Below the pieces are notes generated by a model. The model was not told the DNA's origin. It worked only from the letters and a program-made list of their open reading frames with translations, and did no database searches. Of a DNA stretch of 34,489 nucleotides, positions 1 to 34,489 are shown in pieces. Each line of letters opens with the position of its first letter. Positions within the stretch are counted from its first letter, which is position 1. The stretch is from Actinomycetes bacterium (GTDB taxonomy: Bacteria; Bacillota; Sulfobacillia; Sulfobacillales; JAIMBI01). Both the position numbers and the translations under genes were made by a program. The stretch spans positions 1 through 34,489 of the forward strand of contig JAIMBI010000031.1 of assembly GCA_023565505.1 (NCBI GenBank), given 5' to 3'.

Positions 1-251
1 AGGCGGCCGAAGGTGCGGACGGTGGCGTCGACGAGGGCGGCGACGTCGGCGGCGACGCTGACGTCGGCGCGGAGCGCGGCGGCGCCGACGCCGAGGGCGC
101 GGATCTCGACGGCGGTGGCCTCGGCCTCGGCGGCGGAGCGGGAGTAGTTGACGGCGACGGCCATGCCGGCGCGGGCGAGGTCAAGGGCGATGGCCCGCCC
201 GAGGCCGGTGCCGCCGCCCGTCACGAGGGCGACGCGTCCTTGCAAGGTCAT
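1..251 (-). CDS. SDR-family NAD(P)-dependent oxidoreductase (partial, N-terminus only)
   Basis: The first 83 codons of a short-chain dehydrogenase/reductase; the rest lies beyond the window edge. The N-terminus is a Rossmann fold with the classical cofactor motif TGGGTGLG at residues 11-18, followed by the ADVS stretch typical of the adenine-binding pocket near residue 62. The ATG at 249-251 is preceded on the minus strand by AAGGAG at good spacing, so the start is secure. Such enzymes reduce or oxidise hydroxyl/keto groups; the substrate cannot be told without the C-terminal half, where the Tyr-Lys catalytic pair would lie. It is the last visible gene of a minus-strand group with the MFS transporter 130 bases upstream. 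Confidence 0.85.
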   Translation of the reverse strand, partial: MTLQGRVALVTGGGTGLGRAIALDLARAGMAVAVNYSRSAAEAEATAVEIRALGVGAAALRADVSVAADVAALVDATVRTFGR

Positions 252-381
252 CACGGATGGCTCCTTGTCACGTGGTGCCGCCGCGACGGCCCGTCCCTCC
301 GGGCAAGGGCCCTGGAACGGTTCCGTGCGGTCGGTGCCGTTGTGTGGTTCGGAACCCGCGAGGAGAATCCCTGCGTGGCGC

Positions 382-1638
382 CTAGGCCTGCCGGGGAGCG
401 TCGACCGCCTCCGGCGCACGGAGGGGCACGAGGCGCCCCCGCAACGCGAAGAGCCCCGCCAGCAGCGCCAGGACCAGGAGCCCCTCGACGGCGAAGGCCC
501 TAGAGAGGCCGGCCGGCCCGGCGAGGACGCCGGACAGGACGGGTGTCGCCATCATGGACACGACGAAGTAGATCTGGGTCACGCCCAGGCGCGTGCCCCG
601 GTCGGCGTCGGTGCTGGTGTCCGCCACCGCGGTGAGGAACGCGACGTTCAGCCAGCCCGCAGCCAGCCCCGCCGCGAGGATCCCACCGGCGGAAAGCTCC
701 CAGGACGGCAACCCGACGCCGAAGAGCGCCAACGCCAGGAGTCCGCCCGACAGCCAGACCAGCCGGAGGGGCCCCAGGCGCGCCATCACGCCGGTCGCCA
801 CGAATCCCGCGGCGATCATGCCCAGGCTCTGCAGGGCGGTCAGGAGGCTGGCCTCCGAGGCCGAGGCGCCCAAGTGGAGCAGCCAGACGGGGAAGAACGA
901 CTGGGCCAGGGCCTGGGGCAGGGCGCAGAGCATGGAGACCATCCCGAAGAAGACGATCACGGGGTCGCGGGCGACGCCGGGCAGGAGGCGCAGGGCCTCA
1001 CCCAGCGGCCGTCCGGAGCGGGCCCGGGCGAGCGGGGCCAAGGACCACGCGAGAGCCGCGCTGACCAATCCCAGCGTCGCCGTCAGGGCGAAGGCGGGAG
1101 CCATCCCGAGTCCGGTGGCCACGGGTCCGGCCGCGGCGATGCCGACCAGGGCGCCACCCTTGGCGAAACTGGTGAACCGGCCGAGATTCGCGGTGCGCGA
1201 ACCGGACAGCCGGCTGGTATAGGCCTGGGCCGCCGTCCAAAACAGGCCCCGAGCGGCGCCGATGGCCAGCTGGGCCAGGATGAGGCCGGCAACCGGGGCG
1301 GGCCACCACATCGCCGAGAGCCCGGCCAGAACGGCCAAGCCGAACGTCACCAGGAGAACGGTGCGCTCGCCCCACGTGTCCGTGAGGGGTCCGCTGAGGA
1401 TCCGGGCGGGAAGCTGCAGGACGCCCGGAATCGCGGCCAAGAGGCCGATGGTCTGGCTGGCCAGGCCGAGGCGGACGGCATCCAACGGGACGAGGACCGC
1501 GAGCAGCAGGTAGGCGACGTTGAAGGCCCACGACCCGAAGAGGACACGACGCAGCAGTCCGCTGCTCGAGGACACGCGGTCGGAGCGGGGCGTCCCGGCA
1601 TGAAGGGAGGGGCGCGTCGGCTTCATGACCTCCATCAT
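382..1638 (-). CDS. Major facilitator superfamily (MFS) transporter
   Basis: About 418 residues forming roughly twelve hydrophobic helices, the normal MFS size, so a secondary transporter of the cytoplasmic membrane. The loop after helix 2 reads RILSGPLTDTWGER, matching the MFS motif A pattern (G-x-x-x-D-x-x-G-x-R). The two halves are joined by a short basic loop around residue 200 (LARARSGRPLG), as expected. Substrate is unknown; the family includes drug and metabolite exporters. The start is uncertain: ATGs lie at 1638, 1635 and 1626 and an in-frame GTG at 1662, none with an ideal ribosome binding site (a GGAGG sits only two bases before the 1626 ATG). The neighbours (SDR, small membrane protein, USP) give no clear pathway. 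Confidence 0.85.
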   Translation of the reverse strand: MMEVMKPTRPSLHAGTPRSDRVSSSSGLLRRVLFGSWAFNVAYLLLAVLVPLDAVRLGLASQTIGLLAAIPGVLQLPARILSGPLTDTWGERTVLLVTFGLAVLAGLSAMWWPAPVAGLILAQLAIGAARGLFWTAAQAYTSRLSGSRTANLGRFTSFAKGGALVGIAAAGPVATGLGMAPAFALTATLGLVSAALAWSLAPLARARSGRPLGEALRLLPGVARDPVIVFFGMVSMLCALPQALAQSFFPVWLLHLGASASEASLLTALQSLGMIAAGFVATGVMARLGPLRLVWLSGGLLALALFGVGLPSWELSAGGILAAGLAAGWLNVAFLTAVADTSTDADRGTRLGVTQIYFVVSMMATPVLSGVLAGPAGLSRAFAVEGLLVLALLAGLFALRGRLVPLRAPEAVDAPRQA

Positions 1639-1716
1639 ACGCCGCCGTGCGATGGCCGGCACGCCCGCAAGGCATCCGTCGCGTCCCCCGGTGCGGACCG
1701 CGACGCCGGACGCGCC

Positions 1717-2016
1717 TCAGCTGATCCGATAACGCCGGCGGCCGCTTCGGGCACGCGGCCGGGCCGGGAGAGGCGTCTCCCCCAACAAGGCGGCACCCAT
1801 GCGCAGGATCCGCGCCTGAAGGGCGCGGCGCCGCGGCGACGGGAAGCGGATGACCTTCCGGCGGGCCCGGCGGTGCCTGCGCGACCGAGGGTTCTGGGCC
1901 CGGGAGGCATAGTACGCCAGGGCCACCAGCCCGAAGACCAGGGCGACGAGCGCGGCGAAGGTCGCCCAGTAGATGTCGATCCACGTTTGGGAAGGGAAGG
2001 CAGCTCCAGTCGTCAC
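1717..2016 (-). CDS. Small single-pass membrane protein, unknown
   Basis: A 99-residue frame with one clear membrane segment at about residues 12-38 (WIDIYWATFAALVALVFGLV and onward), followed by a strongly basic Arg-rich tail. The pattern suggests an N-terminal anchor with a cytoplasmic basic C-terminus. It starts with GTG at 2016; AGGAAAAGGGTGAG upstream can serve as ribosome binding site. No family recognised. It lies between the MFS and USP genes in the same direction with gaps of about 80 and 190 bases. The hydrophobic helix inside an otherwise Arg-biased GC-rich frame is the main reason to accept it; it could still be a chance frame. Confidence 0.5.
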   Translation of the reverse strand: MTTGAAFPSQTWIDIYWATFAALVALVFGLVALAYYASRAQNPRSRRHRRARRKVIRFPSPRRRALQARILRMGAALLGETPLPARPRARSGRRRYRIS

Positions 2017-2203
2017 GGTCGGCTCACCCTTTTCCTGGTTCGCGAGTCACGGCCGACAATGCCGTCCGCGTCGGGGATCTCCGTCGCACCTCCATCATGC
2101 GGAAACGCCGGTGCGGGCCGCGACGGCCGTTCGGAGAAGGTCCCGGGAGCGTTCGGCCCGTCTTTGCGGGTCGCTTGGATCAGGGTTTCCAATTTTGGAC
2201 GAC

Positions 2204-2731
2204 TCATGCGGGCGTGGCGGGGTCCGGTCCGTCGGCGTCGCCGCCGAACACAGCCGGGACGACGAACACCGGAACCGGACTGCGCGCCGCCACGGCGGCC
2301 GCGACGCTGCCCAGAAGCCGCCGGCCCGACCGGCCGCGGCCGCGCTTGCCCAATACGACGGCGTCGGGGCGGAACCAGTCGATCCCCCGGAGGATGCCCT
2401 CCGCGGGCGCACCGTGCATGATGGCTCCGCGGGCCGGGCGGTCGCCCAAGACCGCCCGCGTGGCGACGATGGCCCGCCCGGCGTCTTGCAGGGCGGGTTC
2501 GGCGAGACCCGGATCGTCTTCCCCGGACAGAAGAACCAGGGCGGTCGAGGCGGGAGCGGGCGAGCGGTCGGCGACGGCCAACAGGATGATGTCGTCCACG
2601 GCTTCCCCTAAAGCGGAAGCCGCCCATTGGGCCGCCCGGAGGGCTCCGGGGCTGCCGTCGGTGGCAATGAGGATGCGGCGTGCCGCCAGGATCGGCACCG
2701 TTACGGGGCTTGATTCCCGCCTCTGGCCCAT
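2204..2731 (-). CDS. Universal stress protein (UspA family)
   Basis: A 175-residue single-domain USP. The first strand reads RRILIATDGSPGALRAA (residues 18-34), the standard UspA N-terminus with the ATP-contacting Asp. The C-terminal part holds a complete nucleotide-binding motif G-2x-G-9x-G-S: Gly128, Gly131, Gly141-Ser142, followed by the strand VPVFVVPA. This predicts an ATP-binding cytoplasmic stress protein. The ATG at 2731 has GAGGAGG nine bases upstream, which fixes the start. The 576 bases upstream carry no gene. A second UspA domain with an altered motif occurs in this window fused to a methyltransferase (22176-23354). Confidence 0.9.
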   Translation of the reverse strand: MGQRRESSPVTVPILAARRILIATDGSPGALRAAQWAASALGEAVDDIILLAVADRSPAPASTALVLLSGEDDPGLAEPALQDAGRAIVATRAVLGDRPARGAIMHGAPAEGILRGIDWFRPDAVVLGKRGRGRSGRRLLGSVAAAVAARSPVPVFVVPAVFGGDADGPDPATPA

Positions 2732-3307
2732 CGCCGGGCGCCTCCTCGTGACTCGTCCGGAATCTGTCGGTCGGTCTCGACCGGTCGCCGGTCGATACCC
2801 TGCGCGTCGGGGTCCGGCTGCCCCGCGCGAAAACGACAAAACACCCGTGGGGGCGCGGGAGCGCGGCGGCGGAGGGGCCGTCCTCCCGGCTTGCCGTTTG
2901 CTCCCCGGCGCCTGGTCCCAGGGTACCCGAGCCCGGATGCCGGCTCTACGAGCGGGCGACCCCGGCGGGCCGTACCGGAGGGACCAACCTGGAGCCCCGA
3001 TCGGGCCCGGGGATCGGGTCGGTCGGACGGCTCGGCCGTGCCGCCTTCCGACACCGTCGGGTAGGACCCTCCGGCGTCCGGGCGGAGCCGGGCCGACGGT
3101 CGCAAGCCGCGCGGCTCGGGGGATCGCGTCCCTGAGGTCCGAGCGGCATGGCGGCCGGGGGCCGCGCGTCCCGCGGAGCCCTTCCCGGACGTGCCGGGCC
3201 CCGTCGGAGGTCTGCCGGGAAATCGCCCCGCCCGCCAGGGATTCGCGGGGCCGACCGCGAAAAAGGCGGCGGGTGTCGCGTGCGGACACCGGGAAGGGCG
3301 TGATGGT
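2732..3307. other. 576-bp intergenic region between divergent USP and aminotransferase genes
   Basis: No gene seen. Open frames here give only Arg/Pro/Gly-rich low-complexity translations without family resemblance. The region should hold the divergent promoters of the USP and aminotransferase genes, but no convincing -35/-10 pair was found. A 6-bp inverted repeat GGTGTC/GACACC with a 7-base loop (3272-3290) lies 17 bases before the aminotransferase ATG and could be an operator or a 5'-UTR hairpin. Confidence 0.5.
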
Positions 3308-4624
3308 ATGGGTCTGCCGACGCGCTGGGGACCGTTCACACGTATGGGAGCGGTGGTGGAACGGGGACCGCACGTCATCGTGCGCGCGGAGGGCGTCTGG
3401 GTGTGGGACGAAGCCGGACGGCGCTTCCTCGATGCCCACGGGGGGCTTTGGCTGGCCAACGTGGGCTACGGACGGACGGAGATCATCGAGGCGATGCATC
3501 GCCAGGCCCAGGAGTTGGCGTGGTTTTCGTCCTTCGGGGGATTCGCCAACCGGCCTTCGCTGGAGCTCGCGGACCGACTTGTCGATCTGCTGGCCCCAGA
3601 CGGCATGGCGGCCGTCTTCTTCTCGAACGACGGGTCCGAGGCCAACGAGACGGCGCTCAAGATCTGTCGCCAGTACTGGAAGCTCCGGGGACGGGCGGCC
3701 AAGGTGAAGCTCATCGGCCGCCAGCACGCCTACCACGGGGTGACGCTGGGAGCGCTCGCCGTGGCCGGCATCCTGGCCAACCGCCAACCGTTCGAGCCGC
3801 TCCTGGCCGGCGTGCGGCACGTACCGGCCCCCATCGGGTACGGCTGCCCCTACCATCCGGACACGCCGGTGTGCAGCCTGGCCTGTGCGCGGGAGTTGGA
3901 GCGGACCATCCAGATGGAGGGGCCCGATACGGTCGCCGCCTTCATCCTGGAGCCGGTCCAGGCCGCCGGCGGGGTCATCATCCCGCCGCCGGAGTATCTC
4001 GCCGCGGTGGAGCGCATCTGCCGCCGTTACGACGTCCTGCTGGTCGTGGACGAGGTCGTGACGGGGTTCGGCCGTCTGGGAGCGTGGACGGGCAGCCGCC
4101 ACTACGGCATCCGGCCCGACATCATGACGTTCGCCAAAGGGATCACGTCGGGGTACATGCCTCTCGGGGCGACGGCCGTGACGCGCGAAATCCTCGAGAC
4201 GTTTCTCGGTGCCGCCGGTTCGGATCCCGAGTTCCGCCACGGCCACACCTACAGCGGGCATCCCGTCGCCGCGGCCGCGGCTCTGGCGAACCTGGCCATC
4301 ATCGAACGGGAGGACCTGCCCGGACGGGCGGCGACCCTCGGCATGCACCTCGCCGACAAGCTCCGCGAACTGGCGGCCCGACACCCCGATCGGATCCGCG
4401 ACGCGGCCAACGTCGGCCTCTTGGGCCGGGTGGCCCTCGTCGACCCGAAGGGGACGGCCCCGGCCGGCAGCCTCGGGGCCCGGGTCAGTGCCGCCCTCCT
4501 GGATGCCGGGATCATCGCCCGAGCCGTCGGCGACGTGATCACCCTCTCGCCGCCGCTGGTCATCTCGCAGGAGGAACTGGACTTGGTGGTGGACGCCCTG
4601 GACCGGGCCATCGCCGCGTTGTAA
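3308..4624 (+). CDS. Class III pyridoxal-phosphate aminotransferase
   Basis: A 438-residue fold-type I, class III (omega-type) aminotransferase. Hallmarks are GSEAN at residues 109-113 (phosphate binding), DEVVTGFGR at 248-256 with the PLP-ring Asp248, and the Schiff-base Lys277 in MTFAKGITSGYMPLG, followed by HTYSGHPVA. Class III members use beta-alanine, GABA, ornithine or other omega-amino acids, usually with pyruvate or 2-oxoglutarate; the exact substrate is not readable here. The ATG at 3308 follows GGAAGGG at normal spacing. The amidase gene starts 38 bases downstream, so the two are probably co-transcribed. Release of a beta- or omega-amino acid by the amidase followed by transamination is a reasonable inference. 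Confidence 0.93.
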   Translation: MGLPTRWGPFTRMGAVVERGPHVIVRAEGVWVWDEAGRRFLDAHGGLWLANVGYGRTEIIEAMHRQAQELAWFSSFGGFANRPSLELADRLVDLLAPDGMAAVFFSNDGSEANETALKICRQYWKLRGRAAKVKLIGRQHAYHGVTLGALAVAGILANRQPFEPLLAGVRHVPAPIGYGCPYHPDTPVCSLACARELERTIQMEGPDTVAAFILEPVQAAGGVIIPPPEYLAAVERICRRYDVLLVVDEVVTGFGRLGAWTGSRHYGIRPDIMTFAKGITSGYMPLGATAVTREILETFLGAAGSDPEFRHGHTYSGHPVAAAAALANLAIIEREDLPGRAATLGMHLADKLRELAARHPDRIRDAANVGLLGRVALVDPKGTAPAGSLGARVSAALLDAGIIARAVGDVITLSPPLVISQEELDLVVDALDRAIAAL

Positions 4625-4662
4625 GAGGAAGGGACGACGACCCAAGGGAGGCAACGCTCACC

Positions 4663-5937
4663 GTGAACGTGGACGGCTCGCGGCTGCTCGCCAGTTTGAG
4701 ACACTTGGCCACCTTTTCCCGTCCCGGCCCGTCCGGGGCGGTGACCCGCCTGCCCTGGACTCCCGAGGATGCGGCGGCCGTGCGGTACTTGGCGGAAGGG
4801 CTCCGGGCGGCCGGACTACACGTCCGCCAGGATGCGATCGGCAACCTGTGGGGGACCTGGGATGTCTCCGCGCCCCGGACCATCATCTTGGGGTCCCATC
4901 GGGACAGCGTGCCGGCGGGGGGCGCGTTCGACGGGGCGCTGGGCGTAGTGGCCGCCCTGGAAGTGGTGCGGCGCCTGCGCGAGACCGGCTACCGGCCGCG
5001 CCACAACCTTGAGGTGGTCGCCTGGAACGACGAGGAAGGGGCCCGGTTCGGGACGACGCTGTTCGGCAGCCGGGTGTTCGTGGGGGCGCTCGACCCCCGG
5101 CGCGTGGCGGACCGGGTCGACGCGGACGGCGTGAGCCTGGGGGAGGCGGCGGCTCGGCACGGGTTTCCCGTGGAGCGCATGCTGCCCGCTTCGGACCTAG
5201 GGCACGTGGCCGCCTACCTGGAGCTGCACATTGAGCAAGGGCCGCTCCTGGAACGGGAAGGGCGGACCATCGGCGTCGTCAGCGGGATCGGCGCCATCTA
5301 CCAACGGCGCATCACCCTGCGGGGCACCCGCCTGCACGCGGCCTACTCCGGAACCGACCGGCACGACCCGGTCCTGGTCGCGTCCGGCGCGCTGGCGGCC
5401 TTGGACGAAGCCGTCCGCGCCGCCAACGCGGGGCGGGAGGAGGCTCGCGTCGGGGCGACGGTGGGTATGTGGCGGCCATCGTCGGAGTTGATCAACGTGG
5501 TGCCGGAGGAAGTGCGCTTCACCGTGGATCTCCGGGGACCCGACCCCGCCGTTGTCCTGCCGATACTCGACGGTTTCGTCGCCGAAGTGGAACGGTTGGC
5601 CAGCGCCGCCGGGGTGGAGGTCTTGCTGGAGGCGGTCAACGACCATACCACCTTGGCGGGAGGCGGGGATCCCACCCGGCCCCTCCTCTTCGATGCCGCG
5701 CTCGGAGAGCGGGTGAACCAGGCGGCGGGCGAACGGCGACTGCCCCGGCGCGCCATCTTCAGCTGGGCCGGGCACGACGCCATGGCGATGGCGCCACGGG
5801 TGCCGACCGCGATGATTTTTGTCCCGAGCCGCCGGGGTCTCAGTCACACGGCCATGGAATACACCGTGGACGACGACGTGGTCCACGGGGCCGACGTCCT
5901 GTTGGCGACGTTGCTGGCCGTGGACGCCGAGGGCTGA
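4663..5937 (+). CDS. M20-family Zn amidase (N-carbamoyl-amino-acid hydrolase / allantoate amidohydrolase type)
   Basis: A 424-residue member of the hydantoinase/carbamoylase branch of peptidase family M20. Metal-ligand segments are visible: LGSHRDSVPAGGAFDG with His79 and Asp90, WNDEEGARFG with the Glu124-Glu125 pair, and HIEQGP at 189-194. The C-terminus carries the family signature WAGHDAMAMAPRVPTAMIFVPS, then GLSHTAMEYT with His395. Known members hydrolyse N-carbamoyl-L-amino acids, beta-ureidopropionate or allantoate, releasing ammonia and CO2 or urea; which one applies cannot be settled. The GTG at 4663 is preceded by AGGGAGG. It follows the aminotransferase by 38 bases. The usual HLDSV appears here as HRDSV. 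Confidence 0.9.
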   Translation: MNVDGSRLLASLRHLATFSRPGPSGAVTRLPWTPEDAAAVRYLAEGLRAAGLHVRQDAIGNLWGTWDVSAPRTIILGSHRDSVPAGGAFDGALGVVAALEVVRRLRETGYRPRHNLEVVAWNDEEGARFGTTLFGSRVFVGALDPRRVADRVDADGVSLGEAAARHGFPVERMLPASDLGHVAAYLELHIEQGPLLEREGRTIGVVSGIGAIYQRRITLRGTRLHAAYSGTDRHDPVLVASGALAALDEAVRAANAGREEARVGATVGMWRPSSELINVVPEEVRFTVDLRGPDPAVVLPILDGFVAEVERLASAAGVEVLLEAVNDHTTLAGGGDPTRPLLFDAALGERVNQAAGERRLPRRAIFSWAGHDAMAMAPRVPTAMIFVPSRRGLSHTAMEYTVDDDVVHGADVLLATLLAVDAEG

Positions 5938-5953
5938 CCCGGCCGGCTACGAC

Positions 5954-5984
5954 GAAAAGGGCCGGAGACCTCGGCCTCCGGCCC
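5954..5984 (-). terminator. Intrinsic terminator of binding-protein gene 1
   Basis: A 9-bp GC stem (GGGCCGGAG/CTCCGGCCC) with an 8-base loop. On the minus strand it is followed by TTTTC, so it terminates the binding-protein gene that ends at 6005. It lies between convergent genes and may also act on the amidase transcript. A near-copy with a 10-bp stem follows the second binding-protein gene at 11197-11226. Confidence 0.8.
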
Positions 5985-6004
5985 GGGGGCGTCAGGTTCC
6001 GACA

Positions 6005-7261
6005 CTACTTCTTCGCGTACGGGTCGGGAAGGAACTTGGTCTGGGTGACCGGCTTCTCCACCCACTGCCCGTTCTGGTTGACCCACTGGACGAAGAAGAG
6101 TCCGTCGAAGCCCCAGTGCTCGGTCGGGCTGTAGTTGATCGGCCCCGCCGCCAGCGTGTCGGTGAAGTTGTGGATCTTCTCCAACCCCTGGATGAAGGTC
6201 TGGCGGGTCAGGTTTTTGCCGGCGAGCTTCAACCCTTCGACGACCACCTGACCCTCCACCCAGCCGGCCTCGGCGAAGTTCAGGTCGGTGATGTCCGGGT
6301 AGTACTTCTTCACCGCCTGCTTGAACGTCTGCATCTGCGGCGTGTTCTCGGACAACAGCTGCAACCACGAGCCGGCGTACATGCCGTTCCAGCCCGGTCC
6401 CGCGTTGACGGGCATGCTCGGGTCGTTGGAGACCTGCGTCACCAGCTGGTGCGGCGGCCGGAAGCCGGCGTTGTACTGGGCTTTCACGTACTGGGCCGTG
6501 GGTCCGGGGACCCCGTACAGCACCACCAGGTCCGGGTGTTGGGAGTTGACCTGCGTGGCATCGGGAGTGAAGTTGGTTTCCGTCACCTCGTACGGTACCT
6601 GGGTCACGATCTGGGCCGTACCGTTGGCGTATTTCTGCAACCCCATCTTGAGTCCGGCCAGGAGTTCGCCGCCGAAGTCGTCGTTCTGATACCAGACGGC
6701 GATCCTGTGGGCGTGCAGGTAGTTGACCGCGAACCAGGCGTCCAGCTCGCCCTCGACCGTGTAGTTGGTCTCCAGCCCGAACCAGTCGGGCTTGAACGGC
6801 ACCTCCCACGACTTGGAGCCGGTTTCAATGGCCACGTCGGGGACGTGGTTCTGCTGCAGGTAGGGCATCTCCGCCTCGGTGGTGGGCGTGCCGAGGGTTC
6901 CTACCATGGAGAACACGTGGTCCTGCTCGACCAGCTGCTTGGCCACCTGCACCGTCTTGCTGGGGTCGTAGCTGTCGTTGAGCAGGATGTACCGGATCTT
7001 CCGGCCGTAGACCCCGCCGTGGTCGTTGACGTAGTCGAAGTAGGCCGCCGCGCCCTCGTTGATGTAGTGATAAGCGGCGGCGGGACCGTCGAACGGCGTG
7101 TTGGCGCCGAACACGATCTCCGTGCTGGTGACGCCCGGCGTGGAGGAGGCGGCGTTGCTGCCGCCCCCGCCGGCCGGCGTGCTGCCGCCGCCGCAGCCGG
7201 CGAGGGCCAGGGCCAGGACGGCGCCGGCGCCGAGAAGGGCGGCCGAACTCGAACGCTTCAT
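6005..7261 (-). CDS. Branched-chain amino-acid-type ABC transporter substrate-binding lipoprotein, copy 1
   Basis: A 418-residue LivJ-type (periplasmic-binding fold I) solute receptor. The N-terminus is a lipoprotein signal peptide: MKRSSS, a hydrophobic core, then the lipobox LALAGC, followed by a Gly/Ser/Thr linker. It would be lipid-anchored outside the cytoplasmic membrane and deliver ligand to the LivHMGF permease encoded divergently from 7618. Ligand is probably an amino acid or amide; inference from family only. Residues 1-275 are identical to copy 2 (11248-12504), while the last 143 residues differ at about 17 positions. The ATG at 7261 is chosen; an in-frame TTG one codon earlier is better spaced from AAGGGGGA and is possible. 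Confidence 0.93.
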   Translation of the reverse strand: MKRSSSAALLGAGAVLALALAGCGGGSTPAGGGGSNAASSTPGVTSTEIVFGANTPFDGPAAAYHYINEGAAAYFDYVNDHGGVYGRKIRYILLNDSYDPSKTVQVAKQLVEQDHVFSMVGTLGTPTTEAEMPYLQQNHVPDVAIETGSKSWEVPFKPDWFGLETNYTVEGELDAWFAVNYLHAHRIAVWYQNDDFGGELLAGLKMGLQKYANGTAQIVTQVPYEVTETNFTPDATQVNSQHPDLVVLYGVPGPTAQYVKAQYNAGFRPPHQLVTQVSNDPSMPVNAGPGWNGMYAGSWLQLLSENTPQMQTFKQAVKKYYPDITDLNFAEAGWVEGQVVVEGLKLAGKNLTRQTFIQGLEKIHNFTDTLAAGPINYSPTEHWGFDGLFFVQWVNQNGQWVEKPVTQTKFLPDPYAKK

Positions 7262-7273
7262 CAAGACGCGGGA
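6437..7273 (-). repeat. 837-bp direct repeat, copy A (5' part of binding-protein gene 1)
   Basis: By-eye comparison finds every base identical to 11680-12516, at a constant offset of 5243. It covers codons 1-275 plus 12 bases upstream of the ATG. Outside it, mismatches begin at once (two differences within three bases at 6434-6436). Both copies lie in the same orientation and flank livHMGF. Confidence 0.95.
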
Positions 7274-7341
7274 ATCCCCCTTTTGAGCCTGTCACTCAGA
7301 GTGAAATGGGAGAACGAGACCGAAAACGCCGTGCTCCGGCG

Positions 7342-7398
7342 CATTCGGATGAACCACGGGATTCGACAACGCTTTACTTAATTCCTTCTGTTCGGACG
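7342..7398 (-). promoter_or_regulatory. Conserved upstream element shared by both binding-protein genes (copy 1)
   Basis: This non-coding block aligns with 12568-12622 upstream of copy 2. Shared plus-strand words include CATTCGGAT, TTCGACA, AATTCCT and CTGTTCG, with differing bases between. The sequence separating this block from the ATG (about 80 bases) has diverged, so retention of these words suggests a shared promoter or regulator site acting on the minus strand. No clear -35/-10 pair could be assigned. Confidence 0.45.
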
Positions 7399-7497
7399 AG
7401 AAAACGCCTGATATAGTAGCCTACATGGGGCGAACACCACGTGTGGTACGACAAGGGGTCGGTTCGCCGCTTCGTCAGGACCGTCCACGATTCGCAT

Positions 7498-7527
7498 CTT
7501 GCATCCGATTCGATGCAAGCATAGAAT
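7498..7527 (+). promoter_or_regulatory. livH promoter with overlapping palindromic operator
   Basis: A -35 TTGCAT (7499-7504), a 17-base spacer and a -10 TAGAAT (7522-7527) form a good sigma-A-type promoter about 90 bases before the livH ATG. A perfect inverted repeat, CTTGCATC at 7498-7505 and GATGCAAG at 7512-7519 with a 6-base centre, covers the -35 box and spacer, the position expected of a repressor site. The regulator is not identified. Confidence 0.6.
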
Positions 7528-7617
7528 AATTTGACCGTCGAACGGTTCGGCGTTTGTCTTTCGGTTGAGTCTCGTCGCGCACGATCCGGAACCCTTTCGG
7601 GCGGATGGAGGGGTGGC

Positions 7618-8481
7618 ATGGCCGTTATCCTGGAGAGCGGGATCGCCATCGGTGCCCTGTATGCTTTGGCGGCGCTGGGGATGGTGCTCATCTACAAGAC
7701 CACGGGCGTGGTTAACTTCGCCCAGGGCACCATCGCCATGATGGCGACATTCTTCATGGCCCAGTTGCTGCGCCTGGGCCACCTGCCGGTTGTTGTGGCG
7801 CTCCTGGTCGCGATGGCGTTCGCGGCGGCCCTCGGAGCCGTCATCGAGTGGGGTTTGGTTCGCCGCATCCAAGGCGCGCCCATTCTGAGTTCCATCATCC
7901 TCACGCTGGGGCTTTACTACGCCTTCGAGGGGATCGCAGGAATCCTGTGGGGCTTCACCCCCCAGAACTTTCCGGCCCAGATCGGGGGGGCCGTGACCGT
8001 GGGCCGCCTGTCGATTCCGCTCCAGGACATCGTCGCGGTGCTGGTGCTTTTGGTCCTGACCGGGGCGCTCTACGCCGTCTTCCAGTACACGATGGTCGGG
8101 CTGGCGATGCGGGCCACTTTCCAGCGCCTCAGCACGGCCCGGCTCATGGGCATCCCGGCCGGCCGCGTCTTTTCGTCCACGTGGGCCGTCGGGTCGATCC
8201 TCGGAGCCATCGCCGGGATTCTCATCGTGCCCGTCACGCTCCTCCAGCCCAGCATGATGGACAACGTCATGCTGCTGGCCTTTGCGGCCGCGGTCTTCGG
8301 GGGATTCAACAGCATCCCCGGCACCATCGTCGGCGGCATCCTGGTGGGCGTCGTCGAAGCCGTCGTGGGAGGACTGTGGTCGAGTCAGATCAAGGACAGC
8401 GTGATCTTCGCGCTTATCGTCCTGATTCTCTACATCAAACCGACGGGACTGTTCGGCAGCGAGCCGGTGGAGAAGGTATGA
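7618..8481 (+). CDS. livH: Branched-chain amino-acid ABC transporter permease LivH
   Basis: A 287-residue very hydrophobic protein of about eight membrane helices. Typical LivH features are the N-terminal GIAIGALYALAALGMVLIYK and VVNFAQGTIAMM stretches, and the EAA-like cytoplasmic loop GLAMRATFQRLSTARLMGI near residues 161-180. With LivM it forms the membrane channel of a LIV-type importer. The ATG at 7618 has GGAGGGG seven bases upstream. Its TGA overlaps the livM ATG by four bases (ATGA), showing translational coupling. First gene of livHMGF; it is controlled by the promoter and palindrome at 7498-7527. Confidence 0.94.
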   Translation: MAVILESGIAIGALYALAALGMVLIYKTTGVVNFAQGTIAMMATFFMAQLLRLGHLPVVVALLVAMAFAAALGAVIEWGLVRRIQGAPILSSIILTLGLYYAFEGIAGILWGFTPQNFPAQIGGAVTVGRLSIPLQDIVAVLVLLVLTGALYAVFQYTMVGLAMRATFQRLSTARLMGIPAGRVFSSTWAVGSILGAIAGILIVPVTLLQPSMMDNVMLLAFAAAVFGGFNSIPGTIVGGILVGVVEAVVGGLWSSQIKDSVIFALIVLILYIKPTGLFGSEPVEKV

Positions 8482-9509
8482 AGCCGTTGGAACATGAATC
8501 CAGACCGGCGGCGATGGCCGCGGTGCGTCCGGGTACGGCGGCGGAGCGGGGGCGCCGGCTCCGTTGGGCCGGTTGGTTGGCGGGGCTGGTGCTGATCTAC
8601 CTGGTGCCGACCCTGCTCGGCCCGGGCAACTATCTGCAGTACACGGCCGATCAAGTGGCGATCTTCGCCCTGGTGGCGATTGGGCTGAACCTCCTCGTCG
8701 GGTACAACGGCCAGATCTCTATCGGGCACTCGGCGTTCGTCGCCGTGGGCGCCTACACGTCGGTGCTCCTGCAGCTGCACGCCCACGTCCCCTTCTGGCT
8801 CGCCGTGCCCATCGGCGGGGTGGCTGCCGGTCTCCTCGGCCTCTTGGTCGGGTTTCCCGCCGTACGGCTCCGAGGCCATTACCTGGCCGTGATGACCCTG
8901 GGCCTCGTGGCGGCCCTGCCCGAGGTGCTCGTCAGCTGGACCAGCGTGACGAACGGGTGGACCGGGCTCACGTCTCCCACGCCGACGCTCTTCGGCATAC
9001 CGGTGGGCAGCAACGCGGCGATGTACTACGTCATCGTGACCGTGCTCATCGTGATGACCTGGCTGGCGGCGAACATCCTGCGAAGCCGCAGCGGGCGAGC
9101 CATGATGGCCGTGCGCGACAGTCAGCACGCTGCTCTGGCCATGGGCATCAACGTCAACTACGTCAAGACGTTGACCTTCGCCTTGAGCGCGCTGTACGCC
9201 GGTGTCGCCGGCGGCCTGTTCGCGGCCCAGGTGGGCTTCATCAACCCGAACAACTTCGACGTCAGCCAGTCGTTCCTCTACCTGGTGATGATCGTGGTGG
9301 GCGGTCTGGCGTCGCTTCCCGGATCCATCATCGGCGCCGCCATTTTCGTGGTCCTCCAGCCGTTGACCTCGTCGCTTCAGGGCCTGCAGCAGGTCATCAT
9401 CGGCATCATCATGGTGGTCATGATCCTGTTCGCGCCGCAGGGGCTGATGCAGCTGCGCCAGGCGATCGTCCGGATCGTCCGGCGGCGGACGCGGGCGACG
9501 ACCGCGTGA
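8478..9509 (+). CDS. livM: Branched-chain amino-acid ABC transporter permease LivM
   Basis: A 343-residue integral membrane protein. After an approximately 30-residue hydrophilic N-terminus come about nine to ten helices. Typical LivM sequence includes LNLLVGYNGQISIGHSAFVA (near residues 71-90) and the cytoplasmic coupling loop GRAMMAVRDSQHAALAMGIN. It pairs with LivH in the importer channel. It starts inside the livH stop codon (ATGA), so its expression is coupled. The ATP-binding subunit gene livG begins 27 bases downstream. Confidence 0.94.
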   Translation: MKPLEHESRPAAMAAVRPGTAAERGRRLRWAGWLAGLVLIYLVPTLLGPGNYLQYTADQVAIFALVAIGLNLLVGYNGQISIGHSAFVAVGAYTSVLLQLHAHVPFWLAVPIGGVAAGLLGLLVGFPAVRLRGHYLAVMTLGLVAALPEVLVSWTSVTNGWTGLTSPTPTLFGIPVGSNAAMYYVIVTVLIVMTWLAANILRSRSGRAMMAVRDSQHAALAMGINVNYVKTLTFALSALYAGVAGGLFAAQVGFINPNNFDVSQSFLYLVMIVVGGLASLPGSIIGAAIFVVLQPLTSSLQGLQQVIIGIIMVVMILFAPQGLMQLRQAIVRIVRRRTRATTA

Positions 9510-9536
9510 CTGAGGCCGGGGAAAGGAGAGAGACGG

Positions 9537-10310
9537 GTGCTGACCCTCAAGGACCTGACGGTGCGGTTCGGCGGGTTGACGGCCATCGACGCACTCTCGT
9601 TCACCGTCCAACCGGGCGAGATCTTCAGCCTCATCGGGCCCAACGGCGCCGGCAAGACGACGGTCTTCAACGCCATCAGCCGGTTCGTGCCGGTCGCGGG
9701 AGGCGACATCCTGTACGAGGGGCAAAGCCTGCTCCGCTATCGGCCCCACGAGGTGGTCCGGCTGGGTATCGCCCGCAGCTTTCAGAATCTCGAGCCGTTC
9801 CGCAATCTCACCGTGCTCGAGAACTTGCTGGTGGCCCAACACAGTCTTCTGCACACCAACCTGGTGGCGGAGGCGCTCCGGCTGCCGCGCGTACGGCGGG
9901 CGGAGGCCGAGGCGCTCGCGCGCGCGGAGGAGATTCTGGCCCTGGTGGGAGCCGACGCGTATCGCGACGCGCACGGATCGGAGTTGTCGCACGGCGTGCT
10001 GCGACGCTTGGAGTTGGCGCGGGCGTTGGCGGTCCGGCCCCGGTTGCTGCTCCTGGACGAACCGGTGGCCGGTCTGAATCCCCAGGAAAGCCAGGAGTTG
10101 GCGCAGATCGTCAAGAACGTGCGGGACAGCCTGGGGATCACGGTCCTCATGGTGGAGCACGACATGTCGGTCGTCACGACCATTTCGGACCGCATTGCCG
10201 TCATCAGCTTCGGACGAAAGATCGCGGAGGGCGTCCCGGCCGAAGTCACCAACCATCCCGCCGTCATCGAGGCGTATTTGGGGAAGACGCGCTATGCTGC
10301 TGAAGCTTGA
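9537..10310 (+). CDS. livG: Branched-chain amino-acid ABC transporter ATP-binding protein LivG
   Basis: A 257-residue ABC ATPase. Walker A is GPNGAGKT at residues 34-41, Walker B is LLLLDEP, and the signature is the LivG-type variant ELSHGVLRRLELARAL in place of LSGGQ. The C-terminal VTNHPAVIEAYLG resembles the extra LivG tail. GTG start at 9537 with AAAGGAGAG upstream. It overlaps livF by 17 bases. It would act on the cytoplasmic face, hydrolysing ATP together with LivF. Confidence 0.94.
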   Translation: MLTLKDLTVRFGGLTAIDALSFTVQPGEIFSLIGPNGAGKTTVFNAISRFVPVAGGDILYEGQSLLRYRPHEVVRLGIARSFQNLEPFRNLTVLENLLVAQHSLLHTNLVAEALRLPRVRRAEAEALARAEEILALVGADAYRDAHGSELSHGVLRRLELARALAVRPRLLLLDEPVAGLNPQESQELAQIVKNVRDSLGITVLMVEHDMSVVTTISDRIAVISFGRKIAEGVPAEVTNHPAVIEAYLGKTRYAAEA

Positions 10311-11013
10311 CAACGTCGAGAGCGGGTACGGCCGCGTGCCGGTCCTGCAGGGGATCAGCTTCGAGGTGAAGGAAGGAACGGTCGTCACGCTGCTCGGCGC
10401 GAACGGAGCGGGCAAGACGACGACGCTCAGGGCTATCTCCGGGCTGTTGCCGGTCTTCCGCGGGACCATCGAGTTCGACGGCCAGCGGATCAACGGGCTC
10501 GCCCCGGAACGCATCACCCGGCGGGGATTGGTGCACTGCCCCGAAGGGCGGGAGGTGTTCCCCGAATTCACGGTGGCGGAGAACCTCCGGATCGGGACCT
10601 ACGGCCGACGGGACGCCGCGGGGATCCGCCAGGACCTCGACTGGGTCATGGAACTGTTTCCCAACCTCAAGATGCGGTACCGCCAGCAGGCGTCGACGCT
10701 GAGCGGCGGCGAGCAGCAGATGCTGGCCATCGGAAGGGCGCTGATGGCCCGTCCCCGCCTGTTGATGCTGGACGAGCCGAGTCTGGGCCTTTCACCGATC
10801 CTGGTCCAGACCATCACCGACGTCATCCGCCGCATCCACCAGGCGGGCACGACGGTGCTGCTGGTCGAGCAGAACGTGGAGGTGGCGCTCGAGCTGGCCG
10901 ACTTCGGCTACGTGCTCGAGACCGGGCGCATCGTGCTCTCGGGGTCGGCGGAGTACCTCCGGGATCACGACTTGGTGCGCATGTCCTACCTCGGGAACGC
11001 TTCGCTCGCGTAA
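10294..11013 (+). CDS. livF: Branched-chain amino-acid ABC transporter ATP-binding protein LivF
   Basis: A 239-residue ABC ATPase with Walker A GANGAGKT (residues 35-42), the canonical signature LSGGEQQMLAIGRAL, Walker B RLLMLDEP and the switch region VLLVEQNV. The segment GLVHCPEGREVFPEFTV is typical of LivF. The ATG at 10294 lies inside the end of livG (17-base overlap), so the two ATPases are translationally coupled. It is the last gene of the operon; a strong hairpin follows at 11056-11082. Confidence 0.94.
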   Translation: MLLKLDNVESGYGRVPVLQGISFEVKEGTVVTLLGANGAGKTTTLRAISGLLPVFRGTIEFDGQRINGLAPERITRRGLVHCPEGREVFPEFTVAENLRIGTYGRRDAAGIRQDLDWVMELFPNLKMRYRQQASTLSGGEQQMLAIGRALMARPRLLMLDEPSLGLSPILVQTITDVIRRIHQAGTTVLLVEQNVEVALELADFGYVLETGRIVLSGSAEYLRDHDLVRMSYLGNASLA

Positions 11014-11055
11014 TTCGCGACGACGCCTGGATTCCCACGGCGTCCTCCGCCCCGG

Positions 11056-11082
11056 GAGGGCGGGCCCGGCCGGCCCGCCCTC
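11056..11082 (+). terminator. GC hairpin after livF
   Basis: A perfect 11-bp stem, GAGGGCGGGCC with GGCCCGCCCTC around a 5-base loop, located 42 bases after the livF stop. There is no T-run (TGGCAT follows), so it is a weak or bidirectional terminator, or an mRNA-stabilising hairpin. Confidence 0.6.
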
Positions 11083-11196
11083 TGGCATGCGGTCGTCCGT
11101 GGCGGGCCGGGTCCGGCATCCCGCACCGCGTCGGCGCCCAAAGCCCTACATATCCGGGACCCTCACGGGGTGTCGGCGGAGGCGGGCCCGACGATG

Positions 11197-11226
11197 AAAA
11201 GGGCCGGAGGCCTCGGCCTCCGGCCC
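11197..11226 (-). terminator. Intrinsic terminator of binding-protein gene 2
   Basis: A 10-bp stem GGGCCGGAGG/CCTCCGGCCC with a 6-base loop, followed by TTTTC on the minus strand, 21 bases after the stop of the gene ending at 11248. It is a near-copy of the hairpin at 5954-5984, showing that the duplication included the terminator. Confidence 0.8.
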
Positions 11227-11247
11227 GGGGGCGTCGGGGTTCCGACG

Positions 11248-12504
11248 CTACTTCTTCGCGTACGGGTCGGGAAGGAACTTGGTCTGGGTGACCGGGTTCT
11301 CCACCCACTGCCCGTTCTGGTTGACCCACTGGACAAAGTAGAGTCCGTCGAAGCCCCAGTGCTCCGTCGGGCTGTAGTTGACGGGCCCCGCCGCCAGCGT
11401 GTCGGTGAAGTTGTGGATCTTCTCCATCCCCTGGATGAAGGTCTGGTGGGTCAGGTTCTTGCCGGCAAGCCTCAGCGCCTCTACGACCACCTGCCCGTCC
11501 ACCCAGCCGGCTTCGGCGAAGTTCATCTCGGTAACCGAGGGGAAGTACTTGGCCATCGCCTGCTTGAACGTCTGCATCTGCGGCGTGTTCTCGGACAACA
11601 GCTGCAACCAGGCGCCGGCGTACATGCCGTTCCAGCCCGGTCCCGCGTTGACGGGCATGCTCGGGTCGTTGGAGACGTACGTCACCAGCTGGTGCGGCGG
11701 CCGGAAGCCGGCGTTGTACTGGGCTTTCACGTACTGGGCCGTGGGTCCGGGGACCCCGTACAGCACCACCAGGTCCGGGTGTTGGGAGTTGACCTGCGTG
11801 GCATCGGGAGTGAAGTTGGTTTCCGTCACCTCGTACGGTACCTGGGTCACGATCTGGGCCGTACCGTTGGCGTATTTCTGCAACCCCATCTTGAGTCCGG
11901 CCAGGAGTTCGCCGCCGAAGTCGTCGTTCTGATACCAGACGGCGATCCTGTGGGCGTGCAGGTAGTTGACCGCGAACCAGGCGTCCAGCTCGCCCTCGAC
12001 CGTGTAGTTGGTCTCCAGCCCGAACCAGTCGGGCTTGAACGGCACCTCCCACGACTTGGAGCCGGTTTCAATGGCCACGTCGGGGACGTGGTTCTGCTGC
12101 AGGTAGGGCATCTCCGCCTCGGTGGTGGGCGTGCCGAGGGTTCCTACCATGGAGAACACGTGGTCCTGCTCGACCAGCTGCTTGGCCACCTGCACCGTCT
12201 TGCTGGGGTCGTAGCTGTCGTTGAGCAGGATGTACCGGATCTTCCGGCCGTAGACCCCGCCGTGGTCGTTGACGTAGTCGAAGTAGGCCGCCGCGCCCTC
12301 GTTGATGTAGTGATAAGCGGCGGCGGGACCGTCGAACGGCGTGTTGGCGCCGAACACGATCTCCGTGCTGGTGACGCCCGGCGTGGAGGAGGCGGCGTTG
12401 CTGCCGCCCCCGCCGGCCGGCGTGCTGCCGCCGCCGCAGCCGGCGAGGGCCAGGGCCAGGACGGCGCCGGCGCCGAGAAGGGCGGCCGAACTCGAACGCT
12501 TCAT
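11248..12504 (-). CDS. Branched-chain amino-acid-type ABC transporter substrate-binding lipoprotein, copy 2
   Basis: A 418-residue paralogue of the protein at 6005-7261, with the same lipoprotein signal (lipobox LALAGC) and same length without indels. Residues 1-275 are identical. From residue 276 on, about 17 of 143 residues differ (for example VKKYYPDITDL versus MAKYFPSVTEM). In this fold the C-terminal part contributes to one lobe and the hinge, so ligand range may differ; that is inference. It is convergent with livF and probably a second receptor for the same LivHMGF permease. ATG at 12504; upstream of it only a short stretch resembles copy 1, then the sequences part until the conserved element at 12568-12622. 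Confidence 0.93.
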   Translation of the reverse strand: MKRSSSAALLGAGAVLALALAGCGGGSTPAGGGGSNAASSTPGVTSTEIVFGANTPFDGPAAAYHYINEGAAAYFDYVNDHGGVYGRKIRYILLNDSYDPSKTVQVAKQLVEQDHVFSMVGTLGTPTTEAEMPYLQQNHVPDVAIETGSKSWEVPFKPDWFGLETNYTVEGELDAWFAVNYLHAHRIAVWYQNDDFGGELLAGLKMGLQKYANGTAQIVTQVPYEVTETNFTPDATQVNSQHPDLVVLYGVPGPTAQYVKAQYNAGFRPPHQLVTYVSNDPSMPVNAGPGWNGMYAGAWLQLLSENTPQMQTFKQAMAKYFPSVTEMNFAEAGWVDGQVVVEALRLAGKNLTHQTFIQGMEKIHNFTDTLAAGPVNYSPTEHWGFDGLYFVQWVNQNGQWVENPVTQTKFLPDPYAKK

Positions 12505-12516
12505 CAAGACGCGGGA
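11680..12516 (-). repeat. 837-bp direct repeat, copy B (5' part of binding-protein gene 2)
   Basis: Identical base for base to 6437-7273 and in the same orientation. The limits are sharp: mismatches at 11677 and 11679 on one side and 12517 on the other. Confidence 0.95.
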
Positions 12517-13048
12517 CTCCCCCTTTTTGAGCTGATGTGGAAACCACTGCGTCAGTGTGCGCAAGTCCATTCGGATAGACGTTGCGTTCGACATGCTTGA
12601 CACAATTCCTGCTGTTCGAACGGAACGATCGGATCATTCCGGCGTATGACGCGGGCGGACGAGGTCACCGACCGGGCTTTCGGTCCGGAGGTGGGGAAGC
12701 GGGGGGACGGGGTACCGAGGCAGGAGCTGGAGCCGTCCGACCGGCCAGCGTCGCCGGTCTCCATCGGCTCCGCGGCTTCTTGATCCGGTCGTATGGCTCA
12801 GGACCTAGGGGGCCGTCCGCCGGTGAGAGGCTTGAAGCCAGGGATAGAGCGGACCCCATCGGCCGGTTCCGTTGCTCGTCTTGGGCCGAAACGGCGGGTG
12901 TCCTCCGGGACAACCTCCGAGCATGCCGGCGGGCGAAGCCCGCACGTGGCGGAGCCCGGCGGCCCTCGGTCGGTTCTCGGCGGTGCGGCGGGGCGAGCGA
13001 GGGAGCTTGTCGCCCCCTCGTCGCGGGCGTTCGGGCGGGTTCGCGTCC
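12505..13048. other. 544-bp intergenic region upstream of binding protein 2 and downstream of the Lon-like gene
   Basis: No gene recognised; open frames are low-complexity. The first ~120 bases hold the conserved upstream element (12568-12622). A short hairpin, GCGGGC/GCCCGC with a GAA loop (12929-12943), lies about 105 bases past the Lon-like stop on its transcript but lacks a T-tract. The remainder shows no motif I can name. Confidence 0.5.
12568..12622 (-). promoter_or_regulatory. Conserved upstream element shared by both binding-protein genes (copy 2)
   Basis: Aligns with 7342-7398 over 55-57 bases, with shared words CATTCGGAT, TTCGACA, AATTCCT and CTGTTCG. It lies about 65-120 bases before the ATG at 12504 and is a candidate promoter or operator for this gene. 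Confidence 0.45.
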
Positions 13049-15502
13049 TCAGGTGGACGGGTCGTCCTGGCGGCCGCCGTCTTCCGTCCGGCTGTTCGCG
13101 TGGGAGCCCTGGCGCCGCAGGACCTCCGAATAATGCCGGAGACGCCGCATCGCCCGACCCATGACCGTGTCCGCCTCGGCATCGGCGGGATCGCCGGCGG
13201 GCAGGCCGGTCAGCAGGCTGATGCCCTCCTCCACGTGGTCTACGGCCCAGATGTGGAATTGGCCGGCCTCGACCGCCTGCACGACCTCGTCGGACAACAT
13301 CAGCTGGCGCACGTTGCGGCGCGGGATGATGACGCCTTGGCGACCCGTGAGGCCCTGGGCTTTGCAGGTGGCGAAAAACCCCTCGATCTTCTGGTTCACC
13401 CCGCCGATCGGCTGGACTTCCCCTTTCTGGTTGACCGACCCGGTCACGGCGATGCCCTGGTCGATCGGCGCGTCCGCCAGGGCCGACAGCAGGGCGTAGA
13501 GCTCGGCACTGGACGCGCTGTCGCCGTCGATCTCCTCGTAGAGTTGCTCGAAGGCGATGCTGGCGCCCAGTGTCAGCGGCTGGTCCTGGGCGAACCGGCT
13601 GGCGAAGTAGGCGGCCAGGGTCAGGACGCCTTTGGTGTGCAGCGTGCCGGACTGGCGGGTCTGCCTTTCGATGTTGGTGATGCCGAGGGCACCGGCGTAC
13701 GTGCGGGCGGTGATGCGGGAGGGCTTGCCGAACGCCATGTCGCCGAAGTTGAGCACGGCAAGCCCGTTGACTTGGCCGACCACGCTGCCGCGGGTGTCCA
13801 CCATGAGCGTCCCTTCGGCCATCAGGCGGGTCAGGCGGTCTTCCGGGCCCGAGGCGCGGTAACGGCGTTCGGCGATGGCCCGGTCCACATCGGGGTAGTC
13901 GACGGCGGCATGAGACTCCATCCGCGCCCAGGCGTCCGCCTCGGCCAAAACCGAGAGCAACTCGCCGATGCGTGTGGTCAGCCGCTCCTGGTCTTCCGCC
14001 AACCACGCGGCGTACTCGGCGAGGCGGGCGAGGGCGCCCGGGCGGATCGGCAACCAGTGCTCGCGTTCCGCGGCCCGCTGCACGACATGGGCCAAGTGGG
14101 CCAGGTTCTCCGACGTGGCCGGCATGTCGGCCTCGAACTCCGCCTTGACTTTGAAGATCCGGCGGAAGTCTTCGTCCAGGGCGTAGAGCATGTGAAAGAT
14201 TTCGGGCGTCCCGATGAGGATCACCGTGAGGTTGACCGGGATCGGATCCGGCTGGAAGGTCACCGGGACATACATGCCGAGGCCGACGGGTTCGGGCACG
14301 TTTTCGATCCGGACCCAGCCTTGTTTCAGGGTCCGTTTCAACGTCAGATACGCCAACGGTTCGTTCAAGAGGTCGCGCGCCTGCAGAATCAGGTAGCCTC
14401 CGTTGGCGAGGTGGATACTGCCGGCCTTGACCAGTCGGGGCGAGGTGATGAGGGTGCCGTTGACGCTTTGGTATTCGATGCGCCCGAACAGATTGGCGTA
14501 GGTGGGGTTGGTCTCCACCACCACGGGCGCTCCCTCCTGGCCGTAGTGGTCGACCAGGACGTGCACCCGGTAGCGCTCGGCCAAATCGGGGTGAACGGGG
14601 CGGGGCAGGCCGTCTGCCCCGTCCTCACCGCGCACCCAGTCGACGTGCCGGCAGAGGTCCTCGAGGACGGCGGCGAAGTACCGGCTGGCCTCCGGTTCTG
14701 CCGCGTAGGCCTCGCGGAGCGGGTCCAGAAGATGCTCGGTCGCATGGCGCGCGACCTCCTGGTCGAATCGCGCCAATTCGTCGGCCGCCTCCCGGCCCAA
14801 GGCACGGACCCGTCGCGTGTAGGCCGCCAACGGTTCCTCCAGTTGGCGTTGCCGTTCCGCGAAGGCTTGGCGCACCGCGTCGGGAAGCTCGGAGAACTCC
14901 TGGGGACGGTAAGGCTGCCCGTCCGGCCGGAGGGGAATGGTGACCAGGCCGCCGGTCGGGGCCTCCTTCAGCGTGAAGCCCAGCCCCAGGGCCTTTTGCA
15001 GCGCCTCGCCCCACAGGGCCTGCTGCTGGTCCTCGTAGCGGTGGATCAGTTCCTGCCGGTGATGCGTGTAGGCGTCACTGTCGAACGCCTGGCGGATCAG
15101 CTCCCGGGCATGGGCCACCAAGGTGTCGACGTCCCGTTGGAACTGGCGGCCCCGTCCAGCCCCCACCGGGATCGTCCGCGGCCGGTCGGGCCGGTCGAAG
15201 TTGGCGATGAAGCACCAGTCCGACGGCACGGGTTCCGTGCGGGCCCAGGCTCTGGCTTCGGCCGTGATGTAGGAGGTCTTGCCAGTGCCGGTGGGGCCGA
15301 CCAGGAACAGATGATAATCCGGGCGGCGCATGCGGAGCCCGAAGCGGATGGCCCGCACCGCACGATCCTGCCCGACGATGCCCAGGTCACCGTCCGGCGC
15401 GTCGGGGACGTCGGCGAAATCTTCCGCCCGGTAGCGGCGCCGCAGCGCCGCGGCGGGCAGCTTCAGGCGGGCGGCCAACACGGCGGGTTCAACCTCGGCC
15501 AT
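13049..15502 (-). CDS. Lon-related ATP-dependent protease (AAA_32/LonB-like)
   Basis: An 817-residue protein of the Lon-related AAA type that lacks the Lon substrate-binding N-domain. Walker A GPTGTGKT is at residues 69-76. A long helical insertion follows (about 100-300), then an AAA core with NGGYLILQARDLL, and a C-terminal S16 protease domain. The catalytic Ser662 is in GDSASSAE and Lys705 in PIGGVNQKIEGF; their 43-residue spacing equals the Ser679-Lys722 spacing of E. coli Lon, so the dyad appears intact. Predicted role: cytosolic or membrane-associated protein quality control. The ATG at 15502 is preceded by AAGGAGGGAG. It stands alone, with 218 bases separating it from the acyl-CoA dehydrogenase. 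Confidence 0.93.
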   Translation of the reverse strand: MAEVEPAVLAARLKLPAAALRRRYRAEDFADVPDAPDGDLGIVGQDRAVRAIRFGLRMRRPDYHLFLVGPTGTGKTSYITAEARAWARTEPVPSDWCFIANFDRPDRPRTIPVGAGRGRQFQRDVDTLVAHARELIRQAFDSDAYTHHRQELIHRYEDQQQALWGEALQKALGLGFTLKEAPTGGLVTIPLRPDGQPYRPQEFSELPDAVRQAFAERQRQLEEPLAAYTRRVRALGREAADELARFDQEVARHATEHLLDPLREAYAAEPEASRYFAAVLEDLCRHVDWVRGEDGADGLPRPVHPDLAERYRVHVLVDHYGQEGAPVVVETNPTYANLFGRIEYQSVNGTLITSPRLVKAGSIHLANGGYLILQARDLLNEPLAYLTLKRTLKQGWVRIENVPEPVGLGMYVPVTFQPDPIPVNLTVILIGTPEIFHMLYALDEDFRRIFKVKAEFEADMPATSENLAHLAHVVQRAAEREHWLPIRPGALARLAEYAAWLAEDQERLTTRIGELLSVLAEADAWARMESHAAVDYPDVDRAIAERRYRASGPEDRLTRLMAEGTLMVDTRGSVVGQVNGLAVLNFGDMAFGKPSRITARTYAGALGITNIERQTRQSGTLHTKGVLTLAAYFASRFAQDQPLTLGASIAFEQLYEEIDGDSASSAELYALLSALADAPIDQGIAVTGSVNQKGEVQPIGGVNQKIEGFFATCKAQGLTGRQGVIIPRRNVRQLMLSDEVVQAVEAGQFHIWAVDHVEEGISLLTGLPAGDPADAEADTVMGRAMRRLRHYSEVLRRQGSHANSRTEDGGRQDDPST

Positions 15503-15673
15503 CACGGGCTCCCTCCTTACAGCAGTCGACAACGGGCGGGACCAGCGGGGTACTTGCGGCAGGCCGGGCACCCGGTCAGCGTAAGCGTAGGCCAAAGTCA
15601 TCGCACCGAAAAGGGCCGTCCGGGGTATCCGCGTCCGCCGGTCCGCCCGCGGCGACGGGGGTCCGACGGCGCC

Positions 15674-15703
15674 AAAGCCGCCCCCGAGGTCGGGGGCGGC
15701 TTT
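15674..15703 (-). terminator. Terminator of the acyl-CoA dehydrogenase gene
   Basis: An 11-bp stem GCCGCCCCCGA/TCGGGGGCGGC with a tiny loop, flanked by AAA and TTT so it can work on either strand. It lies 18 bases after the acyl-CoA dehydrogenase stop codon. Confidence 0.8.
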
Positions 15704-15720
15704 CCCGGGGCATCGGATCC

Positions 15721-16881
15721 TCAGTACGACCGCGGCATCTTCAACACGTGCTGGCTGATGTAGGACAGCACGAGATTGTTGCTGACGGGGGCCACCAAGG
15801 GCAGGCGCGCTTCCCGGAACTTGCGCTCGACATCGTAGTCGCGGGCGTACCCGTAGCCGCCGAAGGCGTCCATGGCGGCGTTGGCCGCCGCCCAGGTGGC
15901 CTGGGAGGCCAGCAGCTTCGCGGCGTTGGCCTCGAAGCCGGGCCTTTCCCCGGCGTCGAAGGCGTAGGCGGCCTGCCAGCGCATCAAACTGGCCGCCTCC
16001 AGTTGCGCGTAGGCTTGGGCGATCGGGAACTGCACGCCCTGGTTCATCCCGATGGGGCGGCCGAACACGACCCGCTCGGACACATAGCGGGTTGCTTTGT
16101 CGATGAACCAATAGCCGTCTCCAAGGACCTCGGACGCGACCAGGATCCGCTCGGCGTTCATGCCGTCGAGAATGTAGTAGAACCCGCGTCCCTCCTCGCC
16201 TATGAGGTTCTCGGCCGGCACCCGGAGGTCGCGGAAGAACAGCTGGTTCGTCTCGTGGTTGATCATGGTCCGGATGGGCTGGACCTCGATCTGGTCGCGG
16301 CTTTCGCGGAGGTCGACGAGAAAGACGCTGAGCCCGTCGGTCTTGCGTTGGACGGCCTCGTAGGGAGTGGTCCGGGCGAGCAGCAGCATGAGGTCCGAAT
16401 GTTGAAACCGGGAGGTGAAGATCTTCCCGCCGTTGATGATGTACCAGTCCCCATCCCGCACGGCCGTGGTGCGGATGCGGGTCGAGTCGGAGCCGGCCTC
16501 CGGTTCGGTAATCCCGAATGCCTGCAGCCGGAGCTCCCCCCGCGCGATGGCCGGGAGGTAGCGCGCCTTCTGCTCGGGACTGCCGTGCCGCAGGATGGTG
16601 CCCATGGTGTACATCTGGGCGTGGGCCGGGGCCCCGCTGCAGCCGCTGCGGTTGATGGTTTCCAGGATGAGGGCCGCTTCCACCATGCCCAAGCCCGCGC
16701 CGCCGTACTCCTCGGGGATGAGGCAGGCGAGCCACCCGTCCCGTATGAGGTGATCCACGAACGCTTCGGGATAGGCCCGGGCCTCGTCGAGCTCCCGCCA
16801 GTACTCCGGGGGATAGTTGGCGCACAGCTTGGCTACGGCATCCCGGATGCGCAGTTGTTCGGGCGTCAGGGCAAACTTCAT
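15721..16881 (-). CDS. Acyl-CoA dehydrogenase family flavoprotein
   Basis: A 386-residue acyl-CoA dehydrogenase with the three-domain layout. The N-terminal helical domain is MKFALTPEQLRIRDAVAKL. The middle beta domain has the FAD/substrate strand LQAFGITEPEAGSDSTRIRT and WYIINGGKIFTS. The C-terminal helical domain has GRPIGMNQGVQFPIAQ and MDAFGGYGYARDYDVERKFR. Where medium-chain enzymes carry the catalytic Glu (YEGT), this protein reads APVS, so the base is elsewhere or the enzyme belongs to the variant subgroup ending in PRSY. The ATG at 16881 has AAGGAG upstream. It is divergent from an IclR regulator, which suggests control by it. Substrate unknown; branched or short acyl-CoA would fit the neighbouring CoA-transferase/lyase cassette. 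Confidence 0.92.
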   Translation of the reverse strand: MKFALTPEQLRIRDAVAKLCANYPPEYWRELDEARAYPEAFVDHLIRDGWLACLIPEEYGGAGLGMVEAALILETINRSGCSGAPAHAQMYTMGTILRHGSPEQKARYLPAIARGELRLQAFGITEPEAGSDSTRIRTTAVRDGDWYIINGGKIFTSRFQHSDLMLLLARTTPYEAVQRKTDGLSVFLVDLRESRDQIEVQPIRTMINHETNQLFFRDLRVPAENLIGEEGRGFYYILDGMNAERILVASEVLGDGYWFIDKATRYVSERVVFGRPIGMNQGVQFPIAQAYAQLEAASLMRWQAAYAFDAGERPGFEANAAKLLASQATWAAANAAMDAFGGYGYARDYDVERKFREARLPLVAPVSNNLVLSYISQHVLKMPRSY

Positions 16882-16974
16882 GGTCAGGCGCTCCTTCGCC
16901 GAAGAGGTTCCGCCGCAGGCGGATCCGTCGTCCACGGTTATACACCGCACGGGACCCGGTCTGTCCGGTGGCGT

Positions 16975-17032
16975 CGGAATTTTTCTATGGACGAAATCTC
17001 TACGGCCAAGGGTTCCGTCCGACGGAATTTTT
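16975..17032. promoter_or_regulatory. IclR-type operator region between acyl-CoA dehydrogenase and iclR-like genes
   Basis: A perfect 15-bp palindrome TTCCGTCCGACGGAA (17013-17027) lies in the divergent intergenic region. The 10-mer CGGAATTTTT, which begins in its right arm (17023-17032), is repeated at 16975-16984, 48 bases away. Paired sites of TTCCG-N5-CGGAA type in front of a divergent regulator/enzyme pair are what IclR-family autoregulation looks like. Assignment to this regulator is inference. Confidence 0.6.
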
Positions 17033-17149
17033 GTCCCGACCGACCGGGCGGAAGGTAAACGGACGCGGTTGGAGAATCATGAGATGCGATTCGTCTTGGA
17101 ATCGCTCCACGCTCCGCCGGAGGGTGCACGTCGTGGGAGGGACCGGTCC

Positions 17150-18019
17150 ATGCCGACTGCGGAGGAGATCCGTCTCCTGCATTCCCAGTCGCCTGTGATC
17201 TTCCAAAGCATCGAGATGCTCGACAAGATCGTCGCCATCCTCGATGCGCTGGAGACCAAACCGGGTCTCCGCCTGAGCGAGATCGTCCGGCTGACCGGGA
17301 TCCCCAAGCCCACGTGCCACCGCCTGCTCCAGGTCCTGTTGCGCCAGCGCCTGGTTGCGCGCCAGGGATATCGTTATGAGGCGGGGACCCGGCTGTATCG
17401 CTACGTGTACGGGGCCCTGACCCAGGAACCCGTGCGGCGGGTGGCCGTCCCCCACCTCCGGGCCCTGTCCCGGCAGACCGAGATGGCCGGTCTTTTGTCG
17501 GTCCGATACGACGCGTTTCGCGTCCTGGTGGCGGTCGAAGGCGACCCGGCCCTCGTCCCGGCGGAGTGGGCCGTGGGCAGCGTGGCCGTCATCTATGCCG
17601 GAGCCGCGAGCAAGACGCTCCTGGCATGGCTTGACCGGGCGGAACGGGACGTCGTGTTGAGCGGGATCCAGCGGCAGCCCCTGACGGACGGGACCATCGT
17701 GTCGCGGGCGGACCTCGAGCGGGAACTGGAGCGGATCCGGCAACGCGGCTGGGCCCTGAGCCTGGGTGAACGCGAACCCGACACCTTCTCGCTCGCGGCG
17801 CCGGTATTCGACGCGGCGGGGCGTATCGCGGCCGCCGTCGCGGTGGCGGCGCCCCTCGTCCGCTACCGTCCGGCGCTCGTCGGCCGCTGGGTTGGCCCGC
17901 TGCTCGAGTGTGGGCGGCAGATCTCGGCGGAAATGGGCTTCCGGGGTATCTACCGGCCGCTCGCGCGCTACACCCCGGTCCGCTCCGGGGGCCTCGGACC
18001 CCGCGTGGGGGCGATGTGA
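17150..18019 (+). CDS. IclR-family transcriptional regulator
   Basis: A 289-residue regulator. An N-terminal winged helix-turn-helix (about residues 40-75, GLRLSEIVRLTGIPKPTCHR with wing RQGYRYEAG) is followed by an IclR effector domain with AGAASKTLLAWLD and, near the end, FSLAAPVFDAAGRIAAAVAV. IclR proteins repress or activate catabolic operons in response to small acids. The ATG at 17150 follows GGGAGGG at 8 bases. It is divergent from the acyl-CoA dehydrogenase and upstream, in the same direction, of the CaiB/PrpD/lyase cassette, so both are candidate targets. A 15-bp palindrome lies 120 bases upstream. Confidence 0.92.
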   Translation: MPTAEEIRLLHSQSPVIFQSIEMLDKIVAILDALETKPGLRLSEIVRLTGIPKPTCHRLLQVLLRQRLVARQGYRYEAGTRLYRYVYGALTQEPVRRVAVPHLRALSRQTEMAGLLSVRYDAFRVLVAVEGDPALVPAEWAVGSVAVIYAGAASKTLLAWLDRAERDVVLSGIQRQPLTDGTIVSRADLERELERIRQRGWALSLGEREPDTFSLAAPVFDAAGRIAAAVAVAAPLVRYRPALVGRWVGPLLECGRQISAEMGFRGIYRPLARYTPVRSGGLGPRVGAM

Positions 18020-18468
18020 AGGGAGGGGACGGGGCGTCTTCCGTCCCGGGAGCCGCGGCCCCGGCGGCGGGGATCCGGCGCCGGCCGGCCGTGGGCGGCG
18101 TGCCGGACGTTCCGGCGCCGGGCCGGGGCCGCTCGCCCGGCGGGGCCGAGAGCGGCGGGGCGGATCGCCCCGGCGGGATGACCGTTTCCGCCGACGGCCC
18201 GGGTAAGGCAGGTCCCGGGCGGCAGAGGCCTCCCCGCATCGTCCACGACATGTCTTCCCCGCCCCCCCTTCCGACCTGACATCCAAGACCGCACCCGCGT
18301 TGACCCCCCGCCGGAGCCGGCCGAGAAATTTCGCATGTTGAAAACTGATGCGAAGACGGACGGGCCCTGCTCGTCGGGAGCCGGCGGAGAATAGACTGAG
18401 GACAGCGACAATCGGGACGTGTCGGGGGCGGCGAGCCCCTGCCGCCCTGCCGGAAGGGAGGCCCCTGC
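18020..18468. other. 449-bp intergenic region before the CoA-transferase cassette
   Basis: No gene. Just after the iclR-like stop the palindromic 10-mer CCGGCGCCGG occurs twice (18075-18084 and 18112-18121); these could pair into a terminator-like structure without a T-run. An inverted repeat TTCGCAT/ATGCGAA with 11-base spacing (18330-18354), in a locally AT-richer patch, is a candidate operator for the downstream operon (listed separately). A TAGACT near 18396 might be a -10 box; no good -35 was seen. Confidence 0.5.
18330..18354 (+). promoter_or_regulatory. Inverted repeat upstream of caiB-like gene, candidate operator
   Basis: Perfect 7-bp arms TTCGCAT (18330-18336) and ATGCGAA (18348-18354), 11 bases apart, about 115 bases before the GTG. 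A TTGAAA hexamer lies in the centre and could be a -35 box, but no matching -10 follows. It differs from the TTCCGTC palindrome before the regulator. Confidence 0.4.
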
Positions 18469-19641
18469 GTGGAACCGTTGGAGGGCACGGTGGTCGTCGA
18501 TCTGACCCAGAACGTCGCCGGCCCGCTCTGCACCCAGATCCTGTCCGATCTCGGCGCCCGGGTCATCAAGGTCGAGCCGCCGGGACGGGGCGACAGCGCC
18601 CGGGAGTGGCGCCCCCACGACAGCCCGGCGTCGAACATCTTTCTGGCTCTCAACCGCAACAAGGAAAGCATCGTCGTCGACGCCGACCGGCCCGAAGGCC
18701 AGCGGATCATCCAGTCGTTGGCGGCGCGCGCCGACGTCTTCGTACACAGTCTGAAACCGGGTAGCGCCGAGAGCCGGCACCTGGGATACGAGGAGCTGGC
18801 GGGCCTCAATCCGCGGCTGGTCTACTGCGCCATCTCGGCTTTCGGCGAAGCCGGTCCCCTGAAGAGCTTCCCGGGGTTCGACCCGCTCCTGCAGGCCCTG
18901 GCGGGGTTGATGCACATGCCGGCCGACCATCCGCCCGACCGCGTGTCGGTCTCGCTGGTGGACATGGGCACAGGCATGTGGGCGGCCATGGGCATCCTGG
19001 CCGGGTTGGCGCATCGGGCCCGCACCGGCCGGGGTGTCCGCGTGGCCGCCAGCCTCATGGAGACGGCGTTGGCCTGGCAGACCCTGGCCATCTCCAACTA
19101 CCTCAACTTCGGGGTGGAATCCGCGGCGCCTACGGGGGCCATCGCTCCTTACGAGACGTTCCGGACCCGGGACGGCTGGGTGATGATCGCGGCCGGCAAC
19201 GACCGGTTCTTCGAGCGGCTGCGGCAGGCCTTGGACGTCCCCGAACTGGCCGACCGCGACCGGTTCGGCAGCAACCCGCTCCGGGTCAAGCACCGTGCGG
19301 AGGTGCACCGGTTGCTGGAGGCCGCCACGGTGCGTTATCCCACGGCCGAACTGGTCGAGCGGCTGCGTGCGGCGGGGGTGCCCGCCGGACCGGTACAACA
19401 CGTCGAGGCATTCCTCGAGGACCCGCAAGCCCAAAGTGCCGGAATGACGGCGGCGGTATCCCTCCCCGACGGGACGCGGTGGCAGTACGTCTACACGCCG
19501 ATCCGCCTGGGGGGCGAGAGGGGGAGCATCCGGCGCTCGCCGCCGTTGGCGCTGGGCCGGGACACCGACGCGGTGTTGGACGAGTGGGGCTTCACGGAAG
19601 ACGAGCGGCGTCGGCTGCGCGCCGACGGCATCATCGCCTAG
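18469..19641 (+). CDS. CaiB/BaiF family (family III) CoA-transferase
   Basis: A 390-residue class III CoA-transferase. The N-terminus is LEGTVVVDLTQNVAGPLCTQILSDLGARVIKVE, the standard CaiB opening. Asp138 in PGFDPLLQALAGLM aligns with the aspartate that carries the acyl anhydride in formyl-CoA transferase. Such enzymes move CoA between carboxylic acids (oxalate, carnitine, citramalate, itaconate, hydroxymethylglutarate). GTG start at 18469 with AAGGGAGG eight bases upstream. It is the first gene of a three-gene run with MmgE/PrpD and a lyase, consistent with CoA activation of a hydroxy- or methyl-branched dicarboxylate before C-C cleavage; that pathway is inference. Confidence 0.93.
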   Translation: MEPLEGTVVVDLTQNVAGPLCTQILSDLGARVIKVEPPGRGDSAREWRPHDSPASNIFLALNRNKESIVVDADRPEGQRIIQSLAARADVFVHSLKPGSAESRHLGYEELAGLNPRLVYCAISAFGEAGPLKSFPGFDPLLQALAGLMHMPADHPPDRVSVSLVDMGTGMWAAMGILAGLAHRARTGRGVRVAASLMETALAWQTLAISNYLNFGVESAAPTGAIAPYETFRTRDGWVMIAAGNDRFFERLRQALDVPELADRDRFGSNPLRVKHRAEVHRLLEAATVRYPTAELVERLRAAGVPAGPVQHVEAFLEDPQAQSAGMTAAVSLPDGTRWQYVYTPIRLGGERGSIRRSPPLALGRDTDAVLDEWGFTEDERRRLRADGIIA

Positions 19642-19664
19642 GGCCGAAGGGAGGAGGAGGATAC

Positions 19665-21095
19665 GTGGAGGCATGGACGGAACGGGTCGCCGAGTGGGCG
19701 ACCGCGGTCGGGCCCGAAACGATGCCGGCCGGCTTGCCGGAGGTGTTTCGCCGCGCCGTGCTGGATACGCTGGCGTGCATGATCGCCGGAACCCAGGAGG
19801 CGCCGGGCCGGATCCTCCGGGAGTGGGTGCGGGAAGAGGGCGGCGCGCCCGAGGCCCGGGTGGTGGGCGAGGTCACCCGGGTCCCGGCTCCCGCGGCGGC
19901 CTGGGTCAACGGCACGCTGGGCCACGCGTTGGACTACGACGACGTCAACGGGGCGGTGCATGGGCATCCCAGCACGGTGGTCGTCCCCGCCGTCCTGGCG
20001 GTGGCCGAGCGGGCGGACCGGGACGGGGCGAGCGCACTGGCGGGCTACGTGGCCGGGGTCGAGGTCATGGCGGCGTTGGGGCGGGCCCTCGGACATCCCC
20101 ACTACGAGCGGGGCTGGCACGCTACGGCGACCCTGGGGACGGTGGGGGCGGCTGTGGCCGCGGGCCGGGTGCTGGGCTTGACGGCGGAGGCCATGCGCCG
20201 CGCCATCGGGATTGCGGTCTCGCAGGCGGGGGGTGTGCGCCGGAACTTCGGCACCATGACCAAGCCGCTGCACGCGGGCCTGGCGGCCAAAAACGGCGTC
20301 GTCGCCGCGCTCTTGGCCGCGCGGGGCTACGAGGCCGCGGCGGACGCCCTGGAGGCGCCCGCCGGGTTCTTCGCCGTCTTCGCCGGGGACATGGCGCCGG
20401 CGGAGGCCGAGGCGGCCGCCCGGCGCGCCTTGGCGGACCTGGGGCAATCCTGGGCGCTCGTCGACCCCGGGCTGGACGTCAAGCGGTATCCCTGCTGCTA
20501 CGCGACGCATCGGGCTCTGGACGCCATGCTGGAGATCGTCGCGGAGGCCCGCCCTGACCCGGAGGCGGTCCGCGCCGTGCGCGTGCGGGTGCCGCCCGGC
20601 GGACTGGTCCCCCTGATCTACCGGTACGCGGCGACGGGGCTCGAGGGGAAGTTCTCCATGGCCTACGTCATGGCGGCGGCGCTGGTGGACGGGCAGGTGG
20701 GGCTCGCGACGTTCACCGACGCGGCCGTGGCCCGGGAAACGGTGCAGCGGCTGCAGCGGCGGGTCACGGCGGAGGAGGACCCGACGCTGGGGCAACACGG
20801 CTACGGGCAGTCCCCGACGCGGGCCGGCGCCGTGGTGGTGGACGTCACCCTGGCCGACGGGCGGCGTCTGGAACGGGCGGTCACGGCGGCGCGCGGATCG
20901 GCGCTCCGGCCGCTCAGCTGGGAGGAACTGGCGGCGAAGTTGGAGGACGCGGTGCGATGGTCGGGGCTGGCGCTCGACGCCGCCGCCCTGGCCGAAGCGG
21001 TACGGGGCCTCGACCAGGCGCCGTCGGTCCGCCGGTGGGCCGAGGTCCTCGCCGGAGGGGCGGCGGCACGGCCGGTGGGCGAGCGTCGCGGGTGA
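19665..21095 (+). CDS. MmgE/PrpD family protein
   Basis: A 476-residue member of the MmgE/PrpD family (2-methylcitrate dehydratase, cis-aconitate decarboxylase/IRG1 and relatives). Recognisable stretches are VLDTLACMIAGT, NGTLGHALDYDDVN near residue 90, HPSTVVVPAVLA, GWHATATLGTVGAA, FGTMTKPLHAGLAAKNG and the KRYPCCYATH segment. The family dehydrates or decarboxylates tricarboxylic acids; many members have unknown substrates. GTG start at 19665 after AGGGAGGAGGAGG, 23 bases past the CoA-transferase stop. Its place between a CoA-transferase and a lyase suggests a branched-dicarboxylate route such as itaconate/citramalate. Confidence 0.93.
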   Translation: MEAWTERVAEWATAVGPETMPAGLPEVFRRAVLDTLACMIAGTQEAPGRILREWVREEGGAPEARVVGEVTRVPAPAAAWVNGTLGHALDYDDVNGAVHGHPSTVVVPAVLAVAERADRDGASALAGYVAGVEVMAALGRALGHPHYERGWHATATLGTVGAAVAAGRVLGLTAEAMRRAIGIAVSQAGGVRRNFGTMTKPLHAGLAAKNGVVAALLAARGYEAAADALEAPAGFFAVFAGDMAPAEAEAAARRALADLGQSWALVDPGLDVKRYPCCYATHRALDAMLEIVAEARPDPEAVRAVRVRVPPGGLVPLIYRYAATGLEGKFSMAYVMAAALVDGQVGLATFTDAAVARETVQRLQRRVTAEEDPTLGQHGYGQSPTRAGAVVVDVTLADGRRLERAVTAARGSALRPLSWEELAAKLEDAVRWSGLALDAAALAEAVRGLDQAPSVRRWAEVLAGGAAARPVGERRG

Positions 21096-21111
21096 CGAGG
21101 AGGGAGAGACC

Positions 21112-22041
21112 ATGTTGCCGGTCAAGTCGGTGGAACTGATCGAGGTAGGACCCCGGGAAGGGTTTCAGTTCGAGGGGATCGGTGCGCCGGACAAGATCTC
21201 GACGGAGAACAAGGTGCGGCTCGTGCATGCGTTGGCGGAGACAGGGCTGAAGACCATCCAGGTGACGTCCTTCGTCAGCCCCAAGGCCGTGCCGCAGATG
21301 GCGGACGCGGAGCGGGTGACGGAACTCCTGGAACCCCGGCCCGGTGTCACGTACACCGCCATCTACCTGAACGACAAGGGCCTCGAGCGGGCGTTGGCGG
21401 CCGGCAAGTACGCCATCGAGGGGCATGTGAGCCTGACGGCGAGCGAGACGTTTTCCCTGCGGAACCAGCGCCGGACGTTCGCCGAGGATCTCGTCATGCA
21501 GCGGCGGCAGCTGGCCATCTACCAAGCCCACGGCATCCCTGTGCGGCGAGGCAGCATGATGGCCGCCTTCGGCTGCAACTACGAGGGGGACATTCCGTTG
21601 CAGCGGGTGTTGGACCTCATCGAGACGATGCACGAGCTGGTGGGGGAGATCGGGGAGCGGTTGGAGCTGGTGTCCCTGGCCGACACCATGGGCTGGGCGG
21701 ACCCGGAGCAGATCAAGCGGACCATCGGCGCCGTGCGGGAACGGTGGCCCGACCTGGAAATCCAGCTGCATCTGCACGACACCCGCGGGACGGGCATGGC
21801 CAACGTCTATGCGGCCCTCGAGATGGGGGTGCGGCGTTTCGACACCTCGGTAGGCGGACTCGGCGGCTGCCCCTTTGCGGGCGTGGCGGCCGGCAACGTG
21901 CCGACGGAGGATGTCGTGTTCATGTGCGAGCGGATGGGGATCGAGACCGGCGTCGACCTGAAGAAGCTGGTGGCCTGCGCCAAGCTGGCGGAGGAGATCG
22001 TCGGCCATCCGCTGCCGTCCCGGGTGGCGCACGTCATGTGA
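21112..22041 (+). CDS. HMG-CoA-lyase-like (DRE-TIM) C-C lyase
   Basis: A 309-residue DRE-TIM metallolyase of the hydroxymethylglutaryl-CoA lyase type. The signature loop reads EVGPREGFQFEG: the catalytic Arg15 is present, but the metal-binding Asp of the usual RDGLQ is Glu16. The metal-ligand pair LHLHDTRG (His220, His222) and the catalytic-loop Cys253 in GGLGGCPFAG are intact, as is AGNVPTED. Known relatives cleave HMG-CoA to acetyl-CoA plus acetoacetate, or citramalyl-type CoA esters. ATG at 21112 with GAGGAGGGAG upstream, 16 bases after the PrpD stop. The Glu substitution leaves the substrate open. Confidence 0.9.
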   Translation: MLPVKSVELIEVGPREGFQFEGIGAPDKISTENKVRLVHALAETGLKTIQVTSFVSPKAVPQMADAERVTELLEPRPGVTYTAIYLNDKGLERALAAGKYAIEGHVSLTASETFSLRNQRRTFAEDLVMQRRQLAIYQAHGIPVRRGSMMAAFGCNYEGDIPLQRVLDLIETMHELVGEIGERLELVSLADTMGWADPEQIKRTIGAVRERWPDLEIQLHLHDTRGTGMANVYAALEMGVRRFDTSVGGLGGCPFAGVAAGNVPTEDVVFMCERMGIETGVDLKKLVACAKLAEEIVGHPLPSRVAHVM

Positions 22042-22049
22042 GGTCGTCC

Positions 22050-22084
22050 GGCTGCCGGGACGTCCCCGGGACGCCCCGGCAGCC
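22050..22084 (+). terminator. Strong hairpin at the end of the CaiB-PrpD-lyase cassette
   Basis: A two-part stem: GGCTGCCGGG pairs with CCCGGCAGCC and, inside, CGTCCC pairs with GGGACG around one base. It starts 8 bases past the lyase stop. There is no T-run (CCTTCC follows). It sits between convergent genes and may serve both. Confidence 0.7.
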
Positions 22085-22175
22085 CCTTCCGGCACCGGGC
22101 TGGCGGACCGCGGGGCGAGGGGCGGCGTCTTGAGGGCGGCGGCCGGGGCGGCTTCCGGTGGCCCTCGGACCCGTC

Positions 22176-23354
22176 TCAGCCGGCCGGCGGCCGGGGCACT
22201 TGGGGAACGGGTTCCTCCCCGGCCGCGGCGCCCGTCGGCGGGGGCACGAGGATCACCGGCCAGGGACTTTCCGCGACGAGCCGACGCGCCACACTCCCGA
22301 GCAGGCGGTCGGCTCCGGGGGCGCGACGCTTCTGGCCGACCACGATGGCATCGGGACGCACGGCGGCGGCGTACCGCAGAAGGCTCGGCCCCGGCTCGCC
22401 CTCGAGGAGCCGGGGGACGACCGTGAATCCCCCGTCCTGGAGTGTCTTGGCAGCCCGTTCGAGATCATGGCGCCACGCGACCCGGTCGGTGATCTCGACG
22501 GCCGGGGCATCCTGCGCCGGAAACGGCGGACAGACCGTCACCACATGGATGGTGGTGTCCGGTCCGAAGTGCGCCTGGATCCAGCGACCGGCCCACCCGG
22601 CGGTATCCGAGCCGTCCGTGGCCCATATGAGCAACGCATGGGCGCGGGCCGGCGGTTCGGGGAGCGACGCCGGCCCGGAACGAGGGCTGGCCACGAGCAG
22701 CGTGACCAGGTCGCCCAGCCAGTGTCGCTCGGTCTCGATCACCAATCCCACGGCGGCGGCATGGCGCGCGAGTTCGGCCGGGGTCGGCGCGTGGAGGAGG
22801 GAGCGGCCGAGCCAGCGGTAGGGCAGCCACGCACGGAGCCAGAGCAGCCGCGTGATCTGTTCCAGGGCGCGCATGGCCAGGGTTCCGCGCGTCGTTGTGG
22901 GTTGCAGGAGCTCGAGGACCACGAGGCGTCCCCCGGGCCGGAGCACGCGCCGCATCTCCGCGAGGCCTCGGCGCCAGTCCATCATGTTGCGGAGCGAGAA
23001 TTGGGCGGTGACCCGGTCGAAGCTGGCGTCCGGAAACGGCAGGTTTTCTCCGTAGCCCTCGACCCACTGGATCGGCGCGGCTGCGGGATGCCGCGGGGCG
23101 CGGCGGGCAGCGGCGAGCATGCCCACCGAGGGGTCGAGACCCACCACCTCACCCCGGGGACCGGCGTCCCGGGCCAGGTCGCGCGTGACCACCCCCGTAC
23201 CGCAGCCGACGTCCAGCACGCGTTGGCCGGGTCGGACCGCCAGGGCGCGACGCGCGCTGCGGTGCCAGGCGCGGATGCCCGCCACGGACAGGGCGGCGCT
23301 CACGATGTCGTAACCCGCGGCGATGTCGTTGAACAGTTCGGGCGTGTCGGCCAC
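22176..23354 (-). CDS. UbiE/MenG-like SAM methyltransferase fused to a UspA domain
   Basis: One 392-residue frame with two domains. Residues 1-220 are a class I SAM methyltransferase of UbiE/COQ5 type: FNDIAAGYDIVSAALS, motif I VLDVGCGTG (47-55), acidic loop VVGLDPSVGML, QFSLRNMMDW and VLRPGGRLVVLE. After a short Pro/Ser linker, residues 238-372 are a universal-stress-protein domain: ALLIWATDGSDTAGWAG, then VRPDAIVVGQKRRAPG and LLGSVARRLVAES, ending in PWPVILVPPP. The ATP motif is altered: Gly340-2x-Arg343-9x-Gly353-Ser354, the second Gly being Arg. GTG at 23354 with GGGGAGG seven bases upstream; an in-frame GTG at 23387 is possible. No stop separates the domains. Role unknown; quinone or lipid methylation tuned by nucleotide binding would be speculation. 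Confidence 0.85.
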   Translation of the reverse strand: MADTPELFNDIAAGYDIVSAALSVAGIRAWHRSARRALAVRPGQRVLDVGCGTGVVTRDLARDAGPRGEVVGLDPSVGMLAAARRAPRHPAAAPIQWVEGYGENLPFPDASFDRVTAQFSLRNMMDWRRGLAEMRRVLRPGGRLVVLELLQPTTTRGTLAMRALEQITRLLWLRAWLPYRWLGRSLLHAPTPAELARHAAAVGLVIETERHWLGDLVTLLVASPRSGPASLPEPPARAHALLIWATDGSDTAGWAGRWIQAHFGPDTTIHVVTVCPPFPAQDAPAVEITDRVAWRHDLERAAKTLQDGGFTVVPRLLEGEPGPSLLRYAAAVRPDAIVVGQKRRAPGADRLLGSVARRLVAESPWPVILVPPPTGAAAGEEPVPQVPRPPAG

Positions 23355-23412
23355 GATCTCCCTCCCCTCGAGGCGGGACCGGCGCACCGTGGGATGGCCC
23401 GTCGGTGCAGCA

Positions 23413-23442
23413 GAAAGGCGGGCGCGAGACCCCGCGCCCGCC
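23413..23442 (-). terminator. Terminator of the DUF981-like gene
   Basis: A 10-bp stem GGCGGGCGCG/CGCGCCCGCC with a 6-base loop, followed on the minus strand by TTTCTG, 22 bases past the stop codon at 23464. It separates the membrane-protein gene from the methyltransferase-UspA gene, which therefore needs readthrough or its own promoter. Confidence 0.75.
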
Positions 23443-23463
23443 GGGTGGTCGTCGTCTTCCGGG

Positions 23464-24057
23464 TTACTTGGCCGCGGGCGCCGCGTGCTGCATGGTGGCC
23501 GGCAGCCACTTGCCGAAGCTCGCGATGTGACCCCAGATGGCCTCGTAGCCCGTGAACAGCCAGACGATAGCCGAGATGCCGAGGATGACGGCCGTCACGA
23601 TGGCCAGCCAGCGGACCTTGCGCCACTGGAGGGACGGCAGCGTCAGGATGCCGCCCAGTCCGGCGCTGATGTAACCCAACCCCGCGATGGCCGGTTCCTG
23701 CGTCATGTGCAGGCTCATCAGCCGGAGCCCCACGATGACGGCCATGATACCGCCGAAGAGGCCGTACATCGAGGGGATGAGCGGCTCCCACTCGAAGGTG
23801 AGCGTGACTGCGGCGGCGAGGAACGCGGTGCTCAGGAACGCGGCCGGTTCGCCGAAGGCGACGTTGTAGCCGCCGGGCAGCGGCCAGCCGGTGATCATCG
23901 CCACGGCCGTGATGAGACCCAAAAGACCGACGGCGAAGAACCCTGCGGCCCAGCTGCGGCGCTCGCCGGGTGCCGGGTCGACGTAGAGGTAGTGCGCCAG
24001 GAGAGCCAACCCCGCCGCTAGGTTGACGAGCATCACGCCGATGAAGTCGATAAACAT
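23464..24057 (-). CDS. DUF981-like multi-pass membrane protein
   Basis: A 197-residue hydrophobic protein with about six membrane helices. The opening is MFIDFIGVMLVNLAAGLALL, and a conserved-looking loop is GWPLPGGYNVAFGEPAAFLS. Overall pattern and length resemble the DUF981 family of bacterial/archaeal membrane proteins of unknown function. The start is decided by the ribosome binding site: AGGGAGG ends directly before an upstream in-frame ATG at 24066 (no spacing) but lies nine bases before the ATG at 24057, which is chosen. A terminator follows at 23413-23442. Confidence 0.75.
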   Translation of the reverse strand: MFIDFIGVMLVNLAAGLALLAHYLYVDPAPGERRSWAAGFFAVGLLGLITAVAMITGWPLPGGYNVAFGEPAAFLSTAFLAAAVTLTFEWEPLIPSMYGLFGGIMAVIVGLRLMSLHMTQEPAIAGLGYISAGLGGILTLPSLQWRKVRWLAIVTAVILGISAIVWLFTGYEAIWGHIASFGKWLPATMQHAAPAAK

Positions 24058-24468
24058 GATATCCATCCTCCCTGCCGCCCCCGCTTCCCGGGGGTCGGCC
24101 GACCGTTTTTCTCCTCGGCTCGACTGTAGTCCACGCCCAGGGAAGGACCCATTGCCCTTGGTCCCCGGTTTGTTCCGGCGATGGTTCCCGTTTGCATGGC
24201 CCTTCGGCGTGGGGCGGCGGGTCGACCGCTGCCGCATGGTGGGCCGACCGTCGGCTGGCCGGGTGTCCGGAGGGGACGGACCCCGGCCGCCGTCCGGGCC
24301 CCTGCCGCCAGTTTGCCGTAATGCGCCGAAACCTAACAAATTATGGTAGGTTGAAGGCAAGGGGGCGACGGCCCGCCCGGCGGCGCCGGGCCGTGTCGTC
24401 CACCGAATTTCTTGGCCGTGGGCACCGGAGATGGCCGGTCTTGCCACCGCGAAGGGAGGGGTCATCTC
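24058..24468. other. 411-bp divergent intergenic region with an AT-rich inverted repeat
   Basis: No gene. The only clearly AT-rich patch is 24320-24352, which holds the inverted repeat AACCTA/TAGGTT with 11-base spacing (24330-24352), preceded by TTGCCG (24314-24319). TTGCCG with a 17-base spacer to ACAAAT is a possible weak promoter for the 87-aa gene. The start of the region carries the DUF981-like ribosome binding site; a TACAGT near 24120-24130 on the minus strand may be its -10 box. Confidence 0.45.
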
Positions 24469-24732
24469 ATGATGGCACGGAGTGATACGGTCTCCATGGT
24501 TCATCGGGCGTTTGCGGCCCTGAACGCGGCGTGGGAGGTCTGGGACGCCACGGCGGATCCGGAATTCTGGGATGCCGCCAACGCCCAGCTCTCGGCGGCC
24601 ATGAGCCTGGCCCAGGCGGCCGTCCGGGACGCGAAGCGGGCGCAGGGTTACCCGGTCCACGGGTCGGAGTTCCGTCTGCCCTGGCTGGCGCGGCCGCGTG
24701 CCGCGCGGCATCCGATGGCCCGTGCGTCCTGA
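24469..24732 (+). CDS. Small 87-aa protein, unknown
   Basis: An 87-residue protein with mostly helical, Ala-rich sequence (HRAFAALNAAWEVWDATAD, then AQLSAAMSLAQAAVRDAKRA) and a short basic C-terminus. No membrane segment, no signal and no Cys. No family recognised. The ATG at 24469 (an ATGATG pair) follows AAGGGAGGGG. A textbook intrinsic terminator begins 41 bases after its TGA, so it is a monocistronic transcription unit and very likely a real gene. The leader contains an AT-rich inverted repeat about 120 bases upstream. Confidence 0.75.
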   Translation: MMARSDTVSMVHRAFAALNAAWEVWDATADPEFWDAANAQLSAAMSLAQAAVRDAKRAQGYPVHGSEFRLPWLARPRAARHPMARAS

Positions 24733-25092
24733 CCGGCCCGCCGGCGGAAGACGGGTCGGGCCGTGCGACCGGGGAACGCCTCGCCGAGGCGTTCCTTGTT
24801 TGTTTACCGGGGGCGTTGCAGGCGGCGGTGCGATGGTTCCCCGGGGCGGTTCCGACCGTAGTCGTCCCCGAGCCGACAGCCTTCGGCTAAAATGTCGAGA
24901 TAGGTTGGCCGCAGAGCCACCGGAGGGGCGGTCGGGCGCGTTATGGATCATGGCGAGCGGAAGGTTCGGGGCGAGTCCTTCGTCCCCACGAACGAACGGG
25001 AGGCCCCCCGGCCTCCGGGATCGGAGCGGGGGTTGCCGTCCCGCCGGGCCCGCGCCGCGAGGAGCACGGGGCGAGGCGGAAGGAAGGGTGGC
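24733..25092. other. 360-bp intergenic region: terminator, then LCP promoter and leader
   Basis: It contains the terminator of the 87-aa gene (24773-24805) and a TAAAAT hexamer at 24888-24893, the best -10 candidate for the LCP gene (no good -35). From 24943 the LCP frame is open: an ATG there would add 50 hydrophilic, Arg-rich residues to the protein. I keep this as leader or possible cytoplasmic N-terminal extension. Confidence 0.5.
24773..24805 (+). terminator. Intrinsic terminator after the 87-aa gene
   Basis: A perfect stem, GGAACGCCTC with GAGGCGTTCC around GCC, followed by TTGTTTGTTT. It is the clearest rho-independent terminator of the window. Confidence 0.92.
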
Positions 25093-26343
25093 ATGCGGCG
25101 CATACGCTGGGGACGGCTTATCGGCAGCGTGCTAGGCCTGGGCGTTCTGGCCGGCGCGGCCTACGGCTATCACTACTATCTGGCCACGCGCAACGCGCTC
25201 GTGACGGCGCCCGTCGTCCGGGCCAATCCCGGGCCCTTCCAGGGCCGGGTGACCATCCTCCTTCTGGGCGAAGGCCTGGTGCAGGCCGGCAACCAGGACA
25301 TCAAGAATCCAAACGCTCCCGACCAGACCGACACCATGATGCTGGTCAGCCTCGACCCGAAGACGGGCGACGCGGGCGTGGTGTCCATCCCCCGCGACAC
25401 CCTCGTGGATCTGCCCGAGGCCGGGGGACGGGCGAAGATCAACGACGCGAACTTCGTCGGGGGCCCCAAGCTGGCCGTCAAAGTCGTGGAGCAGACCCTC
25501 GGCGTACCGGTGGACTACTATCTGGAGACCACCATCTGGAATTTCCCCAAGATCGTGGACGCCCTGGGCGGCCTGACCGTCGACGTGCCGTATCCCATGC
25601 ATTACGGCAGCGCGACCGGCCCCGGCGCCTATCTCAACATCAACCTCAACCCCGGCGTCCAGCACCTCGACGGGCAGCAGGTGCTGGAGTTCGTGCGCTT
25701 CCGTCAGGAGGCCCTCGGGGACATCGGCCGGATCCAGCAGCAGCAGTACATCGTCCGGCTCATCCTGAAGAAGCTGTTGACGCCGCAGGAGATCACCAAG
25801 CTGCCGGAAGTCGTGGGCATGCTCCGTCAGGACATCACCGCGACCAACCTCTCCACGCAGCAGATGCTGGCGCTCGGCCTGTGGGGTTCGCACGTCAACG
25901 TGTCCGCGGTGCGGTTCGCGACGCTCCCAGGCGCGCCGGCGACCATCGGCGGGGTCGACTACTGGGTGCTGGACCGGAACCTGATCCGCCCCTTGCTCGA
26001 CGAAGTCCTCCTGGGCCGCTTCAGCCGGTCGGATCGGGCCCAGATCCACGTGGTGGTGCGGTCGGGGACGATGACCCTTGCCGGGGCGGAGCAGGTGGCG
26101 GCTTGGTTGCGGCGCCAGGGCTTTTCCGTCGGTCCAGTGGTCTGGGCCAACCAGCACGACCACCAGACCACCACGGTGGTCGACTACACCGGCGACAAGT
26201 ACCTCGCCCACCGGCTGGCGGCGGCGCTGGGGGGCCAGGGGACGACGTCCGTACAGGAAGTCCCCTATCACGACGTACCCGGCGTGGACCTCGTCATCAC
26301 CACCGGAACCGACCTTCATCTGAACCCGCACGCCACCGTCTAG
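25093..26343 (+). CDS. LytR-CpsA-Psr (LCP) family cell-wall protein with LytR_C domain
   Basis: 416 residues: a membrane anchor at about 9-30, an LCP catalytic domain (about 50-200) and a C-terminal LytR_C-like domain (about 318-410, beginning AQIHVVVRSGTMTLAGAEQVAAWL). The LCP core shows DQTDTMMLVSLDP, VVSIPRDTLVDLP (Arg101, Asp102), KINDANFVGGP, and LDGQQVLEFVRFRQEALGDIGR. LCP enzymes attach anionic glycopolymers to peptidoglycan at the outer face of the membrane, which supports a Gram-positive-type host. The usual GxDxR motif reads LGEGLVQAG, a deviation. The ATG at 25093 has AAGGAAGGG upstream. An earlier ATG at 24943 would give a 466-residue form with a basic cytoplasmic tail. Confidence 0.88.
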   Translation: MRRIRWGRLIGSVLGLGVLAGAAYGYHYYLATRNALVTAPVVRANPGPFQGRVTILLLGEGLVQAGNQDIKNPNAPDQTDTMMLVSLDPKTGDAGVVSIPRDTLVDLPEAGGRAKINDANFVGGPKLAVKVVEQTLGVPVDYYLETTIWNFPKIVDALGGLTVDVPYPMHYGSATGPGAYLNINLNPGVQHLDGQQVLEFVRFRQEALGDIGRIQQQQYIVRLILKKLLTPQEITKLPEVVGMLRQDITATNLSTQQMLALGLWGSHVNVSAVRFATLPGAPATIGGVDYWVLDRNLIRPLLDEVLLGRFSRSDRAQIHVVVRSGTMTLAGAEQVAAWLRRQGFSVGPVVWANQHDHQTTTVVDYTGDKYLAHRLAAALGGQGTTSVQEVPYHDVPGVDLVITTGTDLHLNPHATV

Positions 26344-26425
26344 CCCGCCGGTCGTGCCCCGACGGGCCTCACCGCCGGGTCGACCGGGCCGGCGCGCGGG
26401 GGACCTTCGGCCATGGACGTTCCGA

Positions 26426-26447
26426 CCCCGTCATGGTACATGAGGGG
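26426..26447 (+). promoter_or_regulatory. Imperfect palindrome upstream of pntAA
   Basis: CCCC-G-TCATG, a GTA centre, then CATGA-GGGG: 9 paired positions with one bulged base, about 150 bases before the pntAA start, in the 252-base gap after the LCP gene. It may be an operator; no promoter hexamers were assigned. Confidence 0.3.
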
Positions 26448-26595
26448 CGTGGGTCGTGTGGCGGTCGTCCCGGACGTGATGGGACCAGAGACGGCCGTTG
26501 CGGCGGCCGTCCGCCCGGTGAGGCATGCGGTGGCGTCAACCGGGGCCGCCGCGAGACCCGCGCGAGGAACGACCACACAGGAAGAGGGAAGGTCG

Positions 26596-27774
26596 ATGAG
26601 AATCGGGGTGGTCCGGGAGACGGCGCCCGGGGAGCGTCGGGTCTCGCTGGTACCGGACGGCGTCGCGCGGCTCGTCCGGGCTGGGCATGCGGTGTTCGTC
26701 CAGTCCGGGGCGGGAGCCGCCTCCTATTATCCCGACGAACAGTACGTCAAAGCCGGCGCCACCGTCACGGAGGACCCGTCTATCGTCTTCGGCGCCGACG
26801 TCGTGCTTCACATCCGGCCCTCGCCGGACGGGGAACCGGGCCGGAGTTGGCCGGTGCCCGGGGCGGTGCTGGTCGGGACGCTCGCCCCCCTGAGCGACCC
26901 GCGTCTGACGGCGCGCGCCGCCCAGACGGGCCTGACCGCCTTTAGTCTCGACACGATGCCCCGTATCAGCCGCGCTCAAAGCATGGACGTCCTCAGCTCC
27001 ATGAGCACCATCGCCGGCTATTACGCCGTGGTCTGGGCGGCCAGTCGGCTGCCCAAGCTGTTTCCGCTCCTGATGACGGCCGCGGGGACCATCGCGCCGG
27101 CCCGCGTCCTGGTGCTGGGCGCCGGGGTGGCCGGGCTGCAGGCCATCGCGACCGCCCATCGCCTGGGCGCGACGGTTCAGGCTTTCGACACGCGCCCCGT
27201 CGTCAAGGAGCAGGTCGAAAGCCTGGGGGCGAGCTTCCTCACCTTGGACGTCACCGGGGCTCAGACCGCCGAGGGCTACGCCCAGCAGCTGGCGGAGGAC
27301 GTGCACGCCCGGGAGCTGGCGCTGCTCCGGGATCCGGTGGCGGCCGCGGACGTGGTCGTCACGACCGCGCAGGTGCCGGGGAGTCGGGCGCCGGAGTTGG
27401 TCACGGCCGACATGGTCGACGCCATGCGGCCGGGGTCCGTCATCGTCGACTTGGCGGCCGAGACGGGGGGGAACTGTGCCCGTTCGGTCCCCGGCGAGGT
27501 GGTGGAGGCCGGCGGCGTCACCGTCTTCGCACCGCTCAACGTGCCCTCGCTCATGCCCGTCCATGCGAGCCAGCTCTATTCCCGCAACGTCGTCAACTTC
27601 CTGACCCACCTGATCGAGCGGGGCCTCTCCCGGCCGGAGAGTGGGGGGGCTTGGCGATGGGACGCGCAGGACGAGATCTGTCGCCGGACCTGCGTGGCGC
27701 ACGCGGGCGAGATCCTCCACGAGGCGGTGCGGGAGCGTCTTGCGCAGAAAGGGGGCGACGCCGATGCACGCTGA
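26596..27774 (+). CDS. pntAA: NAD(P) transhydrogenase subunit alpha part 1 (PntAA)
   Basis: A 392-residue NAD(H)-binding domain I of proton-translocating transhydrogenase, related to alanine dehydrogenase. Start MRIGVVRETAPGERRVSLVPDGV; Rossmann motif VLVLGAGVAGLQAIATAHRLGA with the NAD-selecting acidic residue in FDTRPVVKEQV; mobile-loop region DVVVTTAQVPG; VDLAAETGGNC; and NVPSLMPVHASQLYSRN. It faces the cytoplasm and passes hydride from NADH to NADP+ bound on PntB. ATG at 26596 after AGGAAGAGGGAAGG. It overlaps pntAB by 11 bases. The split alpha subunit follows the Rhodospirillum-type three-gene arrangement. Confidence 0.95.
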   Translation: MRIGVVRETAPGERRVSLVPDGVARLVRAGHAVFVQSGAGAASYYPDEQYVKAGATVTEDPSIVFGADVVLHIRPSPDGEPGRSWPVPGAVLVGTLAPLSDPRLTARAAQTGLTAFSLDTMPRISRAQSMDVLSSMSTIAGYYAVVWAASRLPKLFPLLMTAAGTIAPARVLVLGAGVAGLQAIATAHRLGATVQAFDTRPVVKEQVESLGASFLTLDVTGAQTAEGYAQQLAEDVHARELALLRDPVAAADVVVTTAQVPGSRAPELVTADMVDAMRPGSVIVDLAAETGGNCARSVPGEVVEAGGVTVFAPLNVPSLMPVHASQLYSRNVVNFLTHLIERGLSRPESGGAWRWDAQDEICRRTCVAHAGEILHEAVRERLAQKGGDADAR

Positions 27775-28069
27775 TCTCCTCGTCGAGATCTACGTCTTCG
27801 TCCTGGCGGTGTTCGTGGGGTTCCAGCTCATATCCAAGGTCCCGTCCGTCCTCCACACGCCGCTGATGTCGGCGACGAACGCCATCCACGGCATCATCCT
27901 GGTGGGGGCCGTCACGCTCTTGACGGCCGTGCACGGCGGACTGGTGGTGATCGGCGGGCTCGCGGTCTTTCTGGCGACCCTCAACGTGGTGGGCGGCTTC
28001 GTCGTGACCGACCGGATCCTGGAGATGTTCCGCAAGTCGCCCGACGGCGGGGCGGGGCGATCCGCATGA
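27764..28069 (+). CDS. pntAB: NAD(P) transhydrogenase subunit alpha part 2 (PntAB)
   Basis: A 101-residue membrane protein with three to four helices: EIYVFVLAVFVGFQLISKVP, then LHTPLMSATNAIHGIILVGA and GGLAVFLATLNVVGGFVVTDRIL. These are the standard PntAB motifs (TPLMSxTNAIHG, NVVGGFxVTDRML). It forms part of the proton channel with PntB. The ATG lies within the end of pntAA, and the TGA overlaps the pntB ATG by four bases. Confidence 0.95.
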   Translation: MHADLLVEIYVFVLAVFVGFQLISKVPSVLHTPLMSATNAIHGIILVGAVTLLTAVHGGLVVIGGLAVFLATLNVVGGFVVTDRILEMFRKSPDGGAGRSA

Positions 28070-29454
28070 GTACGCTGACGGCGTGGGCTTACCTGGCGAC
28101 GACCGTGCTCTTCATTCTGGGCGTCATGCGCCTGCGTTCGCCGGCCACCGCACGGTCCGGCAACTTCCTGTTGGCCGCGGGCATGCTCGTGGCCCTGGTC
28201 GTCACGTTCGTGGACGACGGCATCAACCCCTGGCCGGTGATGACGGCGGCGGTGGTGTTGGGGGGCGTGGCGGGCACGGTGTCGGCCCGCTTGGTGCGGA
28301 TGACCGCGATGCCGCAGATGGTGGCCCTGTTCAACGGTATGGGAGGCGGAGCGGCCGCCCTGGTGTCGGCGGGTGAGACCATCCCCCGCTGGTTCGGCGG
28401 CTCCGTCGCGCCGAACGATGCCGCCGCAGCCGTGGCCCTGTTCACGGTGGCGATCGGGTCGATAAGCTTTGCGGGCAGTCTCATTGCCTTCCTCAAACTC
28501 CAGGAATGGATGGAGACCCGGCCCATCACCTACCGCGGTCAGCACTGGGTGAACGCCGTGCTGCTCGCGGTCATCGTCGGGGTCGGCGTCTACTTGATCG
28601 CCGCGGGCTCCGGCGGGGGCCCCTGGTTCCTGGTGTTCCTGGGGGCGTCCGTGCTGCTGGCCCTGTCCGTGGTGGTATCGATCGGAGGGGCCGACATGCC
28701 GGTCGTCATCTCCCTCCTGAATGCGTTGACCGGCCTCGCGGCCGCGGCCACAGGGTTCCTCCTGGCCAACAACGTCCTCATCATCGCGGGTGCCCTGGTG
28801 GGCGCCTCGGGGACCATCCTCACCCAGCTGATGAGCCGCGCGATGAATCGACCGTTGTCGAACGTGCTGTTCGGCGCGTTCGGGCAGATCCAGGCGGGCG
28901 CCGGCCCGGCGACGGTCACGGGGACGGTCCAGACGGCCGATGTCGAGGACGTCGCCATGCTCCTGGCGTATGCGCGGCGGGTCATCGCCGTACCGGGTTA
29001 CGGGCTGGCCGTGGCCCGGGCCCAACAGGAAGTCCGGCAGTTGATGGAAAAACTCGAAGCCCGGGGCGTGGACTTCCGGTTCGCCATCCACCCCGTCGCC
29101 GGGCGGATGCCCGGGCACATGAACGTGCTGCTCGCCGAGGCCAACGTGCCGTACGACAAACTGTACGAAATGGAGGCCATCAACCCGGAGTTTCCCAACA
29201 CGGACGTCGCGCTGGTCATCGGGGCCAACGACGTCACCAATCCTGCCGCCCGGAACGAACCCAACAGCCCGTTGTACGGGATGCCCATCCTCAACGTGGA
29301 TCAGGCCGCGCGGATCATCGTGCTCAAACGGAGCATGAACCCCGGCTTTGCCGGCATCGACAATCCCCTGTACACCAATCCCAAGACGTCCATGCTCTTC
29401 GGGGACGCCAAGGAATCATTGACCAAGCTCATCCGCGCGTTGGACGAGGTGTAG
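28066..29454 (+). CDS. pntB: NAD(P) transhydrogenase subunit beta (PntB)
   Basis: A 462-residue protein with an N-terminal membrane half (about nine helices, including FNGMGGGAAALVS and ADMPVVISLLNALTGLAAAATGF) and a C-terminal NADP(H)-binding domain III. The latter carries GYGLAVARAQ, IHPVAGRMPGHMNVLLAEA, IGANDVTNPAA, GMPILNVDQA and KRSMNPGFAGIDNPL. With PntAA/PntAB it couples inward proton flow to NADPH formation. The start overlaps pntAB (ATGA). A strong GC hairpin follows 13 bases after the stop. Confidence 0.96.
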   Translation: MSTLTAWAYLATTVLFILGVMRLRSPATARSGNFLLAAGMLVALVVTFVDDGINPWPVMTAAVVLGGVAGTVSARLVRMTAMPQMVALFNGMGGGAAALVSAGETIPRWFGGSVAPNDAAAAVALFTVAIGSISFAGSLIAFLKLQEWMETRPITYRGQHWVNAVLLAVIVGVGVYLIAAGSGGGPWFLVFLGASVLLALSVVVSIGGADMPVVISLLNALTGLAAAATGFLLANNVLIIAGALVGASGTILTQLMSRAMNRPLSNVLFGAFGQIQAGAGPATVTGTVQTADVEDVAMLLAYARRVIAVPGYGLAVARAQQEVRQLMEKLEARGVDFRFAIHPVAGRMPGHMNVLLAEANVPYDKLYEMEAINPEFPNTDVALVIGANDVTNPAARNEPNSPLYGMPILNVDQAARIIVLKRSMNPGFAGIDNPLYTNPKTSMLFGDAKESLTKLIRALDEV

Positions 29455-29467
29455 GGGCGGAAGGACC

Positions 29468-29493
29468 GCCGGCCCCCCGCCCGGGGGGCCGGC
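29468..29493. terminator. Bidirectional terminator-like hairpin between pntB and the glutaredoxin fusion
   Basis: An 11-bp stem GCCGGCCCCCC/GGGGGGCCGGC with a 4-base loop lies between two convergent genes. On the plus strand TTCCTC follows; on the minus strand it begins 4 bases after the final TGA of the fusion gene. Confidence 0.7.
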
Positions 29494-29497
29494 TTCC

Positions 29498-30286
29498 TCA
29501 GTAGAGACCCAGCCGTTCCTTGAGCCAGCGGCGGTCGAAGCCGACGGTGACCGCGCCGTCCAGGTCGATGACCGGGATGCCGCGCCGACCCTGCGCCAGC
29601 GCGGTCATGCGGGGGCGCACGGCCGGGTCGGTCAGGGAATGGTCCACATAGGCGAAGCCGTATCGCGAAAGAAACTCTTTCGTCCCGAGGCACACGCTTC
29701 AGGTCGGGGCGGTGTAGAGCTCCAGCCGCGGCCAGGGCACCGAACGGCCGAGGGCGAACCCGGCGGTCGGGGCGTCCAGCGTGTCCGGCAGGGTCAGGGC
29801 ATAGCAGGTGAACCGCGCCACCGTGTCCGGACCCAACCAGACGGTGCGCAGGCGGTCGGTGTCGCCCCACGGCGTCTCGATGTCCAAGGCGGTCCACTCC
29901 CCGTACAGCCGCTGGGCCAGGACCGCGACCTCCTCGGGGGGCGGAGGCGGCGTCGCGCGCCCCGTCACGACACGGTAGCGGAAGCGGATGCGTCCGGCGG
30001 TGTGCCATTCCCGGAGTCGGGCGGCGGCTTCCTCCGTCTTGGCGACCAGCACCAATCCGCTGTCCGGGTCGGCGAGGCGGTGGACCACGCCCGGAGCCGG
30101 GCTGGTTTCCATCTCCGCCAACCAGCGATTGGTCTGGAGGAGGCGGTTGACCAGGGTGCCGCGCCCTGCCGCGTCACGCGGGTGGAGCGGGAGTCCGGGC
30201 GGCTTGTCGGCGACGAGAAAGGTCGGCCCTTCGTACCACAGATCCAGCGGACCCGTGTCGACGGGCAAGAGCGGGTGTTTTTCCAT
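29498..30286 (-). CDS. RluA-like domain fused through an in-frame TGA (putative selenocysteine) to a glutaredoxin domain
   Basis: Read through one TGA, this frame encodes 262 residues. Residues 1-190 resemble RluA pseudouridine synthases: LWYEGPTFLVADKPPGLPLHP, then GVVHRLADPDSGLVLVAKT and IRFRYRVVTGR. The catalytic HRLD is HRLA, and the later GRxHQxR motif is not visible, so this domain may be inactive. Residues 187-262 are a glutaredoxin: LELYTAPT, position 196 encoded by TGA (29699-29701), SVC, LGTKEFLSRYGFAYVD, the cis-Pro segment GIPVI and the GFDRRWL end. TGA replaces the first Cys of CxxC, giving UxxC. A hairpin at SECIS distance follows. ATG at 30286 has AAAGGAG nine bases upstream; no separate start with a ribosome binding site exists for the glutaredoxin part. 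Conventional reading would give a 195-aa protein and a 65-aa fragment (GTG at 29695) lacking its active site. Confidence 0.8.
29663..29688 (-). promoter_or_regulatory. Candidate bacterial SECIS element downstream of the in-frame TGA
   Basis: On the minus strand a perfect 7-bp stem, CGAAAGA and TCTTTCG with loop GTT, spans positions +20 to +36 counted from the U of UGA (29666-29682). It is extended by UCG/CGA with a 3-base bulge (+14 to +39). Bacterial SECIS elements lie in the coding sequence just past UGA, with the apical loop 16-37 bases away and a G among the first loop bases; this loop begins at +27 (G first) or +26 (G second). Function is inferred. Confidence 0.6.
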
Positions 30287-30323
30287 CCTGGCTCGCTCCT
30301 TTCGCCGGGGCGTCCGGGCGCCG

Positions 30324-31271
30324 TCACGCCGGCGGCCGGGGGATGGCGAGGTCGTCGGTGCGGACGGGCAACGGGCTCATCCTCTCGCCCAGGCCGGCAC
30401 GGCAGAGCGCTTCGTAGCCGACCCGGGCCCGATGCACGCGCTCGCGTCCCATCTGGATAGCCTGGGCCTCCCACTGCAGGCCGCTCGGGTAGATGTTGGG
30501 CGCGTTGCGCAGGCCGAACTTGAGATACACCGGGGCGGCGTACTGCACGAAGCCCGCGAGCTCCGCGTAACGGACGAAGCCCCCCACGTCGTCGGGGGCC
30601 TCGACGTAGATGTCCAGCGGGACGGTCGTGATGCGACGGATGGTGGCCAGCTGCTCGAGGGACAGGTCCGTCGGCACGTTGTAGGTCGCAATGCCGGTGT
30701 CGGCCCAGTGCCGGACGGCGATCGGGTTGGCGGCTCCCATCATGACGGAAACCTTGATGTGGAGGTCCGGGGGCCAGAGTCCCGCGGCACGGAGTTGCTG
30801 GGCCAGCACCAGCATGCCGTCGTCGGCCACCAGGACCGACCGGATGCCCCCCGCGTAGGCCCGGAGCGCGTCGTCCAGGGCGGCCCGCACGGCGCTCATC
30901 CCGCGCAGACGCGGCCGGACCACCCCGCCGTTGGGAGCCAGGTGCATCGCACCCGGCTCGAAGCCGGCGCGCGGGCCGAGAAAGAGGCTCACCTCCACCC
31001 CCGCGTCCCGGCCGATCCGCGCCATCTCCCGGATCTCGGCGTCCGTGAGCAGCTGGACGCCGCTGCCCTGGGAAACGCGGTGCACGGGACAATCCAGCCG
31101 GCGAGCCTCCTCCAGCACGGCCTCCAGGACCCGCGGCCCTTCGACCGACGGGATTTCGATGCGCCACGCGCCGCCGTCCCGAAAGCGGTGCGGACTGGGC
31201 TCGCCGAGGCCGTCGTCGGCGGGCAGGTTGAGCCGGGCCAGAAGGTCCCGGGCGTCGGGGAATGCTGTCAT
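30324..31271 (-). CDS. Peptidase U32-like TIM-barrel protein
   Basis: A 315-residue protein of alternating strand/helix pattern. Segments include WRIEIPSVEGPRVLEAVLEEA, VHRVSQGSGVQLLTDAEIREMARIGRDAG, IKVSVMMGAANPIAVRHWADTGIATYNVPTDLS, VPLDIYVEAPDDVGGFVRYAEL and YLKFGLRNAPNIYPSG. The layout and the ordered barrel strands resemble proteins annotated as U32 peptidases, whose true activities vary (several are hydroxylases or tRNA-modifying factors). No protease residues can be named. ATG at 31271 (MTAFPDARDLL). The RluA-glutaredoxin fusion starts 37 bases downstream, so they are probably one operon. Promoter candidate at 31346-31374. Confidence 0.65.
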   Translation of the reverse strand: MTAFPDARDLLARLNLPADDGLGEPSPHRFRDGGAWRIEIPSVEGPRVLEAVLEEARRLDCPVHRVSQGSGVQLLTDAEIREMARIGRDAGVEVSLFLGPRAGFEPGAMHLAPNGGVVRPRLRGMSAVRAALDDALRAYAGGIRSVLVADDGMLVLAQQLRAAGLWPPDLHIKVSVMMGAANPIAVRHWADTGIATYNVPTDLSLEQLATIRRITTVPLDIYVEAPDDVGGFVRYAELAGFVQYAAPVYLKFGLRNAPNIYPSGLQWEAQAIQMGRERVHRARVGYEALCRAGLGERMSPLPVRTDDLAIPRPPA

Positions 31272-31345
31272 GGTCCTGTCCTGCTCCCCTCGTGGGCTTC
31301 GGTGTCGGGTGCCGGGGTCGCTGCCCCCCACGGCGTCTCGAGACC

Positions 31346-31374
31346 ACAGTACCGCCCGCGAGCGGACGCGCCAA
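31346..31374 (-). promoter_or_regulatory. Candidate promoter of the U32-like / glutaredoxin-fusion operon
   Basis: On the minus strand, TTGGCG (31369-31374), a 17-base spacer and TACTGT (31346-31351) make a plausible sigma-A promoter about 75 bases before the ATG at 31271. Confidence 0.45.
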
Positions 31375-31407
31375 GAGCGGGCGTCTTTAGGCCCCTCGGG
31401 ACAAACG

Positions 31408-31437
31408 CATCGCCGCCGGAGAGGCTCCGGGGCGATG
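31408..31437 (-). terminator. Hairpin downstream of the 60-aa membrane protein gene
   Basis: A 13-bp stem: CATCGCC and CCGGAG (one bulged G between them) pair with CTCCGG and GGCGATG around AGG. On the minus strand CGTTTGTC follows. It is the likely terminator of the gene ending at 31537, before the promoter of the U32-like operon. Confidence 0.6.
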
Positions 31438-31536
31438 TGGCGACGTGTGTTCGCGTGTTACGGAAGGATGACGACGAGCGGTCGCTCGATGAATGCGGCC
31501 AAGGGGACTACGGGAGCGGTCGGGTCGGCGGCTCGC

Positions 31537-31719
31537 TCACGCGGCCTTGCGCTCTGCAGAAGCCTGGGACCGTCCCAAGAGCTCGACCAGGTAGTTGTGG
31601 GCGAAGTAGATGTAGCCGCCGACCACCAGGGCGCCCAGCATGACGAGCGACAGCGTGCCGTCCATGCGGAGCACCGCCGGGTTGGTGAGGGCCTGGTACA
31701 AAGCCGGGCTGTACAACAT
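31537..31719 (-). CDS. Small (60-aa) single-pass membrane protein, unknown
   Basis: 60 residues with one membrane helix at about 23-46 (LSLVMLGALVVGGYIYFAHN and onward). The short N-terminus is MLYSPALYQALTNPAVLRMD and the tail is basic (SQASAERKAA). No family recognised. A strong ribosome binding site, AAGGAGG, lies seven to eight bases before the ATG at 31719, and a hairpin follows the stop, so a real gene is likely. It is divergent from the CoA-transferase gene across an AT-rich palindromic control region (31816-31849). Confidence 0.7.
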   Translation of the reverse strand: MLYSPALYQALTNPAVLRMDGTLSLVMLGALVVGGYIYFAHNYLVELLGRSQASAERKAA

Positions 31720-31815
31720 GGGGATCGCCTCCTTAACGTTGCCGTGGGATGTGTCGGTAACCGTCTCCGTTTCTGGAATACCACCTCCCTACGTATAAGT
31801 AAAATATATGTTATC

Positions 31816-31849
31816 TATGATTGACATAGGCCAATCATATCCATAGAGA
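31816..31849 (+). promoter_or_regulatory. Promoter with palindromic operator before the CoA-transferase gene
   Basis: A consensus -35 TTGACA (31821-31826), a 17-base spacer and -10-like TAGAGA (31844-31849) point to the gene at 31955. An 8-bp inverted repeat, TATGATTG (31816-31823) and CAATCATA (31832-31839) with an 8-base centre, overlaps the -35 box. The whole patch 31790-31850 is sharply AT-rich against its surroundings and lies between two divergent genes. Confidence 0.6.
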
Positions 31850-31954
31850 CACGCGGTCGACGCGGTCGGGCCTGCGCTATCCTAACGGCAAACCCCCGGG
31901 CCGCCGGATCCGTTGCCGGCCCGTGGACCAACCAGGACAAGGGCGGGTGAGGGC

Positions 31955-33226
31955 ATGCGCATCGTGGACCTCGATACGGCCATGAGCGCCATTCAGTCGG
32001 GGATGCGGATTTTCGTGCAGGGGATGGCCGCGACGCCGCACGGCCTGTTGGCGGGCCTGGCGGAGCGGTGTCGGTCGCTCGAGGAGGTGCGGCTGTTCCA
32101 CATGCACCTGGAGGGCCCGACGCCGTGGATCGCGCCGGCGCTCAAGGGGCGGGTGCACGACATTTCCTTCTTCGTGGGACCCAACCTGCGCGAGGCGGTG
32201 GCGCGGGGCGACGCCTCGTACCTGCCCCTCTTCCTCTCGGACATCCCCTGGTTCCTGCGCCAGCCCAATTTCCGTCCGCATGTGGCGCTGCTCAACGTAT
32301 CCCCGCCGGACCGTCACGGCTACGTGAGCCTGGGCCCGTCCGTCGACGCCACCCTGACCGCGGTCGAGATGGCGGACGTGGTCATCGCCCAGATCAACCC
32401 CCACGTGCCCCGGACCTTGGGCGAGGCCTGCATCCATCAGGACGCCATCACCTTCGGCGTCCCCTGGTCGGAACCCCTGGCCACGCGGGCCGCCGCCCCC
32501 CCGGATCCGGTCACGGAGGCCATCGGCCGGCATGTGGCGTCGCTCATTCCCGACCGCGCCACGCTGCAGATCGGCATCGGGCGCATCCCGGACGCGGTCC
32601 TCCGCCAGTTGGTGCATCACCGGGACCTCGGGATCCACAGCGAGATGCTCTCCGACGGCGTGCGGGACCTGGCCGAGCGCGGGGTCGTCACGGGCCGGTA
32701 CAAGGTCACCGATCCGGGCAAGATCGTCGGCACCTTCGCGCTCGGCTCCGAGGCGCTCTACGCCTTCCTGGACGACAACGCCGCCGTCGCGATGCGGGTG
32801 GTGGACTACACCAACAATACGGCGGTCATCCGGCAGAACCCGCGCATGGTCTCGGTGAACTCGGCGGTGGAGGTCGACCTCACGGGCCAGGTGGCGGCGG
32901 AGTCCATCGGGCCCCGGGTCATCTCCGGCGTGGGAGGCCAGATGGACTTCGTGCGCGGGGCGAGTCTCGCCCCCGAGGGCCGCTCGATCATCGCCCTCCC
33001 CTCCCGGACCGCGTCGGGCCAAGCGCGCATCGTGGCGACGCTGAAAGCCGGGGCGGCGGTCACCACGACCCGCAACCACGTCCAGTACGTCGTCACCGAA
33101 TACGGCATCGCGGAACTCCACGGCCGCACGCTGGAGGAGCGGGCCCGGCGGCTCATCGCGGTGGCCCACCCGGAGGATCGGCCCGCCTTGGAGGAGGCCG
33201 CCGCCCGCCTGATCCCCGGGTGGTGA
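31955..33226 (+). CDS. Acetyl-CoA hydrolase/transferase family (4-hydroxybutyrate CoA-transferase-like)
   Basis: A 423-residue class I-type CoA-transferase of the acetyl-CoA hydrolase/Cat1/4-hydroxybutyrate CoA-transferase family. Visible motifs are IFVQGMAATPHGLL, LHMHLEGP-like text (HMHLEGPTPW), LNVSPPDRHGYVSLGPSVD, LQIGIGRIPDAVL, LGIHSEMLSDGV (the Glu of SEM is the family's CoA-accepting glutamate), GVGGQMDFVRGA, and YVVTEYGIAELHGRT. It would exchange CoA between acetyl-CoA and a short organic acid. ATG at 31955 with GGGCGGGTGAGGG upstream; an in-frame ATG at 31913 is less likely. Transcribed from the promoter at 31821-31849, apparently alone. Confidence 0.92.
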   Translation: MRIVDLDTAMSAIQSGMRIFVQGMAATPHGLLAGLAERCRSLEEVRLFHMHLEGPTPWIAPALKGRVHDISFFVGPNLREAVARGDASYLPLFLSDIPWFLRQPNFRPHVALLNVSPPDRHGYVSLGPSVDATLTAVEMADVVIAQINPHVPRTLGEACIHQDAITFGVPWSEPLATRAAAPPDPVTEAIGRHVASLIPDRATLQIGIGRIPDAVLRQLVHHRDLGIHSEMLSDGVRDLAERGVVTGRYKVTDPGKIVGTFALGSEALYAFLDDNAAVAMRVVDYTNNTAVIRQNPRMVSVNSAVEVDLTGQVAAESIGPRVISGVGGQMDFVRGASLAPEGRSIIALPSRTASGQARIVATLKAGAAVTTTRNHVQYVVTEYGIAELHGRTLEERARRLIAVAHPEDRPALEEAAARLIPGW

Positions 33227-33534
33227 CTCGGGATCGGCCTACAGTGGTCTGCCGGACACCCGGTGAACCTGTCGGGGTAGGGTAGCCATTGCCTGCTGCG
33301 GTTCACCGTTTCGCCAGCAGGAACTCTGAAGTGGAGCGAGAAGAAATATATTGGTGCGACAACTGCGATAGCGCCGCGGGATGCGTGCCGGCGAAGGCGC
33401 AGCGGGCCGGTCGCAGCGAGGGGGGCCCCATTCGGCCTTCGTCCCCGCGACGCGGGCCGTTGGGAGCGGCGCGGGTCGCGCCGCGGCATGAAAAAGCCTG
33501 ACCGTCACCTCGCATGCAAAGGAGTGGGGACCAC
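33227..33534. other. 308-bp intergenic region before the formate/nitrite transporter
   Basis: No gene. Contains a perfect 9-bp inverted repeat around a 30-base internal segment (33261-33308, listed separately) and an AT-rich GAAATATATTGG patch near 33343-33354 whose TATATT (33347-33352) could be a -10 box; no good -35 is visible. The FNT ribosome binding site AAAGGAG lies at the end. Confidence 0.5.
33261..33308. repeat. Perfect 9-bp inverted repeat with a structured 30-base interior
   Basis: CGGTGAACC (33261-33269) and GGTTCACCG (33300-33308). The interior can form a second, G-U-containing stem (GTAGG with CCTGC). It starts 34 bases after the CoA-transferase stop. It could be a terminator-like structure, an operator with long spacing, or a small RNA/leader element. 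No T-run follows. Confidence 0.6.
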
Positions 33535-34363
33535 GTGGCCAATTTCCTGACCCCGGGGGAAATCGCGCAGGCCGCCGTCGAGGCGGGCGTGGACAAGAGT
33601 CGGCTGTCCGTCGACAAGCTGCTCATCCTCGGATTTCTGGCCGGAGCTTTCATCGCCCTGGGGGGCCTGTTCGACATCCGGGTGACCGCCGGCATGCCGG
33701 ATACGTTCGGGACCTTGAAACTGCTGGTGGGGGGGGGCCGTCTTTCCCATCGGCCTCATCCTGGTCGTCATAGCGGGCGCGGAACTGCTCACCGGCAACA
33801 TGATGACGTTGCCCATCGCCCTGCACCAGGGGCGCATCTCCTTCGGCTCGCTCATCAACAACTGGTTCTGGGTGCTCGTCGGCAACTTCGTGGGATCCCT
33901 GTTCGTGGCCTACGTGCTGGGCGTGGGGGCCCATCTTCTCACGGACGCGCCGTGGGACAAAGCCACCATCGCCATCGGCTTGGCGAAGGTCAAGCTGCCG
34001 TTCTGGAGCACGGTCGCCTCGGCCATCGGCTGCAACTGGCTCGTGGCGCTCGCCGTGTGGTTGGCCATCGGAGGCCGGGACGTCATCAGCAAGATCGTCG
34101 GGATCTGGTTTCCGATCATGGCCTTCGTTGCCATAGGATTCCAGCACGTCGTGGCGAACATGTTCTTCATCCCGGCCGCGATCTTCGTCGGTGGAGACAT
34201 CAGTTGGGCGCAGTGCTTCCAGGAACTGGCTGGCGCCTTCATCGGGAACCTCATCGGGGCCTGGCTCTTCGTCGCCACGGCCTACTGGGCGGTGTACCTG
34301 CGACGGCCCGCGGCGGCGCCGTCGGAGACCCTGCAGGCCGGGCGCGTGGCCAGCGGACAGTAA
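33535..34363 (+). CDS. Formate/nitrite transporter (FNT) family channel, frameshifted at a G-tract
   Basis: A FocA/NirC-type channel of about 275 residues and six helices, interrupted by a +1 shift. Codons from GTG 33535 read VANFLTPGEIAQAAVEAGVD up to TLKLLVGG; after the run of nine Gs at 33729-33737 the family sequence continues in another frame as AVFPIGLILVVIAGAELLTG and NMMTLPIALHQGRIS. Eight Gs would restore one frame. Further FNT motifs are NWFWVLVGNFVGSL, ASAIGCNWLVALAVWLA and GFQHVVANMFFIPAA. FNT proteins pass formate, nitrite or hydrosulfide across the membrane. AAAGGAG lies 11 bases before the GTG. The shift is most likely a homopolymer error near a contig end, but a true mutation or slippage tract is possible. 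Confidence 0.88.
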
Positions 34364-34489
34364 AAGACCCTGGCGCGCGGCGGGACCCCCGGGGCGGGGG
34401 GGCCCCCCGTACCCCCCCCCCCCGGCGCCCAAAGGTGGGGGGGTGTGTGGGCCAAAGGGGGCGGGGGGATACAAACCCCATGTGCCCAA
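34364..34489. other. Homopolymer-rich low-complexity end of window
   Basis: After the FNT stop the sequence consists largely of runs of G and C (a run of 12-13 C and several G runs of 6-7) unlike anything else in the window. It looks like a low-quality contig terminus. No feature can be supported here; the partial frames are not credible. Confidence 0.6.

What the first reader, a model, noticed from the sequence alone, without database searches (positions are those of the whole stretch)
29498..30286. Putative selenoprotein: RluA-like domain fused to a Sec (UxxC) glutaredoxin
One continuous minus-strand frame is broken only by a TGA at 29699-29701. Upstream of it the RluA-like frame ends LELYTAPT, which is the first strand of a glutaredoxin; downstream it goes on SVCLGTKEFLSRYG, then GIPVI and GFD, the rest of a glutaredoxin. 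TGA therefore falls precisely on the N-terminal active-site Cys of CxxC. Sec at this position is known for some glutaredoxin-like proteins, but a fusion to an RluA-type domain is not one I know. Standard gene calling would split it into a truncated pseudouridine synthase and a 65-aa fragment without an active site.
Basis: partly seen in the sequence, partly recalled or inferred. Interest (0 to 1): 0.93.

Follow-up and report, generated by a model that had tools for sequence, protein, structure and literature searches.

The report
Selenium glutaredoxin fused to RluA-like domain
One bacterial gene, which ordinary gene finding cuts in two, joins a part shaped like an RNA-modifying enzyme to a glutaredoxin whose key amino acid is predicted to be selenocysteine; the same joined gene recurs in relatives, so it is likely an undescribed kind of selenium enzyme.

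Summary
The minus-strand frame 29498-30286 is interrupted only by TGA at codon 196, and the halves belong together. Of 42 genomes of the order, 23 carry the full-length fusion (26 loci: 20 with one in-frame TGA, 6 without). The 6 read TGC there. Two Bacillaceae also have TGA. Codons after the TGA are under purifying selection in close pairs. A bSECIS-like hairpin follows: 21 of 22 TGA genes have at least 7 pairs, none of 6 Cys genes more than 5. The genome has tRNA-Sec, SelA, SelB and SelD. Sec itself was not measured.

The parts
29498..30286 (-). whole gene: RluA-like/glutaredoxin fusion, 262 residues plus TGA stop
29699..29701 (-). in-frame TGA, codon 196, predicted selenocysteine (first residue of UxxC)
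   Evidence: aligned with TGC in 6 homologues and TGA in 21 others
29666..29682 (-). bSECIS-like hairpin: arms 29676-29682 and 29666-29672 (7 pairs), loop 29673-29675 beginning with G, 23 bases between TGA and loop
   Evidence: published model criteria read. Against: it is not the minimum-energy fold of the window's 42-base stretch
29747..30271 (-). RluA-like domain (residues 6-180; the end is my choice)
30071..30073 (-). codon 72 (Ala): position that holds the catalytic Asp in genuine RluA/RluD proteins
   Evidence: alignments; counts. That this Asp is catalytic is recalled knowledge.
29501..29728 (-). glutaredoxin domain (residues 187-262)
30296..30300 (-). AGGAG, likely ribosome-binding site 9 bases before ATG
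   Evidence: sequence
30324..31331 (-). upstream same-strand neighbour, U32-peptidase-like, 37 bases before the gene; did not cluster with any gene of the other 23 neighbourhoods
   Evidence: PF01136 30.6 bits, weak TrhP match, neighbourhoods
28066..29454 (+). convergent neighbour, PntB-like transhydrogenase beta subunit
   Evidence: 420 bits over full length, below the model's cut-off of 689

Best explanation
The gene is one reading frame that joins an RluA-fold domain without the catalytic aspartate to a glutaredoxin domain, its internal TGA is predicted to be read as selenocysteine with the help of the hairpin behind it, and the product likely works as a selenol-based thiol-disulfide reductase that the RluA-like domain would dock onto its target, perhaps structured RNA. 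Shown here: the single frame, the recurrence of the fusion, the TGA/TGC exchange at the active-site codon, purifying selection after the TGA in close pairs, the hairpin confined to the TGA genes among the 28 compared, and the Sec machinery in the genome. Inferred: that Sec is inserted, that UxxC reduces disulfides through an attacking selenolate resolved by Cys199, that the RluA-like part is a docking module and not an enzyme, and that electrons come from a CoA-disulfide-reductase-like flavoprotein, at least in the clade where that gene lies directly upstream. When selenium is short, translation would stop at the TGA and leave the 195-residue RluA-like part alone.
For: TGA in 22 and TGC in 6 of 28 distinct full-length genes at one codon. 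dN/dS after the TGA of 0.02 to 0.05 in three close TGA pairs (L022/L023, L024/L025, L029/L030). Hairpin stem of at least 7 pairs in 21 of 22 TGA genes and at most 5 in 6 of 6 Cys genes; 219 of 6,721 other in-frame positions of the same genes reach 7. Pairing and covariation score reached by 0 of 500 shuffles. Loop position and leading G fit the bSECIS model quoted in PMC13188914. tRNA-Sec, SelA, SelB and SelD in the own genome. RluD fold and glutaredoxin fold in one confident model, pLDDT 94.2 and pTM 0.91. Asp at the catalytic column in 6 of 93 rows (some rows are the same gene from two sources), which otherwise hold A, R, M, E and others, while 6 of 6 genuine RluA-family proteins aligned have HRLD. 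The Tyr column of motif IIa is Tyr in 88 of 93 (its role is recalled). CoA-disulfide-reductase-like gene upstream on the same strand in 7 of the 24 neighbourhoods examined; the two that I tested matched that family, below its curated cut-off.
Against: No direct proof of Sec. tRNA-Sec was not found in G037 and G039, two of the 18 genomes of the order with the TGA form, although both have SelA. The window's own 42-base stretch folds no better than shuffles (z 0.44), and its minimum-energy fold is not the hairpin, which appears only in the centroid; L036 and L068 also have z near zero (0.51 and -0.24). L036 has a mismatch in the stem. The number of further pair types is not raised (488 of 500 shuffles reach it). 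Codon resampling with the hairpin allowed anywhere gives P 0.17 for the window. RNA binding is untested, and I saw no RNA-related gene recurring next to it in the neighbourhoods clustered, where most neighbours were not searched against family models. The CoA-disulfide-reductase link covers one clade only, lies in two pieces in L061, and is absent from the window.
Confidence: 0.62

Rival explanations
1. It is the same selenoprotein reductase, but the RluA-like domain has become a protein-binding or purely structural part and RNA plays no role; the protein serves the general thiol pool beside a CoA-disulfide-reductase-like flavoprotein.
For: Catalytic Asp lost. Redox genes are the adjacent partners in some clades: CoA-disulfide-reductase-like gene in 7 of 24 neighbourhoods, a thioredoxin-like gene before L068. 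The family has a three-residue insertion ending in N53-R54 (N in 92, R in 93 of 93) that the six genuine RluA-family proteins aligned lack, which may be a new interaction surface.
Confidence: 0.25
2. The RluA-like domain is still an active pseudouridine synthase that uses a shifted acid, invariant Asp75, and the selenol glutaredoxin is its redox switch.
For: Asp75 is invariant in 93 of 93 rows, three residues after the lost Asp, and Tyr104 is kept in 88.
Against: 6 of 6 genuine RluA-family proteins aligned keep HRLD, and have Thr at the column of Asp75. The domain is shortened around the third conserved motif (GRTHQIR becomes GDTxxLR). Only residues up to about 109 match PF00849 by sequence.
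Confidence: 0.08
3. The TGA is a true stop: a truncated pseudouridine-synthase-like gene is followed by non-functional sequence, or the TGA is a sequencing or assembly error.
For: Databases carry the ~195-residue truncated product: 37 of 65 family proteins returned end right before the active-site codon.
Against: dN/dS of 0.02 to 0.05 after the TGA in three pairs, 22 TGA genes and 6 TGC genes at the same codon, and a hairpin tied to TGA.
Confidence: 0.03
4. TGA is read as another amino acid (for example Trp or Gly) throughout this genome.
For: None found.
Against: The gene itself ends in TGA. Homologues have Cys at the codon. A tRNA-Sec with anticodon TCA is present.
Confidence: 0.01

Closest known systems
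UXX-star glutaredoxin-like (seleno)proteins (NCBIfam NF041212, NF041114, NF041211)
   Same: Small glutaredoxin-like domain with Sec at the first position of the active-site motif; the window protein matches NF041212 over residues 189-251 with 40.4 bits.
   Different: Below the curated cut-off of 66 bits; here the domain is the C-terminal third of a 262-residue fusion and the motif is UxxC.
HUGP/GUXX-star fusion selenoprotein (NCBIfam NF045501; also named in the table of PMC13188914, passage seen)
   Same: A UXX-star glutaredoxin domain at the C-terminus of a larger selenoprotein; the best existing precedent for such a fusion.
   Different: Only its glutaredoxin part matches (model positions 169-230 of 236, 19.6 bits, cut-off 325), so its N-terminal part is not matched by the RluA-like domain.
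RluA/RluD pseudouridine synthases (TIGR00005, PF00849)
   Different: Asp at the catalytic column missing in 87 of 93 rows, no room for the N-terminal S4 domain (recalled for RluD), shortened second half; TIGR00005 50.1 bits against a cut-off of 192.7.
Selenoprotein glutaredoxins (PF00462, UxxC; table of PMC13188914, passage seen)
   Different: Those are known as small stand-alone redoxins (recalled); here the domain is fused to a pseudouridine-synthase-like pseudoenzyme.

Membership tests
bacterial selenoprotein | in-frame TGA aligned with Cys in homologues | tested here: met
   22 TGA, 6 TGC of 28 distinct genes
bacterial selenoprotein | Sec machinery in the same genome | tested here: met
   tRNA-Sec, SelA, SelB, SelD, all above cut-off
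bacterial selenoprotein | bSECIS: loop 3-9, stem 4-16 pairs, G in the first two loop positions, 16-37 bases from UGA | tested here: met
   7-pair stem, loop GTT, 23 bases (criteria from the passage read)
bacterial selenoprotein | bSECIS: minimum free energy of -7.5 kcal/mol or lower | tested here: inconclusive
   The window's 42-base stretch has -9.8, but that minimum is another fold and z is 0.44; the energy of the hairpin alone was not computed
bacterial selenoprotein | Sec present in the protein | not testable with these tools
   needs 75Se labelling or mass spectrometry
UXX-star family NF041212 | score at or above the curated cut-off of 66 bits | tested here: not met
   40.4 bits for the window protein
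HUGP/GUXX-star fusion NF045501 | score at or above the cut-off of 325 bits with the HUGP part matched | tested here: not met
   19.6 bits, model positions 169-230 only
RluA pseudouridine synthase (enzyme) | catalytic Asp in HRLD | tested here: not met
   Asp in 6 of 93 rows, Ala in the window protein
RluA pseudouridine synthase (fold and homology) | PF00849 match and RluD fold | tested here: met
RluA pseudouridine synthase (enzyme) | pseudouridine formation | not testable with these tools
   needs an assay
glutaredoxin PF00462 | score above the gathering cut-off, CxxC/UxxC and cis-Pro motif | tested here: met
   29.4 bits, cut-off 22.9; UxxC and an invariant I237-P238 (the cis-Pro role is recalled)

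The most novel reading that the evidence does not exclude
A selenoenzyme that works on RNA: the dead pseudouridine-synthase domain still grips a uridine-like base in ribosomal or transfer RNA and presents it, or a protein beside it, to a selenol that repairs oxidised thio- or seleno-nucleosides or ribosome-bound disulfides. It would be a redox repair tool for the translation machinery in acid- and metal-stressed bacteria.
Probability: 0.15. Interest if true: 0.92.

Novelty: new variant of a known kind. Interest (0 to 1): 0.68.

Why it matters
It adds a selenoprotein family that standard annotation hides: 37 of the 65 family proteins returned by two database searches end just before the active-site codon. 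It also links selenium-based redox chemistry with an RNA-modification fold. Sec and Cys forms occur within one clade of genes and even side by side in one genome (G029), and among the 28 genes compared the hairpin is found only with the Sec forms, so it is a compact natural system for studying how SECIS elements and Sec are lost and gained. If the RluA-like part binds RNA, it would open the question of selenol-dependent repair or control at the ribosome.

Tried and rejected
Rejected: plain stop, sequencing error, a general TGA recoding (see rivals). Rejected as a functional clue: protein P0045 (a domain named PF02852 and the RluA-like domain in one frame). It corresponds to a decayed second copy in genome G034 (L082) with stops in both parts; G034 also has a full-length TGA copy (L036).

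Led nowhere: conserved neighbours of the window gene. The U32-like gene upstream did not cluster with any gene of the other 23 neighbourhoods. Codon-resampling controls were mixed: with the hairpin at its fixed place P is about 0.01 for the window, L027 and L057 and 0.0008 for L068, but 0.78 for L028, whose hairpin is shifted; with the hairpin allowed anywhere P is 0.17 (window), 0.02 (L027), 0.07 (L028), 0.005 (L057), 0.17 (L068). The phylum-wide draw (398 genomes taken evenly from a larger group, E at most 1e-25) gave 3 genomes, the own one and two of the same order. The family of Bacillus pinisoli has only three genomes held, one of them positive, itself. No Rfam family reached its cut-off in the window, and no tRNA gene was found in it.

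Literature: seven searches gave no listed title or abstract start that describes an RluA/glutaredoxin selenoprotein (0 papers; 4; 12; 4; 10 listed of 51; 15 listed of 42; 1). One search listed 10 of 10,471 papers and led to the review; one search served the SECIS criteria. Passages only were read in PMC13188914 ('pseudouridine' and 'rlua' occur 0 times), PMC12013277 (0 occurrences of the five terms), PMC7409299, PMC4378227, PMC5322559, PMC6211008 and PMC1088965. Haft and Tolstoy 2025 (mSystems), the most likely place for such a family, is not held; I know it only through PMC13188914.

Rows dropped: L048 was left out of the 28-gene counts as a copy of L019, and of other loci that two tools returned only one copy was used. 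P0046, P0047 and P0069 were left out of the 65 family proteins as ordinary RluA-family proteins. The 93 rows are these 65 plus the 28 and are not free of doubles (for example P0054 and L069, both with Asp at the column, look like the same gene). One search printed only gene pairs with dS under 2 before the TGA.

Full report
The frame. On the minus strand, 30286 to 29498 reads ATG to TGA with one internal TGA at codon 196. AGGAG lies 9 bases before the ATG. The read-through protein has 262 residues, with PF00849 over residues 23-109 and PF00462 over residues 189-244, both above the gathering cut-offs.

Recurrence. A search of 42 genomes of the order found the full-length arrangement in 23 genomes and 26 loci; 20 loci have exactly one in-frame TGA and 6 have none. 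The other matches in that call are partial: ordinary RluA-family or stand-alone glutaredoxin frames. A scan of genome contigs gave 23 loci, mainly Sulfobacillus and unnamed Bacillota, plus two Bacillaceae at 38% identity, Bacillus pinisoli and Terrihalobacillus insolitus. In a set of 28 distinct genes (the 26 and the two Bacillaceae; duplicates removed), 22 have TGA and 6 TGC at the one codon. A tree needs three Sec/Cys changes (2-3 across bootstrap trees; two are forced by well supported branches). The phylum-wide draw of 398 genomes gave only the own genome and two of this order. A database search from a Cys member returned 46 proteins, and one from the B. pinisoli member returned 25, including a full-length, hence Cys, form in Alkalihalobacillus deserti. 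Of the 65 family members among these, 37 end right before the active-site codon and 25 are full Cys forms; of the other three, P0025 is an N-terminally cut Cys form, P0045 the decayed copy, and P0067 unclear.

Selection after the TGA. In three close TGA pairs, dN/dS after the TGA is 0.04, 0.02 and 0.05, lower than before it (0.14, 0.09, 0.10). In the very close set L057/L058/L062 the values after the TGA are 0.15-0.17 against 0.12-0.17 before it, also well under one. The more distant pairs printed range up to 0.56 (window against L034), with synonymous changes near saturation, so I lean on the close pairs.

Hairpin. The TGA genes share a stem of 7 or more pairs whose loop starts 23 bases after the TGA (22 in the shifted L028): 21 of 22 TGA genes have an uninterrupted stem of 7 or more, and the exception (L036) has a mismatch in a similar stem. 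The 6 Cys genes have at most 5 pairs; 219 of 6,721 other in-frame positions of the same genes, those overlapping the hairpin included, reach 7. On the alignment of 22 TGA genes, 90.9% of cells pair; none of 500 shuffles reaches the observed pairing or covariation score, 5 reach the 4 pairs with both sides changed, and 488 reach the number of further pair types, which is thus not raised. Slid versions pair in at most 65.3% of cells. Some both-side changes (columns 19, 25, 26) come from L028 and L036, whose hairpin lies one base nearer the TGA; in register, the compensatory changes are A-U to G-C at columns 23/33 in the two Bacillaceae and A-U to C-G at 26/30 in L057, L058 and L062. In L028 and L036 the same motif AAGAGTTTC is kept while the encoded residues differ (KSFL for KEFL), which suggests selection on the RNA. 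The six Cys genes pair in 64.6% of cells, and 47 of 500 shuffles reach that. Against this, the window's own stretch has z 0.44 and its minimum-energy fold is another one; the hairpin is in the centroid. Of the six TGA stretches folded, z runs from -3.02 to 0.51. The published bSECIS model (PMC13188914, passage read) asks for a loop of 3-9, a G in its first two positions and 16-37 bases spacing, which are met, and a minimum free energy of -7.5 or lower, which I could not assign to this hairpin in the window.

Machinery. The own genome (3.12 Mb, completeness 97.6, contamination 6.62) has tRNA-Sec at 74.3 bits with anticodon TCA, SelB 357, SelA 561 and SelD 367 bits, all above cut-off. Among 18 genomes of the order with a TGA form, 15 have tRNA-Sec at E up to 1e-9; G029 has a match over cut-off at the end of the stretch held that ARAGORN did not call; G037 and G039 have none over cut-off but have SelA. 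Of five genomes with only the Cys form, four have tRNA-Sec, and the fifth, G016, has SelA, so the Cys form does not simply follow loss of Sec use. Both Bacillaceae have tRNA-Sec and SelA.

Neighbours. In 24 neighbourhoods (window plus 23 loci) a gene of one cluster lies directly upstream on the same strand in 7, with 66-157 bases between; in L061 it is in two pieces. Two of the seven were searched, and match CoA-disulfide reductase models best (357 and 413 bits, cut-off 579). The 7 belong to the one supported clade of 8 genes that holds both Sec and Cys forms. A thioredoxin-like gene precedes the B. pinisoli gene. Other clades have isocitrate-lyase/malate-synthase and oxidase neighbours (gene names here are my reading of the sequences, not a family search), three have a cation-efflux gene upstream (one tested), and the window has a U32-like gene upstream and a PntB-like gene downstream. 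Context therefore supports thiol redox work in some clades and says nothing firm about RNA.

Novelty. The 28 members match 18 NCBIfam release 20 models at E up to 0.001: RluA-family models for the first part and redoxin or redoxin-fold models, UXX-star ones among them, for the second; none is named for a fusion of the two. For the window protein each match is below its curated cut-off; one search does not show the scores of the other 27. A HUGP/GUXX-star fusion is a known precedent for a Sec glutaredoxin domain on a larger protein. JGI names one Cys member '23S rRNA-/tRNA-specific pseudouridylate synthase/glutaredoxin', so the two-domain arrangement has been noticed by automatic annotation. 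I found no description of the Sec form in what the searches listed (two of these lists were capped), with the gap that Haft and Tolstoy 2025 was not held.

Noticed in passing
L071 1501-2427 (own genome C41:15678-16604): SelD of this genome has one in-frame TGA near its start (SGUG in the read-through), so selenophosphate synthetase is itself likely a selenoprotein.
   Followed up: partly
L081 1001-1219 (own genome C7:138401-138619): A stand-alone UXX-star-like glutaredoxin with TGA at the active site (TTPTUPHC) lies elsewhere in the same genome.
   Followed up: partly
L082 (genome G034, contig C203): A decayed second copy of the fusion next to a decayed CoA-disulfide-reductase-like gene, read partly as one frame (protein P0045); both seem to decay together.
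   Followed up: partly
genomes G006, G007, G009, G018, G019, G028, G032, G033, G036: Nine of 42 genomes of the order have two or three tRNA-Sec genes above the cut-off, often one strong and one weaker; why is unknown.
   Followed up: no
L084 about 1004-1195 (genome G005): Another stand-alone TGA glutaredoxin-like frame (GTPTUSDC) in a genome where no tRNA-Sec was found above the cut-off.
   Followed up: no
window 30324-31331: A U32-peptidase-like gene with a weak match to the tRNA hydroxylase TrhP lies 37 bases upstream on the same strand.
   Followed up: partly
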